Origin: Pantoea sp. At-9b
Lineage (GTDB): Bacteria > Pseudomonadota > Gammaproteobacteria > Enterobacterales > Enterobacteriaceae
Assembly (NCBI RefSeq): GCF_000175935.2
Contig: NC_014837.1
Span: 806,001-870,000 of the forward strand
Direction: 5' to 3'
DNA: 64,000 bases
Every line of letters starts with the position of its first letter. The stretch's first letter is position 1. Made by a program: the position numbers and the translations under genes. Shown in pieces: positions 1 to 64,000 of this stretch. The notes beneath the pieces were generated by a model. That model saw only the letters and a program-made list of their open reading frames with translations. It was not told where the DNA came from and ran no database searches.

Positions 1-1
1 A

Positions 2-1321
2 GAGCGCTACAGCACCCTCGGTGGTGTCTGTCTGAATGTTGGCTGTATCCCGTCAAAAGCGCTGCTGCACGTAGCGAAAGTCATTGAAGAAGCGAAAGCA
101 CTGGAAGAACACGGTATCGTGTTTGGTCAGCCTTCAACTGACATCAACAAAATTCGTACCTGGAAAGAGAAAGTCATCACACAACTGACCGGTGGCCTGG
201 CGGGTATGGCCAAAGGCCGTAAAGTCAAAGTGGTGAACGGTCTGGGTAAATTCACCGGTGCTAACACCCTGGTGGTTGAAGGTGAAGGCGGTGCGACCAC
301 CATCAACTTCGACAACGCGATCATCGCGGCAGGTTCTCGCCCGATTGAACTGCCATTCATTCCGCACGAAGATCCGCGCGTGTGGGATTCAACCGATGCG
401 CTGGAACTGAAAGAAGTACCGAAGCGTCTGCTGGTGATGGGCGGTGGTATCATCGGTCTGGAGATGGGTACCGTTTACCATGCGCTGGGTTCAGAGATCG
501 ACGTGGTTGAGATGTTTGACCAGGTGATCCCGGCAGCCGATAAAGACGTGGTGAAAGTGTTCACCAAACGCATCAGCAAGAAATTCAACCTGATGCTGGA
601 AACTAAAGTCACTGCCGTTGTTGCGAAAGAAGACGGTATTTACGTTTCTATGGAAGGCAAAAAAGCGCCGTCTGAAGCACAGCGTTACGACGCGGTGCTG
701 GTGGCGATTGGCCGTGTACCGAATGGTAAAGGCTTGGATGCTGGTAAAGCGGGCGTGGAAGTGGACGATCGTGGTTTTATCCGCGTCGACAAACAAATGC
801 GTACCAACGTGCCGCATATCTATGCGATCGGTGACATCGTTGGTCAACCGATGCTGGCGCACAAAGGCGTACACGAAGGCCACGTCGCGGCAGAAGTTAT
901 CGCCGGTATGAAGCACTACTTCGATCCGAAAGTGATTCCGTCAATTGCTTACACCGAGCCAGAAGTGGCATGGGTAGGTCTGACCGAGAAAGAAGCGAAA
1001 GAGAAAGGCATCAGCTACGAAGTTTCCACCTTCCCGTGGGCTGCTTCAGGCCGTGCCATCGCTTCTGACTGCGCTGACGGTATGACCAAACTGATTTTCG
1101 ACAAAGAAACGCACCGTGTTATCGGTGGCGCGATTGTCGGCACCAACGGCGGCGAGCTGTTGGGTGAAATCGGTCTGGCGATCGAGATGGGCTGTGATGC
1201 GGAAGATATCGCGTTGACCATCCATGCGCACCCGACGCTGCACGAGTCTGTTGGCTTGGCAGCAGAAGTGTTCGAAGGTAGCATTACCGACCTGCCGAAC
1301 CCGAAAGCGAAAAAGAAATAA
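2..1321 (+). CDS. lpd: Dihydrolipoyl dehydrogenase (E3), 5' end outside window
   Basis: FAD- and NAD-dependent E3 subunit that reoxidises dihydrolipoamide for the pyruvate, 2-oxoglutarate and glycine cleavage complexes in the cytoplasm. The reading frame is open from base 2 and begins in the conserved ERYSTLGGVCLNVGCIPSK segment, so the redox-active disulfide (CLNVGC) is present. About 35 N-terminal residues, including the first FAD-binding glycines, lie upstream of the window. Against the 474-residue E. coli protein the 439 visible residues complete the chain. The NAD-binding GGGIIGLEMG, the second FAD motif IYAIGDIVGQPMLAHKG and the C-terminal HAHPTLHE catalytic His-Glu motif are all intact. 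An internal ATG at 119 is not the start. A strong terminator follows. Confidence 0.98.
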   Translation, partial: ERYSTLGGVCLNVGCIPSKALLHVAKVIEEAKALEEHGIVFGQPSTDINKIRTWKEKVITQLTGGLAGMAKGRKVKVVNGLGKFTGANTLVVEGEGGATTINFDNAIIAAGSRPIELPFIPHEDPRVWDSTDALELKEVPKRLLVMGGGIIGLEMGTVYHALGSEIDVVEMFDQVIPAADKDVVKVFTKRISKKFNLMLETKVTAVVAKEDGIYVSMEGKKAPSEAQRYDAVLVAIGRVPNGKGLDAGKAGVEVDDRGFIRVDKQMRTNVPHIYAIGDIVGQPMLAHKGVHEGHVAAEVIAGMKHYFDPKVIPSIAYTEPEVAWVGLTEKEAKEKGISYEVSTFPWAASGRAIASDCADGMTKLIFDKETHRVIGGAIVGTNGGELLGEIGLAIEMGCDAEDIALTIHAHPTLHESVGLAAEVFEGSITDLPNPKAKKK

Positions 1322-1340
1322 GCGCTGAAAAATAAAAAAA

Positions 1341-1367
1341 ACGGCTCCCTGAGGGAGCCGTTTTTTA
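1341..1367 (+). terminator. Intrinsic terminator after lpd
   Basis: Stem ACGGCTCCCT/AGGGAGCCGT with a short loop followed by six T residues, 19 bases after the lpd stop codon. This is a canonical rho-independent terminator. Confidence 0.93.
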
Positions 1368-1394
1368 TTATACGTTTACTAATATATATATTCT

Positions 1395-1468
1395 GTAGCT
1401 GCGCGATTTATCGTATTCGTTTTATTACATGCAAATGTTTAAATAAGCGCGATAAATCGCGCCGCTAC
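1395..1468. repeat. Dispersed palindromic intergenic element, copy 1
   Basis: The left arm GTAGCTGCGCGATTTATCG and right arm GCGATAAATCGCGCCGCTAC flank about 35 bases of AT-rich filler. The arms match those at 36685-36724 and 61878-61947. It lies just beyond the lpd terminator. The rest of this 358-base gap (1322-1679) holds only the two hairpins listed separately and a weak imperfect stem near 1544-1572. I see no gene in it. Confidence 0.8.
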
Positions 1469-1644
1469 GTCGTCACGTGCTCCTTGATTTAAAGCGAGCA
1501 AACTCTCCACAACCCACCTCAATTCATTTCTGATGCTTAAGGCAGATTGCCTCAAGCGCCCGCAGGCAGTCTAATCTTATTTTTATTAATTTCACTGTTT
1601 ATTTTTATACTGTTTCTGCTCTTATTGCTTGTCTGTATTAGTTG

Positions 1645-1672
1645 TTCTCGTTACTTGATAAGGTAACGAGAA
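1645..1672 (-). terminator. Hairpin just downstream of the LysR gene
   Basis: Perfect 10-bp stem (TTCTCGTTAC/GTAACGAGAA) with an 8-base loop, seven bases past the LysR-family stop on the minus strand. There is no long T tract after it, so it may terminate weakly or only protect the 3' end. Confidence 0.5.
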
Positions 1673-1679
1673 TTGGATT

Positions 1680-2579
1680 TTATTTTCTATTTTCCTTAAG
1701 CCAGTCAATAAAATAACGTAAAGGCGTCGACAAATATTTACGACTTGGATAATAAAGCCAAAAGCCTTCTTCCACCTGAGTAAAATCAGATAAAATTTCC
1801 ACCAGATCACCTCGCTGGATGGCATCCATCACCGTTCCGTGATGTAAGAAGGCAATACCTGCCCCTGCCAGCGCCGCCTGCAAAATGCGTTCGTTATTGT
1901 CGAGCACCAACGAGCCGTTTACCGCCACTTCCTGTTTTTGCCCATCCTGCCAGAACTCCCAACGATAGCGACGCCCGCTGGGAAAACGGCGTTCTATACA
2001 GGGAAAATTGAGCAATGCAGCCGGTGAGTTGGGTACACCATAGCGTGCGATAAATTCGGGAGTAGCGACGGCCAGGGCACGCATTGGGATACCAAAGGGG
2101 ACCGCTACCATATCCTGCGCCAGCACCGCGCCGTAGCGCACCCCGGCATCGAAACCGGCGGCCACAATATCCAGCAGCGAATCGTTGCTGTCGATCTCCA
2201 GCGTGATGTCCGGATAGCGCTGCATAAACGGCAGGATCAACGACTGGAAAAATAGTGCTTCTGCTGAGCGCGGCATGCTGATACGCAGGCTGCCGCGCGG
2301 ATCGCTGCGCCAGTCGTTCAGCTCATCAACCGCCTGTGCCAGATCCTGCAAAGCCGGTTGAATGCGCTGGAGAAAACGATCTCCGGCCTCGGTCAGTGCC
2401 ACTTTGCGCGTGGTGCGATTTAACAGCCGCACCCCGAGGCGTTCTTCAAAATTACGCATTGCATGGCTGAGCGCAGAAGGCGTGATATTGCGTTCGCTGG
2501 CGGCTTTGCGAAAGCTCAGATGCTGCGCGATAGCGGCAAACATCTCCAGTTCCTGTAGCGTGGCGCGATAAGGGTTCAT
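1680..2579 (-). CDS. LysR-family transcriptional regulator
   Basis: A 299-residue protein of normal LysR length. Residues about 5-64 form the N-terminal winged helix-turn-helix ([53 protein letters not shown]). The remainder is the periplasmic-binding-like effector domain, which includes an [15 protein letters not shown] stretch typical of the AaeR/DsdC-like group that adjoins oxidoreductase genes. It is transcribed away from the aldo/keto reductase at 2678, with 98 bases between the starts. In this family that arrangement usually means the regulator controls its divergent neighbour. The effector cannot be told from sequence. E. coli has neither gene at this spot between lpd and acnB. Confidence 0.93.
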
Positions 2580-2612
2580 TACTGAATTTTACTCACTAAA
2601 TCGGCAAGAATG

Positions 2613-2647
2613 CCTCAATTGTTGCTGCAATTGTTGAGGGTTATAAC
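2613..2647 (+). promoter_or_regulatory. LysR operator candidate overlapping the aldo/keto reductase promoter
   Basis: A symmetrical CCTCAA-N3-TTGC-T-GCAA-N3-TTGAGG sequence spans 2613-2639. A promoter overlaps it: -35 TTGTTG at 2619-2624, a 17-base spacer and -10 TATAAC at 2642-2647, reading right. The palindrome fits the T-N11-A form of LysR sites. Assignment to the neighbouring regulator is inference. Confidence 0.6.
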
Positions 2648-2677
2648 AATAACACTGACAGCAAAGAGGATGAAACA

Positions 2678-3673
<996 letters not shown>

Positions 3674-3697
3674 TCCACATCATGTGCTTCACAATAC

Positions 3698-3725
3698 AGC
3701 AGGCATTTATTGCCTGCTTTTTTTT
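3698..3725 (+). terminator. Intrinsic terminator after the aldo/keto reductase gene
   Basis: AGCAGGCA-TTTAT-TGCCTGCT stem-loop followed by eight T residues, 25 bases past the stop codon. Confidence 0.93.
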
Positions 3726-3791
3726 GTGATGTGGCGTCATTGAAGCGGAATCTGCTGCTTAACGAAAGGATGTTGCTTTTTTGTAAACAGA

Positions 3792-3820
3792 TTAACAATC
3801 AGCCGAAATGCTGCTATGCT
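3792..3820 (+). promoter_or_regulatory. Putative acnB promoter
   Basis: -35 TTAACA at 3792-3797, a 17-base spacer and -10 TATGCT at 3815-3820, giving a leader of about 85 bases before the acnB GTG. In E. coli the acnB leader is bound by the AcnB apoprotein and by RyhB. Whether that applies here cannot be read from the sequence. Confidence 0.55.
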
Positions 3821-3910
3821 GGCCGACGCGGAACCGGGCACCTCACCCTACTGTTGGACTGCGTTATAGGGTGCACCGGAAAGCTATACAATGAGAGCGA
3901 GGAGAACGTC

Positions 3911-6508
3911 GTGCTAGAAGAATACCGTAAGCACGTTGCCGAGCGTGCTGCCCAGGGAATCGTACCTAAGCCGTTAGATGCTTCCCAAATGGCCGCGCTG
4001 GTTGAACTGCTGAAAAACCCGCCAGCGGGTGAAGAAGAATTCCTTACTGACCTGTTGGTCAACCGTGTCCCACCAGGTGTTGATGAAGCGGCCTATGTAA
4101 AAGCCGGTTTCCTGGCAGCTGTCGCGAAGGGCGAAGCCCACTCTCCTCTGGTTACTCCTGAAAAAGCAGTCGAACTGCTGGGCACCATGCAGGGCGGTTA
4201 TAACATCCATGCGTTGATTGAGGCGCTTGATGATGACGCACTGGCCCCGATTGCCGCAGAGGCCCTGTCCCACACGCTGCTGATGTTCGATAACTTCTAC
4301 GACGTCGAAGAGAAAGCCAAAGCGGGTAACCCACACGCGAAAAAAATTATCCAGTCCTGGGCCGATGCAGAATGGTTCCTGAAGCGTCCTAAACTGGCAG
4401 AAAAAATCACCACCACCGTGTTCAAAGTGACCGGCGAGACCAACACCGATGACCTCTCTCCGGCACCGGATGCATGGTCTCGTCCGGATATTCCACTGCA
4501 CGCGCTGGCGATGCTGAAGAACGCCCGTGAAGGCATCGAACCCGATGATGCTGGTAACATCGGCCCAATCAAACAGATCGAAGCATTACAGAAAAAAGGT
4601 TTCCCGCTGACTTACGTCGGTGACGTAGTGGGTACCGGTTCTTCCCGTAAATCAGCCACCAACTCGGTGCTGTGGTTTATGGGTGAGGACATTCCGTATG
4701 TGCCGAACAAGAAAGGCGGCGGTCTGTGCCTTGGCGGTAAAATCGCGCCAATCTTCTTCAACACCATGGAAGATGCTGGCGCATTGCCGATCGAAGTGGA
4801 CGTTGATCGTCTGAATATGGGGGATGTGATCGATGTCTACCCGTATAAAGGCGAAGTGCGCAATCACGACACCGACGAACTGCTGGCGAAATTCGAGCTG
4901 AAAACTGAAGTGCTGCTGGATGAAGTGCGTGCCGGTGGTCGTATTCCGCTGATTATCGGTCGTGGCCTGACAGCCAAAGCCCGTGAATCTCTGGGTCTGC
5001 CGCACAGCGATGTGTTCCTGCAAGCCAAAGATGTTGCCGCCAGCAGCCGTGGCTTCTCACTGGCGCAGAAAATGGTGGGCCGTGCCTGTGGCGTGGAAGG
5101 TATCCGTCCTGGCGCGTACTGCGAACCCAAAATGACCTCAGTCGGTTCTCAGGACACCACCGGTCCGATGACCCGTGATGAACTGAAAGACCTGGCTTGC
5201 CTGGGCTTCTCCGCTGACCTGGTGATGCAATCTTTCTGTCACACTGCCGCTTACCCGAAACCGGTAGACGTGACCACGCACCACACCCTGCCAGACTTCA
5301 TTATGAACCGTGGCGGGGTTTCCCTGCGTCCGGGCGATGGCGTTATTCACAGCTGGCTGAACCGTATGCTGCTGCCGGATACCGTCGGTACCGGTGGTGA
5401 CTCCCATACCCGTTTCCCGATTGGTATTTCGTTCCCGGCCGGTTCAGGTCTGGTGGCGTTTGCTGCGGCAACGGGCGTGATGCCGTTGGATATGCCGGAA
5501 TCCGTGCTGGTGCGTTTCAAAGGCGAAATGCAGCCGGGCATTACCCTGCGCGATCTGGTGCACGCTATCCCGCTGTACGCCATCAAGCAGGGCCTGCTGA
5601 CCGTTGAGAAGAAAGGGAAGAAAAACATCTTCTCTGGCCGCGTGCTGGAAATCGAAGGTCTGCCAAAACTGAAAGTGGAGCAGGCGTTTGAACTGACCGA
5701 TGCGTCTGCTGAACGTTCTGCTGCCGGTTGTACCATCAAGCTGGATAAAGAGCCGATTATCGAGTATCTCAACTCGAACATCGTGCTGCTGAAGTGGATG
5801 ATCTCCGAAGGCTACGGCGATCGTCGTACTCTGGAACGCCGCGTCGAGGGTATGGAAAAATGGCTGGCCGATCCGCAACTGCTGGAAGGCGATGCGGATG
5901 CGGAATACGCTGCGGTGATCGACATCGATCTGGCTGAAATCAAAGAGCCGATCCTGTGTGCGCCGAACGATCCGGATGATGCGCGTTTACTGTCTGATGT
6001 GCAGGGTGCGAAGATCGATGAAGTATTTATCGGTTCCTGCATGACCAACATCGGCCACTTCCGTGCCGCTGGTAAGCTGCTGGATAGCCACAAAGGCCAG
6101 CTGCCAACCCGTCTGTGGGTGGCTCCGCCAACCAAGATGGATGCGGCACAGCTTACCGAAGAGGGCTACTACAGCGTGTTTGGTAAGAGCGGTGCGCGTA
6201 TTGAGATCCCGGGTTGCTCGCTGTGTATGGGTAACCAGGCGCGTGTGGCTGACGGTGCGACGGTGGTTTCCACCTCGACCCGTAACTTCCCGAACCGTCT
6301 CGGTACTGGCGCGAACGTGTATCTGGCCTCTGCGGAACTGGCGGCTGTCGCCTCGCTGCTGGGTAAACTGCCGACGCCGGACGAGTATCAGCAGTTCATG
6401 ACCCAGGTTGATAAGACGGCGGCAGATACCTACCGCTACCTCAACTTTGATCAGCTGCACCAGTACACCGATAAAGCCGACAACGTGATCTTCCAGACCG
6501 CGCTGTAA
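3911..6508 (+). CDS. acnB: Bifunctional aconitate hydratase 2 / 2-methylisocitrate dehydratase
   Basis: The main TCA-cycle aconitase, converting citrate to isocitrate via cis-aconitate and also hydrating 2-methyl-cis-aconitate. I place the start at GTG 3911, after a GGAG ribosome site. The product [16 protein letters not shown] then aligns end to end with E. coli AcnB at exactly 865 residues. The open frame runs back to 3710, but that part crosses the preceding terminator and the promoter and is not translated. The N-terminal HEAT-like domain comes first, then the swivel domain ([25 protein letters not shown]). The three [4Fe-4S] cysteines lie in GSCMTNIGH and [11 protein letters not shown]. 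Apo-AcnB is known in E. coli as an RNA-binding regulator. Confidence 0.98.
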
Positions 6509-6528
6509 TTCATTTAAGGCGTTATCAG

Positions 6529-6554
6529 GGGGCGATGAGAATCGCCCCTTTTTT
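6529..6554 (+). terminator. Intrinsic terminator after acnB
   Basis: GGGGCGAT-GAGA-ATCGCCCC stem-loop followed by six T residues, 20 bases past the acnB stop. Confidence 0.95.
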
Positions 6555-7097
6555 ATGGGTAATTTTTCTTCCTCTTCATGCGGTAAGTTAAGAAAAATCA
6601 CTGATTTCATTTTTGTTAATCATTAATTTTTTTGCTGAATTCATCGCCTCCAGGGGTGTGATAATCACTGCTGAAGTAATATCGTTACGGTGAGTTATTT
6701 TTTATCCCGATGAATGGGGCCTTTTTATCTCACAGTCATTTATGAGCATGTTAATCCTATGTAATTTTTCTGCGAAAAATATTGGATTAACATCCTGCCG
6801 TTTGCTGCTTTCTTGCTGATACAAAACCAATCTTTATCTCAAATATGGAGGATAAAATTGTTTTAGGATAATTCTTAATCTGCGACTTTCCTTCCTCTTT
6901 TGGCCCGGTGTATGTTTTAAAAAAGTGGCAATACGTGAATCCACGGTCATTGTCATGACAAAGAGTTGCCTGCATTTTAATGATTAAATCTGAACGGTTG
7001 TCTAAAAGATGGCTGCGTTGATTTTCGCCACATTTAAGCAGATTTAAATATTTCAGGTGCCGGATAAAAAACATCATCGCAATACTGTGGGGTCAAA
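6555..7097. other. AT-rich intergenic gap before the pilus operon
   Basis: About 540 bases without a convincing gene. A 96-codon minus-strand frame at 6787-7077 has low-complexity, lysine/isoleucine-rich content and no ribosome site, so I do not call it. No strong sigma-70 promoter is evident just upstream of the pilin start at 7098. A TTGATT at 7018 has only a poor -10 partner. This is compatible with an activator-dependent pilus promoter. Confidence 0.5.
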
Positions 7098-7643
7098 ATG
7101 GAATTCAAATCCGCCGTCTGTGGTCTCGCCGTGGCTGTTGCCACGGTTTGTCAGCCTTTCACTGCGCAAGCCGCTGGCACCCTTAGCGGGCAGCTGGGCA
7201 TTCAGGTCATCATCAGCGAGGGTTGCACTGTAGGAAACAACGATTCCAGTGGGTCAACCAATGACTGGGGTTCCATCAACTTCGGTACCTACGCTGACCT
7301 CGCTAACATCATTGATGGCAGTGTGTTGGGTTCTGACGGCAGCAGTACCGTTACCGTCACCTGCACCAGTGGTCTCTCACCGACGATGACCCTGGACGGT
7401 GGTCTCAACGGGAGCAGCACGCTGCGCAATATGTCCTCCGGTAGCACACTGATCCCCTATCGCCTCTATTCCGACTCATCACGCAGTACCGAGATTGCGG
7501 TCAATGGCAGTGTCTCGCTGACGGCGGATGGCACCGAGCAGGATATCCCGATTTATGGTCGCATTCTGCCGTCTGACCAGAGCACAACCGCGCCGGCCTC
7601 CGGGACTTACGTTGATACGGTCACGGCAACGCTGGCCTGGTAA
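7098..7643 (+). CDS. Spore coat U-domain (Csu-type) major pilin
   Basis: A secreted pilus subunit of 181 residues. A signal peptide of about 26 residues ends near FTAQAAG. It is followed by a spore-coat-U domain with the signatures GxLGIQVIISEGCTV, the VTVTCTSG strand with the second disulfide cysteine, YRLYSD, and a terminal TYVDTVTATLAW donor-strand end. It is first in a five-gene unit whose order (two pilins, chaperone, usher, tip) matches the archaic sigma-fimbriae typified by Acinetobacter Csu, used for attachment to abiotic surfaces and biofilm. The ATG follows GGGGTCAAA. As the first and simplest subunit it is probably the shaft pilin, though that role is inferred from position. Confidence 0.9.
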   Translation: MEFKSAVCGLAVAVATVCQPFTAQAAGTLSGQLGIQVIISEGCTVGNNDSSGSTNDWGSINFGTYADLANIIDGSVLGSDGSSTVTVTCTSGLSPTMTLDGGLNGSSTLRNMSSGSTLIPYRLYSDSSRSTEIAVNGSVSLTADGTEQDIPIYGRILPSDQSTTAPASGTYVDTVTATLAW

Positions 7644-7658
7644 GCCTGGTGCTACGCC

Positions 7659-8177
7659 ATGGAGAGGCACATCGCGCTGAGCCTGTTGTGGTTTTCCTTG
7701 CCTTGTATGGCAAGCACCACGACCGACAGTTTTCAGGTCAGCGCGACCATCACCAGCGGCTGCGCCTTCGGCACCAGCGAAACCAGTGGCAGCACCGATT
7801 TTGGCACGCTCAGTTTCGGCACCATGACCGCGATCAGCAGCAACGTCGATGTGGCGAGCAACAGCGGAGCCGGATCGATTGTGGTGACTTGCACACCCGG
7901 AACCGCGATCAGTCTGGCGCTGGATTACGGTGAACATGGGGGCAGCGCCAGCAGCCGATACATGAGTAACAGCAGTGGTTCAGCCACCCTGGGTTATCAG
8001 CTTTATCAGGATGCGGCACACAGTGCCGTCTGGGGAACCGGATCACTGGCTTACAGCGTGGCATCGTTTCCCGACACGACCCAAACCTACACGGTCTATG
8101 GACGCCTGTTTGCCACCGATGGCTTACCCGTTTCCGGGACTTACAGCGATACCGTCACCGTGACTCTGACCTATTAA
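7659..8177 (+). CDS. Spore coat U-domain pilin, second copy
   Basis: A paralogue of the preceding subunit, 172 residues: signal peptide to about CMAST, then the same pattern (FQVSATITSGCAFG, IVVTCTPG, GYQLYQD, TYSDTVTVTLTY). It starts 15 bases after the first pilin with only a weak ribosome site, so translational coupling is likely. The tandem pair suggests one shaft subunit and one adaptor or minor subunit (compare CsuA/B with CsuA or CsuB in the Acinetobacter system, which has three small subunits where this operon has two). Which one forms the shaft is unresolved. Confidence 0.88.
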   Translation: MERHIALSLLWFSLPCMASTTTDSFQVSATITSGCAFGTSETSGSTDFGTLSFGTMTAISSNVDVASNSGAGSIVVTCTPGTAISLALDYGEHGGSASSRYMSNSSGSATLGYQLYQDAAHSAVWGTGSLAYSVASFPDTTQTYTVYGRLFATDGLPVSGTYSDTVTVTLTY

Positions 8178-8180
8178 ATA

Positions 8181-8957
8181 ATGAAAAAACAAACAATTAA
8201 ATATTTGCTGTTAATGATGATCGCGCTTCTCAGTGGCGCGGGTCATGCCGCCAGTTCGGTACTGGTGTGGCCGATTTTCCAGGTCATTGAGGCGGATCAG
8301 CAGGGCAGTGCGCTATGGCTGGAGAATCGTGGTAGCCGCCCGGTACGTTTACAAATTCGCGTGCTGGCCTGGCAGCAAGTGGCATACCGTGACCGTTATG
8401 CCGACCAAAATAACGTCATCGCCAGCCCGCCATTTGCTTCAGTGCCGCCACAACAGCGTCAGTTAATTCGTCTGATCCGCACTGGCGCACCGCCCAGCCA
8501 GGGGGAGCAGGCGTATCGCATCATCCTGGATGAAATCCCTGATGCCAACGTCCCGGCAGAAAAGAACAGCGCAGGCCTGCGGTTGCAGATGCGGTATGTG
8601 CTGCCGCTGTTTTTGGATGCACCAGGGGTCTGGACACAAACACGCAATGACCTGCATCGTGCCGCCGCCAGTGCCAGCCAGCCGCAATTGCACTGGCAGC
8701 AAGTCACCCAGCAAGGCAAACCGATGCTGCAAATCCGTAATCAGGGCGTGGTGCATGCCCGTCTGACCAATGTGTTCTGGGGCATGCAACCTGTCGCCAG
8801 TAAAGCCTCATTGACGCTAACCAAAGGTTTTCTGGGATATATCCTGCCGGGACAAACCATGCAGTTTCCCATGCCGCCAGGCCGAGCCATACCGGCTGGT
8901 GCCACACTCTATGCCCAATTGTCCGATAACGGTTCACCGGTTGCTTTAGCCCAATGA
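8181..8957 (+). CDS. Archaic pilus periplasmic chaperone (CsuC-like)
   Basis: A PapD-fold chaperone of 258 residues with an N-terminal signal peptide ending near GAGHAAS. It captures pilin subunits in the periplasm and hands them to the usher by donor-strand exchange. Visible family features are the N-terminal edge strand VLVWPIFQVIEADQQGSALWLENRG, the RQLIRLIRTG strand and YRIILDEIP. It starts three bases after the second pilin stop and overlaps the usher start (ATGA). The second domain ends in a short GSPVALAQ tail. Confidence 0.92.
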   Translation: MKKQTIKYLLLMMIALLSGAGHAASSVLVWPIFQVIEADQQGSALWLENRGSRPVRLQIRVLAWQQVAYRDRYADQNNVIASPPFASVPPQQRQLIRLIRTGAPPSQGEQAYRIILDEIPDANVPAEKNSAGLRLQMRYVLPLFLDAPGVWTQTRNDLHRAAASASQPQLHWQQVTQQGKPMLQIRNQGVVHARLTNVFWGMQPVASKASLTLTKGFLGYILPGQTMQFPMPPGRAIPAGATLYAQLSDNGSPVALAQ

Positions 8958-11311
8958 GGCCGCATGCAGTGACGCGATTGGCGCTACTGCCGGGGCTTCT
9001 GTTGTGGGGGTGTCGGGATGCAGCAGCGCAAGTGTATGACAGCCTGCCACCGCCGCGTGCGTTGCAGACTAACCAGAGCGATTACACCCTGTGGCTGACG
9101 CTCGCCGTTAATGGTCGCAATGATAACAACGTGGTGCCCGTCATTGTGCATCAAGGTGATTATCTGGTGGATGCAACGGTACTGCGGCGCAATTTTATCC
9201 CGTTAGCAGCGATGCTAAATGGTGCACAGAACGTCAATGCGTTGGCGCAGGTGCAGGTCAGTTACGACAGCGTGCATCAGATTTTGCAGCTCAAAGTGCC
9301 GGATAGCTGGCTGCCATCACAGCAGCTAACTGACTCGAAAGCGGCAGCCAGTATTGCCCTCAGTTCACCCGGAATGCTGCTGAACTACGATGCCTGGAGC
9401 GTGAAAAATGGCGAGGAAAGCAGTTATACCGCCGTCTGGCTGGAGCAGCGTTTTTTCACTGGCAATGGCTATCTTTCCAACACCGGCAGCTGGCGACAGG
9501 ACTGGCGCGGCGCTGACACAAGCGGGCAGGGCTACCTGCGTTATGACACCACCTGGAAGTACAGCGATGTTGACCGCATGGTCAGCTACCAGTTGGGGGA
9601 TGTCGTGAGCAACTCGCTGAGCTGGAGCAACTCAGTGCGACTCGGTGGCCTGCGCATCAGCCGTAGTTTTGCCGTGCGCCCGGACCTGGTGACCTACCCA
9701 TTGCTGAACTGGTCTGGCACGGCGGCGGTGCCGGGCAGTGTCGATCTGTTTATCAATGGTTATAAAACCAGCAGCAATAGCCTGAATGCCGGTCCGTGGA
9801 GCCTGACCAGCACGCCCTATATCAACGGGGCTGGTGAGGCGACGGTAGTCACCACGGACGCGTTGGGGCGCCAGGTGGAAACCACCATTCCGTTTTACGT
9901 CTCGAATCAGTTGTTGCGCAGCGGATTGAGTGATTTCGATTTCAGCGCCGGTGCGTTGCGTCAGAACTACGGTTCACGCAGTGCCGATTATGATGCCGCC
10001 GCGTTGAGTAGTTTTTATCGTTACGGTCTGAACGACCATCTGACACTGGCGTTTGAAGGGGAAGGCCGGGCAGGGCTGGTGCGGGTGGGTGCGGGGGCTG
10101 ATATGTCGGTGGCGCGCCTCGGGACACTCTCGCTCAGTGCCAGCCAGTCGCAGTCGGACCGCAGCGGCCAGCAATATTCGCTCGGTTATTCATGGTATTC
10201 GTCGCGCTTCAGCCTGAATCTGAGTCATGTGCAGCGCACGGCGGATTTCAGTGATTTGTCGGTTTATGGCACCAGTGCCAGCCTGAGTCAGCGTTCTGAG
10301 CAGGCGACCCTCAGCTTCGCGCCATTTGGCAGCCTGATCGGCACTATTGGCCTTGGCTATTTCGATATTACTGCGCATGACGGCACCCGCACCCGATTGG
10401 CAAACCTGTCCTGGAGTCGTGGTTTGTGGGGCAGCAGTAGCCTCCATCTGGCTCTGAACAAAACACTCGGATCCAGCGGCGTCAGCGGTCAATTACAGTT
10501 GATCATACCATTGGGCCAAACGGGATCGATGACCGCCAGTAGCCAGCGCACCAGTAGCGGAGAACTGGCACAGACGCTCAGTTACAGTCGCGCGGCTCCC
10601 GCCGCAGGCGGCTTTGGCTGGAACCTTGCGGCCTCGCAGGGTAACGCGGGTTATCGCCAGGCCGATCTCACCTGGAAAACCCGTTATACGGTGCTGAGTG
10701 GCGGTGTTTATGGATCACCTGGCGACCGCACCAGTTGGTTTGATGCCAGCGGTGCGCTGGTGTGGATGGATAATTCCCTGTTCGCCAGTAGCAAAGTCAA
10801 CGATGCCTTTATTGTGGTGAGCACGTCCGGCTACCGCGATATTCCGGTGCGCTATGAGAACCAGCTATTGGGCAACACTGACCGCAGCGGTCATCTGCTG
10901 GTGCCTTGGGTCAGCGCTTGGTATCCGGCGAAGCTGACCATCGACCCGCTAAATTTACCTGCCGATATTGAAACGCCAGTGGTTGAGCAACGCGTGGCTG
11001 TACGTGAAGCCAGTGGTGCGCTGGTGACTTTCCCGCTGCATAAGACACGCCCGCTGTTGCTCACGTTAGTGGACAGTGAACACCACGCGCTGCCGCCCGG
11101 CACGCTGGTAACGGAAACCCACAGCGGGCAAACGGCGCAAATGGGCTATGGCGGTGAGGTGTGGTTCGACAATGTCCCTGAGCAGAGCGACATTGCCGTC
11201 TCGCTGCCGGGTGGGGTATGTCGTCATGCCATCAGCCTGCGTGGCGTGCAGGCACAGTTCAAAATTGGCCCACTGATTTGCCCGTCCTCTACCCAGGAGA
11301 CTCAACCATGA
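8954..11311 (+). CDS. Archaic pilus outer-membrane usher (CsuD-like)
   Basis: A 785-residue fimbrial usher: signal peptide to about AAAQ, an N-terminal chaperone-binding domain, a large beta barrel from roughly residue 130 with an inserted plug (VPGSVDLFINGYKTSSNSLNAGPW...TTDALGRQVETTIPFYVS), and C-terminal domains (GYRDIPVRYENQLLGNTDRSGHLLVP) ending in a Cys-containing beta domain. It forms the secretion pore and assembly platform for the pilus. Its start overlaps the chaperone stop and its stop overlaps the tip gene start, both as ATGA, showing tight coupling. Confidence 0.94.
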   Translation: MRPHAVTRLALLPGLLLWGCRDAAAQVYDSLPPPRALQTNQSDYTLWLTLAVNGRNDNNVVPVIVHQGDYLVDATVLRRNFIPLAAMLNGAQNVNALAQVQVSYDSVHQILQLKVPDSWLPSQQLTDSKAAASIALSSPGMLLNYDAWSVKNGEESSYTAVWLEQRFFTGNGYLSNTGSWRQDWRGADTSGQGYLRYDTTWKYSDVDRMVSYQLGDVVSNSLSWSNSVRLGGLRISRSFAVRPDLVTYPLLNWSGTAAVPGSVDLFINGYKTSSNSLNAGPWSLTSTPYINGAGEATVVTTDALGRQVETTIPFYVSNQLLRSGLSDFDFSAGALRQNYGSRSADYDAAALSSFYRYGLNDHLTLAFEGEGRAGLVRVGAGADMSVARLGTLSLSASQSQSDRSGQQYSLGYSWYSSRFSLNLSHVQRTADFSDLSVYGTSASLSQRSEQATLSFAPFGSLIGTIGLGYFDITAHDGTRTRLANLSWSRGLWGSSSLHLALNKTLGSSGVSGQLQLIIPLGQTGSMTASSQRTSSGELAQTLSYSRAAPAAGGFGWNLAASQGNAGYRQADLTWKTRYTVLSGGVYGSPGDRTSWFDASGALVWMDNSLFASSKVNDAFIVVSTSGYRDIPVRYENQLLGNTDRSGHLLVPWVSAWYPAKLTIDPLNLPADIETPVVEQRVAVREASGALVTFPLHKTRPLLLTLVDSEHHALPPGTLVTETHSGQTAQMGYGGEVWFDNVPEQSDIAVSLPGGVCRHAISLRGVQAQFKIGPLICPSSTQETQP

Positions 11312-12255
11312 AACGGATTATCGCACTGCTGGCCGTGTTATTGCTGGGCTGGAGTGGGGCGGTGTTGGCCGATTGTACCGCCAGCTCCAGCAATACCAAT
11401 CTTGGCACCGTCAGTTCATTTACCCTTGCCAGCACCGCGCAGACCGTGGAAACCGGCACCGGGTTCACCTGTTCCGGCAGTTTGTTATCATTACTGAGCA
11501 CCAATACCGTGACCGCAACATTGGGCAGTTCCGCTAATGCCTCTGCCACCACACCGCGTTTATATAACAGCGCCAGCGGCAGCTATATCCCCTACACCGT
11601 TTGTGGTGACAGTGCCTGTAGTACCACGGCCAGCATTGGCAGCAGCAAAACCTGGAGTTCAACCACGCTCCTCGGGTTGCTTGGCCTGTTTAATGCCAGT
11701 GACGGTTCGCTGCCGCTGTATATCAGGAATACTGCCGGGGTGAATGTGCCGGCGGGCACGTACACCGACACACTGACACTGAACTGGAGCTACAGCATTT
11801 GCTTTGTCGGGGTATTGGGACTGTGCGTGTACACCACCGGTACGGCGACCTCGTACATTTATCTGACGCTGGTGGTAACCAATGATTGTGCCATTGATAG
11901 TGCTCCCGACGTGGATTTTGGCAGTGCCTCCTTGCCCTCCAGCTTCAGCAGCATCGCTTCCACGTTGGGTATCCGTTGCACCCTGAATGCGACTTATACC
12001 GTTAATCTCACCAGCAGTAACGCCAGCAGCGGCAATTGGCGGCAGATGTCGGCCAGTACCAGCGCCGGGACATCGTTACTGCAATATCAACTTTACCAGC
12101 CCGATGGCACGGCCTGGACCGCCAGTAATGACCTGAGTGAAACGGGCACCGGCGCGACCCAAAGCATCAACTACACGGCGCAGGTGAATCCGGACCAGAC
12201 CAATCAGCCTGCCGGAAGTTATAGCGATACGGTGACGGTGACCGTCAGTTACTGA
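11308..12255 (+). CDS. Two-domain spore coat U pilus tip adhesin (CsuE-like)
   Basis: 315 residues from the ATG at 11308, which overlaps the usher stop and follows an AGGAG site. The in-frame region back to 11218 is inside the usher and is not used. A signal peptide (about residues 1-23, ending VLADC) leads into two consecutive spore-coat-U-like domains. The first has CGDSACS and a GTYTDTLTLNWSYSICF junction. The second starts at VVTNDCAIDSAPDVDFGS and ends GSYSDTVTVTVSY. In the Csu system the two-domain last subunit sits at the pilus tip and binds surfaces through hydrophobic loops. The same role is inferred here from architecture and position. Confidence 0.88.
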   Translation: MKRIIALLAVLLLGWSGAVLADCTASSSNTNLGTVSSFTLASTAQTVETGTGFTCSGSLLSLLSTNTVTATLGSSANASATTPRLYNSASGSYIPYTVCGDSACSTTASIGSSKTWSSTTLLGLLGLFNASDGSLPLYIRNTAGVNVPAGTYTDTLTLNWSYSICFVGVLGLCVYTTGTATSYIYLTLVVTNDCAIDSAPDVDFGSASLPSSFSSIASTLGIRCTLNATYTVNLTSSNASSGNWRQMSASTSAGTSLLQYQLYQPDGTAWTASNDLSETGTGATQSINYTAQVNPDQTNQPAGSYSDTVTVTVSY

Positions 12256-12378
12256 ATGGCTGCGTTTCGTCGCGGGGCCTGGCATAATGCGAGCACGATC
12301 CCACTTTATTCAGCGTGTTGCGCACAAAATGCTCTCAGGGAGTGCCTCGCGGCGCGCTATCAGTAAGAGGTAAAACTC

Positions 12379-12741
12379 ATGGAATATGAATTTTTGCGCG
12401 ATCTGACCGGTAAGGTCAAAGTGCGCATGTCGATGGACCACGAAGCCGTGGGACACTGGTTCAACGAAGAGGTGGATGAGAATTTAGCTCTGCTGGATGA
12501 CGTCGAAGCTGCCGTGCAGCAGGTGAAAGGCACCCATCATCAGTGGCAACGTGTCGGGCATGAATACACGCTATGGCTGGATGAAGAAGAGGTGATGATT
12601 CGCGCTAATCAGTTGGCGTTAGAGGATGACGGGCTGGAAGAGGGCATGACCTACTATGACGAAGAGAGCCTGGCGTTTTGCGGCGTAGAGGATTTTCTGG
12701 CGGTGATTACCGCGTATCGGCAGTTTCTGGCGGGGAAATGA
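12379..12741 (+). CDS. yacL: UPF0231 family protein YacL
   Basis: A 120-residue acidic cytoplasmic protein that aligns over its full length with E. coli YacL ([32 protein letters not shown] and the C-terminal GVEDFL). The family has no established biochemical role. The ATG follows AAGAGG. In E. coli it lies directly after acnB. Here the pilus operon has been placed between them. A bidirectional hairpin follows. Confidence 0.95.
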
Positions 12742-12793
12742 TCGTCCTGATTGCCTTAAATAAATCGCTCTATCCCTAATCTGTCAACAAAAG

Positions 12794-12815
12794 CCGCCTG
12801 AGTCAGGCGGTTTTT
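12794..12815. terminator. Terminator after yacL, shared with the convergent MFS gene
   Basis: CCGCCTGA-G-TCAGGCGG stem followed by TTTTT on the plus strand. The stop codon of the convergent minus-strand transporter gene (12803-12805) lies inside this stem, so the transporter's last codons and the yacL terminator are the same bases. Confidence 0.88.
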
Positions 12816-13981
12816 CTCTTGATGCACAAAAGTATAAAAAGAAAAGCGTAAACGCAAATAAAAGCCAAACTGGAGTATAGCGGTTTCTGTAAGCTTACTG
12901 CCCATGAGGAGAGAAAATAACCAAAGGTTAACCCTACGCCAAAAGTCATTAAATTATATGTTGAGAGAAACTTCAATATTTCATGATGATTGTCTGATTG
13001 AGATATCTTCTGCAAAATTATTTGTGGTGTAATTATTTCCCCCAAGGTAAATAGTAAAGTGATTACCAGGATGGATATAGATGAATGACAATATGGACTA
13101 GTGATAATGCTTATTAACGATAAAAAGCTACCGAATAAGATTGCGGTTACCGAATTGACTCTCCATCTTCTTATCACATTCAATACTGGAATGGTCAGCG
13201 TTATTAGCAAGATGGCATTTACAGAAAACATCAAAGGAAGGAAGGCAGCCTCATGATTATTTTTTTCCACTGAAATCGCCATGAATGCATAAATCTGTGC
13301 TTCAAAAACAAAATGTATCAGCGCAATGAGGCAGAGAAAAAATACATCGCGTGGCATACGAAATAAACTTTCCCCTTTAACTCTGGCGGGTTCCACTCCA
13401 TGTGTTTTTGATGTTAGTAGTAAAATCAGTAGTGCAGAAAGAAAAAACAATATTGCTGAGAAAAATAACAATGCGATTACATTGTATTGATTGAATAAAA
13501 AGCTTCCAAGTATAGGACCAAGTGCACCTCCAACACTGGTAGTAACTTTGATATACCCCAGCATACAAGACCGATCTTTTTTAGCCTTGATATCTTTCAG
13601 TTGCAGGGTTTTGATTAAATTTGAACTGTAGCTAATCGAAAAGCGAAATATTATGAGGCTTAGGGAAAAAAGAACTAAAGGAATTAATGCTGTTTTGTTA
13701 ATAATAATAATGCTAAGAATTGAGGGTAATCCGATAAAAAAGGCTGATACAATTTTTTTTCTTAAGTTGCGAGCCGAAAAAAAAGTCGAAAAAAAGTAGG
13801 CTAGAATGCTACCACCCATCACTCCTATTCCTGCAGCTGAAGATGCCTGAGCTGATGTCAAAGATATCCAGGCAGCGAGGTCGGTACTGATGTAAGGAAA
13901 AAATGAGAACGATGCCAACGAGGAAAATATATTGGCTAGAAGAATAAGATAATCATCACGTGATAATTTTTTATTTTTCAA
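12803..13981 (-). CDS. MFS transporter, 12-TM-like, third gene of AT-rich cassette
   Basis: A very hydrophobic 392-residue protein with about 12 predicted membrane segments and short polar loops (for example NLRKKIVSA after TM2 and SKTHGVEPARVKGESLFRMPRD as the central loop). This is the layout of a major facilitator superfamily exporter of the multidrug/SetA-like type. The only plausible start is TTG 13981, with a weak GGGA upstream. No in-frame ATG occurs before residue 55. Codon use is markedly AT-rich compared with yacL. It lies 127 bases after the acyltransferase gene and on the same strand, so it is probably cotranscribed. Export of the cassette's product is inference. Confidence 0.85.
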   Translation of the reverse strand: MKNKKLSRDDYLILLANIFSSLASFSFFPYISTDLAAWISLTSAQASSAAGIGVMGGSILAYFFSTFFSARNLRKKIVSAFFIGLPSILSIIIINKTALIPLVLFSLSLIIFRFSISYSSNLIKTLQLKDIKAKKDRSCMLGYIKVTTSVGGALGPILGSFLFNQYNVIALLFFSAILFFLSALLILLLTSKTHGVEPARVKGESLFRMPRDVFFLCLIALIHFVFEAQIYAFMAISVEKNNHEAAFLPLMFSVNAILLITLTIPVLNVIRRWRVNSVTAILFGSFLSLISIITSPYCHSSISILVITLLFTLGEIITPQIILQKISQSDNHHEILKFLSTYNLMTFGVGLTFGYFLSSWAVSLQKPLYSSLAFICVYAFLFILLCIKRKTA

Positions 13982-14108
13982 GTGAGTTTCCCAAAGGGAT
14001 TGATTTCGAATAGAGAATTCCTGGACAAGTGTAAGGAAGATCTTTTCTTATACTGTGTTTTCCATCATAGAAGTACTGTGCGAATAATGTGCCATCTTCA
14101 TCAACGTT

Positions 14109-15014
14109 TTAAAGAGGGTTGTTAATAATGAATTTATAGGCAGAACTGTTTTCATTTGGAACTCTGAGTAGCAATCGGAGTTCTTTAAAGACATTATCAG
14201 GAATGCATGCTTCAGTGCCAAATCTTTTTTTATATTGAAAAGTCCCTTTTGTCAGGAATGGTTCGCATCCCTGAAAATCAACAATGTCAATAAACTTTTC
14301 ATGGCATGACCATTCAAGAATAGAGTGATAGACAAAGTTTTGTGAGCCATCTGCTCTGTATCTATAATCACCGTCTAATACGCCAATTAATCTTGAGTTC
14401 ATCTTCTTATGCAATGTATCAATTTGGCCGACACTTCCTGCAACCCATTTTCCATTTTTGAATATTCTAAATAATATTCCTTTTTTAAATAGTGTCTCAT
14501 AAGCATCCTGACGAGGTAAACTCCTGGCTTTTTCTCCATATCTTTTTGTCATTGTTGGCGCATGCATCTTATCGTAGAAATAGAAGAAATCTTCATTGCT
14601 ATACGAGATGTCATAGGAGAAACCATCTTTATGGGAGCGAATAAACCTTTTTCTTTCTCGTGTTGACATGTTGTCAAGTATCGCATCGAAATTAATATCT
14701 GTCTTAACATACTGATGAATGCGTGAAACTCCAATTATATCATGAGCGACTTTTATTTTCTCAATGGTATCAATGTCCATCACGATAACGATTAGGTCGC
14801 AAATATATTCTGAAATGACATTTTTTACTTCCCTTGAGTTAAAGCATGAACTGCTTATGATAAGAATTTCAGAATCCTGACCATAAAATTGCTGTTCCAC
14901 ATAAGGAGATATGTAAGTTAAACCTTCTTTAACACCTAAATACAATATTCGGCTTAACCTTCCTTCTTGACAATACCCTTGCGTCAGACGCAGGTGATAT
15001 TCAGTTTGATCCAT
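14109..15014 (-). CDS. FemAB/GNAT-like acyltransferase, second gene of AT-rich cassette
   Basis: 301 residues. The C-terminal half carries the pattern of FemAB/CelD-type GNAT-fold acyltransferases: a basic helix STRERKRFIRSHKDG, FYDKMHAPTMTKRYG, FRIFKNGKWVAGSVGQIDTLH, and the closing KGTFQYKKRFG that resembles the family's GxYRFKxGFG. Members transfer amino-acyl or acyl groups, some from aminoacyl-tRNA. The donor and acceptor here are unknown. The N-terminal 110 residues look like a separate alpha/beta segment. A strong GAGGAG site precedes the ATG, 16 bases after the PLP-enzyme stop, so the two are in one operon. It could tailor the product or acylate it for self-protection. Confidence 0.7.
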   Translation of the reverse strand: MDQTEYHLRLTQGYCQEGRLSRILYLGVKEGLTYISPYVEQQFYGQDSEILIISSSCFNSREVKNVISEYICDLIVIVMDIDTIEKIKVAHDIIGVSRIHQYVKTDINFDAILDNMSTRERKRFIRSHKDGFSYDISYSNEDFFYFYDKMHAPTMTKRYGEKARSLPRQDAYETLFKKGILFRIFKNGKWVAGSVGQIDTLHKKMNSRLIGVLDGDYRYRADGSQNFVYHSILEWSCHEKFIDIVDFQGCEPFLTKGTFQYKKRFGTEACIPDNVFKELRLLLRVPNENSSAYKFIINNPL

Positions 15015-15030
15015 TCCTAAAACTCCTCAA

Positions 15031-16392
15031 TCAGATATAGTTCATCATTTGGACTTCATTCATGACCGAAATGTAGTCATCTGGTCCAAGGCTTTCATAA
15101 TCACATGAGGAGTAATATCCAGTACCATGTATAACAAAATTACTCATATCCTCCCTGATCAGGTTACGATCAATAGCGTTCATAGCGCCTGTCAAGGCCA
15201 TAATCAGTGACCATTCTTTGACATTTTTAGCGTCAGCTACCAACGAGACACCTGCGTTACACAGCATCTCGCGAATTAATGCATAACGCTCCAGGCATTC
15301 CAGAAGCGACACAACAACACCATTTCCACCGTATGTATTAATAATGTCTGTCATTTCATGTACTGTAGCGGGTTTATGACTATAAAATGTTTGCTCTAGA
15401 ATTTCTTTAATACTTGAGGTACGGAAAGGATAGTTTTTTAAATTACTCTGATGGTAATAACCATCCTTACTTAAAGAGTAAATGTTTTTCGGAGACTCAA
15501 ATGACCCTGTTAAAAGAAAGTCTACCATGTCGCTTGTTGCAAGGTGTTGTACCAATAAAAACGCTGGCATTTGGGTTTTACAACCTAGGTCATTAAGTCT
15601 ATCAACGCCCGTTTTATAACCCAAGAATCCATAGGCGCTGGAAACTGAATGTACGTGAACGCATTTATTATTTTCAAGTTCACCAAATTCATAATCATAA
15701 AAAGCACGAATTTGGTCAGCAAAGCGATAGTTTTCTAGTTTAAGTGAGTGCCATAGTTTAGTGTGGCTTTTGTTTTTATCATTGAATCTTTCTTTGAATT
15801 TATTTCCAATATCTTTTACTTTCTCAGGGCTATCCGTATCGAGTACAAATGCTGGATTGAGGTTTTTCAGATATTTATCTGAAGATAACTCTGAAACTCT
15901 CAGTTTTTCTTTTGTATCTTTAGGTGTCAGAGTAATTATTCTTAATTCTTCTGGTGAGACTAAATCGCACTTAATTGCTCTTAAAACGGCATCCCTTAAT
16001 GCAATTGCCTTATTTCCCGATGATGGAGAAAAAACAATAATTTTCTCATGTTTCTCTCTTATGTGGCTGACTGCTCTGGCGATCAGTAGCGTAGCTGCAA
16101 ATGTTTTTACCGTGTTGGTTTCGGGGTTTTTCATTAAATTAAATAAACTAATTTCTCTTCCTTTGTACTTTCCAATGCTGACTATGGAGGCCTTTGTTGG
16201 TTCAAGAAAAGATATTAATTTCTCATCCAGTGCAGGGATTTTAAAATCAGGGTCAAATGTGTTAGGATAACCTGAAAAACCATTCTTAATAGTCGATGAA
16301 AATAACTCTTCTGAGCTTAATAGTAGATTGTAGTATCGCTCTACAAGATTATCAGAATTGATCAGTGCTTCTGTGAATTTTATTGATTTCAT
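15031..16392 (-). CDS. Threonine-synthase-like fold-type II PLP enzyme, first gene of AT-rich cassette
   Basis: 453 residues, not an E. coli orthologue. The order of motifs follows long-form threonine synthases and other fold-type II PLP enzymes. NPETNTVKTFAA is the position of the PLP-lysine motif (NPTGSxKDRxA in the family). FSPSSGNKAIAL is the phosphate-binding S-S/T-G-N loop. HLATSDMVDFLLTGSF...NLKNYPFR resembles the NANDxxxRFLxxG...NxxR region. GGNGVVVSL and HGTGYY occupy the later glycine-rich positions. The usual Asp after the PLP lysine is Thr here, which suggests altered chemistry. AAGGA precedes the ATG. It may build or break a non-protein amino acid, but that is inference. Confidence 0.65.
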   Translation of the reverse strand: MKSIKFTEALINSDNLVERYYNLLLSSEELFSSTIKNGFSGYPNTFDPDFKIPALDEKLISFLEPTKASIVSIGKYKGREISLFNLMKNPETNTVKTFAATLLIARAVSHIREKHEKIIVFSPSSGNKAIALRDAVLRAIKCDLVSPEELRIITLTPKDTKEKLRVSELSSDKYLKNLNPAFVLDTDSPEKVKDIGNKFKERFNDKNKSHTKLWHSLKLENYRFADQIRAFYDYEFGELENNKCVHVHSVSSAYGFLGYKTGVDRLNDLGCKTQMPAFLLVQHLATSDMVDFLLTGSFESPKNIYSLSKDGYYHQSNLKNYPFRTSSIKEILEQTFYSHKPATVHEMTDIINTYGGNGVVVSLLECLERYALIREMLCNAGVSLVADAKNVKEWSLIMALTGAMNAIDRNLIREDMSNFVIHGTGYYSSCDYESLGPDDYISVMNEVQMMNYI

Positions 16393-16462
16393 TAAACATC
16401 CTTGTTCTGACAGAACTATGGTTATTTTTAGGTTGCGATTTGGTTATTACCGATGAATTGTA

Positions 16463-16492
16463 TTATTAACGTTTTTCTTAATTGAAAGTCAA
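16463..16492 (-). promoter_or_regulatory. Putative promoter of the AT-rich cassette
   Basis: On the minus strand: -35 TTGACT (16492-16487), an 18-base spacer and -10 TAATAA (16468-16463), giving a 5' leader of about 60 bases before the ATG at 16392. The -10 is imperfect. Confidence 0.4.
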
Positions 16493-16512
16493 TAGGGTTG
16501 AGTTTAATTTTT

Positions 16513-16528
16513 CTATACCAAAGTATAG
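16513..16528. promoter_or_regulatory. Inverted repeat CTATAC-CAAA-GTATAG, operator candidate
   Basis: Perfect 6-bp arms around a 4-base centre, about 20 bases upstream of the predicted -35 of the cassette. This is a plausible position for a regulator. No regulator gene is present in the cassette. Confidence 0.35.
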
Positions 16529-16925
16529 TTTTGATTTTTTTGAAAATAAATCAGAAGGATAGGGGTGTTGTTGTAAGTGAATGGAGTGAGCAGTTAACGA
16601 CAATCTATGTGTTTAAATACCCATAATGGGTTAATCTATATTGAGTGGGAATGGTATGGTTGAAAATAATAAGGTTGTGAATTTATTTTGTGCGAATTAT
16701 GAGGTGGCTATTAATGATTCAGTGTGAGAGTCGTGAGGAGAAGAATGCTGGATGACTTAGATAAAATATAAAGAATGATGTTGTCCCGCATGAGAGCGTT
16801 AGCGAATGTATTTTTCCGGAAAATGAATTTTCGCGACTTTTCAATTCAAGGCAGTTGTAAATAAAGCGATAGCCGGTGGTAAAGAATCCGGTAGTGTCCC
16901 AGACTCATTACCAGATATTATTTTA

Positions 16926-17969
16926 TTAAACCGTCGCAACCGGCGTAGCAGGCGATCCCACTGCGCCCGGCAGCCGCAGCGGCGGTGCGGTCAGCAGAAA
17001 TGCATGGCGCTGATGGTGCGCCAGCCAATCTGCCAGCGGACTCAGCAACCACAGCTCACCGAGATACACCCCCAGCCGGAACAGGCAGAGATCATGCAGC
17101 GGGTGCGACGGATAAAAATCATCGTTCAACGGTCGTGCCGGTAGTATCTCCACTGCCGGATTGTCGGCAATCAGCGCCACAACTCCGCTTTCTACAATCC
17201 ACTGCCGCAATTGCGCATCGCTGCCGTCCAACCCGGCAAAGTGGCTGTTAAGGAAAGTCATATCCGGCTCGCCTTGCATGGCCAGAATGGCTTCATCCAT
17301 GCCGGTACGGAAACACACCAGGTCACCCGGGCGCACTTCAATGCCGTCAGCCTGTAAAATCTGTTGCAGATGCGTATAGCCAAAAGCAAAACGCTCGCTG
17401 CCAAAGTGGCGTTTGATATCGATCATCACCGCCCGTCCCTGGATGCCGTGTTGCGCCATATGTTCGATACCCAGCACTTTTGCCCCCAGATGGCTACCGT
17501 GGTGGCAGCCACAGCCGGCGCGATAGTCAGTTTCACCGACAATATCGACATTCGCCTTGTAGCCGTTGTAGAACACCATTTCCGGCTCGCCATTGGCGTT
17601 GACATCAAACCATTGGCCCATATGTGCGAGGCTGTCCCACTGGGTGGAGTATTGCAGTGCCAGCGTCACGGTGTCGTCACAAATCACGTCACTCAACTGG
17701 GGATTATCACGCGACAGCGGATAGGTCATATTGGCGTGCTCGCCGCGCCGTGTGGCATTGAGCTGCGGTGGTGGACGACGCGGATTCATTGCCGTGCCGC
17801 CCGGTAAATCGAGCGGCAAACTCAGGCAGAAGGTCTCGCCGGTCTGCACTTCTGCCACGCCCTCCCGTACTTTTTGCGGCGTCAGCAGATTGAGACGACC
17901 TAACTGGTCATCGGCACCGAAATCGCCCCAAGTGGAGTGTGACGGGCGTTGTTTCCAGCGACTATTCAT
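16926..17969 (-). CDS. Cyclase-family (PF04199-type) metal-dependent hydrolase
   Basis: 347 residues. The family includes kynurenine formamidase and polyketide-cyclase-like hydrolases that use a His/Asp metal site. Visible motifs are TQWDSLAHMGQWF, the Cys/His-rich GCGCHHGSHLGAKVLGIE, and RAVMIDIKRHFG. The start ATG overlaps the upstream transporter stop as ATGA and follows GAGGAGA. It is the last gene of a six-gene leftward unit for sugar-acid or hydroxy-acid use, so a lactone, amide or ester substrate is plausible. This is inferred from context, not from the sequence. Confidence 0.8.
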   Translation of the reverse strand: MNSRWKQRPSHSTWGDFGADDQLGRLNLLTPQKVREGVAEVQTGETFCLSLPLDLPGGTAMNPRRPPPQLNATRRGEHANMTYPLSRDNPQLSDVICDDTVTLALQYSTQWDSLAHMGQWFDVNANGEPEMVFYNGYKANVDIVGETDYRAGCGCHHGSHLGAKVLGIEHMAQHGIQGRAVMIDIKRHFGSERFAFGYTHLQQILQADGIEVRPGDLVCFRTGMDEAILAMQGEPDMTFLNSHFAGLDGSDAQLRQWIVESGVVALIADNPAVEILPARPLNDDFYPSHPLHDLCLFRLGVYLGELWLLSPLADWLAHHQRHAFLLTAPPLRLPGAVGSPATPVATV

Positions 17970-19297
17970 ACTTCTCTCCTCAATGCGCCATCCAGCGCCC
18001 GGTTGTCGGCCACGCCCATCGGTTGCACGCGCGGCAGCCAGAAGGCATACACCAGCGCACCGACCACGCCGATGACACCGGCGATCTCCAGCGGAATCAC
18101 GAACGAATGGGTGAACTGCATGATCACGCCAATTAGAATCGGCGAAATGATGCCCGCGAGATTGGCCGCCATATTCTGAATACCACCAATGGTGGCGACG
18201 TTAGCACGGTTGGGGGCGACGTCTGACGGCAGCGCCCACAGGGCGGCCGAAGCGAAGGTTGCGGCAAAGTTAGCGAAGCACAGCGCAGACAGCGCCAGCC
18301 CTACCGTGGGGGAAAACGCTGCCAGGCCGATGGTGGCGCTGCCCAGCATCCCGCCGACCAGCGGGATTTTGCGCGCCACGCTGAGCGAATAACCGCGACG
18401 CACCAGCGAGTCAGACAGCAACCCGCCGCACCAGCCGCCGACAATCGCCGCGATGCCTGGCAGCATTCCCAGCAGGCCAAACTTCATCAGTGACAAATGG
18501 AACGTCTCCACCAGATAGGTCGGGAACCAGGTGAAGAAGAAATAGGACACGAAGTTGATACAGAAGAAGCCCGCCATCATCGCCTGCACGGTACGCTGCG
18601 CCAGCAACTGACGCACGCTCATCGGTTCGCCGTTTTGCGGGTCTTGGTTGGCCTCAATAAACGCCACTTCTTCGGCGGAGACGGTTTTGTGCTCGCGCGG
18701 GTCGCGATACCACAGATACCATGCCAGCGCCCAAACCACGGCCACCAAACCGGAGATGACAAAGGTCATACGCCAGCCAACCAGCGCAATCAAAAACGAG
18801 ATAATCGGAATCGCCAGGGTGCCACCAATTTTGCTGCCGTTGTTAAAGGTGGCGGCGGCGAAGCTGCGTTCCTGGCGTGGGAACCAGCGTGTCACGGTCG
18901 ACGAACTGGCGGGATAACTGGGGGCTTCGAACGCACCGAGGACAAAACGGAAACCCACCAGCGCGGCAATGCTGCTGGCGAGGCCACAGGCTGCGGTTGC
19001 CAGCCCCCAGCCGAGACTGCTGAGGGCAAAGGTGATACGTGGACCGAGTTTATCCACCAGCCAGCCGCCCGGCAGCTGGAACAGGACATAGCTCCAGAAG
19101 AAAGCAGAGAGCAGTAACCCGCTGTCGGTGGGCGAGAAGTGTAACTCCTGGCTCATAAACGGGATGGCGACACTCATCGCGGCGCGGTCGATATAGTTGA
19201 TGGCGATGCCGACAGACAGCACCGTCAGAATGATGAAACGAAATTTCCCTTTTCTTGCCGAAACAGCAGCAGATGCTCCATTGGAATTCAGCGACAT
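17966..19297 (-). CDS. MFS transporter, ACS family (anion:cation symporter), copy 1
   Basis: 443 residues from the second of two adjacent ATGs (19297), which is correctly spaced from GGAGG. The frame extends to a TTG at 19309. It has twelve membrane spans with the ACS signatures INYIDRAAMSVAIPFMSQEL, FFWSYVLFQLPGGWLVDKLGPR and a conserved RWFPRQERSFAAATFNNGSKIGG. Relatives carry glucarate, galactarate, galactonate or tartrate into the cell with protons. It is clearly paralogous to the next gene upstream. The ATGA overlap with the cyclase gene shows coupling to that enzyme. Confidence 0.9.
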   Translation of the reverse strand: MSLNSNGASAAVSARKGKFRFIILTVLSVGIAINYIDRAAMSVAIPFMSQELHFSPTDSGLLLSAFFWSYVLFQLPGGWLVDKLGPRITFALSSLGWGLATAACGLASSIAALVGFRFVLGAFEAPSYPASSSTVTRWFPRQERSFAAATFNNGSKIGGTLAIPIISFLIALVGWRMTFVISGLVAVVWALAWYLWYRDPREHKTVSAEEVAFIEANQDPQNGEPMSVRQLLAQRTVQAMMAGFFCINFVSYFFFTWFPTYLVETFHLSLMKFGLLGMLPGIAAIVGGWCGGLLSDSLVRRGYSLSVARKIPLVGGMLGSATIGLAAFSPTVGLALSALCFANFAATFASAALWALPSDVAPNRANVATIGGIQNMAANLAGIISPILIGVIMQFTHSFVIPLEIAGVIGVVGALVYAFWLPRVQPMGVADNRALDGALRREV

Positions 19298-19370
19298 CAT
19301 CGCCTCCAATTGTTTTTTATAGTGAGTTGTAGGGAACGCCGCATCAGGACGATGCGGCGGGTCAGGGCGC

Positions 19371-20690
19371 TTACGCGCCGCTGGTCAGGGTCTGTGAATG
19401 ATGAACCTGTTCCTCATCCACGATCGGTTCAACTTTGCCCATCAGGAACAGGTAGTTAAGGATACCAATCACCACCAGCACGGCGGAGAACACCAGCGCC
19501 CAGGTGAAGTGGCCAGTGGCACCCACGATTGCGCCGGTGATGATCGGACCCACCGCGCCGCCCATATTGGAGACGGTGTTCTGCAAACCGGCGACAATCG
19601 ACACGCTGTTTTTCGGTGCCACATCGCCTGGCAACGCCCAGACCTGAGAGGCTGCCACGGTAGTACCCGATTTGGCGATGCACAGCAGCAACACGGTCAT
19701 AAACACTGAATCGGTGAACGGTGCGAAACCGATGCACAGCGCCATGACCAGGCCAATGGTCAGGAACAGTTTGCGCGTGGCGGTCAGTGACAGCACTTTA
19801 TTGTGCACCATCCGGTCGGATGCCCAACCTGCCAGCACTTCAATCACCATGCCGCAAATCAGTGGCAGGGCCGCTACCATCCCCATCTTGAGGAAATCCA
19901 TCCCTTTATCTTTCACCAGGTAGGTCGGCAGCCAGGTGATAAAGAAATAGGAGGTGTAGTTGATGGTGAAGAAGCCAATGCACATTGCCCAGATATTGCG
20001 ATAGCGCAGCAGCTTGTACCACTTCATCGGCAGCACGCTTTTATCGCCGTGCTTGTTTGCCTGACCATTACGGATCAGATGCACTTCATCACGGCTGATC
20101 GATTTATGGTCTTCCGGGTTCTCGGCGTAGATAAAGTACCAGGCAATCACCCAGAACAGGCCGATGGCACCGATGGCGAGGAAGGTGATACGCCAGTCAA
20201 ACATGGCGATCATCCATACAATCAGCGGCATAGCGATGGCACCGCCAAATTTGGAGGCGCTGTCAAACAGGCCAGAGACGGTGGCACGCTCGCGGTCCGG
20301 GAACCAGCGGGCAGCGATGCCAGCGTTGCTCGGGTAAGCCGCCGCTTCACCGACCCCCAGCGCCAGGCGTAGCGCCAGCAGTGATTTAAAGCCAGTCGCC
20401 AGGCCCATCGCCATCGTGGCGATTGACCACCAGCCAACGGCAATGCCCAGCCCTTTTTTCTGACCGAAACGGTCAGCAAACCAGCCAGCCGGAATTTGCA
20501 GCAGCGCGTAGGACCAGAAAAACGCGGCCATGATCACGCCCATCATCTCCGGATTGATGGCCAGTTCTTTAATCAGATGCGGGGCAGCAGCAGAGAGTAC
20601 AGTACGGTCAATATAGTTAATGGCAACCGCCAGCCACATCAGGCCTGCGATCCACCAGCGAATACGGGTCGAGCGTGAGGGTGTATTCAT
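19371..20690 (-). CDS. MFS transporter, ACS family (anion:cation symporter), copy 2
   Basis: 439 residues from ATG 20690, which has GAGTG six bases upstream. The frame can be read three codons longer from a GTG. Membrane topology and motifs match the previous transporter (INYIDRTVLSAAAPHLIKEL, FFWSYALLQIPAGWFADRFGQ, RWFPDRERATVSGLFDSASKFGG). The C-terminal tail (VEPIVDEEQVHHSQTLTSGA) is longer and acidic. Two related carriers in one operon suggest two related substrates or two affinities. The substrate class is a sugar acid or similar carboxylate by family and context. Confidence 0.9.
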   Translation of the reverse strand: MNTPSRSTRIRWWIAGLMWLAVAINYIDRTVLSAAAPHLIKELAINPEMMGVIMAAFFWSYALLQIPAGWFADRFGQKKGLGIAVGWWSIATMAMGLATGFKSLLALRLALGVGEAAAYPSNAGIAARWFPDRERATVSGLFDSASKFGGAIAMPLIVWMIAMFDWRITFLAIGAIGLFWVIAWYFIYAENPEDHKSISRDEVHLIRNGQANKHGDKSVLPMKWYKLLRYRNIWAMCIGFFTINYTSYFFITWLPTYLVKDKGMDFLKMGMVAALPLICGMVIEVLAGWASDRMVHNKVLSLTATRKLFLTIGLVMALCIGFAPFTDSVFMTVLLLCIAKSGTTVAASQVWALPGDVAPKNSVSIVAGLQNTVSNMGGAVGPIITGAIVGATGHFTWALVFSAVLVVIGILNYLFLMGKVEPIVDEEQVHHSQTLTSGA

Positions 20691-20719
20691 AATAATCACT
20701 CGATTCAGGGGGGCGGCCC

Positions 20720-21673
20720 TCAGGCCAGCCCGTTCATCACGTTAACCGGGCGTTCGCCCTGTTGAATGCACTGCACAATTTGCGTGACACAGCGTTCGCC
20801 GATGGCGCTGATCGCCCCATCGGTGTAGCCCGCAATGTGTGAGGTCGGAATAAAGTTGCCCAGGGTGAACAGCGGATGTTCAGCCAGTGGCTCCTGCTCA
20901 AACACATCCGCCGCGGCACCGGCGATCACGTTATCCTGCAATGCCTGGAACAGATCCTGTTCGTTCACCACGCCGCCGCGTGACACGTTGATCAGGAACG
21001 CGCTTTTCTTCATACGTTTGATGCGGGCCGCATCAAACAGGTTGCGCGTTTCATTGGTCAGCGGGGTATGCAGGGTGATGAAGTCGCTCGCTGCGGTCAG
21101 TTGATCCATGCTGACGAATTCGATGCCGTGTTCTGCCGCGAATTTTTCGTCCGGGTAGAAATCAAAGGCGATAACACGCATGTTGAAGCCTTTCGCGCGC
21201 AGCGCGACCTGCTTACCGATGTTGCCCAGTCCCACGATACCCAGCGTTTTGCCGTACACGTCGGTGGCAAAAATTCGCGGCCAGTGACCGGCACGGGTTT
21301 CCACCGCGGCCTGGGTCAGCTGGCGAGCGCTGTTGAGGATCAAGGCAAAAGCGAAGTCGGCCACGGCATGTTTGTTGGCATCTGGCACGTTGGTGACATA
21401 GATGCCGCGTGCGCGGGTGGCGTCCAGATTGATGTTATCGACGCCAACGCCGTGCTTGCAGACAATCTTCAACTGCGGCGCTTTGCTCAGCAGCTCTTCA
21501 TTAACGTCGGTAAAGGCAACAATCATCGCTACGGTGTCGGCCAGATGTGGCTCCAGTGCGCTCAGTGGCGCATCGGCAGGCAGGGTGATCAGTTCAAAAC
21601 CCTGCTGTTGCAGCGTGGTGATTGGCGTTGCGTCATATTTGGCGAATGACGGTGAGGTACAGATGACTTTCAT
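20720..21673 (-). CDS. D-isomer-specific 2-hydroxyacid dehydrogenase (phosphoglycerate dehydrogenase-like)
   Basis: 317 residues from ATG 21673, after GGGAAG. The frame also runs to 21715 without a ribosome site. It interconverts a 2-hydroxy acid and a 2-oxo acid with NAD(P). The Rossmann motif GLGNIGKQVALRAKGFNMRVIAFD lies near residues 145-170. Catalytic Arg is in INVSRGG, Glu in the FEQEPLAEHPLF region, and His in SHIAGYTDGA. There is no ACT regulatory domain, so this is a catabolic type rather than biosynthetic SerA. It sits between a transporter and a DHDPS-type aldolase in the catabolic operon. Confidence 0.88.
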   Translation of the reverse strand: MKVICTSPSFAKYDATPITTLQQQGFELITLPADAPLSALEPHLADTVAMIVAFTDVNEELLSKAPQLKIVCKHGVGVDNINLDATRARGIYVTNVPDANKHAVADFAFALILNSARQLTQAAVETRAGHWPRIFATDVYGKTLGIVGLGNIGKQVALRAKGFNMRVIAFDFYPDEKFAAEHGIEFVSMDQLTAASDFITLHTPLTNETRNLFDAARIKRMKKSAFLINVSRGGVVNEQDLFQALQDNVIAGAAADVFEQEPLAEHPLFTLGNFIPTSHIAGYTDGAISAIGERCVTQIVQCIQQGERPVNVMNGLA

Positions 21674-21733
21674 AACGCTTCCCGGTGTAAAAAGTGGAAC
21701 AGGCAAGGGCAGCACGTGCTGCCCTGACGGCCA

Positions 21734-22618
21734 TTACTGCAAATACTGGTTCACGATCTGGCGGATCTTCTGCTCTTCCTCGGCCGTGAAACGCACCGCA
21801 TAGCGGCTGTCGCCGACGTTATAACCGAGCAGAGAAACCGCCTTCTTCACCGCTGCCGGTGAGAAGCCGACGCTGTAAAGGTCGGTACGCAATCCGGTGA
21901 CGTTCTCCTGAGCCAGACGCGAACCTTCGATATCACCAGCGTGGAAGCGTGCCCAGATCGCGTTGATCTCTTTCGGTGCCACGTTGGCAAGGCCGGAGAT
22001 GCAGGCAGAACAGCCATCAACGAAGCCCTGATGGATCAGCGAATCCGGGCCGTTCAGTACGTCAAAATTATCGCTACCTGCCGCAGCTTGCAGGAAGCCG
22101 CTCAGGCTCTCGTAGCTGCCTGCGCTGTCTTTGATCCCGATGATGTTGGGATGTGACGCCAGCTGGCGCACGGTGTCCGGCTGTAAGGTGTTGCCGGTAC
22201 GGGCCGGAATGTTGTAGAGGAACAGCGGCACGTTCAGCGCATCTGCCACCGTCTGATAGTGATAAATCAGCTCATCCTGTTTCAACGGCACGAAGTACGG
22301 GGTGATCACTGATACCGCATCAACGCCGAGCTTCTCAATCTGCTTGCCGAGACGGATGGTTTCACGGGTGGAGATCTCGCCAATATGCGCCACCACGGGT
22401 GCGCTGCCGTTCACTTCATCAACGCAGGTCTCGGTAACGGCCAGTTTCTCCTGCTCATTTAGCACGAAGAATTCGCCGTTGGTGCCGCCGCAGAAAATAC
22501 CGTTCCCGGCGCTCAGTTGACGCTTAACCTGCTCACGTTGGGTGGCAGGATTAAAGGCACCGTCGCGATCGAAGGTGGTGACAATGGCGGTCAGTACGCC
22601 CTGAATTTTGTTGCTCAT
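21734..22618 (-). CDS. Dihydrodipicolinate synthase/N-acetylneuraminate lyase family aldolase
   Basis: A 294-residue class I aldolase of the DHDPS superfamily. The Schiff-base lysine is in IIGIKDSAGS (about residue 161), the proton-relay tyrosine is in LYNIPARTG, and the GGTNGEFF loop binds the pyruvate carboxylate. The ATG follows GAGGAA. Because the gene lies in a sugar-acid operon and true dapA is expected elsewhere, a 2-keto-3-deoxy acid or 4-hydroxy-2-oxo acid aldolase or dehydratase is more likely than lysine biosynthesis. The exact substrate is not deducible. Confidence 0.88.
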   Translation of the reverse strand: MSNKIQGVLTAIVTTFDRDGAFNPATQREQVKRQLSAGNGIFCGGTNGEFFVLNEQEKLAVTETCVDEVNGSAPVVAHIGEISTRETIRLGKQIEKLGVDAVSVITPYFVPLKQDELIYHYQTVADALNVPLFLYNIPARTGNTLQPDTVRQLASHPNIIGIKDSAGSYESLSGFLQAAAGSDNFDVLNGPDSLIHQGFVDGCSACISGLANVAPKEINAIWARFHAGDIEGSRLAQENVTGLRTDLYSVGFSPAAVKKAVSLLGYNVGDSRYAVRFTAEEEQKIRQIVNQYLQ

Positions 22619-22635
22619 GATTTCCTCGATAGTCC

Positions 22636-23784
22636 TTAGTGATTCAATGCCGGAAACAGCGTCAGGTAGACGTTTCGCACGTCATCGGCGCTCACTTTCA
22701 TCGGTACATTCTTCATCAGGCGTTGCACGTCGAGCGCGGCTTCTACCAGATAGGGCAGGTGATCCGGGCCGATACCCAGCTCTTCCAGGCTGGCAGGCAG
22801 TTTCAGGCGCAGCACCAGCGCGGCGAAGTACTCGACCAGCGCATGTGATTTCGCTTCTTCATCCAGCGTCAGGTCGGCATCAGGCAGCAGGTCGTAAGCC
22901 TGAGCAAATTTGCTCACCGCGGCCGGACGTACAAAGCGCATGCACGGTGCCAGCAGGATGGCGTTAGCGACGCCGTGTGGAATGTGGTATTTGCCGCCCA
23001 GCGGGTAAGACATCGCGTGCACCAGGTGCGTACCGGCATGGGCAATTGAGGCACCGCCGTAATATGACGCCCACAGCATATTTAGACGCGCTTCGAGGTT
23101 ACCCGGCTCGGCAACAGCAGTTTCCAGGCTGGCAAACAGCTTTTTCATGCCGATCATCGCGTAGTTATCACTCACCGGGTTGGCAACCGTGGCGGTGAAG
23201 CACTCAATCAGGTGGCACAACGCATCAATCCCGGTGGAGGAAGCGATGTGCGGCGGCATGCTGGTGGTCAGCTCCGGCACCAGTGCGACATAATCCGGCA
23301 GCATCACCGGGGTAATAATGCCGACCTTGGTCTCTTTCTCCGGGATCGCCAAAATGGCGTTCGGCGTGGCTTCTGAACCAGTACCCGCCGTGGTAGGGAT
23401 CAGCAGCGAAGTGGTGCGGGTCAGCGGTTTTTCCCCGGCCAGTAAGGCATCAAGGGTGGGCGCGCCTTTCACGCACAGAATAGAGAGCAGTTTGGCAACG
23501 TCCAGTACGCTACCGCCGCCTACGCCGATCACCAGATCGACATCGGTAGTTGGCAATGCTGCCACAATCGCCGCCACATCATGCTGGCTGGGTTCTGGCG
23601 GCACGCTGTTCACCACACTGAGGCTGGCAATCTGCTGCTGCAACTGGGCGATCAACGTCTGTACTGCCGGAATGCCCTCTATATTCTTATCAGTGACCAG
23701 CAGCGCTTTCTGCTTACCTTTCAGCAGGTAGCTGAGGTCATTGAGTGCCTGATAGCCGCTAATCACGGTGCTGTTGATATTCAT
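22636..23784 (-). CDS. Iron-containing (group III) alcohol dehydrogenase
   Basis: 382 residues from ATG 23784. An upstream in-frame GTG at 23811 is less likely because it lacks a ribosome site. Features are the NAD-binding GVGGGSVLDVAK, TTAGTGSEATPNAI, and the metal-ligand histidines in HAMSYPLGGKYHIPHGVANAI. The family reduces aldehydes or oxidises alcohols with Fe2+. It is the first gene of the leftward six-gene unit and begins about 190 bases from the divergent kinase gene, so both units probably share the regulatory region. It could handle a semialdehyde produced by the aldolase. Confidence 0.92.
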   Translation of the reverse strand: MNINSTVISGYQALNDLSYLLKGKQKALLVTDKNIEGIPAVQTLIAQLQQQIASLSVVNSVPPEPSQHDVAAIVAALPTTDVDLVIGVGGGSVLDVAKLLSILCVKGAPTLDALLAGEKPLTRTTSLLIPTTAGTGSEATPNAILAIPEKETKVGIITPVMLPDYVALVPELTTSMPPHIASSTGIDALCHLIECFTATVANPVSDNYAMIGMKKLFASLETAVAEPGNLEARLNMLWASYYGGASIAHAGTHLVHAMSYPLGGKYHIPHGVANAILLAPCMRFVRPAAVSKFAQAYDLLPDADLTLDEEAKSHALVEYFAALVLRLKLPASLEELGIGPDHLPYLVEAALDVQRLMKNVPMKVSADDVRNVYLTLFPALNH

Positions 23785-23895
23785 TTCGTACCCTTTTCCC
23801 GGTGTTTTCACGCTGATTGATTGGTTTTGCTCATCAGTCTGCGATGTCTGTCACTAACTGTGCCTGAATTTATAGGGCATATTGATTTCAATTAA

Positions 23896-23942
23896 TTTGA
23901 TCTTGCTCACATATAATCAATCATGATTGAATATAATCAATC
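23896..23942 (+). promoter_or_regulatory. Class II CRP promoter with repeated TATAATCAATC boxes
   Basis: A CRP-like site TTTGA-TCTTGC-TCACA (23896-23911) has its centre about 41 bases upstream of the start expected from the perfect -10 TATAAT at 23932-23937. The 11-mer TATAATCAATC occurs at 23912-23922 and again at 23932-23942, 20 bases apart. The first copy is part of a perfect palindrome TCAATCATGATTGA (23917-23930). The repeats are good candidates for the DeoR-family regulator encoded at the end of the operon. Confidence 0.6.
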
Positions 23943-23976
23943 TCAACACGGCAAGCTGCCCGTTACAGGAGAGAGG

Positions 23977-25248
23977 ATGCGTTCACAACCTTGGAAAACA
24001 CCGGTTCTGGTGATTGCCGATGATTTTACTGGTGCTAACGATGCCGGAAGCGGGCTGGCCAGGGCAGGTGCGCGCGTACACGTGCTGTTTAACAGCGATA
24101 CGCCACACGATGCCAATGCTGCCGATGTGCTGGTGATTAGCACGGATAGCCGGGCGGTGAGTGCAACCGAGGCCGCACAACGTACTGAACGTGCGGTCCG
24201 GCAGCATCAGGCGGTTGCGCAGGATGGTTGGTTGTTTAAGAAAATCGACTCCACCTTACGTGGCAACCCCGGCGCGGAGATTGCCGCAGCCATGGCGGCC
24301 AGTGGCAAAACACTGGCGCTGGTGGTGCCTGCGGTGCCAAAGCTGGGGCGCACCACGCGCAAGGGAGAGGTGTGGATTCAGCAACAACGCCTCACTGACA
24401 CCGAGTTTGCCAGCGATCCGAAAACGCCCGTCACCAGCAGCAACGTGTTGACGCGTCTACAGATGCAAAGCGATTTACCGGGTGAGGTGATCGATCTCGA
24501 CACGCTGCGCAGCGGCCAACTGGCGCAGGTGCTGGCCGGGAAGCAAGGGCTGGTGGTGATTGATATTGAGCAGGATGCTGACCTGAGCTTATTAATGCAG
24601 GCCGCTGCGGCGCTGCCAACGCGGCCACTGCTGGCCGGGGCATCCGGCCTGGGCGATGCGTTGGGCGAGCATCTGGCTGGCCGATCGGCGCGACCGGTGC
24701 TGGCCGTGGTGGGGTCGATGAGCGCCATTGCCCAACAGCAAATTGAGCGTCTCAATAGCCAGCGCGCCATTCGCATTATCGATATTGATATCCGCCAGTT
24801 GTTTGCCCAACCGGCATGGCCACAGGCCAGCGCATGGCAGCAGGCGATGCAGCAGGCATTGCGTGCCGGTGAACACTGCGTAGTGCGCACCACGCAACAT
24901 GCCGCACAGCGTCATGAGATTGACAGTCTGTGCCAGCAGCAACAGGTTTCCCGTCAGGAGCTGGGCGAGCGTATCTGCCAGTTTCTGGCGCAACTGACCG
25001 AAGCGGTGTGCCGTAACGTTCCGCCTGCCGGATTGTATCTCTCCGGCGGAGATGTGGCGATTGCCGTGGCACAGGCGCTGGGAGCCAACGGTTTTCAGAT
25101 TCAGGGTCTGGTGGCGGGCTGTGTACCGCACGGGGTTCTGCTTAATAGTGATTTACACCTGCCGGTGATGACCAAAGCGGGTGGCTTTGGCGACGAAAAC
25201 ACCCTGGTAGAAGCCATTCGTTTTATTGAGGAGATGTCGAGTGAATAA
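23977..25248 (+). CDS. Four-carbon acid sugar kinase family protein (DUF1537)
   Basis: 423 residues from ATG 23977, which has AGGAG five bases upstream. The frame's earlier ATG at 23923 lies before the predicted transcription start. DUF1537 kinases phosphorylate four-carbon acid sugars such as D-threonate or erythronate at O4. The N-terminal substrate domain starts VLVIADDFTGANDAGSGLA and includes KKIDSTLRGNPGAEI. The C-terminal nucleotide domain has YLSGGDVAIA and GCVPHGVLL. The next gene is a PdxA2-like dehydrogenase, the known partner that converts the 4-phosphate to dihydroxyacetone phosphate and CO2. The substrate here remains to be assigned. Confidence 0.9.
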   Translation: MRSQPWKTPVLVIADDFTGANDAGSGLARAGARVHVLFNSDTPHDANAADVLVISTDSRAVSATEAAQRTERAVRQHQAVAQDGWLFKKIDSTLRGNPGAEIAAAMAASGKTLALVVPAVPKLGRTTRKGEVWIQQQRLTDTEFASDPKTPVTSSNVLTRLQMQSDLPGEVIDLDTLRSGQLAQVLAGKQGLVVIDIEQDADLSLLMQAAAALPTRPLLAGASGLGDALGEHLAGRSARPVLAVVGSMSAIAQQQIERLNSQRAIRIIDIDIRQLFAQPAWPQASAWQQAMQQALRAGEHCVVRTTQHAAQRHEIDSLCQQQQVSRQELGERICQFLAQLTEAVCRNVPPAGLYLSGGDVAIAVAQALGANGFQIQGLVAGCVPHGVLLNSDLHLPVMTKAGGFGDENTLVEAIRFIEEMSSE

Positions 25249-26221
25249 AATTATTGCGGTTACCATGGGCGATCCGGCGGGCATCAGCCCGGAGATCATC
25301 ATTAAAGCGTTGGCGGAAGGCGAACTGGCCGGTGTGCCAGCGGTGGTGGTAGGTTGCGCCGCGACGCTGCGTCGGGTGATGGGGTTGAACATTACGCCGC
25401 AGGCTGAGCTGCGCGTGCTGGACCAGGTAAAAGACGCGCATTTTGCGCCGGGTATCATCAACGTGATTGATGAGCCGCTGGCGAACCCGGAAGCCTTGCA
25501 ACCGGGCGTGGTGCAGAAGGAAGCGGGCGATCTGGCGTGGCGCTGCGTGAAACGTGCGACCGAGTTGGCACTGGCAGGGGAAGTGCAGGCGATTGCCACT
25601 GCGCCTCTGAACAAAGAAGCACTGCACTCGGCGGGTCATATCTATCCAGGACACACCGAACTGCTGGCGCAACTGACCAACACCAAAGATTACGCGATGG
25701 TGCTGTACACCGATCATCTGAAGGTAATCCACGTGACGACCCATATCGCGCTGCGTAAATTCCTCGACACCCTAAACCGCCCGCGTATTGAGACGGTGAT
25801 TGGGATGGCGGATACCTTCCTGCGTCGTGTCGGGTTCGACAAGCCACGTATTGCGGTCGCCGGGGTTAACCCCCATGCCGGAGAGAACGGGTTGTTTGGC
25901 GATGAAGAGATCACCACCGTGGCACCTGCCATCAGGGCGATGAAGGAAAAAGGCATTGATGTTTATGGCCCGTGCCCGCCAGATACCGTGTTCCTGCAAT
26001 GCCAGCAAGGTCAGTATGATATGGTGGTGGCGATGTACCACGATCAGGGGCATATCCCACTGAAATTACTTGGTTTTTACGATGGTGTTAATATCACGGC
26101 AGGTTTACCGTTTATCCGTACTTCTGCGGACCACGGCACCGCCTTTGATATCGCCTGGACAGGTAAGGCGAACTCTGCGAGCATGGCGATCTCCATCAAA
26201 CTCGCGATGCAACTTGCATAG
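25241..26221 (+). CDS. PdxA2-like 4-phospho-acid-sugar dehydrogenase
   Basis: 326 residues from GTG 25241, preceded by GAGGAG and overlapping the kinase stop by eight bases. It belongs to the 4-hydroxythreonine-4-phosphate dehydrogenase family: IAVTMGDPAGISPEI, the metal-binding HTELLAQ, HDQGHIPLKLLGF and RTSADHGTAFDIA. When paired with a DUF1537 kinase these enzymes oxidise and decarboxylate 4-phospho-threonate or -erythronate to dihydroxyacetone phosphate, rather than making vitamin B6. The tight overlap with the kinase supports that catabolic assignment. Confidence 0.92.
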   Translation: MNKIIAVTMGDPAGISPEIIIKALAEGELAGVPAVVVGCAATLRRVMGLNITPQAELRVLDQVKDAHFAPGIINVIDEPLANPEALQPGVVQKEAGDLAWRCVKRATELALAGEVQAIATAPLNKEALHSAGHIYPGHTELLAQLTNTKDYAMVLYTDHLKVIHVTTHIALRKFLDTLNRPRIETVIGMADTFLRRVGFDKPRIAVAGVNPHAGENGLFGDEEITTVAPAIRAMKEKGIDVYGPCPPDTVFLQCQQGQYDMVVAMYHDQGHIPLKLLGFYDGVNITAGLPFIRTSADHGTAFDIAWTGKANSASMAISIKLAMQLA

Positions 26222-26227
26222 GGAAAT

Positions 26228-26989
26228 ATGAAGGGACAAAGTCGCCTCGACCAGATTATGGACTATCTGAAAAGCCATAATCTGGTTACTGTTGAACAGC
26301 TGGTGAGTGCCATTTCAGCCTCACCGGCCACGATTCGCCGTGATCTGATCAAGCTGGATAAAGAAGGTGTGATTAGCCGCAGCCACGGCGGCGTTACCTT
26401 GAATCGCTTTATCCCTGCCCAGCCGACCACGCTGGAAAAAATGCAGCGTAACTTGGCGGAAAAGCAGGCGATTGCCCATTTTGCCGCCGGTTTTGTGCAG
26501 TCCGGGGATGCAGTGGTGCTGGATGCTGGCACCACGATGCTGGAACTGGCGCGTCAGTTAACCCATTTGCAGTTGCGGGTGATTACCGCCGACCTGCATA
26601 TCGCGCTGTTTTTGTCTGAATTCAAACAGATTGAGGTCACCATCATTGGTGGGCGCATCGATGATTCCAGCCAATCCTGCATTGGTGAACATGGCCGCCG
26701 TCTGTTGCGCAGTATCAACCCGGATGTCGCTTTTGTCAGTTGTAACTCGTGGAGCATTGAGCGCGGTATTACCACGCCAACGGAAGAGAAAGCCGGTCTG
26801 AAGATGGATTTGCTGGCGAATGCGCGTCGTCGGATTCTGCTGGCTGACAGCAGCAAATACGGTTCCTGGTCGTTGTTCTGCGCCGCACCGATTGACAGTC
26901 TGACCGATATCGTTACCGATGCGCGGCTGGATGATGAGGTATGTCGTCACTTGCGCGAGCGCGGTATTGCGCTGCAACTGACGGAATAA
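26228..26989 (+). CDS. DeoR-family transcriptional regulator
   Basis: 253 residues, starting six bases after the pdxA2 stop. The N-terminal DeoR helix-turn-helix is visible ([51 protein letters not shown]). The effector domain follows, with [13 protein letters not shown] and the late LLADSSKYG, a phosphosugar-binding pattern of the family. It is encoded last in the kinase operon and is probably its local repressor, responding to a phosphorylated intermediate. The repeats at 23912-23942 are its best candidate operator. A hairpin (27013-27055) follows. Confidence 0.93.
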
Positions 26990-27012
26990 AGTGATTTACT
27001 CACTCTGCCGTG

Positions 27013-27055
27013 GCTCAAGAGTTCAGGCGCGCATGCGCCGAACTCGTTATTGAGC
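27013..27055. terminator. Nested hairpin after the DeoR gene
   Basis: An inner stem GAGTTC.GGCGC/GCGCCGAACTC and an outer GCTCAA/TTGAGC pair form an imperfect stem-loop about 25 bases after the DeoR stop. There is no T tract. It may stabilise mRNA ends rather than terminate. Confidence 0.4.
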
Positions 27056-27129
27056 ACGCTGACGCCAAGACATAGGCTATTTTCTGAATACCGTACTGAC
27101 GATAAATTGCGATATTTTTAGCGGAATGA

Positions 27130-27225
27130 TCAAAAATAGACTCTGCTATATGCAAAAAATATTATCATCGCCAGTATTATCACGGCCGTGATGAAAACCA
27201 GAAGATCGGCAAATAATTTACGCAT
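27130..27225 (-). CDS. 31-residue single-pass membrane peptide
   Basis: A short frame of 32 codons: a basic start (MRKLFADLL), a central run of about 17 strongly hydrophobic residues (VFITAVIILAMIIFFAY), and a short SRVYF end. An AAGAGG ribosome site lies six bases before the ATG, and the frame begins 10 bases after the ferric-reductase stop on the same strand. That is the layout of small membrane subunits of oxidoreductases (CydX-type) or of regulatory peptides. I do not recognise the family. The ribosome site, topology and spacing support a real gene, but 31 codons can arise by chance. Confidence 0.5.
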   Translation of the reverse strand: MRKLFADLLVFITAVIILAMIIFFAYSRVYF

Positions 27226-27235
27226 TTTCGCCTCT

Positions 27236-28552
27236 TTATACAAAATGATAGCGTTCTGAGTGGTATTTCGTTAACGGGACGTGCAGGGCTGCCAGCGTTT
27301 TTTCAATTTCATCCATCATTCTGTTCGGGCCGCAGATGAAATATTCATGTTGTTCATAGGGCGCTGGGATATAACGTTGTATCAGTTCACTGTTAATGAA
27401 ACCCGTTTCTCCCGTCCATTCTTTCGGGGGCTGTTCAAGAACATGTATGACCTGTAAATTAATCCTGTCTGACAATGTTTCCAGTTCTTCTCTGAAGGTA
27501 ATGCCATCCCAGTTTTTATTACCATATATCAGTATTATTGGACGTTTATCACCGTGATCGGCAAACGTTCGGATGATACTCATCATCGGGGTAATACCAA
27601 TCCCTCCGGCAATTAACACATGCATGTCCGCCGGATTACCTACAGTGAATGCGCCATAGGGGCCATCAATATAAACCCGCTTACCCGCAGTCACATTTCT
27701 GATCTTTCGGGTGTAATCGCCAGCATCTTGTATGGTCATTTCAATCGTCTCTTTCGCCATTTCCGCACTGGATGAAAAAGAGAAAGGATGAGACGTCAAT
27801 TTGAAAGGACTTCCCCAGACGTTCAGCCAGCCAAACTGACCAGGGGCAAAAGGAAAACCTGCATGACCAATAGGTTGCATCACCAACGTGGTGCTGCCTC
27901 CCCGTTCATTGCGCGTTGCGATGACCTGGTAGGGTTTTCGCAACATCAGAAAAGGCCGGACGATGCGGGTATAAATCAGCAGGCAGCACCAGAGTATGGC
28001 TAATCCTGTCCACAAGGCGCGTTTTAAGGGCGCATCTAAATAGAACCCCCAGGCAAATGTATGAAGTAGACCGGCACCAATCACCAGAACTGCCAGAATA
28101 ATATGAGTATAATGCCAAACCTCGTAGCTAATTTTGAGTTTCACACGCCACAGTGCCATCACCATTAAGGCAATAAGCGAATAGGTAGATATTGCCGCGA
28201 AGCGTGCCCGCCACGGGGCCTCAATAAAATTAAGCAGCGCCAGTCTTTCCGGTCGTAAAATAAAAAGGATGACAGGATGGGCAATAATCAGGGCCAGGGC
28301 TATAAAAGATATTTGTTTGTGAAAATGATAAATAATATCTTCCCCCCACGGACGTGTCACGGCACGAAAGCGAGCAGTAAGACCCACCTGTAATCCAAGA
28401 ATGGCCAGACCAGCATAACCTGCCGCAGCGGAAAACTCTGTCCAGAAATCCCTGGAGGGTGGGAGTGGACCGATCAGAAGAACAAATAATGGGCCTGCAG
28501 TGAAAAATAGATAGAACAATACCCAGAGGGTATTTCGTGTGAAAGTGTTCAT
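27236..28552 (-). CDS. Ferric-reductase-like membrane flavocytochrome
   Basis: 438 residues from ATG 28552, six bases inside an in-frame GTG. The N-terminal half has about six membrane spans carrying two H-x13-H pairs (H78/H92 and H150/H164), the spacing expected for two stacked b-type hemes in the FRE/NOX family. The C-terminal half is a ferredoxin-NADP reductase-type module with the FAD motif HPFSFSS, the NAD(P) motif GGIGITPMM and CGPNRMM near the end. It should move electrons from NAD(P)H across the inner membrane, for example to ferric iron. The acceptor is not known. It probably forms an operon with the 31-residue membrane peptide downstream. Confidence 0.9.
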   Translation of the reverse strand: MNTFTRNTLWVLFYLFFTAGPLFVLLIGPLPPSRDFWTEFSAAAGYAGLAILGLQVGLTARFRAVTRPWGEDIIYHFHKQISFIALALIIAHPVILFILRPERLALLNFIEAPWRARFAAISTYSLIALMVMALWRVKLKISYEVWHYTHIILAVLVIGAGLLHTFAWGFYLDAPLKRALWTGLAILWCCLLIYTRIVRPFLMLRKPYQVIATRNERGGSTTLVMQPIGHAGFPFAPGQFGWLNVWGSPFKLTSHPFSFSSSAEMAKETIEMTIQDAGDYTRKIRNVTAGKRVYIDGPYGAFTVGNPADMHVLIAGGIGITPMMSIIRTFADHGDKRPIILIYGNKNWDGITFREELETLSDRINLQVIHVLEQPPKEWTGETGFINSELIQRYIPAPYEQHEYFICGPNRMMDEIEKTLAALHVPLTKYHSERYHFV

Positions 28553-28581
28553 GTCCACAACCCCGTTCAGAGTTATTACGG

Positions 28582-28593
28582 ATTATATATCAT
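28582..28593 (-). promoter_or_regulatory. Possible -10 region of the ferric-reductase gene
   Basis: The minus strand reads TGATATATAAT, an extended -10-like element with no good -35, about 30 bases before the ATG at 28552. The rest of the gap to speD (28594-28777) shows nothing recognisable. Confidence 0.3.
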
Positions 28594-28777
28594 TAATTCT
28601 GCCATCAGCCTTATGTTGGTTAAATAATGGTCAATCCATGGTACATACGAAGCGTAGACGAACATCTATGTTTATACAAAATGATAACGGATAGTACCCG
28701 GGCGTGTGTTTCTTTATCGGGAGTATTCACGGGTATCTGAATAATGAATTTATTGATAAATTTTCGCGGCATCAAAG

Positions 28778-28803
28778 TATTGGCGGGCTGCTGCCCGCCA
28801 ATA
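28778..28803 (-). terminator. Strong hairpin downstream of speD
   Basis: Perfect 11-bp stem TATTGGCGGGC/GCCCGCCAATA with a TGCT loop, about 40 bases past the speD stop on the minus strand. Only a short CTTTG follows, so it may act with Rho or as an end-protecting stem. Confidence 0.6.
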
Positions 28804-28844
28804 AAGAAGGCAAAGATATGACTGGACCACTTCGGTGAAAGGCG

Positions 28845-29660
28845 TCAGAACGCGCCTGGCTTCAGGCCCACCGACGGAATATTGCGGCCGTAATAAATCT
28901 CCCGCATCTCTTGCCACAGTAAGTCGGTAATGCGCTGGTGCTCTTCCGGGCTAAGATCTTCAGGTTTGGTGTTGAACAGGTAATGCTTCAGGTCAAACTC
29001 TTTCAGTAACATCTTGGTGTGAAAGATGTTTTCCTGATATACGTTCACATCAAGCATGTCATACATCGACTTCATATCTTCCGACATAAAGTTTTGGATC
29101 GAGTTGATCGCGTGGTCGATGAAGTGTTTCACGCCATTCACGTCCCGGGTAAAGCCGCGCACGCGATAATCAATGGTGACGATGTCAGATTCCAACTGGT
29201 GAATCAGGTAATTCAACGCTTTCAGCGGTGAAATTACGCCGCAGGTCGAGACTTCGATATCAGCGCGGAAGGTGCATAAACCGCCTTCCGGGTGGCTCTC
29301 CGGATAGGTATGCACACAAATGTGGCTCTTATCGAGGTGCGCCACCACGGAGTTAGGCAGCGGGCCGGGATGTTCTGAGTTATCGATGTCTTTCGGATCG
29401 ATCGGCTCTTCGCTGACCAGAATGGTCACGCTCGCTCCCTGCGGTTCATAGTCCTGGCGTGCAATATTCAGCACGTTGGCCCCGATGATCGAGCAGGTTT
29501 CCGTCAGAATTTCCGTCAGACGGTTGGCGTTGTATTGCTCATCAATATAGGCGATGTAACCATCACGCTCGGCTTCAGTATTCGCATAGCAAATATCGTA
29601 AATACAAAAACTCAGGCTCTTTGTCAGGTTATTGAAGCCATGTAGTTTTAGCTTTTGCAA
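28845..29660 (-). CDS. speD: S-adenosylmethionine decarboxylase proenzyme
   Basis: A pyruvoyl enzyme that makes decarboxylated SAM for spermidine synthesis. The start is TTG 29660 after a strong AAGGGGGTGA. The E. coli gene also uses a TTG, and the residues following ([25 protein letters not shown]) align from position 2. Self-cleavage occurs before S112 in [18 protein letters not shown], exactly as in the E. coli protein. The chain is 271 residues. It is longer than E. coli's 264 because of a C-terminal SVGLKPGAF extension. It lies 28 bases after speE in the same operon. Confidence 0.97.
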
Positions 29661-29688
29661 TTTCGTTCACCCCCTTATAAATATCCGG

Positions 29689-30552
29689 TCAGCGCGCGTC
29701 TGGCAGGGCATTCAGCAGATATTGCGGCAGGGCAAAGCTGCCAGTGTGGATTGCCGGATTGTAGTAACGGCAGTTCAGGCCAGCCGCCGCAAAACGCGAC
29801 TGCAAGGTGGCGCTATCAAGTTGACGTAACGCCGGATTGTCGCTGGCCCAGGCAAAGGTCATGATGCCGCCGTAATAGGTCGGAATCGCTGCCTGATAGA
29901 AGCTGACATCGGAAAAGTAGTGGCTGAGCTTGCGATGGCTGTTAACCGCCTCGTCCTGCTGTAAAAAGCACACGCCGTTCTGCGCGACAAAAATGCCGCC
30001 CGGGTTGAGCGCGTTTTTGCAACCGGCGTAGAATTCTGAGGTGAACAGACTCTCTCCCGGACCGATCGGGTCGGTACAGTCAGAGATGATCACATCGAAT
30101 TTCTCCTGCGTCTGGTTGACGAAGTTGACACCATCATCAATCACCAACTGCAAACGTGCATCGTCATAGGCACCGGCGCTGTGGTTCGGCAGATACTGTT
30201 GGCAGAAGCTCACCACCCCGGCATCGATCTCCACCATGGTGATCTGTTCGAGACGGGTATGACGTGACACCTCGCGCAACATGGCACCATCACCGCCGCC
30301 AATGATCAGCACGCGTTTCGCAGCCCCGTGCGCCAGGATCGGTACATGGGTCATCATTTCATGATAGATAAATTCATCGCGCTCGGTGGTTTGTACCACG
30401 CCGTCCAGCGCCATAACGCGACCGAAAGCCGCATTTTCAAAGATGACTAAGTCCTGGTGTGCAGTCTTCTCGCGGTAGAGTTCCTTTTCCACCGTGAAAT
30501 ACTGTCCGAAACCGGCATGAAGGGTTTCATACCACATTTCATTTTGGGCCAT
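29689..30552 (-). CDS. speE: Spermidine synthase
   Basis: An aminopropyltransferase that joins decarboxylated SAM and putrescine, giving spermidine and 5'-methylthioadenosine. The latter is recycled by MtnN (encoded at 57955). 287 residues from ATG 30552 ([19 protein letters not shown]). The frame extends 17 codons upstream, but the E. coli alignment and AGGAG site favour the internal start. Motifs are [15 protein letters not shown] (SAM pocket), VEIDAGVV, and the catalytic [15 protein letters not shown]. Confidence 0.97.
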
Positions 30553-30660
30553 GATAGAGGCTCTCCTGTGATGACATCGCCATGAAAATGGGCGGCAAAT
30601 CATAGCGAATTATGACCGTGGTTGCACGGTCAAATGTTCAGCAGGTGAGCGGGCGGCGGG

Positions 30661-31008
30661 TTATTTCACGTAGGCGAGCAGGCTTAACGAGTCGCGCGCC
30701 AGTGACTTACATTTCTTGTCATTGGTGATGGCGATGCCGCTCAGATCTTTGTAACTGTCTTCGCCGAGCGCTTTCATGTTGAAGGTGCTGTAGTTGCTCA
30801 AATCCCAGCGGTTTTGCTGGGCGAAGAACACCAGCGCTTTGCGAATCTGTGCATCAGGTAAGTCCTGATAGCCGCAATCATTCTTCAGATAAACAAAAAC
30901 GGCGGTGAGATCAGCCAGATCTTCCGCTTCGGATTCGCTCAGGGCAAAGCTGGTGGAGGAGAAGCCAAGGAGTCCCGCCAGCAGCAGGATCTTGATGCTT
31001 TTCGTCAT
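30661..31008 (-). CDS. yacC: YacC family pilotin-like secreted protein
   Basis: 115 residues from ATG 31008, the same length as E. coli YacC. An ATG two codons earlier (31014) is also possible. The signal peptide of about 22 residues (LLLAGLLGFSSTSFA) is cleaved before LSESEAEDLADLTAVFVYLKNDCGY. Two cysteines (KNDCGYQ and KKCKSL) probably form a disulfide. The family is related to type II secretion pilotins, but no secretion genes are nearby and its role is unknown. Confidence 0.92.
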   Translation of the reverse strand: MTKSIKILLLAGLLGFSSTSFALSESEAEDLADLTAVFVYLKNDCGYQDLPDAQIRKALVFFAQQNRWDLSNYSTFNMKALGEDSYKDLSGIAITNDKKCKSLARDSLSLLAYVK

Positions 31009-31124
31009 AATCATTCTCAACAAGGGACAATAAACTGACGTTAGCACAGATATTGGCAGGATTCCGATAAATTTGCCGCCGGGCGGCGGGCTGCACTTTT
31101 TTTCGCCGCATTTTACACCAGCGC

Positions 31125-31155
31125 TTGACCCTCCCGCAGGGGCAAGGTTTACGCT
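31125..31155 (+). promoter_or_regulatory. CueR-type copper promoter of cueO
   Basis: -35 TTGACC at 31125-31130 and -10 TACGCT at 31150-31155 are separated by a 19-base spacer. It contains the dyad ACCCTCCC-GCAGGGGCAAGGT. The overlong spacer with an ACC...GGT dyad is the hallmark of MerR/CueR-activated copA and cueO promoters. Confidence 0.8.
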
Positions 31156-31184
31156 GAAGGCTTATGCACAATAAGGATATGAAT

Positions 31185-32798
31185 ATGCAACGTCGTCATT
31201 TTTTGAAGCTGACTGCCGCTCTGAGCGCGGCGGGTGCCCTGCCATTGTGGAGCCGCTCACTGATGGCCGCCACGCGTCCATTGTTGCCCATTCCCGCGCT
31301 GCTGGAAGCGGATGCGCATGGCAGCTATAACCTGATCGCCCAGGCTGGCACCAGCCAGTGGAACGGCAAAGCGGTGCCGACCTGGGGTTACAACGGCAGT
31401 CTGCTCGGCCCTGCGATTAGGTTGCCGCGCGGCAAACCGGTAAACGTCAATATCCATAACCGTCTGCCGGAAGCAACGACCGTCCACTGGCACGGGCTGG
31501 AAGTGCCCGGCGCGGTGGATGGCGGCCCACAGGCGGTTATTGCGCCGGGTGCCAGCCGCCAGGTGAGTTTTACCCCGGATCAGCCTGCGGCGACCTGTTG
31601 GTTTCATCCCCATCAGCATGGCAAAACCGGCCATCAGGTGGCACAGGGGCTGGCAGGATTGGTGTTGATCGAGGATGAGGCATCCGGCAAATTGCGCCTG
31701 CCGGTGCAGTGGGGTGTTGACGACGTGCCCCTGATTTTCCAGGACAAGCTACTGACGCAAGATGGCAGTCGCATCGATTATCAGCTCGATATTATGCGCG
31801 CGGCAGTGGGCTGGTTTGGCGACATGATGCTAACTAACGGCGCGCAATATCCACAGCATGCGGTACCGCGTGGCTGGCTGCGCCTGCGTTTACTGAACGG
31901 CTGCAATGCCCGTTCGCTGCATATTGCCACCAGCGATAAACGTCCGCTGTACGTGATTGGTAGTGATGGTGGTTTGCTGGCGGAGCCGGTGAAGGTAGAG
32001 AGTCTGCCGCTGCTACCCGGCGAACGTTTTGAGGTGATGGTGGATACCTCGGACGGCAAAGCCTTTGATATGGTGACGCTGCCGGTGACACAGATGGGTA
32101 TGATGCTGGCCCCGTTCGACCAACCGTTGCCGCTGGTGAACATCCTGCCGCTGCGCGTGATGGCGAGCGGTGCGTTGCCGGACAAACTGGTGGATCTGCC
32201 CTTGCTGCCTGCGACGGAGGGGCTGCAAACCCGCTGGCTGCAACTGATGATGGACCCACAACTCGACAGCCTGGGGATGAAAGCGCTGATGGATCGCTAC
32301 GGTGCGAAAGCGATGGGTAACCATCACGGCATGGCCATGCCTACAGACAAAAAGCCGATGGACATGAAGATGGACATGGGCGGCATGGCGATGGATCACG
32401 GCAATATGGCGATGGATCACAGCGGGCACGGCAAAGCTGCGCCGGGTTACGATTTCCACAATGGCAACAAAATCAATGGCGTTGCCTTTGATATGACGAA
32501 GCCGATGTTCGATGTGAAACTCGACAGCATGGAGAAATGGACTATCTCCGGCGAAGGCGACAGCATGTTGCATCCGTTCCACATCCACGGCACCCAGTTC
32601 CGTATTCTGTCAGAAAATGGCAAGCCGCCGGCACCGCATCGTCAGGGCTGGAAAGATATGGTCAGCGTCGACGGCTGGCGCAGTGAAGTGTTGGTACGCT
32701 TCAACTATGCCGCCAGCGCCGAACACGCCTATATGGCGCACTGTCACCTGCTGGAACATGAAGACACCGGCATGATGCTGGGTTTCACCGTGACCTAA
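31185..32798 (+). CDS. cueO: Multicopper oxidase CueO
   Basis: A periplasmic cuprous oxidase for copper tolerance, 537 residues from ATG 31185, chosen because AAGGA lies seven bases before it. ATGs at 31164 and 31179 are in frame but poorly placed. A Tat signal ([18 protein letters not shown]) begins the protein. Copper ligands are seen in [30 protein letters not shown] and the C-terminal [13 protein letters not shown]. The methionine/histidine-rich insert ([18 protein letters not shown] and following) that binds extra copper is present from about residue 385. It is controlled by the CueR-type promoter upstream. Confidence 0.98.
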
Positions 32799-34075
32799 CT
32801 GGCTAACGCCTGCCGAATATCTTCAATTAAATCATCGGCATGTTCGATGCCGATGGAAAGCCGCACCGTGGCGTCAGTGATGCCAATGCGCTGGCGTATC
32901 TCGGCGGCGACCCCCGAATGGGTGGTGCTGGCCGGATGGCTGGCGAGCGATTCGGTGCCACCGAGGCTGACCGCCAGTTTGAACAGCGTCAGGGCGTTCA
33001 GGAAGCGAAACGCGGCGGGCTGGCCGCCGCGAATATCAAACGAGAAGGTCGAGCCTGCGCCAACGCATTGACGGCGAAAGGTTTCTCCCGCGCTGCTGTT
33101 CTTGTCCAGGAAGGGGAGCCAGTGCAGCTTCTCCACCTGCGGCTGATCACGCAGAAACGCTGCGACTAACGCCGCATTGTGCGCCGCTTTCTCCATGCGC
33201 AACGACAGCGTTTCCAGTGAACGACCAATCATCCAACTGGAGTGGGGATCAAGCTGGGTGCCAATCGCACTGCGTAACGCCCGTACCTGGTCGATCAGCG
33301 CCTTTTTACCCAGCACGGCACCGGCAATCAGGTCGGAGTGGCCGCCGACATATTTAGTTAATGAATAGAGCGACAGGTCAGCCCCCTGTTCCAGTGGGCG
33401 CTGAAAAATCGGTCCCAGCAGGGTGTTGTCACAGGCGATAATCGGACGGGAACCCTGATGCTGGGCAATCACTTCGGCGACTTCCACCATCAATTCAATA
33501 TCCACCAGGCTGTTGGTCGGGTTGGCGGGGGTTTCTACCAGAATCAACGCCACGCGCCCGCGTTGCCAGGCCAGTTTGGCCGCTTCGTGCACTTTCTCTT
33601 CATCGGTGCCATCGCTGAAGCCGACCGCTTTGATTTCGAGATTATGCAGCGTCTTGCTGAGCAGGGTTTCCGTGCCGCCGTACAGCGGCTGCGAATGCAA
33701 AATCACCTCACCTGGCCGGGCAAAGGTCAGCAAGGTGGTGGCAATTGCTGCCATCCCGGAAGAGAACAGGGCGGCGCGTTCTGCTCCTTCGTAAATCGCC
33801 AGTCGATCTTCGACAATTTCGCTATTGGGATGATTGAAGCGTGAATAGACCAGGCCGCCACGTTTCCCTTCGGGAGGTTCACGGCGTCCAGCGACAAAAT
33901 CAAAAAAATCTTTTCCCTCTTCGGCGCTGTTAAACACAAAAGTGGAGGTGAGGAACACCGGCGGTTTGACGGCACCTTCCGACAGGCGCGGATCGTAACC
34001 GTAATTCAGCATTTGCGTTTCGGGATGGAGCGACGAGTTGCCAGACGGCGATTTTTTGCTGGATGAAGAGGTCAT
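32795..34075 (-). CDS. Cystathionine gamma-synthase family PLP enzyme
   Basis: A 426-residue Cys/Met-metabolism PLP enzyme. The PLP lysine is in [16 protein letters not shown], the cofactor-ring residues in [15 protein letters not shown], the YGGTETLL loop follows, and the C-terminal [17 protein letters not shown] is diagnostic. It carries a serine-rich N-terminal extension (about 20 residues) before the fold. The family covers gamma-synthases, gamma-lyases and O-acetylhomoserine sulfhydrylases. The sequence does not decide between them. Its stop overlaps the convergent cueO stop by four bases. In E. coli this interval holds gcd. Confidence 0.9.
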
Positions 34076-34242
34076 AACGTCTCCGGATTGGCAGGGTAGA
34101 GGTCTGGGCGCTTTTTATACAGTTAACGTCAGAGCAATATTTTTCGCCACGGTAACGTTTGCGTTGTGTGCGCGGCGTCAGCGCTTAATTGGACTATGAT
34201 AGACTGCGTGGCTTTCTGAGACACCTAACCGGGCTGAATGCA

Positions 34243-34779
34243 ATGAAACACACTGTCGACGTGATGATCTCTGAGCAGGAGATCGCAACCCGTATTGCCG
34301 AACTGGGCAAACAGATTAGCGACCATTACCGCAACAGCGGCCGTGAGATGGTGCTGGTCGGGCTGTTACGCGGTTCCTTTATGTTTATGGCCGATCTGTG
34401 CCGCACCATTGAAGTGCCGCACGAAGTCGACTTTATGACCGCCTCCAGCTACGGCAGCGGCATGTCCACTACCCGTGATGTGAAGATCCTGAAAGATCTC
34501 GATGAAGATATTCGTGGCAAGGACGTGCTGATCGTTGAAGACATCATCGACTCCGGCAATACCCTGAGCAAAGTACGCGAGATTCTGCGTCTGCGTGAAC
34601 CCAACTCGCTGGCGATTTGTACCCTGCTGGACAAACCGGAACGCCGTGAAGTGGATGTCACCGTGGAATATGTTGGCTTCGCCATTCCGGACGAGTTTGT
34701 TGTCGGTTTTGGTATCGACTACGCTCAGCGCTACCGCCATCTGCCGTACATCGGCAAAGTCGTGCTGCTGGACGAGTAA
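34243..34779 (+). CDS. hpt: Hypoxanthine phosphoribosyltransferase
   Basis: Salvages hypoxanthine to IMP using PRPP. 178 residues from ATG 34243 ([14 protein letters not shown]), matching the E. coli protein in length. The longer frame from a TTG at 34189 has no support. The PRPP-binding motif [14 protein letters not shown] and the [15 protein letters not shown] loop are intact. The ribosome site is weak. Confidence 0.97.
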
Positions 34780-34829
34780 CCGCACAATCTTCCAAGGCTA
34801 ACCTTTCCCGCCTGCGATAAGATGCGCAG

Positions 34830-34852
34830 CCCGTCGGCCAGTGGCTGACGGG
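34830..34852. terminator. Hairpin between hpt and yadG
   Basis: Ten-base stem CCCGTCGGCC/GGCTGACGGG (one G-U pair) with a 3-base loop, 50 bases after the hpt stop. It has no proper T tract. Confidence 0.4.
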
Positions 34853-34976
34853 TCGCTCTGTACGCGTTTCCCCGCGCTGCGCTGAGTGATAACATAATCT
34901 CTGCTAAACTCCTTTAAATTCACGACTTTTATCACCTACTCACTCATTTCTGATTACAACAGGGTATGGATTCGCA

Positions 34977-35903
34977 ATGACTTATGCACTGGAACTTTCC
35001 GGGCTGACCAAGACCTATCCCGGCGGCGTACAGGCGCTGAAAGGGATCGATCTCAGCGTGGAAGCAGGTGATTTTTATGCCTTACTGGGGCCGAACGGTG
35101 CCGGTAAGTCCACCACTATCGGCATTATCAGCTCGCTGGTGAATAAATCTGGCGGCAGCGTGCGGGTGTTCGGCTATGACCTGGAAAAGGACGTGGTCAA
35201 TGCCAAGCGTCAGCTGGGACTGGTACCGCAGGAATTCAACTTCAACCCGTTTGAGACCGTGTTGCAGATTGTGGTCAATCAGGCCGGTTATTACGGTGTG
35301 GAACGTCGTGAAGCGAATATTCGCGCCGAAAAATACCTGAAACAGCTCGATCTGTGGGGTAAACGCAACGAACGTGCGCGCATGTTGTCAGGAGGGATGA
35401 AACGCCGCCTGATGATCGCCCGTGCCCTGATGCACGAGCCCAAGCTGCTGATCCTCGATGAGCCGACCGCCGGGGTCGATATCGAACTGCGTCGCTCCAT
35501 GTGGGTGTTCCTGAAGGAGCTGAATGCGCAGGGCACCACCATCATTCTGACCACCCACTACCTGGAAGAGGCAGAGATGCTGTGCCGCAATATCGGCATT
35601 ATCCAGAGCGGTGAGCTGGTGGAAAACACCTCGATGAAAGGGCTGCTCTCCAAGCTGCAATCCGAAACCTTTATCCTTGATTTAGCGCCGCGCAGCCCGC
35701 TGCCGAAGTTGGAAGGTTTCCAGTATCGCCTCGTCGATACCTCTACGCTGGAAGTGGAGGTGATGCGTGAGCAGGGACTGAACAGCGTTTTCAGCCAGCT
35801 CAGTGCGCAAGGTGTGCAGGTGCTGAGTATGCGTAACAAAGCCAACCGCCTTGAGGAGCTGTTTGTCAGCCTGGTGCAGGGAAAAACAGGAGCCAAAGCA
35901 TGA
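34977..35903 (+). CDS. yadG: ABC transporter ATP-binding protein YadG
   Basis: 308 residues, full-length match to E. coli YadG. Walker A is GPNGAGKST (about 41-49), signature LSGGMKRR (about 140-147), Walker B LLILDEPTAGVD, and the H-loop LTTHYLEEAE. A C-terminal domain of about 80 residues follows (LDLAPRSPLPKLEG...). It powers the permease encoded next, overlapping by four bases. The transported compound is unknown. Unlike E. coli, no carbonic anhydrase gene (can) separates it from hpt. Confidence 0.97.
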   Translation: MTYALELSGLTKTYPGGVQALKGIDLSVEAGDFYALLGPNGAGKSTTIGIISSLVNKSGGSVRVFGYDLEKDVVNAKRQLGLVPQEFNFNPFETVLQIVVNQAGYYGVERREANIRAEKYLKQLDLWGKRNERARMLSGGMKRRLMIARALMHEPKLLILDEPTAGVDIELRRSMWVFLKELNAQGTTIILTTHYLEEAEMLCRNIGIIQSGELVENTSMKGLLSKLQSETFILDLAPRSPLPKLEGFQYRLVDTSTLEVEVMREQGLNSVFSQLSAQGVQVLSMRNKANRLEELFVSLVQGKTGAKA

Positions 35904-36670
35904 CGCATTTATATTGGGTGGCACTCAAGAGCATCTGGACCAAAGAGATCAACCGCTTTGCCCGCATCTGGATTCAGACGCTGGTGCCACCGGTGATCAC
36001 CATGACGCTGTACTTCATTATCTTCGGCAACCTGATTGGTTCGCGCATCGGCGATATGCATGGTTTCAGTTACATGCAATTTATCGTGCCGGGTCTGATC
36101 ATGATGGCGGTGATCACCAACGCCTACGCCAACGTGGCATCCTCGTTCTTCAGCGCCAAGTTTCAGCGCAACATTGAAGAGCTGCTGGTGGCACCGGTGC
36201 CGACGCACATTATCATTGCCGGGTATGTCGGTGGGGGTGTGGCGCGTGGCGTCTGTGTCGGGGTTTTAGTGACGGCGATATCGCTGTTCTTTGTCCCGTT
36301 CCAGGTCTATTCGTGGACGATGGTGGCGGTCACGCTGCTACTGACGGCGATTCTGTTCTCGCTGGCCGGTTTGCTCAACGCGGTGTTTGCCCGCACATTT
36401 GATGATATCAGCCTGATTCCGACCTTCGTGTTGACGCCGTTGACCTATCTCGGTGGGGTATTCTACTCGCTGACGCTGCTGCCGCCGTTCTGGCAGGCGG
36501 TGTCTAAGCTGAACCCGATTGTGTATATGATCAGTGGCTTCCGTTACGGTTTCCTTGGCATCCATGATGTGCCGCTGGAGCTGACCCTGTCGGTGCTGGT
36601 GGCGTTTATTGTGGTGTTTTACGCGCTGGTGTATGTGTTGATTCAGCGTGGCAGAGGACTGCGCAGCTAA
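35900..36670 (+). CDS. yadH: ABC-2 type permease YadH
   Basis: A 256-residue inner-membrane permease with six predicted spans and the ABC-2 signature region FDDISLIPTFVLTPLTYLGGVFYSLTLLPPFW. It starts in an ATGA overlap with yadG and should form the exporter pore with it. It ends in the basic tail IQRGRGLRS, as in E. coli. Confidence 0.97.
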   Translation: MTHLYWVALKSIWTKEINRFARIWIQTLVPPVITMTLYFIIFGNLIGSRIGDMHGFSYMQFIVPGLIMMAVITNAYANVASSFFSAKFQRNIEELLVAPVPTHIIIAGYVGGGVARGVCVGVLVTAISLFFVPFQVYSWTMVAVTLLLTAILFSLAGLLNAVFARTFDDISLIPTFVLTPLTYLGGVFYSLTLLPPFWQAVSKLNPIVYMISGFRYGFLGIHDVPLELTLSVLVAFIVVFYALVYVLIQRGRGLRS

Positions 36671-36684
36671 GGCAGAACTGTGAC

Positions 36685-36724
36685 GTAGCGGCGCGATTTA
36701 TCGCGCGATAAATCGCGCCGCTAC
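36685..36724. repeat. Dispersed palindromic intergenic element, copy 2 (perfect)
   Basis: GTAGCGGCGCGATTTATCGC followed directly by its exact reverse complement, a 40-base perfect palindrome. It fills the 61-base gap between the convergent ends of yadH and panD, where it could act as a bidirectional transcript end. Confidence 0.9.
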
Positions 36725-36731
36725 AATGCTA

Positions 36732-37112
36732 TCAGGCGACCTGCACCGGCAGCGCTTTTGCGATGCGCTTCATCTCGTTATCGCCCTCAAAATAAGCCAC
36801 TTTCGGCTGCCAGCTGCGGGCCACTTCATCTTCCACCTGCACGTAAGAACAGATGATCATGATGTCGCCTTCGCAGGCGCAGCGTGCTGCGGCACCGTTG
36901 ACGGAGATAATCTTTGAGCCACGTTCGGCAGCAATCGCGTAGGTGGAGAAGCGCTGGCCGTTGGTGACGTTGTAGATGTCGATGGCTTCATATTGCAGAA
37001 TGCCAGAGGCATCGAGAAAGTCCTGGTCAATGGCGCAGGAACCTTCGTAATTCAAGTCTGCCTGGGTCACTTTGACGCGATGCAGCTTGCCCTGTAATAC
37101 GGTACGAATCAT
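36732..37112 (-). CDS. panD: Aspartate 1-decarboxylase proenzyme
   Basis: A pyruvoyl enzyme that makes beta-alanine for pantothenate. 126 residues, the same as E. coli. The self-cleavage site G24-S25 is in [13 protein letters not shown], and Y58/T57 in the [19 protein letters not shown] region are conserved. It is the third gene of panB-panC-panD, 28 bases after panC. In E. coli panD is separated from panBC, so here the pathway is one compact operon. Confidence 0.97.
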
Positions 37113-37140
37113 AGCGGTATAACCTTATTAAAATGATCCC

Positions 37141-37995
37141 TTACTGGGTCAGATCCACTTGCTGATTATCAATCAGCCGGGCGTTGCCCAGCCAGGCGGC
37201 CATCAAAATTACAGCCCGCTGGCTATCGACGGTCAGCGGCTGCAGCGTTTCGGCATCGCAAATCGCCAGACCATCCGGGCGGAAACCTTTCTCACGCAGC
37301 GTCTGTTCGGCACTGTCGATGATCTCTTCCACGTGGCGCTCGCCGTTGCTGAGACGATCGGCCATGCTGTTCATCACCTGGCTTAAACCGGGGGCCAGTT
37401 TACGCTCATCGGCGGTGAGATAACCATTGCGCGAACTGAGCGCCAGGCCATCTTGGGCACGCACCGTTGGCACGCCGACAATCTCAATGTCGAAGCCCAT
37501 ATCCGCCACCATTTTGCGGATGATAGCCAACTGTTGAAAATCCTTTTCACCAAAACAGGCGATATTGGGTTGTACCAGATTGAACAGCTTGCTGACGATG
37601 GTGGAGACGCCACGGAAATGCCCCGGACGGCTGGCACCTTCCAGCAGCGACGAGAGTCCCGGAACTTCAACAAACGTCTGCGTATCCAGACCTTTGGGAT
37701 AGACATCGGCTGGTGCGGGAGCAAACACCAGATCCACGCTATGGCGATTCAGTTTTTCGCAATCGTCCTGCAAGGTACGCGGGTAGCGCGCCAAATCGTC
37801 GGGACGATCGAACTGCATCGGGTTCACAAAAATCGACACCACCACGATGTCGGCGCGCTCACGCGCGGCATCGACCAGTGTTAAGTGTCCATCATGCAGG
37901 TTGCCCATGGTAGGCACCAGCGCGATACGTTTGCCTTCCTGCCGCCAGCGACGAATCTCGCGACGCAGCATCGGCAGTGTTTCAATGATCAGCAC
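37141..37995 (-). CDS. panC: Pantothenate synthetase
   Basis: ATP-dependent ligase that joins pantoate and beta-alanine. 284 residues. The start is GTG 37995 after AGGAG. Motifs are [15 protein letters not shown] (HIGH-like ATP site), [32 protein letters not shown] and the SSRN (KMSKS-like) loop in [11 protein letters not shown]. It lies 15 bases after panB. Confidence 0.97.
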
Positions 37996-38010
37996 TGCAC
38001 ATCTCCTGAT

Positions 38011-38805
38011 TTACTGGAAACTGTGTTCGGCGGCCGGATAGCTGCCCGCCTCAACTTCGGCAATATAGTGGCGAATCGCCGCACGAATGTCGCCGGTTTC
38101 CGCGAGGAAATTTTTGGCAAACTTCGGGATATGGCCGCCAGTAATGCCAAAGGCATCGTGCATGACCAGAATTTGCCCATCGGTGACATTGCCTGCACCG
38201 ATACCGATGACCGGGATCGTCAGCGCTTTGGTCACGCGTGCTGCCAGCGCCACCGGTACACACTCCAGCACCAGCAACTGTGCGCCTGCCGCTTCCAGCG
38301 CCAGCGCATCTGCCAGCAGACGATCCGCGCCCGCCTCGTCACGGCCCTGAACTTTATAGCCGCCGAAGATATTGACCGATTGCGGCGTTAAGCCGAGATG
38401 ACCACACACCGGCACTGCGCGTTCGGTCAGCATCTGCACGGTTTCTGCCAGCCAGGCACCGCCTTCCAGCTTGACCATATTGGCCCCGGCGCGCATCAAC
38501 TGTGCGGCATTGTCGAAGGTTTGCGCTGGCGTGGCATAACTCATAAACGGCAGGTCAGCCATCACCAGTGCCTGTGGCGCGCCACGACGCACCGCTGCGG
38601 TGTGATAGGCGATATCGGCGACGGTGACTGGCAGGGTCGATTCATGGCCCTGTACCGTCATGCCAAGCGAATCACCGATCAGCAGCACCTGGATGCCTTC
38701 GTCAGCAAACAGGCGGGCAAAGCTGAAGTCATAGGCCGTCAGCGTGGCAAATTTGCGGCCACTGGCTTTCCACTGGCGTAAATGGGAGATGGTTGTGGGT
38801 TTCAT
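38011..38805 (-). CDS. panB: 3-methyl-2-oxobutanoate hydroxymethyltransferase
   Basis: Transfers a one-carbon unit from 5,10-methylene-THF to alpha-ketoisovalerate, giving ketopantoate. 264 residues, a Mg2+-dependent TIM barrel. Visible are [33 protein letters not shown] (metal-binding Asp), [19 protein letters not shown] and the catalytic glutamate in LVLECVP. It is first in the panBCD unit, with 75 bases separating it from folK. Confidence 0.97.
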
Positions 38806-38880
38806 CGCACTCTCTCAGTATTTTCTGATGGGCGCAGTGTAATGGATTGACGATACGGGTGATATGACTGGCGTGCGATT

Positions 38881-39360
38881 TTACCAGAAACGAATCGCGC
38901 TTTGGTCGAGCGCCGCCAGCAGCGGGGCTAACGGGGTGCCATCGGGTAAGGTCTGCTGAGGAGCAATCTCCAGCAGTGGCAGCAGCATAAATGCGCGGTT
39001 GTGCATGTCGTAATGCGGCACCGTCAGGCGCGGCGTGTTAATCACCGCATCGCCAAACAGCAGAATATCCAGATCGAGGGTGCGTGGCCCCCAGCGCTCC
39101 GCTTTGCGCACCCGGCCATGTTCCAGCTCGATGCGCTGGGTATGGTCGAGCAGGGTTTCTGCGGGCAGCTCTGTTTCCAGCGCCACCACCGCGTTGAGGT
39201 AATCGGGTTGATCCGGCGGGCCGTAGGGAGGCGTGCGGTACAGCGACGACGTGGCAACGCGGGTGGTGTGCGGCAGTGCATCCAATGCCGCCAGCGCTGC
39301 ATCTACCTGATGCAGCGGGTCGGCGAGGTTACTGCCTAACGCGAGATAGACGCGGGTCAT
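38881..39360 (-). CDS. folK: HPPK, 6-hydroxymethyl-7,8-dihydropterin pyrophosphokinase
   Basis: Activates the pterin for dihydropteroate synthesis. 159 residues as in E. coli. The signature [20 protein letters not shown] binds the two Mg2+ ions. [11 protein letters not shown] starts the fold. Its ATG overlaps the pcnB stop by four bases, the usual pcnB-folK arrangement. Confidence 0.97.
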
Positions 39361-40772
39361 GGCGCGCTGTTGCTGCGTGGGGCAGCAGGACGGCGACGTG
39401 GGCGACGCGGTTTACGACGTGGTGCCGGATCATCGCCCAGCGTATTCAGCATGGTTTTCTGCTGCGTCGGTGCCGCAGCCTGGAACTCGCCCCACCATTG
39501 TGTCAGACGTTGCAGTTCCGGGTTGTTTTCCACCTCGGCCCGCAACGCCAGCAGATCATACGCGGCGCGGAATTTAGGATGTTCCATCAGCTTCCACGCA
39601 CGTTTGCCATGGCGGCGCGACATACGCAGCTGCAACTGCCAGATATCCCGAATCAGCGTGGTGATACGCTTCGGAATCGCCAGCGCGCGGCAGGCTTCAT
39701 CCAGCGTTTCGTTCATCGCCAGGGCAAAGGCATCGTAATAGGTCAGGCCGCTTTCCTGGGCGATCTGCTCGGCAGATTCCAGCTGCGGATACCAGAACAT
39801 TGCGGCAAACAGGAACGCCGGATTGACGCGCATATCGTTCTGCAAGCGGGTATCGGTGTTTTTCAGCACCTGCGCCAGCATGCGCTCCATCGGGCTGTCG
39901 CTGTGTTCGGTAAAGCCACGCGTCAGCGTCGGGAACAGCGGCTGAAACAGTTGATACTCGCGCATCATCTGATAGGTGCGGTAGCCATAACCGGCTTGCA
40001 GCAGCTTGAGCGATTCTTCGAACAGGCGTGCAGGCGGAATGTCATGCAGCAGGGTAGCAAGACGCGGAATCGGCTCGGCCGTCTCCGGCGCAATGCGCAT
40101 CTCCAGCTTGGCGGCAAAACGCACCACGCGCAGCATACGCACCGGGTCTTCGCGATAGCGCGTTTCCGGGTCGCCAATCAGGCGAATGATGCCTTGCTGC
40201 AAATCCTGCAAACCGCCGACATAATCGCGCACCGTAAAATCGGCCACGCTGTAGTACAGGCTGTTGATGGTGAGGTCACGACGCTGGGCATCATCTTCGA
40301 TGCTACCGAAGATGTTATCGCGCAGCAGCATACCGTTTTGCCCACGCTGCGAGCTGTTGCGGTCTTCTTCACCTTCGTCCATCTGATGATGGCCACGGAA
40401 GGTGGCAACCTCGATCACTTCCGGCCCAAACATCACATGGGCGAGGCGGAAGCGGCGGCCCACCAGGCGGCAGTTGCGGAACAATTTACGCATCTGTTCC
40501 GGCGTGGCGTTGGTGGTGACATCGAAATCTTTTGGTTTCTTACCCAGCAGTAAATCGCGCACACCGCCGCCTACCAGGTAGGCTTCGTAACCGGCTTTGT
40601 TCAGGCGATAGAGCACTTTGAGGGCATTTTCGCTGATATCTTTGCGTGAGATGTTGTGGCTTTCACGGGGAATGACGGTCATCAGACTTTCGGTTTCCAC
40701 CTCTTCAGGCGCCTCCGCCTCCTCGTCACGCTTGAGGACTCTCCGGCAAAAATTAGCGACTCGGGTAAAAAT
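39357..40772 (-). CDS. pcnB: Poly(A) polymerase I, AUU start
   Basis: Adds 3' poly(A) tails that mark RNAs for decay and controls ColE1-type plasmid copy number. I place the start at ATT 40772, where GAGGTG precedes ATTTTTACCCGAGTCGCTAA. E. coli pcnB is documented to initiate at AUU, and the N-terminal residues ([10 protein letters not shown]) correspond. An in-frame ATG seven codons upstream lacks a ribosome site. This gives 471 residues. The nucleotidyltransferase motif is [33 protein letters not shown] and ERRxxR regions follow, then a basic Arg/Pro-rich tail ([11 protein letters not shown]). Confidence 0.95.
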
Positions 40773-40810
40773 GGGACACCTCGACAGTGACATTAATGGT
40801 GTTGGTAAAA

Positions 40811-41740
40811 TCAGCGGCTAATCATAGCCTGTTGCGAACCATTTGAGAATGGCGTTGTCGTTTCATCCGGCTTCAGGGCGTTTTCCAGTGGGATCAGACG
40901 GATATTCCACCGCGCGACCGCCTGTTTTAACAGCGATTCCAGCGATTCATCCTGCCATCCTTCTGAGACCGGTTGACCCAAAAAGTTTAACGCCTGTACC
41001 AGCAACGGTCGCGCATCGCCTGCGGGCAACGCAGGGGCATGGTTCTGTTTGGACAGTTTGTTGCCATCGGCATTCACCGCCAGCGGCAAATGCAGGTACT
41101 CAGGTACCGGCCAGCCAAACTGTTGATACAGCGCGACCTGGCGTACCGTTGGCTCAATCAAATCCGCGCCGCGGACAATCTCGGTAACACCCTGAAAATG
41201 GTCATCCACCACCACCGCCAGGTTGTAAGCAAACAGGCCGTCACGGCGGTGAATAATAAAATCTTCTTCTGCCAGCCGGGTAGCGGCCATCAGGTGACCA
41301 CGCAGACGATCGTCAAAACCATACACCGGTGCATGTTGGCGCAGGCGTAACGCGGCATGATGCGATCCAAGCTGCAAATCGCGACAATGGCCGTCGTAGA
41401 AACCGCCCAACTGTTGAATACGGCTACGCGTACAGGTGCAGAAGTAACTCTGACGTTGTTCGCGTAACCAATGTAGAGCCTCACGGTAAGCCTGATGGCG
41501 CTGCGACTGCCACAGTACTTCACCATCCCAGTGCAATCCATACTGTTCCAGCTGCTGCAAAATACGGTTGGCGGCACCGGGGATTTCGCGTGGTGGATCG
41601 ATATCTTCGATACGGACCAGCCAACGCCCTTGTTGCGCACGCGCATGCAGGTAGCTACCCAAGGCAGCAATCAGCGAGCCAAAATGGAGTTCACCAGAAG
41701 GAGAGGGGGCGAAACGCCCAATGCAGGGAAGGTTAGACAT
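40811..41740 (-). CDS. gluQ: Glutamyl-Q tRNA(Asp) synthetase
   Basis: A truncated GluRS paralogue that attaches glutamate to queuosine in the tRNA-Asp anticodon. 309 residues, lacking an anticodon-binding domain. The class I signature is [22 protein letters not shown], the KMSKS-like loop is NKLSKQN, and the zinc site is CTCTRSRI...YDGHC. It lies 72 bases after dksA with a stable hairpin between them, so its expression is probably partly coupled to dksA. Confidence 0.96.
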
Positions 41741-41753
41741 TTTATAGTGTGCA

Positions 41754-41792
41754 CCGCACGGCGGGAAAACAGTGGTTTTCCCTGCTGTGCGG
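41754..41792 (-). terminator. Hairpin between dksA and gluQ
   Basis: A two-part stem: CCGCAC/GTGCGG outside and GGGAAAAC/GTTTTCCC inside around an AGTG loop. No T tract follows, so it may attenuate or process the dksA-gluQ transcript rather than terminate it fully. Confidence 0.55.
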
Positions 41793-41812
41793 CGACAGTC
41801 TGTTCACGGCCA

Positions 41813-42268
41813 TTAGCCAGCCATCTGCTTCTCGCGGATTTCTGCCAGCGTCTTGCAGTCAATGCACAGATCGGCGGTCGGACGCGCTTCCAGACGACGA
41901 ATACCAATTTCAACACCGCAGGATTCGCAGTAGCCGAAATCGTCATCTTCCACTTTCTTCAGCGTCTTCTCGATCTTTTTGATCAGCTTACGCTCACGAT
42001 CGCGGTTACGCAGTTCCAGACTGAATTCCTCTTCCTGCGCGGCACGGTCAACCGGATCCGGGAAGTTGGCAGCTTCGTCCTGCATATGTGACACAGTACG
42101 GTCGACTTCATCCCTGAGTTGATTGCGCCAGGCTTCCAGAATCTTGCGGAAATGGCTCAGCTGGGCTTCGTTCATATACTCTTCGCCCGGTTTCTCCTGA
42201 TACGGCTCCACCCCAGCGATGGCGAGGATACTCAGGGACGATGTTTTACGGTTTTGCCCTTCTTGCAT
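41813..42268 (-). CDS. dksA: RNA polymerase-binding transcription factor DksA
   Basis: Acts with ppGpp through the RNA polymerase secondary channel. 151 residues from ATG 42268 ([32 protein letters not shown]), identical in extent to E. coli. The frame's extra seven codons are not used. The coiled-coil tip aspartates are present in [15 protein letters not shown]. The four zinc cysteines are in [11 protein letters not shown] and [10 protein letters not shown]. Confidence 0.98.
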
Positions 42269-42449
42269 GTTGTTTCTCCTGGATAACACGCACTATCGAT
42301 TCCCAACAGGGAAAAAAACAGGCCGCTATAAATAGCAGAAGCAATCAAGGTTGGCAATTATTCATGATCACACCTTGACAAGCCTGTGAGGAACAGCGTA
42401 TTCAGCGCACCGCTCGGAACATTCCTATCACAACAAATTGCTAAGAATA

Positions 42450-43154
42450 TTACAACTCTACCCTTATCGGCTGCGTCAGTAACATTTTTAGCGGTGATAT
42501 GTGAGCCTGATACGCCAATACTTCCACGCCACACCGCTGCGCCTGTACCAGTAGTTCTGCGTATTGCGCGTCGATATGGCGCGCCGGGGAAACGTCCTCA
42601 ATCCCCGTGTGCAAAACGGCAAACAACAAAACGGCCCGATGACCCTCTGCCACGATATGACTGAGTTCGCGCAGATGCTTTTGTCCGCGAGCCGTCACCG
42701 CATCCGGAAAATAGCCTTTACCATGCTGTAAAAGGGTGACGGACTTGACTTCAATATAGCAGTTCGATCTGCCCTTCGCTTGCAGCAGGAAGTCAATTCG
42801 GCTTTTTTCCGTGCCATATTTCACTTCAGACTGGCAGTGGTCATAAGAGGAAAATTCTGGAATTACACCGAGATTTATCGCTTCTTTCACCAGCTGATTG
42901 GCGCGCAACGTATTAACGCAGATCCAATGGCCTTGCTGGGTTTCGGTCAGCTCCCAGCTGTGGGGATACTTGCGCGTCAGGCTGTCGGAGGTGGAATACC
43001 ACACGGTATCGCCTGGTGTAGCGCAGCCGGTCATCGCGCCAGTATTGGCACAGTGGATGGTCAGCGTCTCACCCTCAGGGGTGATGACATCCGCTAAGAA
43101 ACGCTTATAACGGGCGATTAAACGGGCCGGTTTGAGTGGCGGGGAGAAAAGCAT
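42450..43154 (-). CDS. sfsA: SfsA family DNA-binding protein / nuclease-like
   Basis: 234 residues, matching E. coli SfsA from FSPPL onward, with [22 protein letters not shown] and the PD-(D/E)XK-like RIDFLLQ...[10 protein letters not shown] core. It was described as a stimulator of sugar fermentation genes, but its true role is uncertain and the fold suggests nucleic-acid cleavage. Its ATG lies immediately next to the thpR stop codon, so the two are cotranslated. The 181-base gap to dksA shows nothing clear. Confidence 0.95.
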
Positions 43155-43694
43155 TCAGTCTCCTGTCGGGGTGGATAACGGCCAGCGGGCCAGCACCTGG
43201 TAGCGGGTTTGGCCCTTTTCGAAGCGCGAAGAACATAAGACGAACTGGTTCACCGCGAAACGCCAGTGAAAACCGCGCGGCGGAAGCGCCACTTTAGCTG
43301 CCGCGTTGCGCAGTAAGGTGATGTGCGGATGAAACGACGTGGCGCTTTGCGCACAGCCCTGTCGGGCGGCCTGGGCGCGCAGCAGACTCGCCAGTTGCAA
43401 CAAACTGCGTGGCGGGCGCTGACAACCCAGCCACACCACGCCCGGACGCGGCCAATGCCCGGCATCATCTAAATCGAGATCAAAGCCTGGTTGCGTAATC
43501 CGTCCGGCGAGTTGTTGCAGACGCTGTGAGGTTTCGTCACTGACTTCACCAAGGAACGCCAGCGTCAGATGCAGATTGGCTGCCGCTATCGGGCGTCCTG
43601 CGTCTTCAGCGAAGTTTTCAGCCCGCCAGCGCACCAGTTCCCGCTGCAAAGGCGCAGGCAGTTCAAGGGCAAAAAACAGACGTTGAGTGGTCAT
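43155..43694 (-). CDS. thpR: RNA 2',3'-cyclic phosphodiesterase (LigT family)
   Basis: 179 residues. Two HxTx motifs, HLTL (near residue 43) and HITL (near residue 126), define the 2H phosphoesterase fold that opens 2',3'-cyclic phosphates and can ligate RNA 2'-5'. It starts divergently from hrpB, about 70 bases away, the usual enterobacterial layout. Confidence 0.95.
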   Translation of the reverse strand: MTTQRLFFALELPAPLQRELVRWRAENFAEDAGRPIAAANLHLTLAFLGEVSDETSQRLQQLAGRITQPGFDLDLDDAGHWPRPGVVWLGCQRPPRSLLQLASLLRAQAARQGCAQSATSFHPHITLLRNAAAKVALPPRGFHWRFAVNQFVLCSSRFEKGQTRYQVLARWPLSTPTGD

Positions 43695-43766
43695 CGTGGC
43701 CTCCGATCATCCGCGCCGGGTGTTACAATGCGCGCCATCTTAGCACAGGCAGGAAGGGAGTTGAGT

Positions 43767-46205
43767 TTGAGTGAATTACCGGTAAGTGAGGTACTGCCTG
43801 AGCTGTTGGCCGCACTGGCGCAAGCGCCGCAGGTATTGCTGGCGGCACCGACCGGCGCAGGCAAATCCACCTGGCTACCTTTGCAGCTGCTGCAACAAGC
43901 GCACCTGCCCGGACGCATCATTATGCTGGAACCGCGACGACTCGCCGCGCGCAATGTGGCGCAGCGGCTGGCGGAGTTGCTCGGCGAACAACCGGGGGGC
44001 ACGGTGGGGTATCGGCTGCGCGGTGAAAACTGCTGCGGGGCTAACACCCGGCTGGAGGTGGTCACTGAGGGTATCCTGACCCGCATGTTGCAGCGCGATC
44101 CGATGCTGGAAGACGTTTCGCTGGTGATTCTGGATGAATTTCACGAGCGCAGCTTGCAGGCCGATCTGGCGTTAGCGCTGCTGCTGGATGTGCAGCAGGG
44201 ACTGCGTGAAGATCTGAAGATTCTGCTGATGTCGGCGACGCTGGATAATGATCGCCTGCGGACATTATTGCCCGATGCGCCGTTTATTGCCTCTGAGGGA
44301 CGCAGCTTCCCGGTGACGCGTCGTTTTGCTTCCCTGAATAATCAGCTGCGCTTTGAAGAAGCGGTGGCACGTGAAGTGGCACAGCTGTTGCGCGAAGAAT
44401 CCGGTTCCTTGCTGCTATTTTTGCCCGGCGTGGCGGAAATTGAGCGGGTGAAACGCGAACTGGAAACCCGCGTCAGCGAGGATGTCGATCTCTCTCCTTT
44501 ATATGGTGCGTTGTCACTCGACGCTCAGCGCCGGGCGATTTTGCCGTCACCCCCGGGTCGCCGCAAGGTGGTGCTGGCGACCAATATCGCAGAAACCAGT
44601 CTGACCATTGAAGGTATTCGTCTGGTGGTGGACAGCGCGCTGGAACGATCGGCCCAGTACGAAGTGCGTAGCGGCGTGACGCGGCTGCAAACCCAACGTA
44701 TCAGCCAGGCATCGATGACACAGCGCGCCGGGCGTGCCGGTCGTCTTGAGCCGGGGATCTGCCTGCATCTTTTGCCGCAGGAACAGGCGTTGCGCGCGGC
44801 GGCACAAAGTGAGCCGGAAATTCTGCATAGTGACCTCGCCTCATTACAAATGGATTTGCTGCAATGGGGCTGCCCGGACGTGGCGCAACTGCGCTGGCTG
44901 GATCGGCCTCCGGAGCGTCATCTGCGAGCGGCGCGGGCATTGCTGACCCGGCTGGCGGCGCTGGATGAAGCCGGACGCCTGACCGCCGTTGGGCGCAGCA
45001 TGGCGGAGCTGGGTAGCGATCCGCGGCTGAGCGCCATCTTGTGCGCCGCCGGGCAAAATAAAGATGCGATCGCCAGCGCGGCCTTGTTGGTGGCTATTCT
45101 GGAAGAGCCGCCACGCAGCGGTAGCGCCGACCTGCGTGATGCGCTGCACCGTCCTCAATCCACATGGCAACGGCGCGCCCGGCAGTGGCAGCAGCGTCTC
45201 AATGCCAGCGGCGGTAACGTCGATGCCGATCGTTTCCCGGCACTGCTGGCCGCCGGGTTTGCCGACCGGTTGGCCCAGCGTCGTGGTGACAGCGCGCGTT
45301 ATCAGCTGGCGAACGGCATCGGGGCCATGCTGGATGAGCAGGATGGCCTGAGCCGCAACGAATGGCTGATCGCACCGTCGCTGTTACAAGGTGCCAGCGC
45401 CGCTGATGCGCGTATCTTGCTGGCATTGCCGGTAGAGATTGAGACGCTGCGTCAGCAGTGTCCGCAGTTGGTGGAGCAGCGCACCGATGTGGAATGGGAT
45501 GAAGAAAAAGGTACGCTGCGTGCCTGGCGGCGTGAAGTCTCGGGTGCGCTGGTCCTGAAAGCGCAACCGATGGCACGTCCGGAGCCGGAGGTGCTGCACG
45601 CGGCGATGTTGCGTTGGATACGTGAAAAAGGTCTGGCGGTGCTGGGCTGGACGCCGGAGGCCGAGCAGCTGCGCCTGCGCCTGCATTGTGCCGCACAGTG
45701 GCTGCCGGAGGAGGCGTGGCCTGCCTTTGACGACGAAACCTTGCTGGAATCGCTGGAAACATGGCTGCTGCCGGAGATGCAGGCGGTGCGCGATCTGAAG
45801 GGGTTGCAGAACGTCAATCTTGTCAGTGCATTATTACATTTGCTGACATGGTCACAACGTCAGCGGCTGGATACTGTGCTGCCAACTCATTACACTGTGC
45901 CGACCGGAAGCCGCCTGCCGATTCGCTATGATGCGGAGAAGCCCCCGGCGCTGGCGGTGCGTATTCAGGAGATGTTTGGTGAAGCCAGCAATCCTGCCGT
46001 TGCTGAGGGCCGGATACCGCTGGTCCTGGAGCTGTTGTCACCGGCGCACCGGCCATTGCAGATCACCCGCGATCTGGCGGCGTTCTGGCGTGGGGCATAT
46101 CCTGAAGTGCAGAAAGAGATGAAAGGGCGCTATCCCAAACATCCCTGGCCGGACGATCCGGCTAACGCCTTACCAACGAGGCGGACCAAGAAATTTTCAT
46201 CGTGA
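43767..46205 (+). CDS. hrpB: ATP-dependent helicase HrpB
   Basis: A DEAH-box RNA helicase-like protein of unknown substrate. I choose TTG 43767 because GGGAG lies six bases before it and SELPVSEVLPELL then aligns with the E. coli N-terminus, giving 812 residues (E. coli 809). An in-frame ATG at 43728 would add 13 residues. Motifs are Walker A APTGAGKST, EPRRLAARNVAQRLAE, DEFHERSLQADL (DEFH in place of DEAH), LMSATLDNDRL, TNIAETSLTIEG and QRAGRAGRLEPG. The C-terminal HrpB domain ends RYPKHPWPDDP. Confidence 0.95.
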   Translation: MSELPVSEVLPELLAALAQAPQVLLAAPTGAGKSTWLPLQLLQQAHLPGRIIMLEPRRLAARNVAQRLAELLGEQPGGTVGYRLRGENCCGANTRLEVVTEGILTRMLQRDPMLEDVSLVILDEFHERSLQADLALALLLDVQQGLREDLKILLMSATLDNDRLRTLLPDAPFIASEGRSFPVTRRFASLNNQLRFEEAVAREVAQLLREESGSLLLFLPGVAEIERVKRELETRVSEDVDLSPLYGALSLDAQRRAILPSPPGRRKVVLATNIAETSLTIEGIRLVVDSALERSAQYEVRSGVTRLQTQRISQASMTQRAGRAGRLEPGICLHLLPQEQALRAAAQSEPEILHSDLASLQMDLLQWGCPDVAQLRWLDRPPERHLRAARALLTRLAALDEAGRLTAVGRSMAELGSDPRLSAILCAAGQNKDAIASAALLVAILEEPPRSGSADLRDALHRPQSTWQRRARQWQQRLNASGGNVDADRFPALLAAGFADRLAQRRGDSARYQLANGIGAMLDEQDGLSRNEWLIAPSLLQGASAADARILLALPVEIETLRQQCPQLVEQRTDVEWDEEKGTLRAWRREVSGALVLKAQPMARPEPEVLHAAMLRWIREKGLAVLGWTPEAEQLRLRLHCAAQWLPEEAWPAFDDETLLESLETWLLPEMQAVRDLKGLQNVNLVSALLHLLTWSQRQRLDTVLPTHYTVPTGSRLPIRYDAEKPPALAVRIQEMFGEASNPAVAEGRIPLVLELLSPAHRPLQITRDLAAFWRGAYPEVQKEMKGRYPKHPWPDDPANALPTRRTKKFSS

Positions 46206-46299
46206 CCTCTGGCGAGAATTCAGAGGGTTCTGCCATGCGCAGCACGAGAAAGCAGTTAGAGTAACGGCGCAGCCGTAGCTATACCTGGAGAATAACAGC

Positions 46300-48801
46300 A
46301 TGTCTGGGAATGATCGCGAACCGATTGGGCGCAAAGGAAAACAGCCCAAACCGCCGCGCAGCACCGCGCGTCGGGGTCGCCGTAGGGAACTTGATGATGA
46401 TATCGATCAGGACGATTTTGATGATGATGAGGAGAGTGAGCCAGTGCCACGTAAAGGTAAAGGAAAGCGCCCGCCGCGCGCTAAACGTCGCTGGTTAGGC
46501 TGGTTCATCAAGCTATTTCTGGTGTTTGTCGTGGTGATGGCCGCCTGGGGTGTCTATCTCGACTCAGAAATCCGCAGCCGTATTGACGGTAAAGTGTGGC
46601 AACTGCCCGCAGCCGTTTATGGTCGCATGGTCAGTCTTGAACCGGGCATGGCGTATGACAAAAAAGAGATGATTGCGCTGCTGGAAGGCACGCAGTATCG
46701 CGAAGTGTCACGCATTACCCGTCCTGGTGAGTTCAGCGTCAAAGGCAACACCATCGATCTGCTGCGCCGTCCGTTTGATTTCCCGGACAGTAAAGAAGGG
46801 CAGATCCGTGCACGTATGACGTTCAACGGCGACGAACTGAGCGAGATTAAAAACCTCGAAACCGGACGCGATTTTGGCTTCTTCCGTCTCGATCCCCGCC
46901 TGATCACCATGTTGCAGTCACCGAACGGCGAACAGCGCTTGTTTGTGCCGCGTGCCGGTTTCCCGGATCTGCTGGTGGATACGTTGATCGCCACCGAGGA
47001 CCGCCATTTCTACGAGCATGATGGCATCAGCCCCTACTCGATTGGTCGTGCGTTCCTTGCCAACATTACCGCCGGTAAAGCGGTGCAGGGCGGCAGTACC
47101 CTGACGCAGCAGCTGGTCAAAAACCTGTTCCTCACCAACGAGCGTTCGCTGTGGCGCAAAGCACGTGAAGCCTATATGGCGGTGATCATGGATGCGCGCT
47201 ACAGCAAGGATCGTATTCTTGAGCTGTACCTCAACGAGGTGTACCTCGGCCAGGCTGGCAATGATCAGATCCGTGGCTTCCCGCTGGCGAGTTTGTACTA
47301 TTTTGGTCGCCCGGTGGATGAATTGAGTCTCGATCAGCAGGCGATGTTGGTGGGGATGGTGAAAGGCGCATCGCTGTACAACCCGTGGCGTAATCCGCAA
47401 CTGGCGCTGGAACGCCGTAATCTGGTACTGCGTTTACTGCAACAGCAGAAGATCATCGATGAGGATCTGTACAACATGCTGTCGGCGCGCCCCTTAGGTG
47501 TGCAGCCGAAGGGTGGGGTGATTACGCCGCAGCCCGCCTTTATGCAGATGGTGCGCAATGAGTTGCAGGCGAAGCTCGGCGATAAAGTGAAAGATCTCTC
47601 CGGCGTGAAGATCTTCACCACGCTCGATCCGATTTCGCAGGATGCGGCGGAAAAAGCGGTTGAAGATGGCATTCCGACGCTGAAAAAACAACGCGGTCTG
47701 AAAGATCTGGAAACCGCGATGGTGGTGGTTGACCGCTTCAGCGGTGAAGTGCGCGCGATGGTGGGCGGTTCCGATCCCCAGTTTGCCGGTTACAACCGTG
47801 CGTTGCAGGCGCGCCGCTCCATCGGTTCGCTGGCCAAACCGGCCACTTACCTGACGGCGTTAAGCCAGCCGAACAGCTATCGTCTGAACAGCTGGATTGC
47901 TGATGAACCGATCGCGCTGAAACAGCCGAACGGCACCATCTGGAAGCCGCTCAACGACGATCGTCGCTTCAGCGGTAAAGTGATGTTGGTGGATGCGTTG
48001 ACCAACTCGATGAACGTGCCGACCGTCAACCTCGGGATGACGTTGGGGCTGAATTCGGTGGTTGATACCTGGACTAAACTCGGCGTGCCGAAAGACCAGC
48101 TTCATCCGGTTCCGGCCATGCTGCTGGGTGCGCTGAACCTGACGCCGATTGAAGTGGCCCAGGCATTCCAGTCCATCGCCAGCGGCGGTAACCGTGCAGA
48201 GCTGTCAGCAGTGCGTTCGGTGATTGCCGAAGATGGCACCGTGCTGTACCAGAGCTTCCCGCAGGCACAGCGTGTGGAACCGGCACAGGCCGCGTATCTG
48301 ACGTTGTACAGTATGCAGCAGGTGGCGGATCACGGTACGGCGCGTGCACTGGGTGCGCGTTTCCCGAATGCGCATCTGGCGGGCAAAACCGGGACCACCA
48401 ACGACCTGATCGATAGCTGGTTTGCCGGTATCGACGGTAAAGAAGTGGCGATCACCTGGGTTGGCCGCGATAACAACCAGACAACCAAGCTGTACGGGGC
48501 CAGTGGTGCCATGCAGCTGTATCGTCGCTATCTGGATAATCAGGCACCGATGCCGCTGGTGTTGACGCCGCCGGAAGATATCACTCAGATGAACATCGAT
48601 TCGGCGGGTAACTTTGTCTGTGGTTCGGGCAGCAGTACCTGGCGCTCACTGCCGGTCTGGACGCTTGATCCTAACTCGCTGTGCCAGCAACAGCAGCAGC
48701 AAGTTCAGCAGCAGCAACAGTTGCAACAGCAGCAGCAGGAAGAGCAGAAAGACAGCAACGGCGTGGCTGGCTGGATTAAAGAGATGTTTGGCAATAACTA
48801 A
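46300..48801 (+). CDS. mrcB: Bifunctional penicillin-binding protein 1b
   Basis: A peptidoglycan glycosyltransferase/transpeptidase of the inner membrane, 833 residues. There is a basic-acidic cytoplasmic tail (with an Asp/Glu cluster), one membrane span at about residues 66-88, then the UB2H domain. The glycosyltransferase follows ([54 protein letters not shown]). The transpeptidase has the motifs SLAK ([13 protein letters not shown]), SMN and KTGTT. The C-terminal tail holds a glutamine run before [15 protein letters not shown]. The ATG follows TGGAGA. A terminator follows. Confidence 0.97.
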
Positions 48802-48821
48802 GTTGCTGAATCTTAAAAAAA

Positions 48822-48843
48822 GGGTGCTTAGGCACCCTTTTTT
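48822..48843 (+). terminator. Intrinsic terminator after mrcB
   Basis: GGGTGC-TTAG-GCACCC stem preceded by A's and followed by seven T residues, so it may work in both directions. Confidence 0.93.
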
Positions 48844-48899
48844 ATTGGTATGAAAATGAGCGATCTTGCGGCAAACGCACCGCTATCAGGCTTTAAATC

Positions 48900-48953
48900 T
48901 TGCGGATCTTGCGCGATATCGCCTAAAATCCAACCTTTCTAATAATCATTCTC
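48900..48953 (+). promoter_or_regulatory. fhuA promoter and Fur box
   Basis: -35 TTGCGG at 48900-48905, an 18-base spacer and -10 TAAAAT at 48924-48929. A Fur-box-like 19-mer at 48935-48953 matches about 13 of 19 positions of the GATAATGATAATCATTATC consensus, with the AATCATT core intact. It covers the expected transcription start, the usual place for iron repression. Confidence 0.7.
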
Positions 48954-48997
48954 GTTTACATTCGCCTGCATCGACTACTTTTCGAGAGATTCCTGAT

Positions 48998-51190
48998 ATG
49001 AATGCGCGCTTTTCCCCTGTTATTCCGCGTGGGGCGTCTACCAAACGCCCGATCGCATTACTGATTTCCATCGCCCTTGGCACCCTGAGCGCGCAAGCGC
49101 TGGCTGAAGATACTGTAGTCGTCACCGCTGATGGTGGTACTGCGGCACCGCAGGAGAGTGCATGGGGACCGGCTCCGACCATTGCGGCGAAACGCAGTGC
49201 GACGGCGACCAAAACCGATACGCCGATCGAGAAGACCCCGCAGTCGATTTCGGTGGTCACGCAAGAAGAGATGGCGATGCACAATGTCCAGTCGGTCAAA
49301 CGTGCTTTCAGTTACACCCCAGGGATCAGCGATAACCGTGGCAGCTCGGATGTGATCGATGCTTTCTCGATTCGCGGCTTTAGTGAAGTTAATACCAACC
49401 AGTATCTCGATGGCCTGAAGTTGCAGGGTGATAACTACTCTGAGTTCGCTATTGATCCTTACTTCCTTGAGCGTGCTGAATTGCTGCGCGGCCCGGCGTC
49501 GGTGCTGTACGGCAAAAGCAACCCCGGTGGGGTGGTGTCATTGGTGAGTAAGCGTCCGACCCAGGAAACCCTGCGCGAAGTGCAGTTCCAGATGGGCACC
49601 GATAACCGCTTCTCTACCGGTTTTGATTTCGGTGGCGCGTTGGATGACAGTGGCGTCTACAGCTATCGCCTGACCGGCCTGGCGCGCAGCCAGGATGCGC
49701 AGCAGGAGATGAACAAAGAGAAACGCTATACCATCGCGCCTTCCTTTAGCTGGCGTCCTGATGCCAATACCCGTCTCGATCTGTTGACTTACTTCCAGAA
49801 CGAACCGGAAACCGGTTATTACGGCTGGCTGCCGCGTGAAGGTACGGTGGTGCCGATTACCCGTGCCGACGGCAGCCAGTTCAAACTGCCAACCAATTTT
49901 GATGAAGGTGAACCGGGCAACAAGATTGCGCGCAACACCAAGATGGTGGGCTACAGCTTTGAGCACAGCTTCAACGATACCTGGACGGTACGTCAGAATC
50001 TGCGCTATGCCGATCTGCGTACCGATTATCGCAGTATCTATGGCACCGGTTACGATGCCACGACCGAGCAAATTACCCGTAGTTCTGCGAATTCGAATGA
50101 AAAGCTGAATCAGTTCGCGGTGGATACTCAGGCTCAGGCTAAGTTCCTCACCGGTGCCGTCGATCATACTTTGCTGATGGGTGTTGATTACCAACGCACC
50201 CGTAACGATATCGATGCCGCCTTTGCTGGTGCCTCATCGATCAGCCCGTTTGACCCGCAATACGGTAATAATACGACCGGTACGCCTTTCCTGTACCAGT
50301 ATCTTAACCGTCAGGAACAGACCGGCCTCTACACTCAGGATCAGATGGAGTGGAACCGCTGGGTGCTGACGCTGGGTGGTCGCTACGATTACGCCATGAC
50401 CTCGGCGCTGAACCGTGATGGCAACAGCGAAGAGAAAAGCCACGATCAGGCGTTTACCTGGCGTGGCGGTCTGAACTACGTATTTGATAACGGCATCGCC
50501 CCGTACTTCAGCTATAGCGAATCCTTTATCCCGACACCGGGCACCACCGCAGGCGGACAGCCGTTTGATCCTTCGCGCGCCAAACAGTATGAAGCCGGGG
50601 TGAAATACGTACCGAAAGATCGTCCGATTGTTATCACCGCCGCGGTGTATCAGCTGACCAAAAGCAAGAACCTGACTGCTGATCCGAATAACCTCAACTT
50701 CAGCGTGCAGAGCGGTGAGATTCGTTCGCGTGGGGTGGAGCTGGAAGCCAAGGCTGCTCTGACCGCCAATATCAACCTGACGGCGGGTTATAGCTATACC
50801 GATGCGGAATACACCCATGATACCGAGCTGCAGGGCAAAACGCCGGTACAGGTGCCGAAACAGACCGCGTCATTGTGGAGTGATTACACTTTCCACGAAA
50901 CCGCACTTTCTGGTCTGACACTGGGTGCCGGCGTGCGCTATACCGGTGCCAGCAAAGGGCTTTACAGCAGCGGTGATAACGAAAACCAAAACTTCGATGT
51001 GAAGGGCTATACCGTGGTTGATGCCGCCGTGAGATATGACCTTGCACGCTTCGGCCTGCCGGGTTCATCACTGGGTATCAACGTCAACAACCTGTTTGAT
51101 CGCGAATATGTGGCCAGTTGCTACCGCGAATATGCCTGCTACTGGGGCACCGATCGTCAGATTGTTGGTACTGCGACCTTCCGTTTCTGA
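48998..51190 (+). CDS. fhuA: TonB-dependent ferrichrome receptor FhuA
   Basis: An outer-membrane receptor for ferric hydroxamates. 730 residues from ATG 48998. The frame's earlier ATG at 48866 lies upstream of the promoter. The signal peptide ends near AQALA. The TonB box is EDTVVVTA. The plug domain (TPQSISVVTQEEMAMHNVQSVKRAFSYTPGIS...LRGPASVLYGKSNPGGVVSLVSKRP) and a 22-strand barrel follow. The C-terminal NLFDREYVASCYREYACYWGTDRQ and the final F are characteristic of FhuA. The fhuCDB genes follow directly. Confidence 0.95.
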   Translation: MNARFSPVIPRGASTKRPIALLISIALGTLSAQALAEDTVVVTADGGTAAPQESAWGPAPTIAAKRSATATKTDTPIEKTPQSISVVTQEEMAMHNVQSVKRAFSYTPGISDNRGSSDVIDAFSIRGFSEVNTNQYLDGLKLQGDNYSEFAIDPYFLERAELLRGPASVLYGKSNPGGVVSLVSKRPTQETLREVQFQMGTDNRFSTGFDFGGALDDSGVYSYRLTGLARSQDAQQEMNKEKRYTIAPSFSWRPDANTRLDLLTYFQNEPETGYYGWLPREGTVVPITRADGSQFKLPTNFDEGEPGNKIARNTKMVGYSFEHSFNDTWTVRQNLRYADLRTDYRSIYGTGYDATTEQITRSSANSNEKLNQFAVDTQAQAKFLTGAVDHTLLMGVDYQRTRNDIDAAFAGASSISPFDPQYGNNTTGTPFLYQYLNRQEQTGLYTQDQMEWNRWVLTLGGRYDYAMTSALNRDGNSEEKSHDQAFTWRGGLNYVFDNGIAPYFSYSESFIPTPGTTAGGQPFDPSRAKQYEAGVKYVPKDRPIVITAAVYQLTKSKNLTADPNNLNFSVQSGEIRSRGVELEAKAALTANINLTAGYSYTDAEYTHDTELQGKTPVQVPKQTASLWSDYTFHETALSGLTLGAGVRYTGASKGLYSSGDNENQNFDVKGYTVVDAAVRYDLARFGLPGSSLGINVNNLFDREYVASCYREYACYWGTDRQIVGTATFRF

Positions 51191-51232
51191 TAGATAAGGG
51201 CGCGATAAGCGCCCATAACGCCAGGGATTACC

Positions 51233-52027
51233 ATGCAGCATCCGCACCACGAAGAAACCACCTTTACGCTGGACAACGTCAGTTTTCGCGTGCCGGGACG
51301 CACGCTGCTTCATCCGCTCTCATTGACCTTTACGCCGGGTAAAGTCACGGCCCTGATTGGTCATAACGGTTCAGGCAAATCTACGCTGCTGAAAATGCTG
51401 GGACGCCACCAGGTGGCCAGCGAAGGGCGCGTGTTACTGAACGGTGAAGCGGTCGAGCAGTGGGGCAGCAAGGATTTTGCCCGTCAGGTGGCGTATCTGC
51501 CGCAGCAGTTACCGGCAGCGGAAGGGATGACGGTGCGTGAGCTGGTGGCGATTGGGCGTTATCCGTGGCACGGGGCGCTGGGGCGTTACGGTCAGGAAGA
51601 TCGTGACCGTGTAGAGGAAGCGATAGCGCTGGTCGGGCTGAAACCGTTCGCCGGGCGGCTGGTTGACAGCCTGTCGGGCGGTGAACGTCAGCGTGCCTGG
51701 CTGGCGATGCTGGTGGCACAAAACAGCCGCTGCCTGCTGCTGGATGAACCGACTTCCGCACTGGATATTGCCCACCAGGTTGAGGTGTTGGCGTTGATTC
51801 AGCGCCTGAGCCAGGAGCGTGGTTTGACGGTGATTGCGGTGCTGCATGATATCAATATGGCGGCGCGTTATTGTGACCAACTGGTGGCGTTGCGCGGCGG
51901 GGAGATGATTGCTGAAGGGGGACCGGAGGTGATCATGCAGGCTGATGTGCTGGGCAGCATTTACGGCATCCCGATGGGCATTTTGCCTCATCCGCAGGGC
52001 GGCGCGCCCGTCAGTTTCGTTTACTGA
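51233..52027 (+). CDS. fhuC: Ferric hydroxamate ABC transporter ATPase FhuC
   Basis: 264 residues: Walker A GHNGSGKST, Q-loop YLPQQLP, signature LSGGERQRAWL, Walker B LLLDEPTSALD and switch histidine VLHDINMA. It energises the FhuB permease at the inner membrane. It starts 42 bases after fhuA in the classical fhuACDB order. Confidence 0.97.
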   Translation: MQHPHHEETTFTLDNVSFRVPGRTLLHPLSLTFTPGKVTALIGHNGSGKSTLLKMLGRHQVASEGRVLLNGEAVEQWGSKDFARQVAYLPQQLPAAEGMTVRELVAIGRYPWHGALGRYGQEDRDRVEEAIALVGLKPFAGRLVDSLSGGERQRAWLAMLVAQNSRCLLLDEPTSALDIAHQVEVLALIQRLSQERGLTVIAVLHDINMAARYCDQLVALRGGEMIAEGGPEVIMQADVLGSIYGIPMGILPHPQGGAPVSFVY

Positions 52028-52034
52028 GGCTCGC

Positions 52035-52913
52035 ATGCTGGATATTTCTCGCCGTCGTCTGTTGGCGGCGCTGGCGTTGTCGCCGTTAATGCAACTTGCG
52101 CCGCTCCATGCGGCGTTACCGGATACCCGGCGTATTCTGGCGCTGGAGTGGTTACCCACGGAACTGTTGATGGCGTTGGGCGTGGCACCGCTTGGCGTCG
52201 CGGATATGCATAACTATCGGGTGTGGGTGGGTGAGCCGCAACTGCCTGCCACCACCATCGATCTGGGCCTGCGTACCGAACCCAATCTGGAGCTGATGAC
52301 CCAGCTCAATCCTTCTCTGATCCTGCACTCCAATGGCTATGGTCCTTCGGCGGATACGTTGTCGCGCATCGCGCCAACCATGGGGTTTGATCTGAACAGT
52401 GGCGATGGCAAACCGCTGAGCACGGCCAGACAATCCCTGCACGCGCTTGGCGCACGCATTGGGCGCGAAGCGCAGGCGGTGCAACATTTGCAGTATGTCG
52501 ACGGCGTACTGGCGGCGGCGCGTGAACGCCTGCAACCCTGGGCGGGACGTCCGATCCTGCTGATGTCGCTGCTGGACAGCCGTCATGCCATCACCTTTGG
52601 CAAAGGCAGTCTGTTCCTGGAAGTGATGGATCATCTTGGCTTGCAAAGCGCCTGGCAGGGTGAAACCAATTTCTGGGGCAGCGCGGTCATCGGGCTGGAG
52701 CGGCTGGCGGCCGTGGGTGATGTGCCGGTAATCTGCTTCGACCACGATAATGAGTTGCAGATGCAGGAAGTGATGCGCACGGCATTATGGCAGGCGCTGC
52801 CGTTTATCCGTGCCGGGCATTTTCAGCGCGTGCCAGCCGTCTGGTACTACGGTGCCACTTATTCTGCACTGAAATTTGTCCGCGTGCTGGAACACGCGCT
52901 GGAGTCGCACTGA
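52035..52913 (+). CDS. fhuD: Ferric hydroxamate periplasmic binding protein FhuD
   Basis: 292 residues from ATG 52035 (GAGG upstream), seven bases after fhuC. The frame extends back into fhuC but is not used. The N-terminus carries a twin-arginine-like signal (SRRRLLAALALSPLMQLAPLHA). The class III binding-protein fold follows (RILALEWLPTELLMALGVAPLGVAD...). It delivers ferrichrome-type siderophores to FhuB. Its TGA overlaps the fhuB ATG by one base. Confidence 0.95.
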   Translation: MLDISRRRLLAALALSPLMQLAPLHAALPDTRRILALEWLPTELLMALGVAPLGVADMHNYRVWVGEPQLPATTIDLGLRTEPNLELMTQLNPSLILHSNGYGPSADTLSRIAPTMGFDLNSGDGKPLSTARQSLHALGARIGREAQAVQHLQYVDGVLAAARERLQPWAGRPILLMSLLDSRHAITFGKGSLFLEVMDHLGLQSAWQGETNFWGSAVIGLERLAAVGDVPVICFDHDNELQMQEVMRTALWQALPFIRAGHFQRVPAVWYYGATYSALKFVRVLEHALESH

Positions 52914-54892
52914 TGCGCAATCGTCTGTTTTCTGTCGCGCTATTGAGTGCACTGTTTCTGCTGGCGCTGGCTTTAACCCTGATCAACTTTCGCCAGGCTT
53001 TGCCAGTGGCGCAGTGGACGCAGGCGTTGGTCGCGCCGGACGTCAACAATATCCAACAAGTGGTGTTTCATCACAGCCTGTTATCCCGCCTCGCGCTGGC
53101 GTTACTGGTCGGGGCTGGGTTGGGGCTTGCTGGTTTGCTGTTTCAACAGGTGCTGCGCAACCCGCTGGCAGAACCCACGACCCTTGGGGTTTCATCTGGC
53201 GCACAACTGGGCCTGACGGTCGCGACCTTGTGGCAACTGCCTGGCGGTGCGGTGACGCAGCAGCTCGCGGCGATGGGCGGTGCGGTGGTGGTTGGCATTC
53301 TGGTCTTCGGGGTTGCCTGGGGTAAACGGCTGTCACCGGTGACCTTGATTCTTGCCGGATTGGTACTCAGCCTGTACGTCGGCGCGGTCAATCAAATCTT
53401 TGCCATCTTTAATCACGACCAGTTGCAGAATATGTTCCTGTGGAGCACCGGCGCGCTCAACCAACTGGACGGACACAACGTTGCGGTGCTGTGGCCGCGC
53501 TTGTTGCTGGCGTTTGTGCTGGCGCTGGCTTTGCTGCGTCCGCTGACGCTGATGGGACTGGATGATGGCGTCGCGAAAAACCTCGGGCTGGCACTCTCGC
53601 TGGCGCGCGTGGCAGCGCTGGCGCTGGCGATTCTGCTGAGCGCGCAACTGGTTAATGTCGCCGGTATTATTGGCTTTATTGGTTTGTTTGCGCCACTGCT
53701 GGCGAAGATGCTCGGCGGCCGTCGTTTGCTGAGTCGGATGTTGCTGGCTCCGCTGATTGGCGCGTTGCTGCTGTGGCTGGCGGATCAATGCGTGCTGTGG
53801 CTGACCAACCATTGGCGCGAAGTCTCCACCGGTACGGCAACGGCACTGATCGGCGTACCGATTCTCCTGTGGCTGCTGCCACGTCTGCGTACCGGTTCGG
53901 TGCCGCCGCCGCTTAATCAGGGCGATAAGATCCCTGCTGAGCGCCAGGCGGTGCTGCGCTGGTGTCTGGTCGGCGTCGCGCTATTGGCGTTGCTGGGATT
54001 GGTGGGCATCGTCTTTGGCCGTGATGCGTTCGGTTGGGCGTGGGTCAGCGGCGATATGTTGCATCAACTGCTGCCGTGGCGTGCGCCGCGCGTGCTGGCG
54101 GCACTGGTCGTCGGGCTGATGCTGGGCGTGGCCGGGGCGTTGATTCAACGCTTAACCGGCAACCCGATGGCCAGCCCGGAAGTGTTGGGTATCAGTTCGG
54201 GTGCAGCCTGCGGCGTGGTGGTGATGCTGTTTTTCGTGCCCGGAAATGCAGTGGCCTGGCTGTTACCGGCCGGTGCGTTGGGGGCGGCAGCGACGCTGTT
54301 GACCATTATGCTGGTGGCCAGCCGGGGTGGTTTTTCACCGGAACGGATGTTGCTGGCAGGGATGGCGCTGAACAGTGCCTTTGTGACCTTGCTGATGCTG
54401 CTGATGGCGAGCGGTGACCCGCGTATGGGCGGCTTACTCAGCTGGATCTCCGGTTCAACTTACAACATCAACATGCAACAGGCGCTGCAAAGCGCAGTAT
54501 GTGCCCTGGTGTTGGTGGCGTTGGCTCCGTTAGCCAGTCGTTGGTTGACGCTGCTGCCGTTGGGGAGTGCCACGGCGCGTTCGGCAGGGATGGCGTTGAC
54601 CACCTCGCGACTTGCCCTGCTGTTGCTGGCGGCCGCACTGACCGCTGCGGCCACCTTAACCATTGGCCCATTGAGCTTTGTCGGATTAATGGCACCGCAT
54701 ATCGTGCGCATGCTGGGCTTCCGACGCGCGTTGCCGCAGGTCATGATGGCCGGTTTGCTCGGGGCTGGGTTGATGGTGTTTGCTGACTGGTGCGGACGGA
54801 TGCTGGCGTTCCCGGATCAAATCCCGGCCGGGCTGATGGCCACCTTCTTTGGCGCGCCGTACTTTATCTGGCTGCTCAGGCGTGTAAGGTAA
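52913..54892 (+). CDS. fhuB: Ferric hydroxamate permease FhuB
   Basis: 659 residues from ATG 52913. The longer in-frame start at 52787 lies within fhuD. It is a fused double permease of the FecCD/BtuC type. The two halves each contain about 10 spans and the repeated NPLAEPTTLGVSSGAQLG / NPMASPEVLGISSGAACG motif and cytoplasmic GFIGLFAPLLAKMLGG / SFVGLMAPHIVRMLGF loops that contact FhuC. Confidence 0.96.
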   Translation: MRNRLFSVALLSALFLLALALTLINFRQALPVAQWTQALVAPDVNNIQQVVFHHSLLSRLALALLVGAGLGLAGLLFQQVLRNPLAEPTTLGVSSGAQLGLTVATLWQLPGGAVTQQLAAMGGAVVVGILVFGVAWGKRLSPVTLILAGLVLSLYVGAVNQIFAIFNHDQLQNMFLWSTGALNQLDGHNVAVLWPRLLLAFVLALALLRPLTLMGLDDGVAKNLGLALSLARVAALALAILLSAQLVNVAGIIGFIGLFAPLLAKMLGGRRLLSRMLLAPLIGALLLWLADQCVLWLTNHWREVSTGTATALIGVPILLWLLPRLRTGSVPPPLNQGDKIPAERQAVLRWCLVGVALLALLGLVGIVFGRDAFGWAWVSGDMLHQLLPWRAPRVLAALVVGLMLGVAGALIQRLTGNPMASPEVLGISSGAACGVVVMLFFVPGNAVAWLLPAGALGAAATLLTIMLVASRGGFSPERMLLAGMALNSAFVTLLMLLMASGDPRMGGLLSWISGSTYNINMQQALQSAVCALVLVALAPLASRWLTLLPLGSATARSAGMALTTSRLALLLLAAALTAAATLTIGPLSFVGLMAPHIVRMLGFRRALPQVMMAGLLGAGLMVFADWCGRMLAFPDQIPAGLMATFFGAPYFIWLLRRVR

Positions 54893-54898
54893 AAAAAC

Positions 54899-54918
54899 AG
54901 GGCACCTGGCGGTGCCCT
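54899..54918 (-). terminator. Intrinsic terminator of hemL (minus strand)
   Basis: AGGGCACC-TGGC-GGTGCCCT stem. Read on the minus strand it is followed by seven T residues (plus-strand A run at 54892-54898). It lies in the 32-base gap between the convergent fhuB and hemL ends. Confidence 0.9.
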
Positions 54919-54924
54919 GATGCA

Positions 54925-56205
54925 TTACAGCTGCGCGAAACAGCGGCGTGCGGCATCGACAGTACGTTGAATATCGTCTTTGCTGTGTGCCAGCGACATA
55001 AAGCCCGCTTCGAAGGCAGAAGGGGCCAGATAGACGCCTTCCTGCAACATCAGATGGAAGAAACGCTTAAAGCGCTCGACATCGCACTTTGTCACGTCCT
55101 GATAGCAGGTCACGCTGTCAGCATCGGTGAAGAACAGGCCAAACATGCCGCCAACATGGTTAATCACTAACGGGATGTTTTCTGCTTTCGCTGCCGCCAG
55201 CAAACCTTCCGCCAGCAGTGTGGTCAGCTCGGTCAGCGTGGTATGCGTACCCGGCTGGGCAATCTGCGACAGACAGGCAAAACCGGCGGCCATGGCGATC
55301 GGGTTGCCAGACAGCGTACCAGCCTGATAAACCGGGCCGGTCGGGGCCAGCGCTTCCATCACGTCACGACGGCCACCAAATGCGCCAACCGGCATGCCGC
55401 CACCGATGATTTTGCCCAGGCACGTCAGATCCGGCGTCACCTCGTAGTACGCCTGAGCACCCCCGAGGGCGACACGGAAACCGGTCATCACTTCGTCGAT
55501 AATCAGCAGCGCGCCAAACTCATCACACAAGGCACGCAGGCCGGGCAGGAAGTCTGGCTGTGGCGGAATGCAGTTCATGTTACCTGCAACGGGCTCGACG
55601 ATGATGCAGGCAATATCCGCCGGATACTGTTCAAACGCGCTGCGCACCGAGGCCAGATCGTTATAAGTACAGGTCAGGGTATGTTTGGCGAAATCGGCCG
55701 GTACGCCCGGTGAATTTGGCTGGCCGAGGGTCAGGGCACCGGAACCGGCTTTCACCAGCAGGCAGTCGGCGTGGCCGTGGTAGCAGCCTTCAAATTTGAT
55801 GATTTTGTCACGATGGGTAAAACCACGCGCCAGACGAATGGCGCTCATGGTGGCTTCAGTGCCGGAGTTAACCATGCGCACCATGTCCATGCTCGGCACC
55901 AGCTCGCAGACCAGCTGCGCCATTTTGACTTCCATCTCCGTCGGTGCACCGAAGCTCAGGCCGCGTGAAGCGGCTTCAATCACGGCGTTGCGGATGGTGG
56001 CGTTGTTATGGCCCAACACCATCGGACCCCATGAGCCGACATAATCGATATAGGCTTTGCCGTCGGCATCATACAGATAAGCACCATCGGCGCGTTCAAT
56101 GAATAGCGGCACGCCGCCCACACCGGTAAAAGCACGTACCGGGGAGTTCACACCACCTGGGATCAGGCGTTGCGCTTCGGCATACAGGTTTTCTGACTTA
56201 CTCAT
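54925..56205 (-). CDS. hemL: Glutamate-1-semialdehyde 2,1-aminomutase
   Basis: A PMP/PLP enzyme making 5-aminolevulinate for heme. 426 residues as in E. coli. The N-terminal [15 protein letters not shown] segment ([21 protein letters not shown]), [14 protein letters not shown] and [42 protein letters not shown], with the PLP lysine in CLGKIIGG, are intact. The E. coli neighbour clcA is absent from the gap between hemL and erpA. Confidence 0.97.
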
Positions 56206-56348
56206 TCTTCGGCTCCCGCTGTGTCTTAAAAAAAACTTGCGCCATTCTACGGAAGATAACGCAGAGGTGAAAGGCAGCCGGGCGCTAAAGCAGTCTCATC
56301 GCTATACTTTAATCCATCACAGGCGGCACGCAGTGCGAAGGGCAACAC

Positions 56349-56377
56349 TTGATTGCACTGTGCGGCTGGCAGATAAT
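56349..56377 (+). promoter_or_regulatory. Putative erpA promoter
   Basis: -35 TTGATT at 56349-56354, a 17-base spacer and -10 GATAAT at 56372-56377, about 45 bases before the erpA ATG. No clear IscR site is visible. Confidence 0.6.
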
Positions 56378-56426
56378 AGCGTGATTAAGGTCGTTTTCTG
56401 ACCTGGACGTTTACCCGGAGTAAAAG

Positions 56427-56774
56427 ATGAGTGACGATGTAGCAGCACTGCCTTTGCAATTCACCGATGCAGCAGCGAAAAAAGTGAAAAATCTGATCGC
56501 GGATGAAGAAAATCCGGAGCTGAAACTGCGTGTTTACATCACCGGTGGTGGCTGTAGCGGCTTCCAGTACGGTTTCACTTTCGACGATCAAATGAATGAC
56601 GGCGACATGACCATTGAAAAACAGGGCGTGGCGTTGGTGGTAGACCCGATGAGCCTGCAATACCTGGTGGGTGGTTCGGTTGATTACACCGAAGGGCTGG
56701 AAGGCTCACGTTTCATCGTGACCAACCCGAATGCCAAAACAACCTGCGGCTGCGGTTCCTCCTTCAGTATCTGA
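56427..56774 (+). CDS. erpA: A-type iron-sulfur carrier ErpA
   Basis: 115 residues. It delivers Fe-S clusters to targets such as IspG/IspH. The three conserved cluster cysteines lie in [11 protein letters not shown] and [11 protein letters not shown]. The ATG follows CCGGAG. Identity to E. coli ErpA is very high apart from one extra N-terminal residue. Confidence 0.97.
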
Positions 56775-56802
56775 TTGCCCTGGCCGCCGTCCTGGCGGCC
56801 CG

Positions 56803-57042
56803 TTACCACTCTATCGTCACCAACTGCGACGTTTCATTACGCTGCAATGTGCTGTGCGTTACCCGTGGCTGGGCGCTGCTTTGGCGACCGCAATCAATGG
56901 CGGGTAAGGTTTGCGTATCGGGGCGTGAGATATCGCAGCGGGAGAAAATCGTCAACGAGACGGCAATAGAGCCGGTGGTGGAGGCCGCACCGATAGATGC
57001 AGCGAACACAAGCCCTATGGCCAGCAGTAAAGCTCTGGTCAT
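56803..57042 (-). CDS. Small secreted protein, 79 residues, unknown function
   Basis: A signal peptide of about 19 residues (ALLLAIGLVFAASIGAAS) precedes a mature part of about 60 residues. The mature part starts STTGSIAVSLTIFSRCDISRPD and has just two cysteines (SRC and AIDCG), followed by a short polar stretch that ends in a beta strand LVTIEW. The ATG has AGGA seven bases upstream. The opening strand and the two cysteines recall the first part of spore-coat-U pilins in this same window, but the protein is half their size. I do not assign a function. It occupies the place of yadS in E. coli. Confidence 0.65.
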   Translation of the reverse strand: MTRALLLAIGLVFAASIGAASTTGSIAVSLTIFSRCDISRPDTQTLPAIDCGRQSSAQPRVTHSTLQRNETSQLVTIEW

Positions 57043-57149
57043 GTTTAATTCCTGGTGTATTTTAAAATTGCGCTTTGCGCAAAAAGGGCACAGAGCATAC
57101 GTGGCTGCCGTGCCTTGTTACTTGATTAACGACAATTTTTGCTGATTCT

Positions 57150-57962
57150 TTAATCAATTTTACGACTGTTTTTCGCCGGATGAAGCGCCGCGCAGAGCTG
57201 CTGAGCAGCCAGCATCAGGCGTGGTCCCGGGCGGCTTAACCAGTCATCATTGATGGCAATCACTGGCACCTGCAACTGCGGTTGCCAGAACTGCGCGATA
57301 CTGGTGGCCTGCGTGGCCTTGCCGCCGATCACAATCGCTTGAGGATGCCGTGCCAGCACTTGTTCGCGGCTGACCTGCGGCCAGCTCACCGTGCTATCGG
57401 CAAAGATATTACGGCCACCGCACAGTTCAATCACTGCATTTTGCAGCGTCTGGCGTGATGCGGTAAACAACGGTTGTTGCCCAAACTGCAAAAATATCCG
57501 CACTGGCGGTTGCTGCTGATACTGCTGACGCAGCTGCATTTCTTGTGCACGTAACGCCTGAGCGGCTGCTTCTGCCTGTTGTGGGTGCGGACTCCAGCGT
57601 CGCAGATCCGCCAGCGCATCGATCATCTGATCAAGCGTTTGCGGATCGATCCACTCCACCTTAATCCCCAGCCGTTGCAGTTGTTCGACCTGGCGCTGCG
57701 GATTACCCCCTCGCCATGCCAGCACCACATCCGGTTTGAGCTGTACAATCCGTTCGATGCGGATGCCTTGCCAGTTGGCCACCTGCTCCAGCGACGTAGC
57801 ACTGGCGGGGTAATCTGACCAGGCGCTGACCGCGACTGGCGTAATGCCAGCAGCAAACGCCAGCTCGGTCAGGTGTGGCGCTAAGGTGATGACGCGTGGT
57901 GCTGCGGCAAGCAGGCTACTGCAAAACAGCAGCAGCCCGGCCAGCCAGACCGATTTAACCAC
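57150..57962 (-). CDS. btuF: Vitamin B12 periplasmic binding protein BtuF
   Basis: 270 residues from a GTG at 57962, overlapping the mtnN stop by eight bases. The signal peptide ends near LLAAAPRVI. The class III binding fold then shows [36 protein letters not shown] and the C-terminal [20 protein letters not shown]. It passes cobalamin to BtuCD, which is not in this window. Confidence 0.95.
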
Positions 57963-58653
57963 GAGTCAGTTGTGCCAGCAGGTTTTCGACCATCAGGGAA
58001 GACTGTTTCGCCGCGACGCTGAGGAACTCGTCGAAGCTGAGATGCGATTCTTGGTCGGCGACGTCAGAGATGGCGCGCACTACCACAAACGGCACCTTGA
58101 ATTGGTGGCATACATGACCAATCGCGGTGGCTTCCATCTCTACAGCAATCGCCTGGGGGAAGGTGTTACGAATACGCGCCAGCGGCTCCGCACCATTAAT
58201 AAAGGCATCACCGCTCACGACCAGACCACGTACTGCATTCAGATCCAGCTGTTTAATCACCTGCTCGGCCGCTGCGATCAGTTTGTCATCAGCAACGAAC
58301 GCTGCCGGGCAACCGGCCATCTGGCCCGGTTCATAACCAAAGGCGGTGACATCCGCATCGTGGTAACGCACTTCGTCGGATACCACGATATCGCCCACTT
58401 TTAACGTTGGGGCCAGGCCACCGGCAGAACCGGTGTTGATCACCACATCTGGTTTGCACAGTTCCAGCAGCAAGGTGGTCCCGAGCGCCGCCGCGGTTTT
58501 ACCAATGCCCGATTTCAGCAGGGCAACCTCAACACCGTTCAGCGTGCCAGTGTAAATTTCGCACCCGGCCAGCGTCAGCGTCTGACGGTTTTCAATTTTG
58601 TCACGCAGCAGGGTAACTTCCTGCTCCATCGCGCCAATAATGCCTGCTTTCAT
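57955..58653 (-). CDS. mtnN: 5'-methylthioadenosine/S-adenosylhomocysteine nucleosidase
   Basis: 232 residues as in E. coli. It removes adenine from MTA (by-product of SpeE), SAH and 5'-deoxyadenosine. The catalytic Glu12 is in [10 protein letters not shown], the purine-site and nucleoside residues in [13 protein letters not shown], and the catalytic Asp in [10 protein letters not shown]. Confidence 0.97.
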
Positions 58654-58752
58654 AAAAGAGTCTCGCTAATGTTGTAGATGTAAACCGCAAAAGTGAGGCA
58701 TAGTCTATCATGGCTGTCAGGGGAAGAATTCACGAAAAAATAAGGGGTAATT

Positions 58753-60246
58753 ATGGCGACGATCAATTTCAGGAAGAAGATCAGTTTTACCCGCCCTTAT
58801 ACCAGCCGCAAAGATCCTGAAGGGGAATACTATATTACCCGCCATTTTGAGAGCGATCGGGGCCGTATCATTAATTCTGCCGCGATCCGCCGTCTGCAAC
58901 AAAAAACCCAGGTCTTCCCGCTGGAGCGCAATGCAGCAGTGCGTTCACGTCTGACCCATTCGCTCGAAGTGCAACAAACCGGGCGCTATATCGCGAAAGA
59001 AGTGCTGCAAACCCTGAAAACGCAGGGGGGCGGTCTGGCGAAATACGGTCTTGATGAGCTGGAAGGCGCTTTTGAAAGCCTGATCGAGATGGCTTGTCTG
59101 CTGCATGACGTCGGCAATCCGCCTTTTGGCCACTTCGGCGAAGCCGCCATCAATGACTGGTTTGATGATAATTTACCGGCTGAACTGGTGGATCCGCTGG
59201 TGGCCGGGGTCGAAAATGAGCTGCAGCGCGCCGATTTTGACCGGTTGAATGCAATGATTCGTCAGGATTTGTGCCACTTCGAAGGCAATGCCCAGGCGAT
59301 TCGCATGGTCCATACCTTGTTACAACTGAACCTCAGTTACGCTCAGGTGGCCTGTATCTTAAAATATACTGCCCCGGCCTGGTGGCAGGGGGATAAACCG
59401 GCTGAGTTCAGCGTATTAATGAAAAAGCCGGGGTTTTATTTATCTGAAAGGGAATATGTCGCCGATCTTCGTGCAGCGACTGATATTCCTGAACACCATC
59501 GTTATCCGCTGACCTGGATAATGGAAGCCGCAGACGATATTTCTTATTGCATTGCCGATCTCGATGATGCGGTAGAGAAAGATATTTTTAATGTCGACAC
59601 CTTGTACGATTATTTACTGAAAGCTTGGGGGCCGATAAAACCGGGTGATGCATTTAGCCGTACCATCGGTGAAGCATGGAAAGAAGCCTGCCAGAAAAAA
59701 TGGCGTACCAAAGGCGATCAGTTTTTTATGGCACTGCGCGTTAACGTGCAAAACGTGTTAGTCAGCCATGCCGTGCGGCGCTTTATTGATAACTTACCGG
59801 CTATTTTTACCGGTGATTTTAATCATGCTTTGTTAGAGGACGACGGTGAAGAAGGGCGTTTGTTGACCTTATTTAAGACGGTCGCGCGTCAGCAGGTGTT
59901 TAATCACCCGGAAGTCGAACAACTGGAATTGCAAGGCTATCGCGTCATTAAAGGGTTACTGGAAATTTATCAGTCATTAATGCTGCTGGATTATGAGCAG
60001 TTTACCACCCTGATGAATGATGATTTCTTAGCCAAACACCCGATTGAAACCCGTTTATTTCATAAGCTATCCGGCAAACATCGCAAAGCGTATCAGCAGA
60101 AAATGCGGACTTTAGTTGTGGCGCATAAATATGAGCGCCTGCTGTGGGAACGCTATTATCGTTCACGTCTGATTCAGGACTATATCAGCGGGATGACGGA
60201 TCTTTATGCCTGGGATGAGTACCGTCGTTTGATGGCGGTGGAATAA
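58753..60246 (+). CDS. dgt: Deoxyguanosinetriphosphate triphosphohydrolase
   Basis: Hydrolyses dGTP to deoxyguanosine and tripolyphosphate. 497 residues (E. coli 505). The HD-domain motifs are present: [23 protein letters not shown] and the D in [11 protein letters not shown]. The region between residues about 130 and 170 is shorter than in E. coli, which accounts for the length difference. It ends [19 protein letters not shown], as in the E. coli enzyme. Confidence 0.96.
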
Positions 60247-60301
60247 GAGAAGTTTTGTAAAGACGAAGAATAATTTTTTACTTTTACCCAAAACTTTATC
60301 A

Positions 60302-60330
60302 GGAACTTCGCGCTTACAATTTAATCTCAT
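60302..60330 (+). promoter_or_regulatory. Sigma-E promoter of degP
   Basis: GGAACTT at 60302-60308, a 16-base spacer and TCTCA at 60325-60329, followed by ACCACAGCAATG. The arrangement and the flanking ACAGCAAT are shared with the known E. coli degP sigma-E promoter. Confidence 0.8.
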
Positions 60331-60383
60331 CATCAAGACCACAGCAATGGTCCGGACGTAAATCTTATATGAGACACAGATGA

Positions 60384-61823
60384 ATGAAAAAAAGCACATT
60401 AATGTTAAGTGCACTGGCACTTAGTCTGGGTATGGCGTTAAGCCCGGTCAGTGTTTTCGCGGCGGAGACAGCATCATCCTCCAGCCAACAGCTGCCCAGC
60501 CTGGCACCGATGCTGGAAAAAGTGATGCCTTCCGTGGTGAGTATCAGCGTGGAAGGCAGTACCACGGTGAAGACGCCGCGCATGCCGCAGCAATTCCAGC
60601 AGTTCTTTGGTGACAACTCGCCGTTCTGCCAGGACGGTTCGCCGTTCCAAAGCTCACCGATGTGCCAGGGTGGCGGCGGAGATAACAGCGGCGGCGGTGA
60701 TAATACCCAGCAGGAGAAATTCCGCGCGCTGGGTTCTGGCGTGGTGATTAACGCCGATAAAGGCTACGTGGTGACCAACAACCACGTGGTAGAGAATGCC
60801 ACTAAAATTCAGGTGCAGCTGAGCGATGGCCGTCGTTATGACGCGAAAGTCATCGGTAAAGATCCGCAGTCGGATATTGCGTTGATCCAGCTGCAAGACG
60901 CGAAAAACCTGACGGCGATTAAGATTGCTGATTCAGACAACCTGCGGGTTGGCGACTACACCGTGGCGATTGGTAACCCCTATGGCCTCGGCGAAACCGT
61001 CACCTCAGGGATTGTTTCAGCGCTGGGCCGTAGTGGCCTGAACGTTGAAAACTATGAGAACTTTATCCAGACCGATGCCGCGATTAACCGTGGTAACTCG
61101 GGCGGTGCGTTGGTGAACCTCAACGGTGAGTTGATTGGTATCAACACCGCGATTCTGGCACCGGACGGTGGCAACATCGGTATTGGTTTCGCCATCCCTA
61201 GTAATATGGTGAAAAACCTCAGCGCGCAGATGGTCGAGTACGGCCAGGTGAAACGCGGTGAGCTGGGGATTATGGGGACTGAGCTGAACTCCGAGCTGGC
61301 GAAAGCGATGAAAGTCGATGCGCAGCGCGGTGCCTTCGTCAGCCAGGTGCTGCCAAATTCAGCCGCCGCGAAAGCCGGTATCAAAGCCGGTGATGTGGTG
61401 GTGTCGATGAATGGTAAACCGCTGACCAGCTTCGCGGCACTGCGTGCTGAAGTCGGTTCGCTGCCGGTGGGCACCAAGTTGCAACTGGGCCTGCTGCGTG
61501 ACGGCAAACCTGTGAGCGTCACTGTGGAGTTGCAGCAAAGCACCCAGGAAAAAGTGCAGTCCGCCACCATCTACACCGGCATTGAAGGTGCAGACCTGAG
61601 CAATGTCGACAGCAATGGCCAGAAAGGCGTGCGTGTCGATAGCGTGAAAGCGGGCAGTGCTGCGGCACGCATCGGCCTGAAAAAAGGCGATGTGATCCTC
61701 GGTGTGAACCAGCAGGCGGTGGCGAATCTGGGCGAGTTACGCAAAATTCTCGACACCAAACCTTCGGTACTGGCGTTGAATGTGCAGCGCGGCGACAGCA
61801 GCCTGTACCTCCTGATGCAGTAA
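60384..61823 (+). CDS. degP: Periplasmic serine protease/chaperone DegP
   Basis: 479 residues (E. coli 474). The signal peptide is about 26 residues (ends VSVFAAE). The trypsin-like domain has H in VVTNNHVVENA, D in PQSDIALIQL and S in RGNSGGALVNL. Two PDZ domains follow, the second ending LNVQRGDSSLYLLMQ. The LA loop contains the conserved disulfide cysteines (PFCQDG...PMCQGG) and a Gly/Asp/Asn stretch. ATG 60384 is preferred to the ATG three bases upstream of it (out of frame). Confidence 0.97.
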   Translation: MKKSTLMLSALALSLGMALSPVSVFAAETASSSSQQLPSLAPMLEKVMPSVVSISVEGSTTVKTPRMPQQFQQFFGDNSPFCQDGSPFQSSPMCQGGGGDNSGGGDNTQQEKFRALGSGVVINADKGYVVTNNHVVENATKIQVQLSDGRRYDAKVIGKDPQSDIALIQLQDAKNLTAIKIADSDNLRVGDYTVAIGNPYGLGETVTSGIVSALGRSGLNVENYENFIQTDAAINRGNSGGALVNLNGELIGINTAILAPDGGNIGIGFAIPSNMVKNLSAQMVEYGQVKRGELGIMGTELNSELAKAMKVDAQRGAFVSQVLPNSAAAKAGIKAGDVVVSMNGKPLTSFAALRAEVGSLPVGTKLQLGLLRDGKPVSVTVELQQSTQEKVQSATIYTGIEGADLSNVDSNGQKGVRVDSVKAGSAAARIGLKKGDVILGVNQQAVANLGELRKILDTKPSVLALNVQRGDSSLYLLMQ

Positions 61824-61840
61824 TCTCTTGTAGCTAAGCC

Positions 61841-61866
61841 AAGGCGGACTTCGGTCCGCCTTTTTT
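61841..61866 (+). terminator. Intrinsic terminator after degP
   Basis: AAGGCGGAC-TTCG-GTCCGCCTT stem with a UUCG tetraloop and six T residues. Confidence 0.96.
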
Positions 61867-61877
61867 ATGCAGAAAAC

Positions 61878-61947
61878 GTAGCGGCGCGATTTATCGCGCG
61901 GTTTATGAACCTGGTGCCAAAATTCACACGATAAATCGTGCCGCAAC
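61878..61947. repeat. Dispersed palindromic intergenic element, copy 3
   Basis: The left arm GTAGCGGCGCGATTTATCGC and a diverged right arm ACGATAAATCGTGCCGCAAC flank about 30 bases. It lies just after the degP terminator. It is the same family as 1395-1468 and 36685-36724. Confidence 0.8.
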
Positions 61948-62072
61948 AAGCATCACAGATGTGACCTCCCCCGCAATTCCCGCAATCTCTGTCCGGCTAT
62001 GTGCAGTTGCACAATGCCAGCTATGGAGTGGGCGCGTATTCTGTCCGCAGTTCCTTTTATCTGGAGTGATTA

Positions 62073-63230
62073 ATGGCCACCTATCATCTTGATGCGCGAC
62101 TGGCTCAGGACATTGTTGCCCGCACCATGCAAATTATTGACAGCAATGTCAACGTGATGGATGCCCGGGGGCGTATTATTGGCAGTGGCGACCGCGAGCG
62201 TATTGGCGAATTGCACGAAGGTGCGCTGCTGGTCCTGTCGCAGGGTAGGGTTGTGGACATCGATGAAGCGGTAGCTAAGCATCTGCATGGCGTAAGGCCC
62301 GGCATCAACCTGCCGCTGCGTATTGATGGTGAAATCGTTGGCGTTATTGGTTTGACCGGTCAACCGGTGGCGCTACGCCATTACGGTGAACTGGTGTGCA
62401 TGACGGCAGAGATGATGCTGGAACAGGCACGCTTGCTGCATATGCTGGCCCAGGACAGCCGTCTGCGTGAGGAGCTGGTGCTGAATCTGGTGCGCAGTGA
62501 AACGTTGTCACCGGCGCTGAGCGAATGGTCGCAGCGGTTGGGGATCGATCTCAATCAACCGCGTGTGGTGGCGGTGGTGGAGGTGGACAGCGGGCAGCTG
62601 GGTGTCGATAGCGCCATGTCGGAATTGCAGCAGTTGCAAACGCTGCTGACCACGCCCGAGCGCGATAACCTGATTGCTATTGTCTCACTGACCGAAATGG
62701 TGGTACTGAAACCGGCCCTGAATGCCCACGGTCGTTATGATCAGGATGATCATCGTCGACGGGTTGAACAGCTACTGCATCGTATGAAGGAGAGCGGCCA
62801 TTTACGCATGCGTATCGCCTTGGGTAACTATTTTACCGGCCCAGGCAGCATTGCGCGTTCTTACCGTACCGCCCGCACCACGATGATGGTCGGTAAGCAG
62901 CGCATGCCGGAACAACGCAGCTATTTTTATCAGGATCTGGTATTGCCGGTACTGCTCGATAGTTTACGCGGTGGCTGGCAGGCCAATGAGCTGGCCCGGC
63001 CGCTGGCGAAACTGAAAAATATGGACAGCAACGGCCTGCTGCGACGCACCTTGATCGCCTGGTTTAGTCATAACGTGCAACCGAGTGCGACGGCGCGCGC
63101 GTTGTTTATCCATCGCAATACGCTGGAGTATCGTCTGAATCGTATCTCTGAACTCACAGGGCTGAATTTGGGCAATTTCGACGACCGCCTGTTACTGTAT
63201 GTGGCGTTGCAACTGGATGAGCAGGCTTGA
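62073..63230 (+). CDS. cdaR: Sugar diacid utilisation regulator CdaR
   Basis: 385 residues. It activates glucarate/galactarate/glycerate genes in E. coli. The N-terminal sugar-diacid recognition domain (LDARLAQDIVARTMQIIDSNVNVMDARGRIIGSGD...GEIVGVIGLTGQP) and the C-terminal PucR-type helix-turn-helix (ATARALFIHRNTLEYRLNRISELTGLN) are intact. The ATG follows GGAG. Its TGA shares a base with the ATG of the next gene. Confidence 0.96.
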   Translation: MATYHLDARLAQDIVARTMQIIDSNVNVMDARGRIIGSGDRERIGELHEGALLVLSQGRVVDIDEAVAKHLHGVRPGINLPLRIDGEIVGVIGLTGQPVALRHYGELVCMTAEMMLEQARLLHMLAQDSRLREELVLNLVRSETLSPALSEWSQRLGIDLNQPRVVAVVEVDSGQLGVDSAMSELQQLQTLLTTPERDNLIAIVSLTEMVVLKPALNAHGRYDQDDHRRRVEQLLHRMKESGHLRMRIALGNYFTGPGSIARSYRTARTTMMVGKQRMPEQRSYFYQDLVLPVLLDSLRGGWQANELARPLAKLKNMDSNGLLRRTLIAWFSHNVQPSATARALFIHRNTLEYRLNRISELTGLNLGNFDDRLLLYVALQLDEQA

Positions 63231-64000
63231 TGACACGCATCTGGGTCGTGGTCTTCGCGTTAGGGTTGTGCAGTGGTTGGAGCCAGGCGGCGGAGCTGGC
63301 CTTTCTCTCTCTGAGCGATCTACAACAGGTTAAACAACAGCTGGCGCAGCACCAGGCGGCAGCACCAACGCTGGCCGCGTGGCAACAATTGCAGCGTGAA
63401 GCGCAGCAGGCGTTGAAACATGCAGATCCCAGCGTCACCGATAAAGGGCTGATGCCGCCAAGCGGCTCGAAGCATGACTATCTCAGCCTGAGCGCCTATT
63501 GGTGGCCCGACGCTGCGCGACCCGCTGGTCTGCCGTGGCAACGGCGCGATGGTGTAGTGAATCCCGCCAGCAAAAATGATCAGAGCGATGGTGTGCGGCT
63601 GGCGCGTTTTACCGCCGATGTGCAGACATTGACCCTTGCCTGGTTCTTCTCGGGCGATCCGCGTTATGCCGCTAAAGCGCAGACGATGGTACGTCACTGG
63701 TTTATCGATCCAGTCAGCCGGATGAATCCCAACCTTAACTTTGCCCAAGGGGTGCCGGGCGTAGCCGAAGGACGACATACCGGGGTGCTCGACGGGCGCT
63801 ATTTTGCCACCCGCGTGGTGGATGCCTTGCAGCTGCTGCGGCAGGCTCCGGGCTGGCACTCTGCCGATGAACAGGGCGTGCAGCGCTGGTTTCGCGACTA
63901 TCTGCACTGGTTGCAGCATAGTCCGCTGGCATTGCAGGAAGCGGCCGCGCCCAATAACCATGGCAGTTGGTATTGTACCCAGGTGGCGGGCATCGCCTGG
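63230..64000 (+). CDS. Alginate lyase family (PF05426-type) secreted protein, 3' end outside window
   Basis: 257 codons are visible, open to the window end. A signal peptide of about 21 residues (VVFALGLCSGWSQAAE) is followed by the alpha/alpha-barrel polysaccharide-lyase pattern: HDYLSLSAYWWPD, NDQSDGVRLARFTADVQTLTLAWFFSGDPRYAAKA, NPNLNFAQGVPGVAEGRHTGVLDGRYF and the catalytic-region APNNHGSWY. The ATG overlaps the cdaR stop by one base (TGATG), so translation is coupled to the regulator. E. coli has no such gene here. The real polymer substrate may be alginate or another uronate-containing polysaccharide. Confidence 0.87.
   Translation, partial: MTRIWVVVFALGLCSGWSQAAELAFLSLSDLQQVKQQLAQHQAAAPTLAAWQQLQREAQQALKHADPSVTDKGLMPPSGSKHDYLSLSAYWWPDAARPAGLPWQRRDGVVNPASKNDQSDGVRLARFTADVQTLTLAWFFSGDPRYAAKAQTMVRHWFIDPVSRMNPNLNFAQGVPGVAEGRHTGVLDGRYFATRVVDALQLLRQAPGWHSADEQGVQRWFRDYLHWLQHSPLALQEAAAPNNHGSWYCTQVAGIAW

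Follow-up and report, generated by a model that had tools for sequence, protein, structure and literature searches.

Three adjoining AT-rich genes in the window (the whole 64-kb stretch of DNA analysed here) are read, with a probability of about one half, as a horizontally acquired cassette in which an amino acid is made, joined to an amino acid derived from aminoacyl-tRNA (aa-tRNA), and exported (Table 1). In the proposed pathway, the DUF6002 protein would act as a fold-type-II PLP enzyme similar in kind to threonine synthase and make a non-protein amino acid. Its substrate would be an amino acid of primary metabolism that is already activated, such as O-phosphohomoserine, O-phosphoserine or O-acetylserine, because the cassette has no activating enzyme. 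The FemX-like protein, modelled on DhpH-C in dehydrophos, would form an amide bond with an amino acid from aa-tRNA to yield a dipeptide-like product, which the MFS protein would then export. As the transferase of the window lacks its last ~45 residues, the joining step may be impaired in this genome. The three-gene form would represent the pathway at its barest, with a single enzyme each for forming and for joining the amino acid and a single pump, which should make the chemistry of the family testable with two purified proteins and tRNA. DUF6002 is an unstudied family, and a text search of the open-access literature found neither DUF6002 nor PF19465 named. More tentatively, DUF6002 may be an undescribed branch of PLP enzymes whose product, a reactive non-protein amino acid, tends to be passed to an enzyme of FemX-like or LanB-like type that uses charged tRNA. 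On that view the DUF6002-FemX-MFS block, which occurs in Pseudomonadota, Bacillota and Actinomycetota and has probably spread by transfer, would rank with the smallest complete pathways for tRNA-dependent natural products. Should the pairing with aa-tRNA-dependent enzymes prove true, it could guide genome mining for a class of small peptide products.

Table 1. Features of the cassette and its surroundings, in window coordinates.
Feature	Position	Strand	Basis
MFS transporter, 392 aa, TTG start	12803..13981	-	PF07690 match
In-frame continuation behind the stop of the transferase, 45 codons and a second stop	13971..14108	-	resembles the conserved C-terminus of homologues
FemX/FemAB-like transferase, 301-aa ORF shortened by an in-frame stop	14109..15014	-	homologue comparison
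DUF6002 (PF19465) protein, PLP-enzyme-like, 453 aa, first gene of the block	15031..16392	-	Pfam match
AT-rich stretch, yacL to cyclase gene	12742..16925	.	base composition and empty site in congeners

An earlier note on this DNA, made from its letters, had described three same-strand genes that are AT-rich against GC-rich neighbours and absent from the E. coli arrangement, and these observations were borne out. The three ORFs lie where the note had placed them, all on the minus strand. The GC content is 0.358 across 12803–16392 against 0.558 in the remaining window (35–36% for the single genes), and third-position GC is 0.31–0.33 against 0.646 ± 0.055 (z −5.7 to −6.1) in 41 other window ORFs of at least 200 aa, a mechanical set that may include spurious ORFs. 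Megablast of 12700–17000 against 20,395 E. coli records gave no match, and neither did tblastn against plasmids. The left neighbour is UPF0231, the yacL family, as the note had it; its label of a sugar-acid locus for the other side is only partly supported, since the genes to the right encode a PF04199 cyclase and two MFS proteins. Cassette DNA is absent from 29/29 congener loci, each of ~3.4 kb: in 10 of these the region from yacL to the equivalent of 16925 spans only 66–294 bases and is cassette-free, and in the remaining 19 the right flank is different or lost. Given its base composition and the empty site in congeners, the AT-rich stretch is most simply explained as an acquired insert. The 64-kb window contains no tRNA or tmRNA.

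The first gene matches PF19465 with 487.6 bits against a gathering cut-off of 25, over residues 14–446 (positions 3–436 of the 447 in the model). Its product had been called a threonine-synthase-like PLP enzyme; a very distant likeness stands, and membership of that family does not, the protein being DUF6002. The cut-off for threonine synthase (TIGR00260, 167.1 bits) is not reached by the window protein, whose sole threonine-synthase match is PRK06450 (11.5 bits, E 0.097); in an alignment of 30 of the 120 listed DUF6002 database matches (A1; 278 found), one member matches TIGR00260, at E 0.0093, and no family score lies near the cut-off. A sequence search of PDB gave no match to DUF6002. K96 is invariant in 30/30 rows of A1 and aligns with the FKDR/KDFG lysine of threonine synthase, though with weak HHalign probabilities (37, 4.9 and 0.1% for three synthase sets), and a loop of STGN/TSGD type is alignable between the two. 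This lysine binds PLP in threonine synthase, and K96 is a likely candidate for the PLP lysine of DUF6002, which might be a very distant relative of that enzyme; rhizocticin-type threonine-synthase-like enzymes are a further comparison. The possibility raised in the note that the PLP gene is an inactive relic was not upheld. The window protein deviates at five of 87 positions conserved to at least 95% in other members (rank 7 of 119), keeping 82 of them and K96, and does not look like the product of a relic. Its branch is long (1.13 against a median of 0.24; its composition was also flagged as unusual), which counts against the proposed pathway.

Whether homologues of the three genes co-occur elsewhere had been set beforehand as a refuting test, and they do so in the same order: DUF6002 and the FemX-like gene (E up to 1e-15) are found in the identical 9 of 398 Pseudomonas genomes, in each of which they adjoin and an MFS gene comes next. 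Searching contigs with one protein of the window produced 51 matching stretches, of which none was confirmed; the A1 profile reached 125 relatives, and the analysis kept the 80 best loci. Locus counts use merged gene calls, with DUF6002 called in 78 of the 80; L061 and L071 were dropped for want of such a call, L061 nevertheless having a FemX-like gene. A FemX-like gene is present in 27/78 loci, as immediate same-strand neighbour in 21, and MFS genes of three clusters accompany it in 24 of these 27 against 3/51 loci without it. Within Actinomycetota the same MFS clusters occur in 18/21 loci with and 3/51 without a FemX-like gene; the Fisher p of 4e-11 is descriptive only, because the loci are related, several contigs end near the gene, the clusters (11, 19 and 20, with one representative each Pfam-checked) were picked after the neighbourhoods had been seen, and other MFS types are uncounted. 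Among 68 FemX-like matches with a listed contig, 23 lie on a contig equal in size to that of a DUF6002 match, a proxy for the same contig; this comparison covered 53 of the 120 listed DUF6002 matches, and one DUF6002 contig accounts for two of the 23. The two genes bear consecutive locus tags in Actinoalloteichus (FHR81_002059/002060). One FemX-like match (G086) crosses a stop codon, and the ORF there (L007) encodes 346 aa. The assignment of the third gene of the window to MFS was confirmed by PF07690 (52.2 bits, cut-off 33.4), and its product is presumed to be an exporter; both the Pseudomonas and the Amycolatopsis-type MFS cluster profiles miss it, which counts against the proposed pathway. 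A terminator-like hairpin at 12794–12810 overlaps the 3′ end of the MFS gene, as a pattern-only observation of a kind not above chance number.

The 72 Actinomycetota loci comprise 21 with a FemX-like gene, 26 with a LanB-like gene, and 25 with neither tRNA-type partner, the last counting against the proposed pathway. LanB-like genes are found in 26 of the 51 loci lacking the FemX-like cluster and in none of the 21 having it; L072, counted as LanB only, also has a FemX-like fragment (167 aa at the locus end, E 1.6e-40) left out by clustering. All 27 LanB-like proteins match Lant_dehydr_N. This distribution hints at a recurrent link between DUF6002 and tRNA-dependent enzymes in Actinomycetota. 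In this phylum NRPS, ketosynthase and tailoring genes are frequent neighbours of DUF6002, and an NRPS-type gene is present in 37/78 loci overall. Two further partners were compared with PDB sequences, which gave only chance-like kinase matches for one of 363 aa and no name for one of 444 aa. The set for biosynthesis, modification and export that the note had proposed is supported as a module by co-occurrence, biosynthetic neighbours and the probable acquired insert, with the modification somewhat more likely to be aminoacyl transfer.

For the middle gene, described in the note as a FemAB/GNAT-like acyltransferase, a weak FemX/FemAB-likeness was retained, acyl transfer became the less likely of the two roles (acyl or aminoacyl) that the note had allowed, and an early stop had been missed. 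The profile of alignment A2 (32 rows: 24 of 70 FemX-like matches and eight locus genes) finds 9wqy (E 0.0046) and 9wqw (E 0.01), each an ‘aminoacyl-tRNA-dependent peptide synthase’, as its best PDB matches, and FemX chains weakly at E 0.08–0.14. These nearest solved proteins, albeit weak matches, are aa-tRNA-dependent peptide synthases and FemX, which tilts the balance slightly from acylation towards aminoacylation. The faintness of this relation and of that to threonine synthase counts against the proposed pathway, as do the missing PDB match for DUF6002 and the truncation of the window transferase. K262 (K260 of P0125, an intact homologue from Pseudomonas sp. C1C7) is invariant in 32/32 rows of A2, 11 residues past a Glu present in 31/32, and is the candidate catalytic lysine. 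Key lysines are described for FemX (K305) and DhpH-C (K329) in the accessible text of PMC12945691; K262 is their putative counterpart by spacing alone, because the HMMER alignment stops before it.

It is rather unlikely that the transferase of this same pathway uses acyl-CoA and N-acylates the amino acid in a lipid-like or self-protecting manner, in line with the acylation for tailoring or self-protection suggested in the note. PF13480 (Acetyltransf_6), a family not confined to aa-tRNA donors and to that extent an argument against a tRNA reading, is matched by 8/32 A2 rows (best 4.1e-9) and PF04339 (FemAB_like) by 3/32 (best 0.0016), both at E up to 1, and for the window protein there is a match to TIGR03019 FemAB (E 0.0013) that falls far short of the cut-off; however, the best solved relatives, though weak, are aa-tRNA-dependent, the lysine of FemX and DhpH-C has an invariant counterpart by spacing, and many FemX-less DUF6002 loci have a LanB-like gene, described members of which use aa-tRNA. 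A possibility to be taken seriously is that the cassette here is a decaying remnant, in which the stop at 14109–14111 abolishes the transferase and leaves an unused PLP enzyme and pump. The conserved continuation, which ends 11 bases within the MFS frame, is still readable; eight intact homologues have 328–358 aa, and the stop is missing at that site from P0122, a partial relative of 193 aa with 97% identity, which comes from a public contig of 2,890 bases; the long DUF6002 branch also fits a remnant. With ~45 conserved residues removed, the FemX-like protein of this genome may be impaired. Nevertheless, the MFS frame is open and DUF6002 keeps its conserved positions, the lost segment, itself behind K262, accounts for three of the five departures of the transferase (among 50 positions at least 95% conserved), and the single stop might be an assembly error or strain-specific.

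The partners of DUF6002 also allow the idea that it resembles cysteate synthase and leads to sulfonates, with PanD-like and ComD/ComE-like proteins acting on cysteate or sulfopyruvate. PanD-like (20/78), ComE-like (17/78) and ComD-like (14/78) genes recur, and one representative each matches the sulfopyruvate decarboxylase models TIGR03846 or TIGR03845, below cut-off. This idea is nonetheless improbable: the ComE-like representative scores higher with a phosphonopyruvate decarboxylase model, and its best solved match, 9iz3_B, is RhiF of rhizocticin according to the accessible text of PMC12141560; PanD may merely produce beta-alanine, A1 members match nine families, no cysteate synthase among them, and none of these partners is present in the three-gene form. 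A phosphonate reading was rejected: the PEP mutase motif EDKX(4-6)NS is absent from window ORFs starting at 5–27 kb, which therefore give no sign of a phosphonate, and occurs in only two of 80 loci (L058 and L069), a scarcity that would also suit sulfonates. A role in cell-wall modification or resistance, in which peptidoglycan would receive the DUF6002 product from the FemX-like protein and the MFS protein would serve drug efflux, has the weak FemX relation in its favour and is very improbable, given how frequently biosynthetic genes, those for NRPS and ketosynthase included, neighbour DUF6002. PADLOC matches none of the three proteins, which speaks against resistance too, and a defence-system reading was discarded.

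The preferred reading, a pathway of synthesis, aa-tRNA-dependent joining and export, has one of its closest parallels in dehydrophos, where a PLP enzyme and FemX-like amide-forming enzymes dependent on aa-tRNA (DhpH, DhpK) yield a small peptide antibiotic. In DhpH the PLP and FemX-like domains are fused, DhpH-N being of a PLP fold other than the threonine-synthase type, whereas the cassette has separate genes, three only, and DUF6002 appears threonine-synthase-like. Use of aa-tRNA by DhpH-C and DhpK is described in the accessible text of PMC12945691. VlmA, PacB, Orf11 and FemABX are GNAT-fold aa-tRNA-dependent transferases, and the window transferase is weakly akin to FemX, but it matches no FemAB Pfam model. 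PEARLs offer a likeness through the Lant_dehydr_N proteins that accompany DUF6002 in Actinomycetota, though not in the window, and differ in that the LanB-like genes of DUF6002 loci sit beside NRPS/ketosynthase genes. The LanB-like set A3 has invariant E513/H515 and E753/R755, which resemble E575/H577 and E813/R815 of BhaB7 in spacing only.

The earlier note had described three AT-rich genes on one strand, and this is borne out by their ORF positions and a GC content of 35.8%, against 55.8% in the remaining window. The proposed check of composition and codon use placed their third-position GC 5.7 to 6.1 standard deviations below 41 other window ORFs. The neighboring yacL is present in 57 of 60 genus genomes (the window's own counted). 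Among 29 congener loci fetched around yacL, the window's right flank follows yacL after 66-294 bases in 10, at a site empty of the cassette, and in 19 this flank is different or lost; cassette DNA was found in none of the 29, within 3.4 kb each. The block is most simply read as an acquired insert.

Cassette genes and their flanks
Feature	Position	Strand	Remark
DUF6002 gene	15031-16392	minus	first in reading order
FemX-like transferase gene	14109-15014	minus	second in reading order
MFS gene	12803-13981	minus	third in reading order
Left flank			UPF0231 gene (yacL)
Right flank			PF04199 cyclase and two MFS genes

In the congener whose yacL is closest (94% identity), an unrelated 327-aa ORF with no Pfam match lies directly downstream of that gene (L131:1964-2947), and the content of this site may vary. 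Just left of yacL in the window, usher and spore-coat-U-domain genes belong to a chaperone-usher type operon (8954-12255). Outside the cassette, the ORF at 27236-28558 (minus strand) also has a third-position GC (0.461) below the window mean.

A search for the three genes together elsewhere found them in Pseudomonas: DUF6002 occurs in 9 of 398 genomes, the FemX-like gene (E 1e-15) in exactly the same nine, and in each DUF6002 adjoins the FemX-like gene, followed by an MFS gene. The order is seen in 12 distinct Pseudomonas loci (L002, identical to L128; L003-L007; L122-L127), and nine measured cassettes are AT-rich relative to their flanks (GC 0.46-0.53 versus 0.58-0.60). Two loci, L004 and L126, carry two tandem MFS copies downstream of the FemX-like gene. 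DUF6002 and FemX-like genes have consecutive locus tags in Actinoalloteichus, and lie on contigs of equal size, a proxy for one contig, in Streptomyces cucumeris and Anaerobacillus. Among DUF6002 loci taken from named genomes (best 80 of 125 relatives, 78 with a usable gene call), 27 of 78 have a FemX-like gene (6 Pseudomonas, 21 Actinomycetota), which adjoins DUF6002 in 21 of these 27. Conservation is lowest for the MFS pump (PF07690, 52.2 bits): it was not found at E 1e-3 by profiles built from the other loci's two main MFS clusters, although BLASTP gave 29% identity to one Pseudomonas partner over part of its length.

The first gene had been taken for a threonine-synthase-like PLP enzyme, of which a remote likeness survives. 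Its protein belongs to DUF6002 (PF19465, 487.6 bits), approaches no NCBIfam cut-off, and the family has no match among PDB sequences. HHalign of DUF6002 with three threonine synthase sets, drawn from 30 loci, gave probabilities of 37, 4.9 and 0.1%; in all three runs K96 fell on the lysine of the FKDR/KDFG motif of the synthases, and the SSGN loop on their STGN/TSGD loop. K96 is invariant in all 30 aligned members (of 120 matches listed), and the window protein retains 82 of 87 positions conserved in at least 95% elsewhere, its departures ranking 7 of 119. Genome scans found DUF6002 in 1 of 61 genomes at genus level, 1 of 394 at order level and 1 of 369 at class level, and in every scan that single hit was the window itself; among protein matches listed it also occurs in Pantoea stewartii (MAG) and Aliivibrio fischeri. 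The window protein, with a branch length of 1.13 (median 0.24) and flagged composition, clusters, with support, with proteins from Pseudomonas, Actinoalloteichus and S. cucumeris; this mixed-phylum group suggests transfer between phyla, which the tree does not force.

For gene 2, 70 matches, its own sequence counted, were found in 5.8 billion proteins. An in-frame stop limits its ORF to 301 aa, whereas eight intact homologues examined have 328-358 aa. Past this stop, 45 more codons continue in frame and end 11 bases inside the MFS frame, an arrangement much like the 8-base overlap of the FemX-like and MFS genes in two Pseudomonas loci of the three measured (the start in the third is doubtful). 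The stop is absent from a partial relative that shares 97% identity and comes from a short public contig, so intact copies exist. The lost segment contains three near-invariant residues, and because of this truncation the activity of this copy must be considered uncertain. Among solved proteins, a profile of 32 family members gave weak matches to two peptide synthases that depend on aminoacyl-tRNA (E 0.0046 and 0.01) and to FemX (E 0.08 to 0.14). Window K262 is the invariant lysine (32/32 rows), preceded 11 residues upstream by a Glu kept in 31/32; by spacing alone it would be the counterpart of FemX K305. A review (PMC12945691) describes a key lysine in FemX and in DhpH-C, and the use of aminoacyl-tRNA by DhpH-C and DhpK.

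What was observed is which genes are present, their order and linkage, the empty site and the conserved residues; we infer the chemistry throughout. If the three genes suffice, DUF6002 must take an activated substrate from host metabolism and would act on it; the FemX-like protein would then attach an amino acid from a charged tRNA, and the MFS protein would export the product. Of the acyl- or aminoacyl-transfer proposed earlier, the weak matches to peptide synthases and FemX make the latter somewhat more likely. In the nearest known system, dehydrophos, FemX-like enzymes act alongside a PLP enzyme, but the product is a phosphonate. Neither DUF6002 nor PF19465 is named in the literature searched, which consisted mainly of open papers, and searches by function in titles and abstract starts found no description of the cassette.

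Actinomycetota DUF6002 settings vary, with NRPS, ketosynthase, PanD-like, ComD/ComE-like, asparagine-synthase-like, LLM and TauD-like genes (labels from one representative per cluster). A FemX-like gene occurs in 21 and a LanB-like gene in 26 of the 72 loci (27 proteins, all matching Lant_dehydr_N), counts inflated by related clusters; by cluster membership no locus has both, but L072, which is counted with the LanB loci, also ends in a FemX-like fragment. Charged tRNA is used by the LanB and PEARL enzymes described so far, and we read this pattern as one logic served by two kinds of tRNA-dependent enzyme; the 25 loci having neither gene argue against a strict rule. The LanB-like proteins, near DUF6002, NRPS and ketosynthase genes in L014, L016 and 24 other loci, are possibly PEARL-like enzymes acting on small molecules; six of the 27 also match a thioesterase domain. 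In two loci (L058:6053-6928; L069:5684-6613) DUF6002 is accompanied by a protein with the PEP mutase motif and by a gene resembling a single-chain decarboxylase; these are probably phosphonate clusters. A block of ComE-like, DUF6002 and PanD-like genes and a 362-370-aa protein with no Pfam match recurs in L010 (9366-11814), L012 and L024, with a ComD-like gene also listed for the first two.
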